Assembly: GCA_024220525.1 (NCBI GenBank)
Contig: JAMYWO010000041.1
Location: 33,574 to 56,858, forward strand
Source: Cochliopodium minus
Taxonomy: Eukaryota; Discosea; Himatismenida; Cochliopodiidae
DNA length: 23,285 nt
Direction of reading: 5' to 3'
Positions within the stretch are counted from its first letter, which is position 1; each line of letters starts with the position of its first letter. Below are positions 1 to 23,285 of this stretch, piece after piece. Position numbers and translations under genes: made by a program. The notes beneath the pieces are model-generated. The model worked only from the letters and a program-made list of their open reading frames with translations, made no database searches and was not told the origin of the DNA.

Positions 1-94
1 TTATTTTTTATTTTTTATTTTTTATTTTTTATTTTTTATTTTTTATTTTTTATTTTTTATTTTTTATTTTTTTATTTCTTTTTTAAAAATTTAG
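1..94 (+). repeat. Intronic 7-bp microsatellite and 3' end of an intron of the NOC1-like gene
   Basis: Bases 1 to about 66 are a nearly perfect TATTTTT tandem array: single A residues recur every 7 bases. The array grades into a T-rich tract that ends in the acceptor TTTAG at 90-94. It is read as the 3' end of an intron, because the CBF/Mak21 reading frame opens immediately after the AG. The same 7-bp unit recurs at 21931-21976 inside another gene. Confidence 0.8.
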
Positions 95-3000
95 ATATTC
101 CGATCAGTTGAATGTTCTTTATCAAGTTTGTCACAAGTCTAGTTTTGCAACAGGCTGCCAAGCTTTGCTCTTGCTCTTCCAGATCCACATCACCAAGTCT
201 GGAATCCTCCCAGACAGATACTTCAGGGCAGTCTACGCCAAGATGCTTTCCAACGAAATTTTCGAAAACAAAAGACACGCCCTCTTTCTTAACATCTGTT
301 TCAAAACTTTGAAGAACGATAATGTTCCTAAACGTGTTTCCGCAGTCATGAAGAGACTTCTTCAAATTTGCATCCATCAGAAACCTACTTTCATTTGTGG
401 TGCTTTGATCGTCTTTTCCGAAGTTTTGAAGTTGAAGCCTGAGATCGCCTTGTTGTTGAAGGAGCCCGAGAAGATGTTGAAAGATGTTCAGTTCAAGAAA
501 GCTGCTCCTAAAAGTGATACCAAAAATAAAAAAACCTCCCAAAAAGAACAATCTGGTAAAAAAAAAAAAGTTAAATTTAAATTCTTCTATTAAAGTTTCA
601 CCAAACACTCTCCTTTTAATTTTAATTTTTTTATCAGAAGAAGTAATGGATGAAGAAGATAGCAGAGATGAAGGAGAAGCAGACAGCGGAGAAAGCGAAG
701 ACGACGACAAGAAGTGGGACGAGGAAGTCAACTCCAGTGACGAGAGCGAGAACTTTGATTTGCCAGACAGAATCAATATCCAAGAAAAACAAAAAGGAAA
801 GGAATCTTCCAACAAAAAAACTTCCGACAAAACTTCCGACAACAAAAGGCAGTCTTCCAATGTTGTTCCTCTCTCCAAAAAAGACTCCAAAAAATCTTCT
901 TCCTCAAAGAAAGTTGAAGAGGCAGAATCCAAAGAAAACTTGCAGTTGATGGATGATCTCAAGAAGGAAAAGTCTTTTCAGATGCAACTTTTGAGTCAGT
1001 TGTCTTTTATCAACGAGAAGCCTGAGGAACTTGACACCAATAAGAAACCCGAGAAGAAAATCGAAGTTTTCGAAGAAAAGAAAGCTACTGACCAAAGTGT
1101 GGTACATTTGAGTGATGCCATTGGTATTTTTCTTTTATTTTCTTGTATTTTTTATTTGTTTATTATTTTTCTATTTTTCATTTTTCATTTTTCATTTTTT
1201 TTTAAAAAATATTGTTTTATTTATTTTATATTTTTTCTAATCAATTTTTTATTTTTTTAAGAATTTATTTATGATTTTAGATTCATTATTTTCTTTTGAA
1301 AATTATTCAAAAAATTTTTATTCATTATTTATTTTGTTAAATTTTTTTAAAAAAATTTTACTACTCTTTTATTTTGATTTTTTATTAATAATTAATGGTT
1401 TTTTGGATTATATTTTTTGATTATTATTTTAAAAAATTTTCTATATATGTTATTTAATTTATTTATGTTATTTAATTTATTTTATTTATGTTTTTTTTTT
1501 TGATTTATTATTTATTTTTATAAATTTTGAAAAAATTTTGTTCATATTTCTGATTTTTTTCAAAACTTTGTTTTTTAAAAATAGGAAAATACGATCCACA
1601 AAAAAGAGACCCAATGTACTCCAACGCCCAAAACACATGCTTCTGGGAACTGATCACACTGCAGAACCACTTCCACCCATCCGTGAGCAAATTCGCCAAC
1701 ATGATCCTCAGAGGAGAGTCCGTAGTGTACAAAAGCGACCCTCTGAAAGACTTTTCCTTGCAATCCTTCTTGGACAAGTTCTCCTACAAGAAGCCCAAGA
1801 AGAATCTCAAGCAGTTCTCTTCCATCCATGCTCCCAACACTTTCTCCAAGGTCCGCACTTCTCAGCCTGTCAACAGTGTCACCTTTATCAACAAGACCAT
1901 TGACAAAGTCAGGTAAAAAAAAAAAAAAATATTATTATTTTTATTATTTTTTGGTCAATTTTTTTTTTTTTTTTTTTATTATATTTTGTTTTATTTCATT
2001 TAATTTATTTTTTATTTTTTTGATTTTTTTGTTTTTGTTAATCTTTTTTGAGAATTACTTATTAATTTTGTTCATTACAAACGTTTTCTTTTTTATTGTT
2101 TCAATATTTTTCTTTAAATTAAATAAACTATAATATTCTTTTTTATTGATTCGATATTTTTTCTTAAAAATTAAATTTCTTTTTTTTTGATTCAATAAAT
2201 CAATATTTTTCTTTAAATTAAATAAACTATAATATTCTTTTTTTTTTTTTGATATTTTCTTTTGAATTGAATAAATAAAAATCTATTTTTTATTATTTTT
2301 TTTAATATTTTTTTAATATTTTTTTAAATTTTATTCACATTTGTTATTTTTTTTTTTTTAATATTTTGTTTTTTTTAAAAAAAAAAAAGACCCGAAGAAC
2401 TTTTCTTCCACAAATTCTTCCATCAAACCATTGACAAAAAAACCTTGCTCAAAAAAGAACAGAAGGAACTTGAAGAAGAAGAAAAGGATCTTTCTGAAGA
2501 AGAAGAAGAAGAGGATGAATCTGAAGGTAGAAATAAAATTTTTAAAATTTAAAAAAATTATAAAACTAAAAAAAAAAAATAATTAAATTATATTTCAAAA
2601 AAGCTAAAAATTAAAAATTAAAAATTAAAAATAAAATAAAAATCATATTTATTAATTTATTCTTTTATAAAAACAGAAAAAGTTTCGAAGAAACAAAGAA
2701 AAAGAAAGGAGAAGGAACAGGACTCTGAGGAAATCTCTTACGAAGATATTGACATTGGAGGTACTGATAGAGGTGATGACGAAGAAGGTTCGTTCGAAGA
2801 CGAAATCTTGGATGATGACGATAACTTTATGGATGCTTCCCAAGAAGAAGTAATTTTTTTATATTTTTATTTTTTTATTTTGTTTTATTTTTGTTTTATT
2901 TTTTATTTTTTTATTTTTTTATTTTTTTATTTTTTTATATTTTATTTTATTTTATTTTATTTTATTTTTATTTTTTATTTATTTTTTAATTTTGTTTTTT

Positions 3001-3498
3001 GTTATTTTATTTTTTTATATTTTCAATATTTTTATTTGTTTTTTTAGTACGACTACAAAAACTTGGAGAAACAATTCAAGCAAGAGGACAAGGAAGGTGA
3101 TGAGGAGATGGTTTATGACCCTGAAGAAGATGACAGTATCGACAAAAACTTGAAAAACATCTTTGAAAGTGATGAAGATTTCTCTGGTGACGAAGGTAAT
3201 TTAAATTAAATAAATTAAATAAAATTAAATAAATAAATTTTAAAATAAATAAATTCATTTTAAAATTATTAAAGAGGATGAAGAGGATGATGATGGAAAA
3301 GGAGAAAAAGAAAGAATCTTTGCAAATGCTGAAGAGTTTGCTGATATTTTGGAAGAAGCTGGAGTGGAGACCAAGGACAAATGGGATTATGACAGAGAGA
3401 AGAGAACAAAGAGAAAGAACGCCCCTTCTTCCTCCAAAAAGAAACCTTTTAACAAGGGAAAGAGAAGTGTCTCCAACAAAAGACCAAAAAAGAAATAA
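95..3498 (+). CDS. NOC1/Mak21/CEBPZ-family ribosome biogenesis factor (3' part, seven exons)
   Basis: Exons 95-555, 638-1123, 1585-1912, 2390-2526, 2677-2849, 3048-3195 and 3275-3498 join in phase to give about 651 residues. The gene starts upstream of the window. The first exon carries the CBF domain core (for example the stretch QICIHQKPTFICGALIVFSE). Exon 3 holds the second family signature, YDPQKRDPMYSNAQ followed by FHPSVSKFA and DPLKDFSLQSFLDKF. These match CEBPZ and yeast Mak21/Noc1, which act with Noc2 in the nucleolus on early 60S precursors. Between and after these blocks the protein is strongly acidic and lysine-rich, and it ends in a basic tail with AEEFADILEEAG just before it, as CEBPZ does. 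Introns are 60-480 bp and almost all A/T. The family call is secure; exon edges rest on GT/AG plus phase. The N-terminal HEAT-like part is missing because of the window edge. Confidence 0.93.
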
Positions 3499-3686
3499 AT
3501 GGGATCAAAAAAAAATTTTAAAATAATAAAAACATTTAATTTATTCAAAAAAAAAACTGATTTTTAACAAGAAAAAAACTGATTTTTAACAAGAGAAAAA
3601 GTCCTTTTTTTTTTTTCCCCAAATGATACAAATTTTTTAATTTTTTTTTTTTTTTTACAAACAAAAATTATTTTTTTCTTCGGTTT

Positions 3687-5615
3687 TTATTTTGATTCAT
3701 TGAGTTTCTTCTCTCTTCTTTCCTTTGCAGATTTCTTCAAGTCCTCCCACTTTTGGTGGTAGCTCTCAATGATCTTAGATTGTTTGTCAACTTTATCTTC
3801 GAGAGATTTGATTTTGAGTTTCAACAAATTGACCTCCTCCACTTTATCCTCGACATTCTTCAACATCAAATTATTATTGTTGTGAATGTCATTGTTAGAA
3901 TTATTATTATCATTAGGAACAGAAGAAGACAACAAATCAATAAAACTACTTAACAAATGATTTTCGTTGCCATCTTTCGAAGAGTTTTCATCGAAAGAAG
4001 AAACCAACAAAGAATTTTTCATATTGATGAAACTATCCCTCAAAATCTGGTTTTCTTTGACGATCTGCTTAGCCCTGTCCTTCAACGAACCCAACTTGGA
4101 ATTCTTCGCCTCCAAAAGCTCTATTTTCTTTCTTAAAACTTCGTTTTCCTCCATCAAAGACTCGACAGTGTTAGGCTGTTGGATTCTGCTATTCAAAAGA
4201 ACGGTCTGCATACCATCACCAAAAGAGGGATAGCGTTGAACTTGATTTTCTTTTTTGATTTTATTTTCCAAAAGTTTTTTCTCTGAATTTTTATTTTCTT
4301 TTTCTTTATTGTTGTTGTTTGTACTGTAGGTATGGGGAAGACTCTTATTCCTGTTAGGGAGGCTCATTTCCTTTTTGCTGTTGGAGAAGTAGGATATTCC
4401 CTGTATTCCATTTATCAGCAAATCCAACCCTTTCCATATAATGTTCTTCAAGTTTTCGTATGATCCTGAATTTGCTAATAAAATAAAAAATTAATAATAA
4501 AATGAAAATGATGTAAAAATAAAATTTAAAAAATTTGTTTTAATAAAATGAAAAAAAAAATTTTCAAAATCAATAGTAAATACAAAAAAAAATATCTGAT
4601 TATGAATTGGAAAGATTGAATAATTTTTTTTCTTAAAAAAAAAGTGGAAAGATGTTTTTTGTGATTACTTTCGTTCTCGACACTTCCAATGAGAATCTCC
4701 CTGTTTTTGCTTTCTACGTACTTCTCCTTCTGCAAAGGAACGGGAATCGAATTTTGGTGGGTGGGGAAGCTAAAAGCCTTTGAGCTGAACTTGTCGGAGT
4801 TGACAGAAAAAGGGCTCGTAGAAAACTCAAAGCTGTCGTCGGAAGAATTTTCAAATGAGGAGTTTTTATTTCCGATCATGTTCAACGTGTTGTTTTCTTC
4901 TCCTATCTTTCTTGGATTGCTTTTGGGGATAATGACTGTTGTTTTTGTTTCTTGTTGGTTCGTTTTCTGTGTTTCTTGTTCTTTTGCTCTTTTTTTTAGT
5001 ATCTCGTACCTTTTCCAGTGTTTTTCTTTCAGCCTTTTGTATTCTTTGTCCACCTTTTAAAAATAAAAAATAAAAAAATGATTTAATAGGAAATTTTTTT
5101 GAGGGATCTTCAAAATTTTGATTTTATATTTTTGATTTATTTCAATATTATTATTTAATATGAAGTGATTATTTATTGAAAGAGTTAATTATCTTGTATA
5201 ATCTATAAAAGGGGATTTGATTTTATTTTTTAAGTGATTAAATAAAAAAATGATGTAAACACTTGTATCTATTACTCATTTCTTTCGATTTTCTCGAAGA
5301 TTTAGTTTATAAAGATCAATATGTTTATGAAAATAGGAATTAATATGAAAGAAGATTCCCAAAAAGAACAATATCCATAATATTTCATAAGTTGAAATAA
5401 ATATGCTATCAGTGAGATTATGGATGATATGAGTGCAATTAAATGTCTCAAGATGATAAGTAAAGATCTATTACCTCATTATCTATCCCTTCAATCAATT
5501 TGGCGAACAATTTGGAAGATTTCTTGTGATATTTGGCAGCATTCTCCCATTCGCCCTTCTTTTCATAATATTCTGCCTCACGCACATTTTTCTGGGCATA
5601 TATGATATCGTTCAT
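3687..5615 (-). CDS. MIT-domain coiled-coil protein, NRBF2/Atg38-like
   Basis: Three exons on the minus strand, 5475-5615, 4669-5053 and 3687-4474, join in phase to a 437-residue protein. The ATG at 5615 has an in-frame stop seven codons upstream. Residues 1 to about 75 form an MIT three-helix unit: AEYYEKKGEWENAAKYHKKS gives helices 1-2, and KEKHWKRYEILKKRA after the first splice gives helix 3. Human NRBF2 has the same features (GKYEEAISCHKKAA and IQERWKRAQREERLK). A low-complexity serine/asparagine linker follows. Heptad-like coiled coils then occupy about 280-345 (MEENEVLRKKIELLEAKN) and 375-430. NRBF2/Atg38 binds and dimerises the Atg14-Vps34 PI3-kinase complex in autophagy. That role is inferred from architecture only; another MIT/coiled-coil protein of the ESCRT or endosomal class is the alternative. 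Intron 1 is 421 bp; intron 2 is 194 bp. The gene converges on the NOC1-like gene with 188 bases between stops. Confidence 0.72.
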
Positions 5616-6032
5616 CTTGTTTATCAAAGGAGATTATCAAAGATTTTTATTTTTTCCTTTATTTCCTTCTTTCAAATAAGATTTTTTTTTTTTTTGAATA
5701 TAAAATTTAATCTGCATTCAATTCAAAAATCAAATGATGGTGATACAAATGAACTGTTTTCAAGTTATTAAGTAATTTTTTCAAAGAAATATATATTGAA
5801 ATAAATTTAACTGAAAAATTAAAAAATTTATTTTTGGCGCAATTTTCAAAATATTTACCAAATTAATTTTAAAGATTCTCATAATAAAGATATGAGATAT
5901 AAGCAAAGTATAAAGATTAATTTCAATTTTTTATTAGGGATGTCCAAAAATATTACAACAGTTTCAATTTTGTTAGTAAAATTTTTATATCCGCTAACAA
6001 AGTTGTAATATTTGGACATGTCCAATTTTTTA
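5616..6032. other. Intergenic region between the nurim-like and NRBF2-like genes
   Basis: These 417 A/T-rich bases hold the 3' flank of the nurim-like gene and the promoter side of the NRBF2-like gene, both on the minus strand. The only clear structure is the imperfect hairpin at 5940-6019. A minus-strand open frame crosses 5879-6142, but it overlaps the nurim last exon in another frame and shows no family similarity, so no gene is called. Confidence 0.6.
5940..6019. repeat. Imperfect inverted repeat (hairpin) 3' of the nurim-like gene
   Basis: Bases 5940-5959 (ATGTCCAAAAATATTACAAC) pair with 6002-6019 (GTTGTAATATTTGGACAT); 18 of 18 right-arm bases match, with two extra A in the left arm. 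A second, inner pair, TTTTGTTAG at 5968-5976 against CTAACAAAG at 5994-6002, could extend the stem. The loop is A/T-rich. It begins about 14 bases beyond the nurim stop codon, so it would be transcribed in that gene's 3' UTR. Function is unknown. Confidence 0.7.
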
Positions 6033-7177
6033 TTAATGATGAATTTTTTTTTGTTTGTTTTTGAAAAAAGGGCTTTGAGTATATTTATCAGAATAATAAA
6101 CAAAACTCTCTTTTGCATCCTTCTCACTAAGGTTGTTTGCATAAATCAGATAAAGAGTGAAGCACAAAGAAAGGACGAATCTAGAGAAACTCATTTCAGT
6201 GGTGAACCAAAAAATGAAAACCAAAGGAAGAAAAACAGGGTGTCTCATTTTCTATTGCAAAAAAAAAATTTTAAAAAACTTTTTACTTTAAAAATAAATA
6301 TTTACTTTGAAAAGTTTGCTTTGTTCTGGTTCATCATCATGATTCTGTAAATCTCCGCTAGGAAAAATATTGACAATTTGTTGGATTCCCATTAGTTCCC
6401 TTTGTATAAATTTACACAAAAGTTTTGATTATTAAAAACAAAAAAAAGAAAAAAAAAATCTTACCAATTATTCAATCCAAAGAAAAATTTCAAGGTGATT
6501 ACAATACACCTATAAATTTAATTTGTTTTTAAGAGCAATTTTTTTTTTTTTTTTCTTTACCAAAAGTTGTATATTATCGAAAAGATTGAGAAATAGGGAT
6601 TTTCTGTTGAAATGACCCAAAAATACTTTGTTTCTTCATATCTCCAATATTCTACCAGTAACTAACAAAAAAAAAAATTCAATTGAAAACAATTTATTTA
6701 TTGATAAGTTTATTTGATGAGAATATAGATGCAAATGATATCTTTCAATCAGTATTTATATCATTATAATTTCATGATTAATAATGCTTTTGAAGGTTTC
6801 ATGTTGATTTATAAAATATATTTCTTTTTTTTTGTTGGATTAAATTTAATTTGATTTTTTACGTGGAGACTCAGTGATGTGAATAAGATATAGATAGTCC
6901 TCTCAAAAAATTCAAGGCGAATTAATTTATATAATGGCTTCAATTGGATCAAAAGAGAGTGAGAGAACAAGAATTGTAATACAAGGAAGAGATTTTGGGT
7001 AAATGAAGAGGGAATTTTGATAGATTTGGATAGAATGTCAATCCACCCCAATTTATTGATGTTCTCTGAAAAATATGAAGGCTGGAAGAAATGATATAAT
7101 TTGTTGAAAATAAACAAGCAATAACCATAATTCAATACACACAGAAATAAGAATACAATCTTGAAAAATGTATGCAT
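6033..7177 (-). CDS. Nurim / NnrU-family nuclear-envelope membrane protein (five exons)
   Basis: Exons 6863-7177, 6561-6661, 6465-6509, 6306-6399 and 6033-6251 (minus strand) splice in phase to 257 residues; human nurim has 262. A signal-anchor-like hydrophobic start (MHTFFKIVFLFLCVLNYGYC) is followed by FLFSHSLLIQLKPLYK, which matches the nurim stretch GQHSLMAAERVKAW. Then come the membrane segment IIYNFWCIVITLKFFFGLNN, the block ELMGIQQIV (nurim ELMGLKQVY) at about residue 155, and MRHPVFLPLVFIFW at about 187-200 (nurim LRHPVCVELLTVLW). After these, ANNLSEKDAKES resembles the nurim AHGLDQQDL region. Nurim is a multi-pass inner nuclear membrane protein related to isoprenylcysteine methyltransferase and bacterial NnrU; its biochemical role is unsettled. 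Individual exons are too short to be seen as ORFs; the gene was found by matching exon phases. The lysine-rich tail ends at 6033. Exon 3 is only 45 bases. Confidence 0.85.
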
Positions 7178-7435
7178 TTTTTTTTCTTCTTGAAAAAAAA
7201 TTAAATTTTTATGATTGTTTGTTTGAAAGAAATTTATCAATTATTACCTTTCTTTCTCGAAAAGATATTTTTAGTATGAGAAAGGATAATGATAAATAGT
7301 TTTGAATTAAAAATGAAGTATCAATATTGATCCTTTAACTTTAAATAGTAATTTGATTGAAAAAGATAAATACAATGTGGGATTAAAAAAAAAAAACAAG
7401 AAAAAAAAAATGAGGGTATTGTCCTAAATAAAGTT

Positions 7436-8419
7436 TTATTTGTTTTCATTGTTATCTTTTAAAGGATCAGGCTTGATATCTTGAACAAGACGAACATTAA
7501 ACTTTGCAAAAGAATTGTAATGAGAAGAAGAAACAAAGGAGACAGAAACACCCATCTTACAAACAAAAATGAGAATGTAAAAATCAGGAGTCTTGTAATT
7601 AATATAATGAGGTTTCTCAATTTGACTTGTGATGATTTCTATACAAGTTGACTTGTGGTAGTTGATGTTGTTGGTGACTTGTGGAACGATGGAGAAAGAT
7701 TTTTTCTCAGAGTTTTCGCTGAAGTACTTGTCTTTGAGACTTGCCATCATTTTTTTGATGGTGTCTTGTTCCGCAGAACAGGTTTTTTCGTAGGGAATCA
7801 TTTTATAAAGTGCTATGCTTGTATTTTTTTAAAAATTAGTAAAAATTAAAATTTAAAAAATTTAACATTAAAAAGTATTTGAATTAAAAATTGAAAAAGA
7901 ATTTAAAAGTTTATTTAATGCAGAAATATACTCACAAATGTTTTTTGGTATTTTTAAGCCTGTTCATCACATCCTCAATGACTTTGTAAGGATCAACAAT
8001 CTTGTGATAAAAATTTCTGGGAAAAAAAAATTTTGTATCAAAAAAAAAAAGTCACTAAAATGTTATTATTCTTTTACATATAAACCTTTCCTTCACAACC
8101 ACTGTCTATAAATTCGAAATATCCTTTCTTTTTCTTTATGTTTGTGTTATCTTCGTCCAATTTAAGTTTCACAGACTCTTCTTTCTCATCGTCTTCGTCT
8201 TCATCTTCTTGCTGCTTTCTAACTTTTATTTCTTCATTCTCTAAATTTGGGTACAATTCTACCAAAGACTAATAAAAAAAATTGGGTTGCAAAATTGAGG
8301 CAATTTAATCTCTTTTTTTTACTTTATTCAGTGTTTCTGTTGCCTCTAATTAAAAATTCTTTTATTATCTTTTTTTTTTTTTTGATGCAAATATGAAGAA
8401 TAAAAAATCTATCTACCAT
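7436..8419 (-). CDS. THUMPD1/Tan1-like THUMP-domain adaptor for tRNA acetylation
   Basis: Exons 8417-8419 (ATG only), 8323-8343, 8078-8268, 7936-8016 and 7436-7817 give 225 residues. The last three exons are firm. They encode FEFIDSGCEGKVYINFYHKI, then VIEDVMNRLKNTKKHF, then IALYKMIPYEKTCSAEQDTI and, further on, KTPDFYILIFVCKMGVSVSF and KFNVRLVQDI. The order and spacing match human THUMPD1 (VESGANNVVFIRTL, then KTKKKKTRVILRMLPISGTC, then KYNLQEV) and yeast Tan1. These bind tRNA and help the Kre33/NAT10 acetyltransferase make ac4C12 in tRNA-Ser and tRNA-Leu. The second exon (ATETLNK) and the lone ATG exon are predicted from phase only. The usual N-terminal beta strands of the family (GFLITC-like) are not seen, so the true start may differ. 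An acidic insert (EDEDEDDEKEE) sits before the THUMP fold. A GTGAGT donor ends the 7936-8016 exon. Confidence 0.85.
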
Positions 8420-8542
8420 CCTATTGTGCATAAGGAAAAATAATTTGCATAATTATGCGAATCACCATACACTGTATGTAATATCAATTGTATATTAGAC
8501 GTTATATCTCCAATATAGAGATGAATGATTTTTTTTATCGTG

Positions 8543-8947
8543 TTAAAAATATGTGTCTGGAGGTCCAGACACATATTNTTTTATTTCATTCAAACTTATT
8601 TCTTTGCTTTTTGTGTGTTTATAAAGTTGAATTGAATTTTCAATTTTCTCTTTCTCTTCTCTTTTTTCCATCATCCTATTTTTTAAAAGATAAGTATTGT
8701 TGAGATCATCCTTGAATAGAAGAGGAGAGTCGAGAATAAATATTTTCTCAAGAAATCTTATCATCAATTCACCAATTTTTTCGAAATTAATTTCTTTTAT
8801 TCCTCTTTCTTTCATCAATGAATTCAATTTCTCCTTTAAAAATTTTTTTTGAATGCTTTGATTGATGATAACATCAATTTCCGATGCATAATTTAGTTTA
8901 TGAGTGTAAGATATTTTCCCAATAATCTCTTGAGTATTATAATTCAT
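8543..8947 (-). CDS. Orphan 134-residue helical protein with an ambiguous C-terminus
   Basis: Single-exon frame from the ATG at 8947 to a stop at 8543. No family is recognised. The protein is predicted mostly helical, with KEKLNSLMKERGIKEINFEK and GELMIRFLEKIFILD as amphipathic segments and a charged stretch (MMEKREEKEKIE) near the end. It contains no signal peptide or cysteine motif. The C-terminal ten codons lie inside a perfect inverted repeat (8545-8580) that includes the only ambiguous base of the window (N at 8578). If that N is A on the plus strand, the frame would stop at this codon; otherwise it runs on to 8543. It lies 123 bases upstream of the Tan1-like start, on the same strand, and is divergent from the F-box gene at 9439. 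Codon use is like its neighbours, so I take it as a real but unassigned gene. Confidence 0.55.
   Translation of the reverse strand: MNYNTQEIIGKISYTHKLNYASEIDVIINQSIQKKFLKEKLNSLMKERGIKEINFEKIGELMIRFLEKIFILDSPLLFKDDLNNTYLLKNRMMEKREEKEKIENSIQLYKHTKSKEISLNEIKXYVSGPPDTYF
8545..8580. repeat. Near-perfect palindrome containing the sole N of the window
   Basis: Arm 8545-8561 (AAAAATATGTGTCTGGA) is the reverse complement of 8564-8580, interrupted only by N8578, with a two-base spacer (GG). It overlaps the 3' end of the orphan frame on the minus strand. It could be a real 3'-end hairpin or a fold-back artefact of sequencing or assembly; the adjacent N favours caution. Confidence 0.75.
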
Positions 8948-9438
8948 CTTTTACCTTTTATTTTATACACAATTAAAATAAATTTTTGCTCTTTTTGAAT
9001 GAATATTCTTGATTAAAAAGGACCAATATCTTTTAAATTTTAGCCAAGAATGTGTTTATTTATATTTTTATTTATATTTTTTTTATTTTTTTTAATTGGG
9101 CAAAAAAATCAAAAATCCTTTCTCAATTTATTCTTTTCTTTGTTAAACACCAATTTGAAAAATCTGAGAGCAAATAAAATAACTAATACAAATCAACAAT
9201 TTTTATTCGATCTTAGTTGAATATAGGATGCTAATAAAAAAAAATTAATTAATTGATTGATTAAATTCATTTTGAAATAAAAGTGTTTATGATTGCGCTT
9301 TGGAACTATATTTTGGGAACATTTGCTTAATTTGTGAAAAATTAAAAAGAAAATTTTTGGTTTCATTTTAAAATAATAATTCTTAATTATATTATCCTCA
9401 AAAATAAAAAGAAAAAGGAAAACTTGTTGTTGAAAAAA
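8948..9438. other. Divergent intergenic region
   Basis: These 491 A/T-rich bases separate the minus-strand orphan (start 8947) from the plus-strand F-box gene (start 9439), so the region must hold both promoters. I see no exon-like island, repeat or RNA gene, only T-tracts around 9065-9100 and A-tracts around 9235-9245. Confidence 0.6.
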
Positions 9439-9771
9439 ATGAGCAATATCAATAAAAAAAGAAAATTAGATGATAAAATGAATGATGAGAATACAACATA
9501 TATGGATTTGCCATCTCTTCCATTAATTATAAAAACTCTATTGGGTTCCCTTCTTTGCACAGAATCACTTGTAAACATACTGAGTACTAGTAAAGAGATG
9601 AATAAGCAGTTTAATCGACCAGAAATTTGGAAATCTAATTATCTAAGCAAATATCCAAATTTCTTCAATCAATATAATAATGAAGAGGATGAAATTAACA
9701 AATGGAAGGATCTGGCCATATTTAGAAATTATTTCGAGAAACAAAGTAAAAAAATAAAAATCATCAAATGA
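9439..9771 (+). CDS. Small F-box-like protein
   Basis: Single exon of 110 residues starting at the ATG at 9439; an upstream TTG is not needed. After a short basic leader (KKRKLDDKM) the segment MDLPSLPLIIKTLLGSLL, then NILSTSKEMNKQFNRPEIWK and SNYLSKYP, reads as a degenerate F-box. It has an LP near the start, hydrophobic helices, the SK position, and the typical late PxxWK before a YxxxYP. F-box proteins bind Skp1 in SCF ubiquitin ligases and bring in substrates through a second domain. Here the chain ends about 40 residues after the F-box with a lysine-rich tail and no substrate-binding repeat. It may be a minimal F-box protein or a remnant of a larger one. A copy of the dispersed repeat begins 31 bases after the stop. 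Confidence 0.65.
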   Translation: MSNINKKRKLDDKMNDENTTYMDLPSLPLIIKTLLGSLLCTESLVNILSTSKEMNKQFNRPEIWKSNYLSKYPNFFNQYNNEEDEINKWKDLAIFRNYFEKQSKKIKIIK

Positions 9772-9801
9772 AAATTATTTTGTGAGAATTTTTTAAATCT
9801 T

Positions 9802-9922
9802 CGCCATATAATTTGGATCAATTTTTATATCTCAACATAAAATACTATATTATTGATCAATGAGTTCATATTATCATTGTATATGTTTTATATTGATCCA
9901 ATTATCAATTATTTTTACTAAT
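9802..9922 (+). repeat. Dispersed repeat with inverted ends, copy 1
   Basis: The first 49 bases (9802-9850) match 22485-22533 with one mismatch. The 3' half is more diverged but still aligns to the shared TTTTTACTAA. Inverted 10-base ends, TTGGATCAAT at 9813-9822 and ATTGATCCAA at 9892-9901, are perfect in this copy, and a TTGATCAA palindrome lies between them. It has no coding capacity. It sits between the F-box gene and the 10015 gene. It looks like a MITE-type element or a conserved small RNA gene. Confidence 0.75.
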
Positions 9923-10014
9923 TTTCAAAACATATCACTTCTTTATATTATATATTTTATTTTGAACATTTATAAGAGGAATCTAATTGAATTTTCTTTG
10001 ATAAAGAAAATATA

Positions 10015-10992
10015 ATGGATGATTTGAAGAATTCAAAGAAAGATAAATTCAATATAGAAGAATTAGAGTTGATAGGGAAGAGCGTGTTGCACTTGAGAGA
10101 TTATCAAATTTTCGAAAAGAAGTTTGAGAGTTTCATCACCTCCATTAAAAAATCAAAAAACAAGAATGCAAAGAAAATAGAAAATTCTGACTCTGAAGAT
10201 AGCGACAGTGGTACTTCTCAAATTTTTTTTTTAAATTTTTTTTTGATTTATTTTTGAAGATAATGAAAGAAAACCCAAATACAAAAAAGAAGATGTGGTT
10301 GAAGAATTAGAAGGCATCAAAAATAATTTTTATCACTATTTTTCAAATGAAATTTTAAAATTATTAAATAATTTTTTTACTTAGTTGATGAAGAAACAAA
10401 AAAAGAAATAAGTAGTTTGGAATGGTTATACAAAAACACTTACTTTTCTCAAAAAAGTTTCAACCATTTTAGTGCAGACAACTACATTTCCCAAAACTCT
10501 ACCATCATCTTCTATATTATATCTCCAATAGGAACTCGTTTAAAATTTACATCTACTTACGGTTGCAGTGGTTATTCTGATGAAGCTACTCCTCGTAAAA
10601 TTTTTTTAAAAAACAATAACAATTCAATGATTAAAACTTTTTTTTTTCATTCGTCCCAAAATAAATAAGATTGTCAACTCTCATTTGGAGGGGATGGAGG
10701 GTTTCGTGGAAAGACAGATATCTGGAATGTTGATTCAGATAACTTTTTTGAAAATTATCAAAAACCAACAAGGAGAAAGATCCCTAAATCTAGTGGTATA
10801 GATGATTTGGAAAGTTTTCTCTCCCCTTTTGAGATATCTTTGCCCCACTTGAGGGATTATTTAATCTTGTGTTGTAGCTTTAGAAATCGTGAGAATGCCG
10901 GAAAATTTATCAAATCTCCCTTCTTTTATTCTTATGACAAATGTGATAACATAAAAACTCAATTTGAACCAAAAAAAAAATTAAAAAATTAA
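10015..10992 (+). CDS. Unrecognised four-exon gene (260 residues)
   Basis: Exons 10015-10210, 10260-10313, 10385-10594 and 10670-10992 join in phase. Introns 1 and 3 use GT-AG. Intron 2 needs a GC donor (10314-10315), because no GT donor keeps the frame. The N-terminal helical part includes GKSVLHLRDYQIFEKKFESF and an acidic serine run (SDSEDSDSD). The C-terminal globular part includes SLEWLYKNTYFSQKSFNHF, then FYIISPIGTRLKFTSTYG, then CQLSFGGDGGFRGKTDIWN and LPHLRDYLILCCSFRNRENA. The HLRDY motif occurs in both halves. There is no signal peptide or membrane segment. I do not recognise the family. Its stop is only 20 bases from the stop of the convergent cystatin-ANL gene. Confidence 0.62.
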
Positions 10993-11012
10993 AAAATTAA
11001 TTTTATTTGTCG

Positions 11013-14000
11013 TTAATTTTGAGGACTTTCATCACCAAATTGATCATAAAAGGTCTTTATAGAAAAGCCAATCTTTTTTACATTCTCTTTTGTTTGTTTT
11101 TCTTTTATGGTTTTTGGTTCATTGTCATTAAACTTGGTATCATTACCATTACCTTCATCATTGGCATCTTCTAATTTAACAGATCCGACAGTTTTCTCGG
11201 GTTCTATTTATCATTAGAGAAAAAAAAAAATCAATCTTTTTTTAAAAATTTCTCTTTTTTTTTTTTTTTTTTACCTTGACCTTTCTCATCAGAAAAGTTT
11301 TGAAAAAATTGGTTGGTGTTGTTTTTCTTTGGAGGAGGAATCTTTGCACCCTTCTGCTTTTGTTTGGGAAACTTCTTCAAAGGTACTTTTTGAACGTTGT
11401 TCTTGAGAACAGAAATGGTGGAAGCATTTTTGATTTCTTTGATGACTTCTTCGTTTTCAGGAACAACAAATCCCTTTTTTTCTTTGCGCTCTAGTTGCCA
11501 AGGAGCCAAACCAGACGGATCTTTCTCAGAAGGGGGAGGTGATTCCCTGTTTTTGGGTTGGTCGATTGTTACACTACTTCTTCTCTGTTCGAATTCCAAC
11601 TTCCAAGGAGGTATCGTTGTCGATGTTGATTGTTCGTCCGAAAGGTATCCTTCAAAATTTTTAAAGATTATTTATAATTTCAAATTATTGGTAAATTGGA
11701 AGGATTTAATATTTATCGATTAATAAAAAAAATAATTAATAAAATTTCCTTTAAAACATGAATTATTGGAATTTTAATGTTTTTTTTTAAAAAAATTTAA
11801 CCTTTTTAAAAAAAAAATTAATTTAATTTTATATGATTTAAAATAATAGATCGATAGTTATTTAATTAATTCTTAAAATATGAATAAATAGAATAAAATA
11901 AGAGTGAAATAAAAGTGTTATTAGGAATAAAGTGAATGGTTTGAAAGAAATAAAAAAAAAGGGGTGAACCTTTTTCCTCATTGGGAGGAGATCTCGGAGG
12001 AGACTTGAGAGGATTCTTGGGAGAATGCTTAGGGGAGTTGGGAGGCAAAGACTTGCGAGGAGAAAGGGAGGGAGGGCTGATGGAAATAGGCTTGATGTCA
12101 CGAGGAGCAAAGTCACCCTTCTTGACTTGCAAACCAACACCAGAAAGTCTCCTCTTCCACATGGGCTCCTCTTCACCAAGAACCATGTGATCATTCGAAG
12201 TGGTTTCGAATTGCATCGAATTTCTGTCTCCACTCTTGACAAAGTCTTGCAAGATTTGCACGGAGCCACGTTTTCCGTCCGAATCATTTCCGAGAACGAT
12301 CGATTTGTTTTCGTCTGAAACCACTTCTTGTTCTTCTACGAAAAGAACTTCGGAGATCTTTTGGGCTTCTTCGAGAGGGAGGAAGAGGTTTTGGATTTGC
12401 TTTGTGAAGTTTTGTTGGATGATCAGTCTTCTCATTTCTCCGAAAGGGGTGAGCTCATCGTTTTCGCATTTGAGAGAGTTTTTGATGATGAAGAATCTTT
12501 TCACTTTGGTGGTTTTGCCAAGATGGGTGGATAGAACCTTGTGGAAGGTGGGGGAGTAGAGGGAGGCCTCAACAGAGAGATTTTGTTTCTTTGCAAACAT
12601 TTGAAGGACGTCCCAGTCAGGCTCCACCAAAGCTACCAAGAAATCTTGATCACTTCCCAAAACCAAAGAGTTCAAAATGAAAGGGTTCTCCATGATGACA
12701 GATTCGATGGGAGATGGATATACTGCGGTTCCATCTTTCAAGGTAAACTTCTCTTCCAAAGTAGAATGTAAGACGAGAAAATCCTCATTGTCCAAACGTC
12801 CAAAATCATTGGTTTTCAACCATCCGTTCTCGATAGGGTTTGCCAAAGGGTTCTTGTAGTCGTAAATCATCCTTGCAAATACAGAGTTGCTTTTCAAGAA
12901 TATTTGTTTGGTGTGCTCCTCTCCCTCTTCTCCAAACTTGATGTCAACTCCCTTTGTAAGTTTTCCCACCGTCCCCTTTTTGTAATCTCTTGTGATGAAT
13001 CCGCACAATTCAGTTGAAGAATAAAGAGAAAGAATTTGCTTGTCAACATTCTCGAAATACTCCAAGACAGAATCACTCAAATGAGAACCAGTAGAGATGC
13101 AGAGTCTTGCATTATTAATTCCGACCGTCTTCAAATGGGAGATCTTTCTTGACTGACCTGTTTTAGAGATTTGGGACAGTGGGATCTTCAAACTAAGTGC
13201 GGAATAGAACTTTCTCCACAAAGAAGGAGTAGCCAAAATGATGCTGGCCTGACTTTGGTTCAACTCTTCGATGTTCGACTTAAAGTTTTCAGAGTTACCA
13301 AAGTAAACTTTACAATGATTAAAGAGAGGCAAGAACAAGTTTAAGATCTGGTTGTTGATGTGAGACAAAGACTGGAAGCAAAGCACTCGGTCTTCTTTGT
13401 TAATCTCATGCGTTGCCCCAAACCTATTTGCAGAAGAAAGAGCGCTGTCATGGGTAAATTCAAGACATTTTGGAACGGAGTGGGTGCCAGATGTGAAACA
13501 GTAAAAAGCGACATTACTTCCTTTGATTCCCATCAAATTTTCGTAAACCATCTTTTCGTACTTGACCGATTTATCTTTCTTTTGAGATTCCAAGAGCTCG
13601 CTCCATTTGTGGCTACGAATAGAGGTGTTGATGTCGAAATCTTGTATAGTAATGATATTTTCGACACTGGAACTGATTCGCGTAGATTCAAGCTTCTCCC
13701 AGCTCTTTTGATCAACGATCATCATGTGAGGACCTACCATGTCGAGTTTGTTCTTCAGTTTTTCGCCAGAATAATCCAAATGGAGACCAAAAGGTATGGC
13801 TCCAATGGTCATGCAAGCAAAGTAAGCAATCGCCCAAACGTTGGACTGTTTGCAAGCAATACAAACTCTGTCTCCCTTCAAAAGACCCACGTCAATAAGA
13901 GCAGAAGCTGCAGTGATGACTTGATCCTTGTAATTAGCCCAAGTGACAGAAGTGAACTCAGAGTTGGCCGATTTGAAAAAGTAAGCTACTTCATTGGGAA

Positions 14001-15537
14001 TTTCATACCCTAAACGAATCAACTTACCAGCTAAAGTGTCAGGAATAGATTCAGGATCTACATCTATTTGTTGTGAAGGAAGAGAAATTTCCACTTTTAT
14101 GTCTTCCTCATACTCATCTTCTTGGTATTCCTCTTCGCTTGAACTTTGATCGTCTACATGGATGTGATCCTTTTCAAAGTACTCAATCACATCGTCCTTG
14201 TGCTTGTTGTTATTAACAGGACCCAAAGTAGCTTTGTTTCCATCTTTGTTCACTTTGAAGTGTACGTATTCATCCAAACCGATCATGACTTTAACGAAAT
14301 AACTTTTGTCTGCTTCTTGTTCTCTGTAATTCACCGCTTCGAAGAGATCAGTTCTCTTACCCAAGACGTCTTCCACATCAAATCTCAAAGACTCCACCAA
14401 ACTCTGCATTTTACTATCAGCATACTCCGATGGTCCAAGATGTACCTTGTGCATGCTTCCTTCTCTCTTCAAACTTCCTCCCTTTTTAACACTGTCGACC
14501 CTCTTTAATTCCCTCTTCTCGGTCCTTTCTGATTTTTCGGGCGAACCTGCCATCTTTTTGTTCTTTTCTTCATTTTGGTTGTTGTTTACATTGCTTTCTA
14601 CCAACTGGCGTACTTGCTTGTTGGTTGTAGGAGAAGATTTGGTAACTTCCACAAGTTTTCTCACTTGTTTGTTTGGCTGTTCTGAAAACTTTTCAATCTT
14701 TTTAGGAGGCTGCTTAACGATCTTCTCCACAAATTTCTTTGGAGGCATGTTTTTGTAAGGCGGAGGATTCTTCGATTGGATTCTTCCTGTGGATTGGAAT
14801 GGTTGCTTTGGTTTAGGTCTGTACTTGGTATCTCCTATGATATCGTAATCATTGAAATCATCAATCTCTATCTCCTTATCTTCGAAATAGAGGCTTTCAT
14901 CATACTCTTCCTGTTGGCTTGATGATTCATCCTCACTTGATGACTCTTCCAATCTTTTCTTGTGTTTCTTCTCCCTCCTTTTTGGAGCTGTATATAGGCT
15001 TGTTATTGATTCTTCTACCTCTATATCTTGTGAGGTGAGATATTCTGGCTCTGTTGCTCTTTTTTTTAACAAATCATTTCCCCATGTTATATAGATCTTT
15101 GATCCTTCTCTATTCGTCACATACCAACTCTCAAATCCATTTTTGGAAAGATATCTTGTCAATGCTTGTTGATTTATGATGTATTGATGCCATTCTTTAT
15201 TTTCTTCAAATTCTATCAATACATGGAATTCTCCTCTTTCAGATGCTCTAAATACTTTATAAATTGTTTCATAAAATTGTATACTTTCAAATTTGATTAT
15301 TTAAATAATATTGTTAAATATTTTCTATAATAATACACAAACTTACAAATATTTATATTTACCTTCATTTATAATTGTATTTATAGATTGTTCTATGTAA
15401 TGATTTGTCCTTCTTTTGCATATATCAGTTAACTGTGCACCTTTAATTCATGAATTGACATTATATGAGGAATATTTAAATTGAAATAAGTCATAGATAC
15501 CCAAAGTTTTTTTCTTTTTTCCATTCGTTTTGCTCAT
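11013..15537 (-). CDS. Cystatin (stefin) domain fused to a degenerate acyl-CoA synthetase-like (ANL) module
   Basis: Exons 15501-15537, 15363-15440, 11970-15254, 11275-11649 and 11013-11203 splice in phase to 1321 residues. Residues 14-100 form an alpha/beta unit (RASERGEFHVLIEFEENKEW, then YLSKNGFESWYVTN) with no family I can name. Residues 100-300 are charged and disordered. Residues 312-400 match stefins: SLRFDVEDVLGKRTDLFEAV, then YFVKVMIGLDEYVHFKV, then KDDVIEYF. The inhibitory QxVxG reads QEADK (351-355). Residues 440-1000 are an AMP-binding fold closest to long-chain or bubblegum acyl-CoA synthetases. Its P-loop reads FTSGTHSVPKC (625-635), YSSTELCG is at 783-790, GWLKTNDFGRLD surrounds N854-D855, and LTPFGEMRR has E978 where the catalytic lysine belongs. 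The tail to 1321 is proline/serine-rich with repeated PxW motifs. Enzyme activity is doubtful; a binding or scaffold role is inferred. The start is an ATG in a short lysine-rich first exon. Confidence 0.85.
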
Positions 15538-16041
15538 TTCTAAAATCAATTTTTTTTTTTAATTTATTTTTATTTTATAAACATAAATCAAACTTTGGGG
15601 ATTACAAATTTAACAAAATAGTTAATAATCCAAGTATCCATATACTAAAAAGAATACTAAGAAGATCTTCAACTTATTTCTTTACTATTTAATATCAAAA
15701 AGAAATATTTAATTTAAAATTAAATTTTGTTTTTGTCAATAATCAGGCAAATACACTTTTTTGGAGCAGTTTATCTTTTAAATCTTCGGTTGAAACATCT
15801 TTGATTATTTTTTAACTCTTAAGCTATTTTAGATCAATACAATTTTTGATTTCGTTTCTTTTTCACCATTTAGAGTTAACAAAACTTTAATTTCGACCTT
15901 TCAGAATAAGTGTCTTGATCTGTTATTTTTTAATTTTGGGAATGTGGAACATTCATATATGTCTGACTTTTATGTTTTTTTTTTTTTGTATTATTTTTAA
16001 ATTTTTTAATTTTACTTAAAAAGGGGTTGATTCGAAAAACT
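15538..16041. other. Intergenic region between two minus-strand genes
   Basis: These 504 bases hold the 3' flank of the F-box/PI31-tail gene and the promoter of the cystatin-ANL gene. Some short minus-strand stretches look coding-like, for example DVSTEDLKDKLLQKSVFA before a stop near 15748. I could not link them by splice phase into a gene with a start, so none is called. Confidence 0.5.
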
Positions 16042-16881
16042 TTAAAGATATCTGGGTCCAAAATTTTTGTTAGGATCAAAAGGATTGAAAGGATTAAAAC
16101 CACCTCCACGACCACCTCCTCTACCACGACCACCTCCTCCAAAAGGGTTGAAGGGATTGCGATCCCTCTCGAAATCCTCGTTGTAGCCAGGAGGCATCTC
16201 ATGATCAGGGGTGGGTTCGCCAAGGAAGGGATCGTTGAATCCAGGATTAGGGAATGGGCTGTAGGGATCATAGGGATTATTGGGACGAGGTCTTTGGACA
16301 CGTAATGGATCATATACCCTCAATGGATCATTATGATCGTACACATCTCTCTTGTTATTATTATTGCCATTGAATAATTCAACGACCTCTTTGCCCATAT
16401 TCTTGATTTCTTTGTGGATAGCATTGAGATTCATATATTCCGAATGAGGATTGCATAAAGATAACATCTTGAGCTTGGTGGATCCATCCAATGCCCCATT
16501 GTTGATGATGGTGGACCTCATCTCTTGCTGCTGCGAGATCTTATGTACTATTCCGTTTAATTGCTTCTCCAATTCCTTTGCCTTTTCAGAGATGCTGAAG
16601 AGTTTGTCGAATACATTCTCTGATAGCATCAATCCCTGTTTCTCCTCACAATGATCGTTTATTCTCTTTGTTATATATTTATCTTCTGTCTCCCTCTCCT
16701 CTTTTATCCTCTCTATGTAATTTTTTACTATTATTTCGTTTGCGAAGAAATTAAGGTTTTTATTCGCTAATTTTGCTGAATATAAATCCTTTTTATTCTT
16801 TATATAGTTTGAAAATATCTTTCTCCATATAACTGGAGGCAATTTAGATGTTATATCGTCTTCCACAAGATCCATTTCCAT
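16042..16881 (-). CDS. F-box protein with a PI31-like proteasome-binding tail
   Basis: Single exon, 279 residues, ATG at 16881. The N-terminus is an F-box: KLPPVIWRKIFSNYIKNKKD then LYSAKLANKNLNFFANE. A helical middle (about 50-165) follows, with KAKELEKQLNGIVHKISQQQ as a short coiled coil. From about 185 the chain becomes a proline/glycine/asparagine tail with DPLRVYDPLRV, then NPYDPYSPFPNPGFNDPF, then EPTPDHEMPPGYNEDF, an RGG cluster and a final GPRYL. DPLR, PDHLPPPGY and DPFGP are hallmarks of the C-terminal domain of the proteasome regulator PI31 (PSMF1), which inserts into the 20S core; its own end, MYL, is an HbYX-type motif that RYL resembles. FBXO7/nutcracker also joins an F-box to such a tail but has an FP domain, absent here. 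Likely role: linking an SCF-type ligase to proteasomes (inference). Confidence 0.8.
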   Translation of the reverse strand: MEMDLVEDDITSKLPPVIWRKIFSNYIKNKKDLYSAKLANKNLNFFANEIIVKNYIERIKEERETEDKYITKRINDHCEEKQGLMLSENVFDKLFSISEKAKELEKQLNGIVHKISQQQEMRSTIINNGALDGSTKLKMLSLCNPHSEYMNLNAIHKEIKNMGKEVVELFNGNNNNKRDVYDHNDPLRVYDPLRVQRPRPNNPYDPYSPFPNPGFNDPFLGEPTPDHEMPPGYNEDFERDRNPFNPFGGGGRGRGGGRGGGFNPFNPFDPNKNFGPRYL

Positions 16882-17178
16882 TTTTTATCTCTCAAATTTT
16901 TTTTTTATTTTTATTTATTTTCAAATTCAGATAATTTTTGACATTTACAAAATTGAAAACAAAATATTAGTTGTTTGATCTAAAAATTCAAAGAAAGCAA
17001 TCTTGATTTAAATTTCCATTTTACAAATTAAATTCTCAAACAAAATCCTTTAAAATTTCTATACATAATCTGAAAAAAGAAGAAGTAAAAAAACGAGTTC
17101 TAAAGGTTTAATAGAATAAATAAAACAAAGCCTAAAACACATCCAAATCTTCAAAAACAAATCAAAAGTGTCAGTAGA
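16882..17178. other. Short intergenic region
   Basis: These 297 A/T-rich bases lie between the FCF1 stop and the F-box/PI31-tail start, both genes being on the minus strand. A T-tract just upstream of the ATG (16898-16915) is the only notable feature. No RNA gene or repeat is seen. Confidence 0.6.
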
Positions 17179-18126
17179 TTACAAAACGTCAGGCAACCTA
17201 ATAAAGAAAAATTAATTGAAAAAATATTAATAAAAAAAAATTAAATTAAAAATTAAAAAAAAAATATGTTATAACCTTTCAACGTTACACTTATTTTTCA
17301 AAATGTTGATGATTGGAACACCAGGAACTTTTCTGATACGAGATCTGAGCTCATTATCACAAGTGGCGACCAAATAACATTTGTGTTGGATGACTCTCTT
17401 GACAATGCAATCATCCGCATAAGTTCCTTTGTGATCACATTTCAATTTTTTGAATCTAGGATCTTTGGTCAATGTTAATGCGAGTTTAAACTTTGTTCCC
17501 AACTTTTCCAATTCTCCGATTACACATTCTGTGATGGAAGGGATGCATTTTGCGAGGAGGCAATCCATGAGGGAGTTGACGATATCCATCTTGTTTTTGA
17601 TGCAGAAGGTTATAAAGTTGGTATCGAGGAGGATATGATATGGTGGCCCCAATGATTCGTTATATTTGAAAAACATCACACTTGATACTTGTGTACTATA
17701 ATTTTGAAAAAAGAATCAATATTATTTGATATTGTCTACAATTTTTGATTATGATAATTGTGATGATTTTGATGTTCTTATATTTTTCCATTTTATAATA
17801 TTGAGAATAATGACGGAAATAAAAATTTTTAAAGGAGGATTTGATTAAAAACTGTGATTCTTACGAACTAATCAATTCTTTATCTCTTGGCTTTTTTAAT
17901 AATGGAGCTGTTGCATTTATTTTCCTTTATTAAAAGAAAAATTTAAAATTTGATAAAGGATGGATGTTTATATCATTTGTTTTTACACTCTCTTATCTTT
18001 ATCAAGGTTAATTTTTTTGACTTTGGTTGTACTATTACTTGTTCTCTTTGCTTTTCTTGGCTATATATTATTAAATTTAACTATTGATTGATTATATTAA
18101 TAATGAGATAGAGATTTGAATACCAT
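17179..18126 (-). CDS. FCF1: FCF1/UTP24 PIN-domain endonuclease of the SSU processome
   Basis: Exons 18124-18126, 17987-18060, 17865-17924, 17276-17695 and 17179-17197 join in phase to 191 residues (yeast 189, human 198). The first coding exon is the ATG alone. The second gives the basic leader [20 protein letters not shown], in place of the usual KAKKTRKF leader. The PIN domain includes [20 protein letters not shown], then LLDTNFITF with D70, then [20 protein letters not shown], then [20 protein letters not shown] with D140 and D141, then [20 protein letters not shown] with D159. These are the metal-binding acidic residues expected for PIN nucleases. The last 19-base exon supplies LPDVL, completing the usual VERLPDV end. 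In yeast, Fcf1/Utp24 cuts pre-rRNA at sites A1 and A2 during 18S maturation in the nucleolus. All landmarks are intact, so it should be active. Confidence 0.95.
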
Positions 18127-18635
18127 TTGTTGTTATAATGATCAAATTCACTTTTTTTTTTTTTATAATTATTATTTCTTTTTTTTTCTGTGTAATTCTT
18201 TAATTTTGCCATATTTGAATGAATCAACAATTGGATCTTCATTAATTATATCAAGTATAACGAGCAAAGTAAAGTCTTATTTTTGATATTTTTGTTAAAA
18301 TTTGGTTCAATTTTAATTTTTATAAAATATAACCAGCAAAATAAATAATAATATAAAAAAAATCGAATATCCTTTCAAATTCAGGTTTATATTAGAGGTT
18401 CAAAAACATTTTATACAATCATCTGATTCAAATAATACATTTATAATGGACATCTCTAAATAAATTTTGAAACACCAAATATAAAAAAAAAGAGAAATAT
18501 AAAAAAAAAAATATATATTTATAGAAATAATAGGCAATATGGATAGATATATGAAACAAAAATCAAGTATAATAAGAAAAATTAAACATAAATAAATTTT
18601 ATTTTAAAATTTGATTATAAAATTATAATAAAAAA
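18127..18635. other. Divergent intergenic region between FCF1 and the membrane-protein gene
   Basis: These 509 bases are bounded by two divergent start codons and so carry both promoters. Homopolymer T (18152-18165) lies on the FCF1 side and A-rich tracts (18484-18510) on the other. No exon-like block, repeat or RNA gene is seen. Confidence 0.6.
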
Positions 18636-19373
18636 ATGATTAGGAATAAAAAAATGGAAAGAAATGTACAGAAATTTATATTGATATTGATGATTGTGAT
18701 GTTGGGATTGGTGAACTGCACAAAAGAAACAGGAACAGATAAAGCAACAAACGGGACAGTGAGATATTGTGACTTCCCAAACTACGTACCAGAGAACGGA
18801 TGCAACTTTCCATTGCCAAACTTCTCAAATAGATTCAATTATACAGGAATTTGTGTAAATGGACAATGGGAGATCGAAGGGAACGTATATGCAGAGCCAA
18901 AACGTAATATAACCATCTGTGGATCCAATGTGAAAATCAATGGTATCTTGGTCGTTCCATCTACCTCATCTTTGCTCATATTGCAAGATGCAAAAGTGAG
19001 TGCAGAATGCGTCTTTTTGTACGGAGATATCCATTTACATTATGCTGACAGACCCTTGGATAATGTGGCCATCTCCATCAATAATGTTCTCGAATATAAC
19101 AATTGCGCTGATTTTTTCACTACCAAGATCCATTTGTACCTCGATAACACCACCATCCCTTGCCAGACCATCTCCATCACCAATACTACCACCAATGCCT
19201 CCTTCTCTTTCGAACATATCGGCAAAAATCAATGTAAAGCAGATTACAAAGTCTTTGTCATCATCGTCTCTGTTCTTGGTGCTGCCATCTTGGTTGCTGT
19301 ATTCATATATATCATTATTTCCATCTATCAAGAATGTTGTGCTCCTCCCGGAGAAGAAGAAGAAGATGATTAA
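18636..19373 (+). CDS. Type I membrane glycoprotein of unknown family
   Basis: Intronless 245-residue protein. A hydrophobic signal peptide (FILILMIVMLGLVNC) ends at about residue 28; a second ATG at residue 7 could also serve as start. The lumenal part has spaced cysteines (in RYCDFPNY, NGCNFPLP, GICVNGQ, TICGSN, SAECVF, NNCADF, IPCQT and NQCKAD) and eight or so N-glycosylation sequons, dense near TNTTTNAS. Alternating short hydrophobic stretches (VKINGILVV, SLLILQDAKV, CVFLYGDIHLHY) suggest a beta-rich fold, perhaps beta-helix-like. One membrane span (VFVIIVSVLGAAILVAVFIY) at about 205-230 is followed by a short tail with paired cysteines and an acidic end (CCAPPGEEEEDD). It is probably a cell-surface or endomembrane protein; no family is recognised. 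The antisense frame is a shadow. It converges on the TMEM184-like gene. Confidence 0.8.
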   Translation: MIRNKKMERNVQKFILILMIVMLGLVNCTKETGTDKATNGTVRYCDFPNYVPENGCNFPLPNFSNRFNYTGICVNGQWEIEGNVYAEPKRNITICGSNVKINGILVVPSTSSLLILQDAKVSAECVFLYGDIHLHYADRPLDNVAISINNVLEYNNCADFFTTKIHLYLDNTTIPCQTISITNTTTNASFSFEHIGKNQCKADYKVFVIIVSVLGAAILVAVFIYIIISIYQECCAPPGEEEEDD

Positions 19374-19676
19374 TCTGATCAATTAAATCTCCCCAATCAT
19401 AATATTATATTTCAATGGATTTTTTTCCCTTTAAAATATAGTGATATTTTTCATCAAGATATTTTATAAAATAAACCAAATAATTATTTTTTGAAAAAAA
19501 AAAAGAGGATCAACATCTTAATTTTGTTTTCATATTATAAAGAGAATTTCAAAGAAAATCAATCGATTATTAAAATTGATTAAAAAATATATAAAATTAA
19601 AAAAAAAAAAAAAAATAAAAATTGAAAAAATATGAGAAAAGATTTAATATTTTAAATTAGTTCTAATACAAATATA
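19374..19676. other. Convergent 3' flanks
   Basis: These 303 A/T-rich bases lie between the stop of the glycoprotein gene (+) and the stop of the TMEM184-like gene (-). A-tracts occur at 19493-19504 and 19600-19615. Nothing else is recognisable. Confidence 0.6.
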
Positions 19677-22226
19677 TCAGAGATGTATTCTCTCTTCGGT
19701 ATCATCATTCATAGAGACATAGTTTATAGAGTTACCGGAATCATTATCAGATGGAATATCATCGTATTTCTTTCTGTCCTTTTTTTTAGCTTAAAAAAGA
19801 GTGGGAATCAAGTCATTGAGTATTAAAACTTATTTTTTAAAATTTTAATTCTTACTTTTTCTAATCGTTTTTGGATTAAAAGAATCACGTACATCAGAGG
19901 CAATATCTTTTTGATCAATAACCTTGCTGAAATTTTGAAAGATTGGTTTCATTCTCTTTGAAAGAGATCTAGATTCTTTCCATGGAATATTTTCTGATTA
20001 CAAAAAAATAAAATATAAAAATTTTACAAAAAAAAAAATAATGAAAAAATAACTTACCAGGATCTCTGTAAGGTTGATAAGCAAATGCAAAAATGTGGAT
20101 TACCGCCACTAAATAAAAAAATTTTAGAGGAGTTCATTTGGGAAATTAATTTTTTTTTTTTTTTTCTTTTGGAATAGTTTTACAAACATACATTTCGATA
20201 CAGATCAAAAAATCTTGGAATCTTTTCGTTGAAAAAAAAAAGTTTTTTTTTTATTTAAAATAATCAATCAATTTTTCAAAATGATCATTACCCCGTTGTG
20301 ATTTCAGCTTTAGTCCTGATTATTTCAAAAAATGAACCAACAAATAAAATGGAAAAAAATTCAAAAAAAAAAAGAAGAAAATTTACCATCCTCCAATCTC
20401 AGTAATCGCTTTTAAATTAAAAAGTAAACATTCAATTAAAAAAATTTATGAATAAATAAAATAATTACCTCCCGTGTAAGCCAAAAAAGCTGTTTTTTCA
20501 AAGAAATTTTTTTTTATTTTTTATTTATTTTTTTTATTTTATTTATTAATTTCATTTTATTTATTTTATTTTTTTTATTTTATTTATTTTATTTTTTTTG
20601 ATTATTTTTTATTTTTTATATTTTTTACCTATGAAGATAGATTGCCAGAAAGAAAAGAACAAAACAAACTTGATGCACAAAAACTTGGAGATAGGAGAAA
20701 AAGGTTTGAGCTCCTCTTTGGTGGCAATATAAAACAAAATCAAGCAATAAAGAGAAATTGTGACTAATAAAAGTAAATAAAAATTAAAAAATAAATTAAC
20801 TTTAAAATTAAAAAAAATAATAAATTAATTCAAAAATAATAAAAAAATAAAAATTTAATTATTGAATAAAAAAAAAAAATTAAAAATAAAATAAATCAAA
20901 AGATAAATTTTAAATTAAAAAATAATAAATTAAAAATTAATTTTAAAATAAATTTAAAATAAAATGAAAAATAAATAAAAAAATATTAAATGGTGTATTA
21001 AAAATTAAAAAATAATAAAAAAAAATTAAAAATAATTTAAAAAATTAAAAATAAATAATAAATTAAAAAATAAAATAAAATATTAAATGGTGTATTAAAA
21101 TTTAAAAATAAAAAAGTTTTTATTAAAATTTTTATATTATTTTTAAAAAAATTTTTTTTTTGACCTGAAATATTTCCGATGATGGAGGTATAGAAATAAC
21201 CTTTGGTGGGTTTGAACTGACCTTCTCCGAAAACGCCAGTGAGATGCATAATCACACTGGCCACCGCCAACAAAGGCTTCACGATGACATATTGGAGTAC
21301 CAGCTGTTTGATGACCAGATAAAACCACGGCCTAAAGAAATTTTTTTTTTATCGTATTTTTATTTTTTATTTGTTATTTTTTTATTTTTTTTAAAAATTT
21401 TTTTTTTAACATATTTTTTTTAAAAAATTTTTTATTTCATTTTTTTATTTTTTTTTTATTTGTTTTTTTTGATTTTTATTTTTTATTTTTTTTTTTATTT
21501 AAATTTATTTTATTCTTTTTTTTTATTTATTTTTTATTTTTTTTATTTTTATTTTTTTATTTATTTTTTTTATTTATTTTTTTTTTATTTTTATTTTTTA
21601 TTGTTCATTATTATTTATTTTTACCCTGGCTGAATGATTGGCAGACAGCAACATGGAATAGGATGTTTCAAAATTGGCTTCGTTTCCAAAATTCTTTCAA
21701 TAGATCCTTTACTCAAAAATAAAATAAAAAATAAAAAATAAATAAAAAAATAAATTAAAAATGGTTTATTCACAAATCATTTTTTTTCCGTACAATTAAT
21801 TTCAAATAAAGCTTTTTGACCAATTAAATAGAATTAATTAAAGTTAAAAAATAAACGAATTTAAAAAAGAAGAAAATAAACTAAAATATACAAATTATTT
21901 TTTTAATAGAAAAAAAAAATTTAATAAACTTTTTATTTTTTATTTTTTATTTTTTATTTTTTATTTTTTATTTTTAAATTTTTATTTTTAAATTTTTACC
22001 TTCTTCTTCACCTTCGATGTAGGCAACCAACAACATGAAGAAACAATAAAGGACGTAAGCTTCATATGAATCTCTGAGAACGTCGAGATAAATGGCTGCT
22101 TCCTTGAACCTGACGGAGACCCAACTGTCTATCGAGTAAATGGGCACCATCAGAAGCAGTCTCACAATGTATTTTTGTTCTCTTGGTTGTGTGAAGTTTC
22201 TCAAATGTTTGTATATCAAGAAAAAA
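19677..22226 (-). CDS. TMEM184/LAZ1/OST-alpha family multi-pass membrane protein (eleven exons found)
   Basis: Minus-strand exons 22000-22226, 21625-21706, 21165-21331, 20629-20763, 20469-20489, 20387-20408, 20292-20315, 20184-20221, 20058-20108, 19856-19993 and 19677-19789 all join in phase: 338 residues plus a missing N-terminus. Family landmarks appear in order: [99 protein letters not shown], then [15 protein letters not shown], then [11 protein letters not shown] and [11 protein letters not shown]. They match human TMEM184B and plant LAZ1 (PF03619, organic solute transporter alpha-like), with about seven membrane helices. Members are linked to vesicle or vacuole trafficking and solute export; the substrate is unknown. 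The cytosolic tail is basic, then acidic. Four exons are microexons of 21, 22, 24 and 38 bases. The N-terminus is probably the exon at 22749-22855. Confidence 0.92.
20767..21622. repeat. Opposed A-rich and T-rich simple-sequence introns
   Basis: On the plus strand 20767-21120 is almost pure A with T interruptions (many AAATTAAAAAT units), while 21341-21622 is almost pure T with A interruptions. They are introns on either side of exon 21165-21331 of the TMEM184-like gene, so in its transcript the upstream intron is A-rich and the downstream intron U-rich. A further T-rich tract fills 20505-20626. Confidence 0.7.
21931..21976. repeat. Second TATTTTT 7-bp microsatellite
   Basis: Single A residues recur every 7 bases from 21935 to about 21970. 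It lies in the intron just 3' (in gene sense) of exon 22000-22226 of the TMEM184-like gene. It is the same unit as the array at 1-66. Confidence 0.75.
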
Positions 22227-22484
22227 CTGTTTTTCGTCAATTTTTTTTTTAAAAAAAATAAATTTAGAAATAAAAAATCAAATTTTATTTAAAAATATAA
22301 TAAATTTGAAAATATAAATTTAGAAATAAAATAAATTAAGAATTTCAATTAAAAAATTGAAAAATAAAATTTTTAGAAAAAATTAGCAAATGAAAATTTT
22401 TTTGTGAGGTTTGTAGGTTAACTTTTTAAGAAAATGGAATAAAAAAAAAAATGTTAATTTTTTTTTAGTTAGAATTTGATCTTG

Positions 22485-22617
22485 CGCCATATAATTTGGA
22501 TCAATTTTTATATCTCAACATAAGATACTATATATTTGATCAATGGTATCCAAATTAACATTTTATCATTTGTAAATGTTGATTATTATTGATCCAATCA
22601 TCGATCATTTTTACTAA
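22485..22617 (+). repeat. Dispersed repeat with inverted ends, copy 2
   Basis: It matches 9802-9922 in the same orientation. The first 49 bases differ at one position, and the rest is diverged but collinear to TTTTTACTAA. Inverted 10-base ends at 22496-22505 (TTGGATCAAT) and 22588-22597 (ATTGATCCAA) are perfect here too, although the interior differs in length (102 versus 89 bases end to end). If the exon at 22749-22855 is real, this copy lies in antisense orientation within intron 1 of the TMEM184-like gene. Confidence 0.75.
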
Positions 22618-22748
22618 CAAATTTTCTATGTGTGACATTTTTTTTTTTGAAAAAATTAATGTTTGAGATTTACTTCATTTTTTTGTAAAACTTTCATTAA
22701 AATTTTGAATAACATTGAATTTCTTTGTAAAAAATTGGAGTTCTTTAC

Positions 22749-22855
22749 ATTAGGATTTCAAAAACAATGTAATATATATCACAATATCTTAAAGTTTGTT
22801 TAATAAATATCCCAAAATAAAATTGGGGGATGTTCATTTTTCTCCATAATAACAT
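22749..22855 (-). other. Candidate first coding exon of the TMEM184-like gene
   Basis: An ATG at 22855 opens 35 codons (MLLWRKMNIPQFYF, later CDIYYIVFEIL). These end two bases into a codon at a GTAAAGAA donor (22748). That phase is exactly what the acceptor before 22226 needs. The join makes one continuous hydrophobic helix (IYYIVFEILIFFLIY) just before HLRNF, where the family has its first membrane span. The implied intron is 522 bp. Similarity alone cannot prove it, so it is listed apart from the firm exons. It would make the protein 374 residues. Confidence 0.5.
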
Positions 22856-23285
22856 CTTTATTAAAAACAGAAATCTTTATTTTTTGTTTTTATTTCAATG
22901 AGATTCTTGTTTCTTATTATAGTTTATAAATAAATTGAAATATTTTATTTTTTATATTATTAAATATGCTTTCAAAAAAATTTTTTTTTGTTTCGCTTTA
23001 TTTATATATTCTTTAGATCCTTCCCAGATATATCAGATAATCAATTCTTTTCAAATCATTGGAAATTTTTTTTTTGGAATTTTCTAATTTTTCTTGTTTT
23101 TTCTTTCGCTTTATCATTGAGCTGATTATGAATGATATGGATTCAATTATTCGCATATATTCGATTAATAGTTAAATATTAATGATGGATTAAGATATTT
23201 CAAGAATTATATCAATATTTTTAAATTAGATCTTGAACATTTAAAATTAATGATCTATGAAGGAAATTGAATAGTGAATTGATTG
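22856..23285. other. A/T-rich flank to the window end
   Basis: These 430 bases hold no exon-like island, RNA gene or repeat that I can recognise. They would include the promoter of the TMEM184-like gene if its start is at 22855. Confidence 0.55.

Follow-up and report, generated by a model that had tools for sequence, protein, structure and literature searches.

Stefins (cystatin type 1, such as stefin A and stefin B) are single domains of about 100 amino acids, textbook examples of stand-alone inhibitors, just as ANL domains are textbook enzymes. The inhibitory wedge of stefins consists of the QxVxG hairpin, a second hairpin and the N-terminal glycine region (PMC2784779). The same source describes a stefin joined to chagasin in Bacteroides fragilis; fusions of stefin genes have thus been reported, though rare. 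There, the stefin is combined with a further peptidase inhibitor instead of an ANL domain. The gene described here was found in a stretch of Cochliopodium minus DNA, 23,285 nucleotides in its whole length and hereafter called the window. It also features a stefin in a fusion, but the stefin sits inside a product of 1321 residues and is followed by an ANL domain.

Organization of the fusion gene

The gene and its main parts are as follows.

11013..15537, minus strand: entire gene with five exons, encoding 1321 residues; the translation after splicing matches the earlier model, with the stop codon ending at 11013
11970..15254, minus strand: exon 3, uninterrupted, bearing stefin and ANL; open frame 11869-15300, GC 0.407
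15079..15504, minus strand: N-unit, an alpha/beta domain across exons 1-3 (full-length residues 12-97), common to loci C345, C65, C193 and C30 of the same genome
14455..15054, minus strand: linker 1, by composition acidic in its first half and basic in its second; P0001 residues 81-255 are 33% identical to the second fusion protein P0002, against 49-64% in the domains
14047..14175, minus strand: linker 2, acidic; P0001 residues 351-390 are 40% D+E

The five-exon model had been proposed in an earlier note made from the sequence. Its coordinates are correct, the recomputed spliced translation is identical, and exon borders are of the GT-AG type. Stefin and ANL are both encoded on the minus strand by one unbroken exon of 3,285 bases, as the note had stressed, and the surrounding frame of 1,144 codons has no interruption. 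GC is 41% in the large exon against 13-22% in introns 1-3. Intron 3 opens with GTTCACC, an atypical donor, and this makes the C-terminal tail less secure than any other part of the product; the placement of stefin and ANL is independent of this intron. As read from the DNA, the joining of the two folds is real.

A Pro-x-Trp-basic motif occurs three times in the tail of the product (window 11275-12190; EPMWKRRL, PPWKLEFEQRR, APWQLERKEKK). PPWKxE repeats were considered as a motif common in this genome and discarded, as the strict DNA pattern of the second copy was found once, in the window gene itself. Adjoining minus-strand frames match Fcf1 (PF04900, window 17269-17679) and THUMP (PF02926, window 7436-7801).

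The stefin domain

14176..14424, minus strand: stefin domain core (P0001 residues 266-348); PDB phmmer match to 2oct, stefin HMM, AF2 model
14305..14319, minus strand: degenerate first hairpin QEADK replacing QVVAG, one residue shorter in alignments
14233..14250, minus strand: shortened second hairpin NKDGNK replacing the LP-bearing loop in alignments

The Pfam cystatin profile PF00031, with which the earlier note meant to verify this domain, gave no match on it. Stefin identity rests instead on the phmmer match to 2oct (E 1.3e-7) and on a custom HMM, built without the window protein, to which the window ORF scores 48 bits; none of 20,000 shuffles came near. Similarity extends over the full length of the domain to the C-terminal YF, and the structure prediction called for in the note returned a helix and four strands (pLDDT 89.5).

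What has been lost is the QxVxG of the first hairpin, aligned to EQ-EADK in the window protein and to EE-DSGK in P0002. The second hairpin is shorter and devoid of LP in both. At the N-terminal glycine site before the helix the window protein has G (HLGP), and P0002 has N (ILNP). The suggestion that the protein contacts proteases is thus unsupported, as both members lack these hairpin features while a stand-alone stefin of the same genome retains QVVAG. Classic peptidase inhibition by the window stefin is not expected from these residues, and the protein, albeit homologous to stefins, should not be named a cystatin inhibitor. The stand-alone stefin gene maps at L028:2686-3381; immediately downstream lies a second stefin-like exon, with QVFAG.

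The ANL domain

12928..13998, minus strand: ANL N-terminal subdomain, PF00501, 146.7 bits, E 1.1e-42
12382..12747, minus strand: ANL C-terminal subdomain, PF23562 (AMP-binding_C_3), 24.8 bits against a cut-off of 20.8
13465..13497, minus strand: broken P-loop FTSGTHSVPKC (A3), from the 22-module alignment
12799..12819, minus strand: A7 motif LKTNDFG, ribose-binding Asp retained, preceding Gly lost, from the alignment
12748..12771, minus strand: A8 hinge motif LHSTLEEK, Arg lost, from the alignment
12427..12456, minus strand: A10 motif ELTPFGEMRR, catalytic Lys changed to Glu, from the alignment

The ANL fold, already recognized in the note, is confirmed by both Pfam matches, which exceed their cut-offs and span P0001 residues 408-946, equal to residues 458-996 of the full-length product. 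A single alignment of 22 modules, including ten public ligase relatives (P0003-P0012) and ten modules of the same genome, served to compare the motifs. A3 is the P-loop, A8 is the hinge motif and A10 holds the catalytic lysine. The P-loop, TSGTTGxPKG in its standard form, is broken in both fusion proteins (TSGTHSVPKC in the window, TYGTQSNSKC in P0002). At A5 (YSSTE and YSLSE, respectively) the Gly is lost, and Thr-Glu in the former and Ser-Glu in the latter are retained. The A8 Arg is replaced by T and K, the A10 Lys by E and D. The Asp of A7 is kept in both (TND, TDD). In ligand-bound ANL structures this Asp contacts the ribose, according to PMC3438747, which also covers the role of the neighbouring Gly.

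The long-chain acyl-CoA synthetases P0003-P0012 share both the PF00501 and the PF23562 subdomain with the window protein. They differ from it, at 18-24% identity, by the P-loop, the A5 Gly, the A8 Arg and the A10 Lys, all missing in the window; the A8 Arg is present in 10 of the 10, and the A10 Lys in all except P0006. In the same genome the first ANL modules of loci C9 and C52 (C9_m1, C52_m1) retain Arg and Lys, the latter with a slightly altered P-loop (YTPGTTGQSK). Module C106_m1p retains Arg and a Lys at A10 (its P-loop falls outside the covered region), C463_m1p has Arg and has lost Lys, and both residues have disappeared from the six second-type modules. The A7 Asp is lost in modules m2-m5 of C106, in C9_m2 and in C463_m2.

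Loss of catalytic motifs in both fusion proteins, set against their retention in most public relatives and in C9_m1 and C52_m1, argues for a non-enzymatic protein. The residues at the P-loop, A8 and A10 of the two known members back the idea, advanced in the note, of a signalling pseudoenzyme. Adenylation by the window ANL appears improbable on these grounds, and the protein, homologous as it is to ANL enzymes, should not be named an acyl-CoA synthetase.

A second fusion protein

A search of other public DNA yielded P0002 (933 aa, encoded by a 15-kb ENA contig), 46% identical to the window protein and likewise with stefin ahead of ANL. In front of the stefin stands the C-terminal portion of an N-unit, within which the predicted start falls. 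P0002 is the sole carrier of stefin and ANL among the 15 proteins found at E<=0.001 (7,990 scored candidates). A second search, taking the pair as a profile, scored 7,984 candidates and brought up P0002 again and a single plain ligase, but nothing else. In viral contigs 67 pattern stretches turned up and in GTDB contigs 57; none of them was a relative.

Identity between the two proteins is 64% over P0001 residues 20-80 (end of the N-unit and next 33 residues), 33% in the linker, 49% in the stefin, 35% in the acidic linker, and 51% and 56% in the ANL. The statement that no cystatin-ANL fusion was known agrees with both protein searches, which among the scored candidates gave only P0002 as a fusion. 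Among the matches listed from the open-licence PMC literature, taken by titles and abstract starts, no stefin-ANL, N-unit or calponin-homology-ANL protein was found.

N-unit proteins of the same genome

The N-unit, an unassigned alpha/beta unit in the earlier note, proved the most telling part of the product; it recurs at four further loci of this genome. A profile built without the window gives the spliced window product 30.5 bits, a score reached by 0 of 20,000 shuffles; the unspliced exon-3 frame alone gives E 0.07. Searches of PHROG and Pfam with the N-unit yielded weak matches that were set aside (E 0.012 for PHROG_3012 and 0.042 for the best Pfam entry), and a PDB search returned nothing (best E 0.13).

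In all five loci the N-unit, of about 90 residues, lies upstream of the other parts. An ANL domain is found C-terminal of it in four, and the P-loop is broken in each of these four. The middle part varies: it is NmrA or NAD_binding_10 in three loci, stefin in the window, and a low-complexity region alone in the C193 exon. In C345, a single exon of 1021 aa, the N-unit is followed by NmrA (PF05368, E 3e-15), an acidic linker and an ANL (PF00501, E 6e-41), the nearest solved structure of which is 4-coumarate-CoA ligase. C65 has the same layout spread over several exons and an N-unit 47% identical; its ANL and, by likeness to C345, its NAD(P)-binding domain were judged by eye from translated frames. 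C30 combines N-unit, NAD_binding_10 (Pfam), a charged linker and ANL. In C193 (L039:1907-5785) the N-unit precedes a low-complexity stretch, repetitive and charged, of about 1,200 residues, and no ANL was seen by eye in the 1293-aa exon or in later minus-strand ORFs of at least 60 aa. Frames upstream of it resemble by eye a putative acyl-CoA oxidase.

Lys at A10 is absent from the window ANL, from that of C345 (alignment) and from that of C65 (by eye). C345 and C65 also lack the Asp of A7, and C65 retains Arg at A8. In the C30 ANL both the Lys of A10 and the Asp of A7 are present, and an Arg stands at A8 or beside it.

The window protein is thus similar to C345, C65 and C30 in N-unit, charged linker and ANL with broken P-loop; these three carry an NAD(P)-binding domain where the window has stefin. 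As that domain follows the N-unit in all three, the stefin occupies the place of a nucleotide-binding domain. That four other loci share the N-unit points to a family assembled in mix-and-match fashion, whose proteins would act as non-enzymatic sensors or scaffolds.

Phylogeny and related ANL loci

In ANL trees the window and P0002 are sisters (100/100), and group with calponin-homology ANL modules and C30 (98/97, from the second tree, which included five such modules; the first included ten). Within this group the position of the pair has little support (83/92, and 81/85 in the first tree), and its branch is long, as is that of C30. When the window, P0002 and C30 were constrained to one group, the AU test did not reject the tree (p 0.41); the window and C30 ANLs may share an origin. 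The 4CL-like C345 ANL and that of C65, which groups with it, lie apart. The common layout could go back to a single ancestor in which domains were later swapped, or fusion may have happened more than once.

The loci C9, C106, C463 and C52 contribute ANL modules to the supported group of the window, several with motifs lost. They differ in that they start with a calponin-homology domain, followed by single or tandem ANL; no N-unit or stefin was seen in them, and C106 has FYVE fingers. C106 (G000 C106:14562-26484; L020/L021) encodes five tandem ANL modules, four of which are near-identical and lack catalytic motifs, and FYVE-type zinc fingers, with 3108 aa of the whole in one open frame; the preceding calponin-homology frame is putatively part of the gene. 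C9 (G000 C9:93465-99271; L022) has calponin-homology and two ANL modules, of which the first retains its motifs intact, followed by guanylate/adenylate-cyclase exons putatively of the same gene. G000 C463 (L023) and G000 C52 (L024) are further loci of this type. A C-terminal piece of ANL lies beside an open frame with LIM domains at L025:3773-5431. Elsewhere, G000 C1:398263-399345 matches iron-only hydrogenase (PF02906), and the organism may have an anaerobic metabolism.

Discussion

On the domain and motif evidence, chances are about even that the window protein serves without catalysis, as a sensor or scaffold whose middle domain is exchangeable. It would be a non-enzymatic multidomain protein, probably cytosolic, of a family counting at least five members in this genome. 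The N-unit would localize or oligomerize it, and the charged linkers would serve as flexible tethers. The ANL could act as a switch that responds to a ligand, be it an adenylate, CoA or an acyl compound; binding would shift the angle of its C-terminal lobe without chemistry. The stefin sheet may offer a docking surface to a protein partner. More tentatively, such proteins could represent a new class of eukaryotic modular receptors, made of an N-unit, a replaceable domain for sensing or docking, a charged linker and a dead ANL switching with lipid, CoA or nucleotide state, in which stefin was recruited for partner binding in place of the NAD(P)-binding domain.

A purely structural scaffold, in which the ANL is a rigid spacer that holds no small molecule and the stefin an adhesive surface, is somewhat unlikely. 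The P-loop, A5 Gly, A7 Gly, A8 Arg and A10 Lys are all gone, and tandem motif-less ANL repeats near calponin-homology and FYVE domains in the same genome resemble a use as building blocks; the A7 Asp, however, is retained in both stefin-ANL proteins and lost in the repeats of C106, C9 and C463 named above.

That the stefin is a working inhibitor of papain-family enzymes, tethered to an ANL that targets it to membrane or lipid, is improbable. Stefin homology is strong, papain-family (C1) peptidases are encoded in the genome (28 exon-level matches), and the window copy still has one Gly ahead of the helix. Against this, the first hairpin has lost QxVxG and is shortened, the second is shortened without LP, and P0002 lacks the N-terminal Gly; these three regions are the wedge in the account of PMC2784779. 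Quite improbable too, judging from the motifs, is an active ligase of unusual chemistry that the stefin would regulate: the 146.7-bit PF00501 match, the C-terminal subdomain, the A7 Asp and the A5 Thr-Glu (Ser-Glu in P0002) would fit it, but in both copies the P-loop is broken and the A10 Lys has become Glu or Asp. A decaying gene or an assembly chimera, to which motif loss in both domains might point, can practically be dismissed, as the 1,144-codon frame is uninterrupted, the same fusion is present in independent DNA, and domains conserved while linkers drift between window and P0002 argue against both.

Stefin and ANL folds are both retained here without their working residues, in one chain, in two proteins only 46% identical, and in a family whose middle domain varies from member to member. 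Five loci of one genome, along with P0002, provide a set on which this can be tested. If the ANL binds a ligand, the family would be a type of receptor derived from a metabolic enzyme; if it binds none, it would be a clear example of two famous folds reused for scaffolding.
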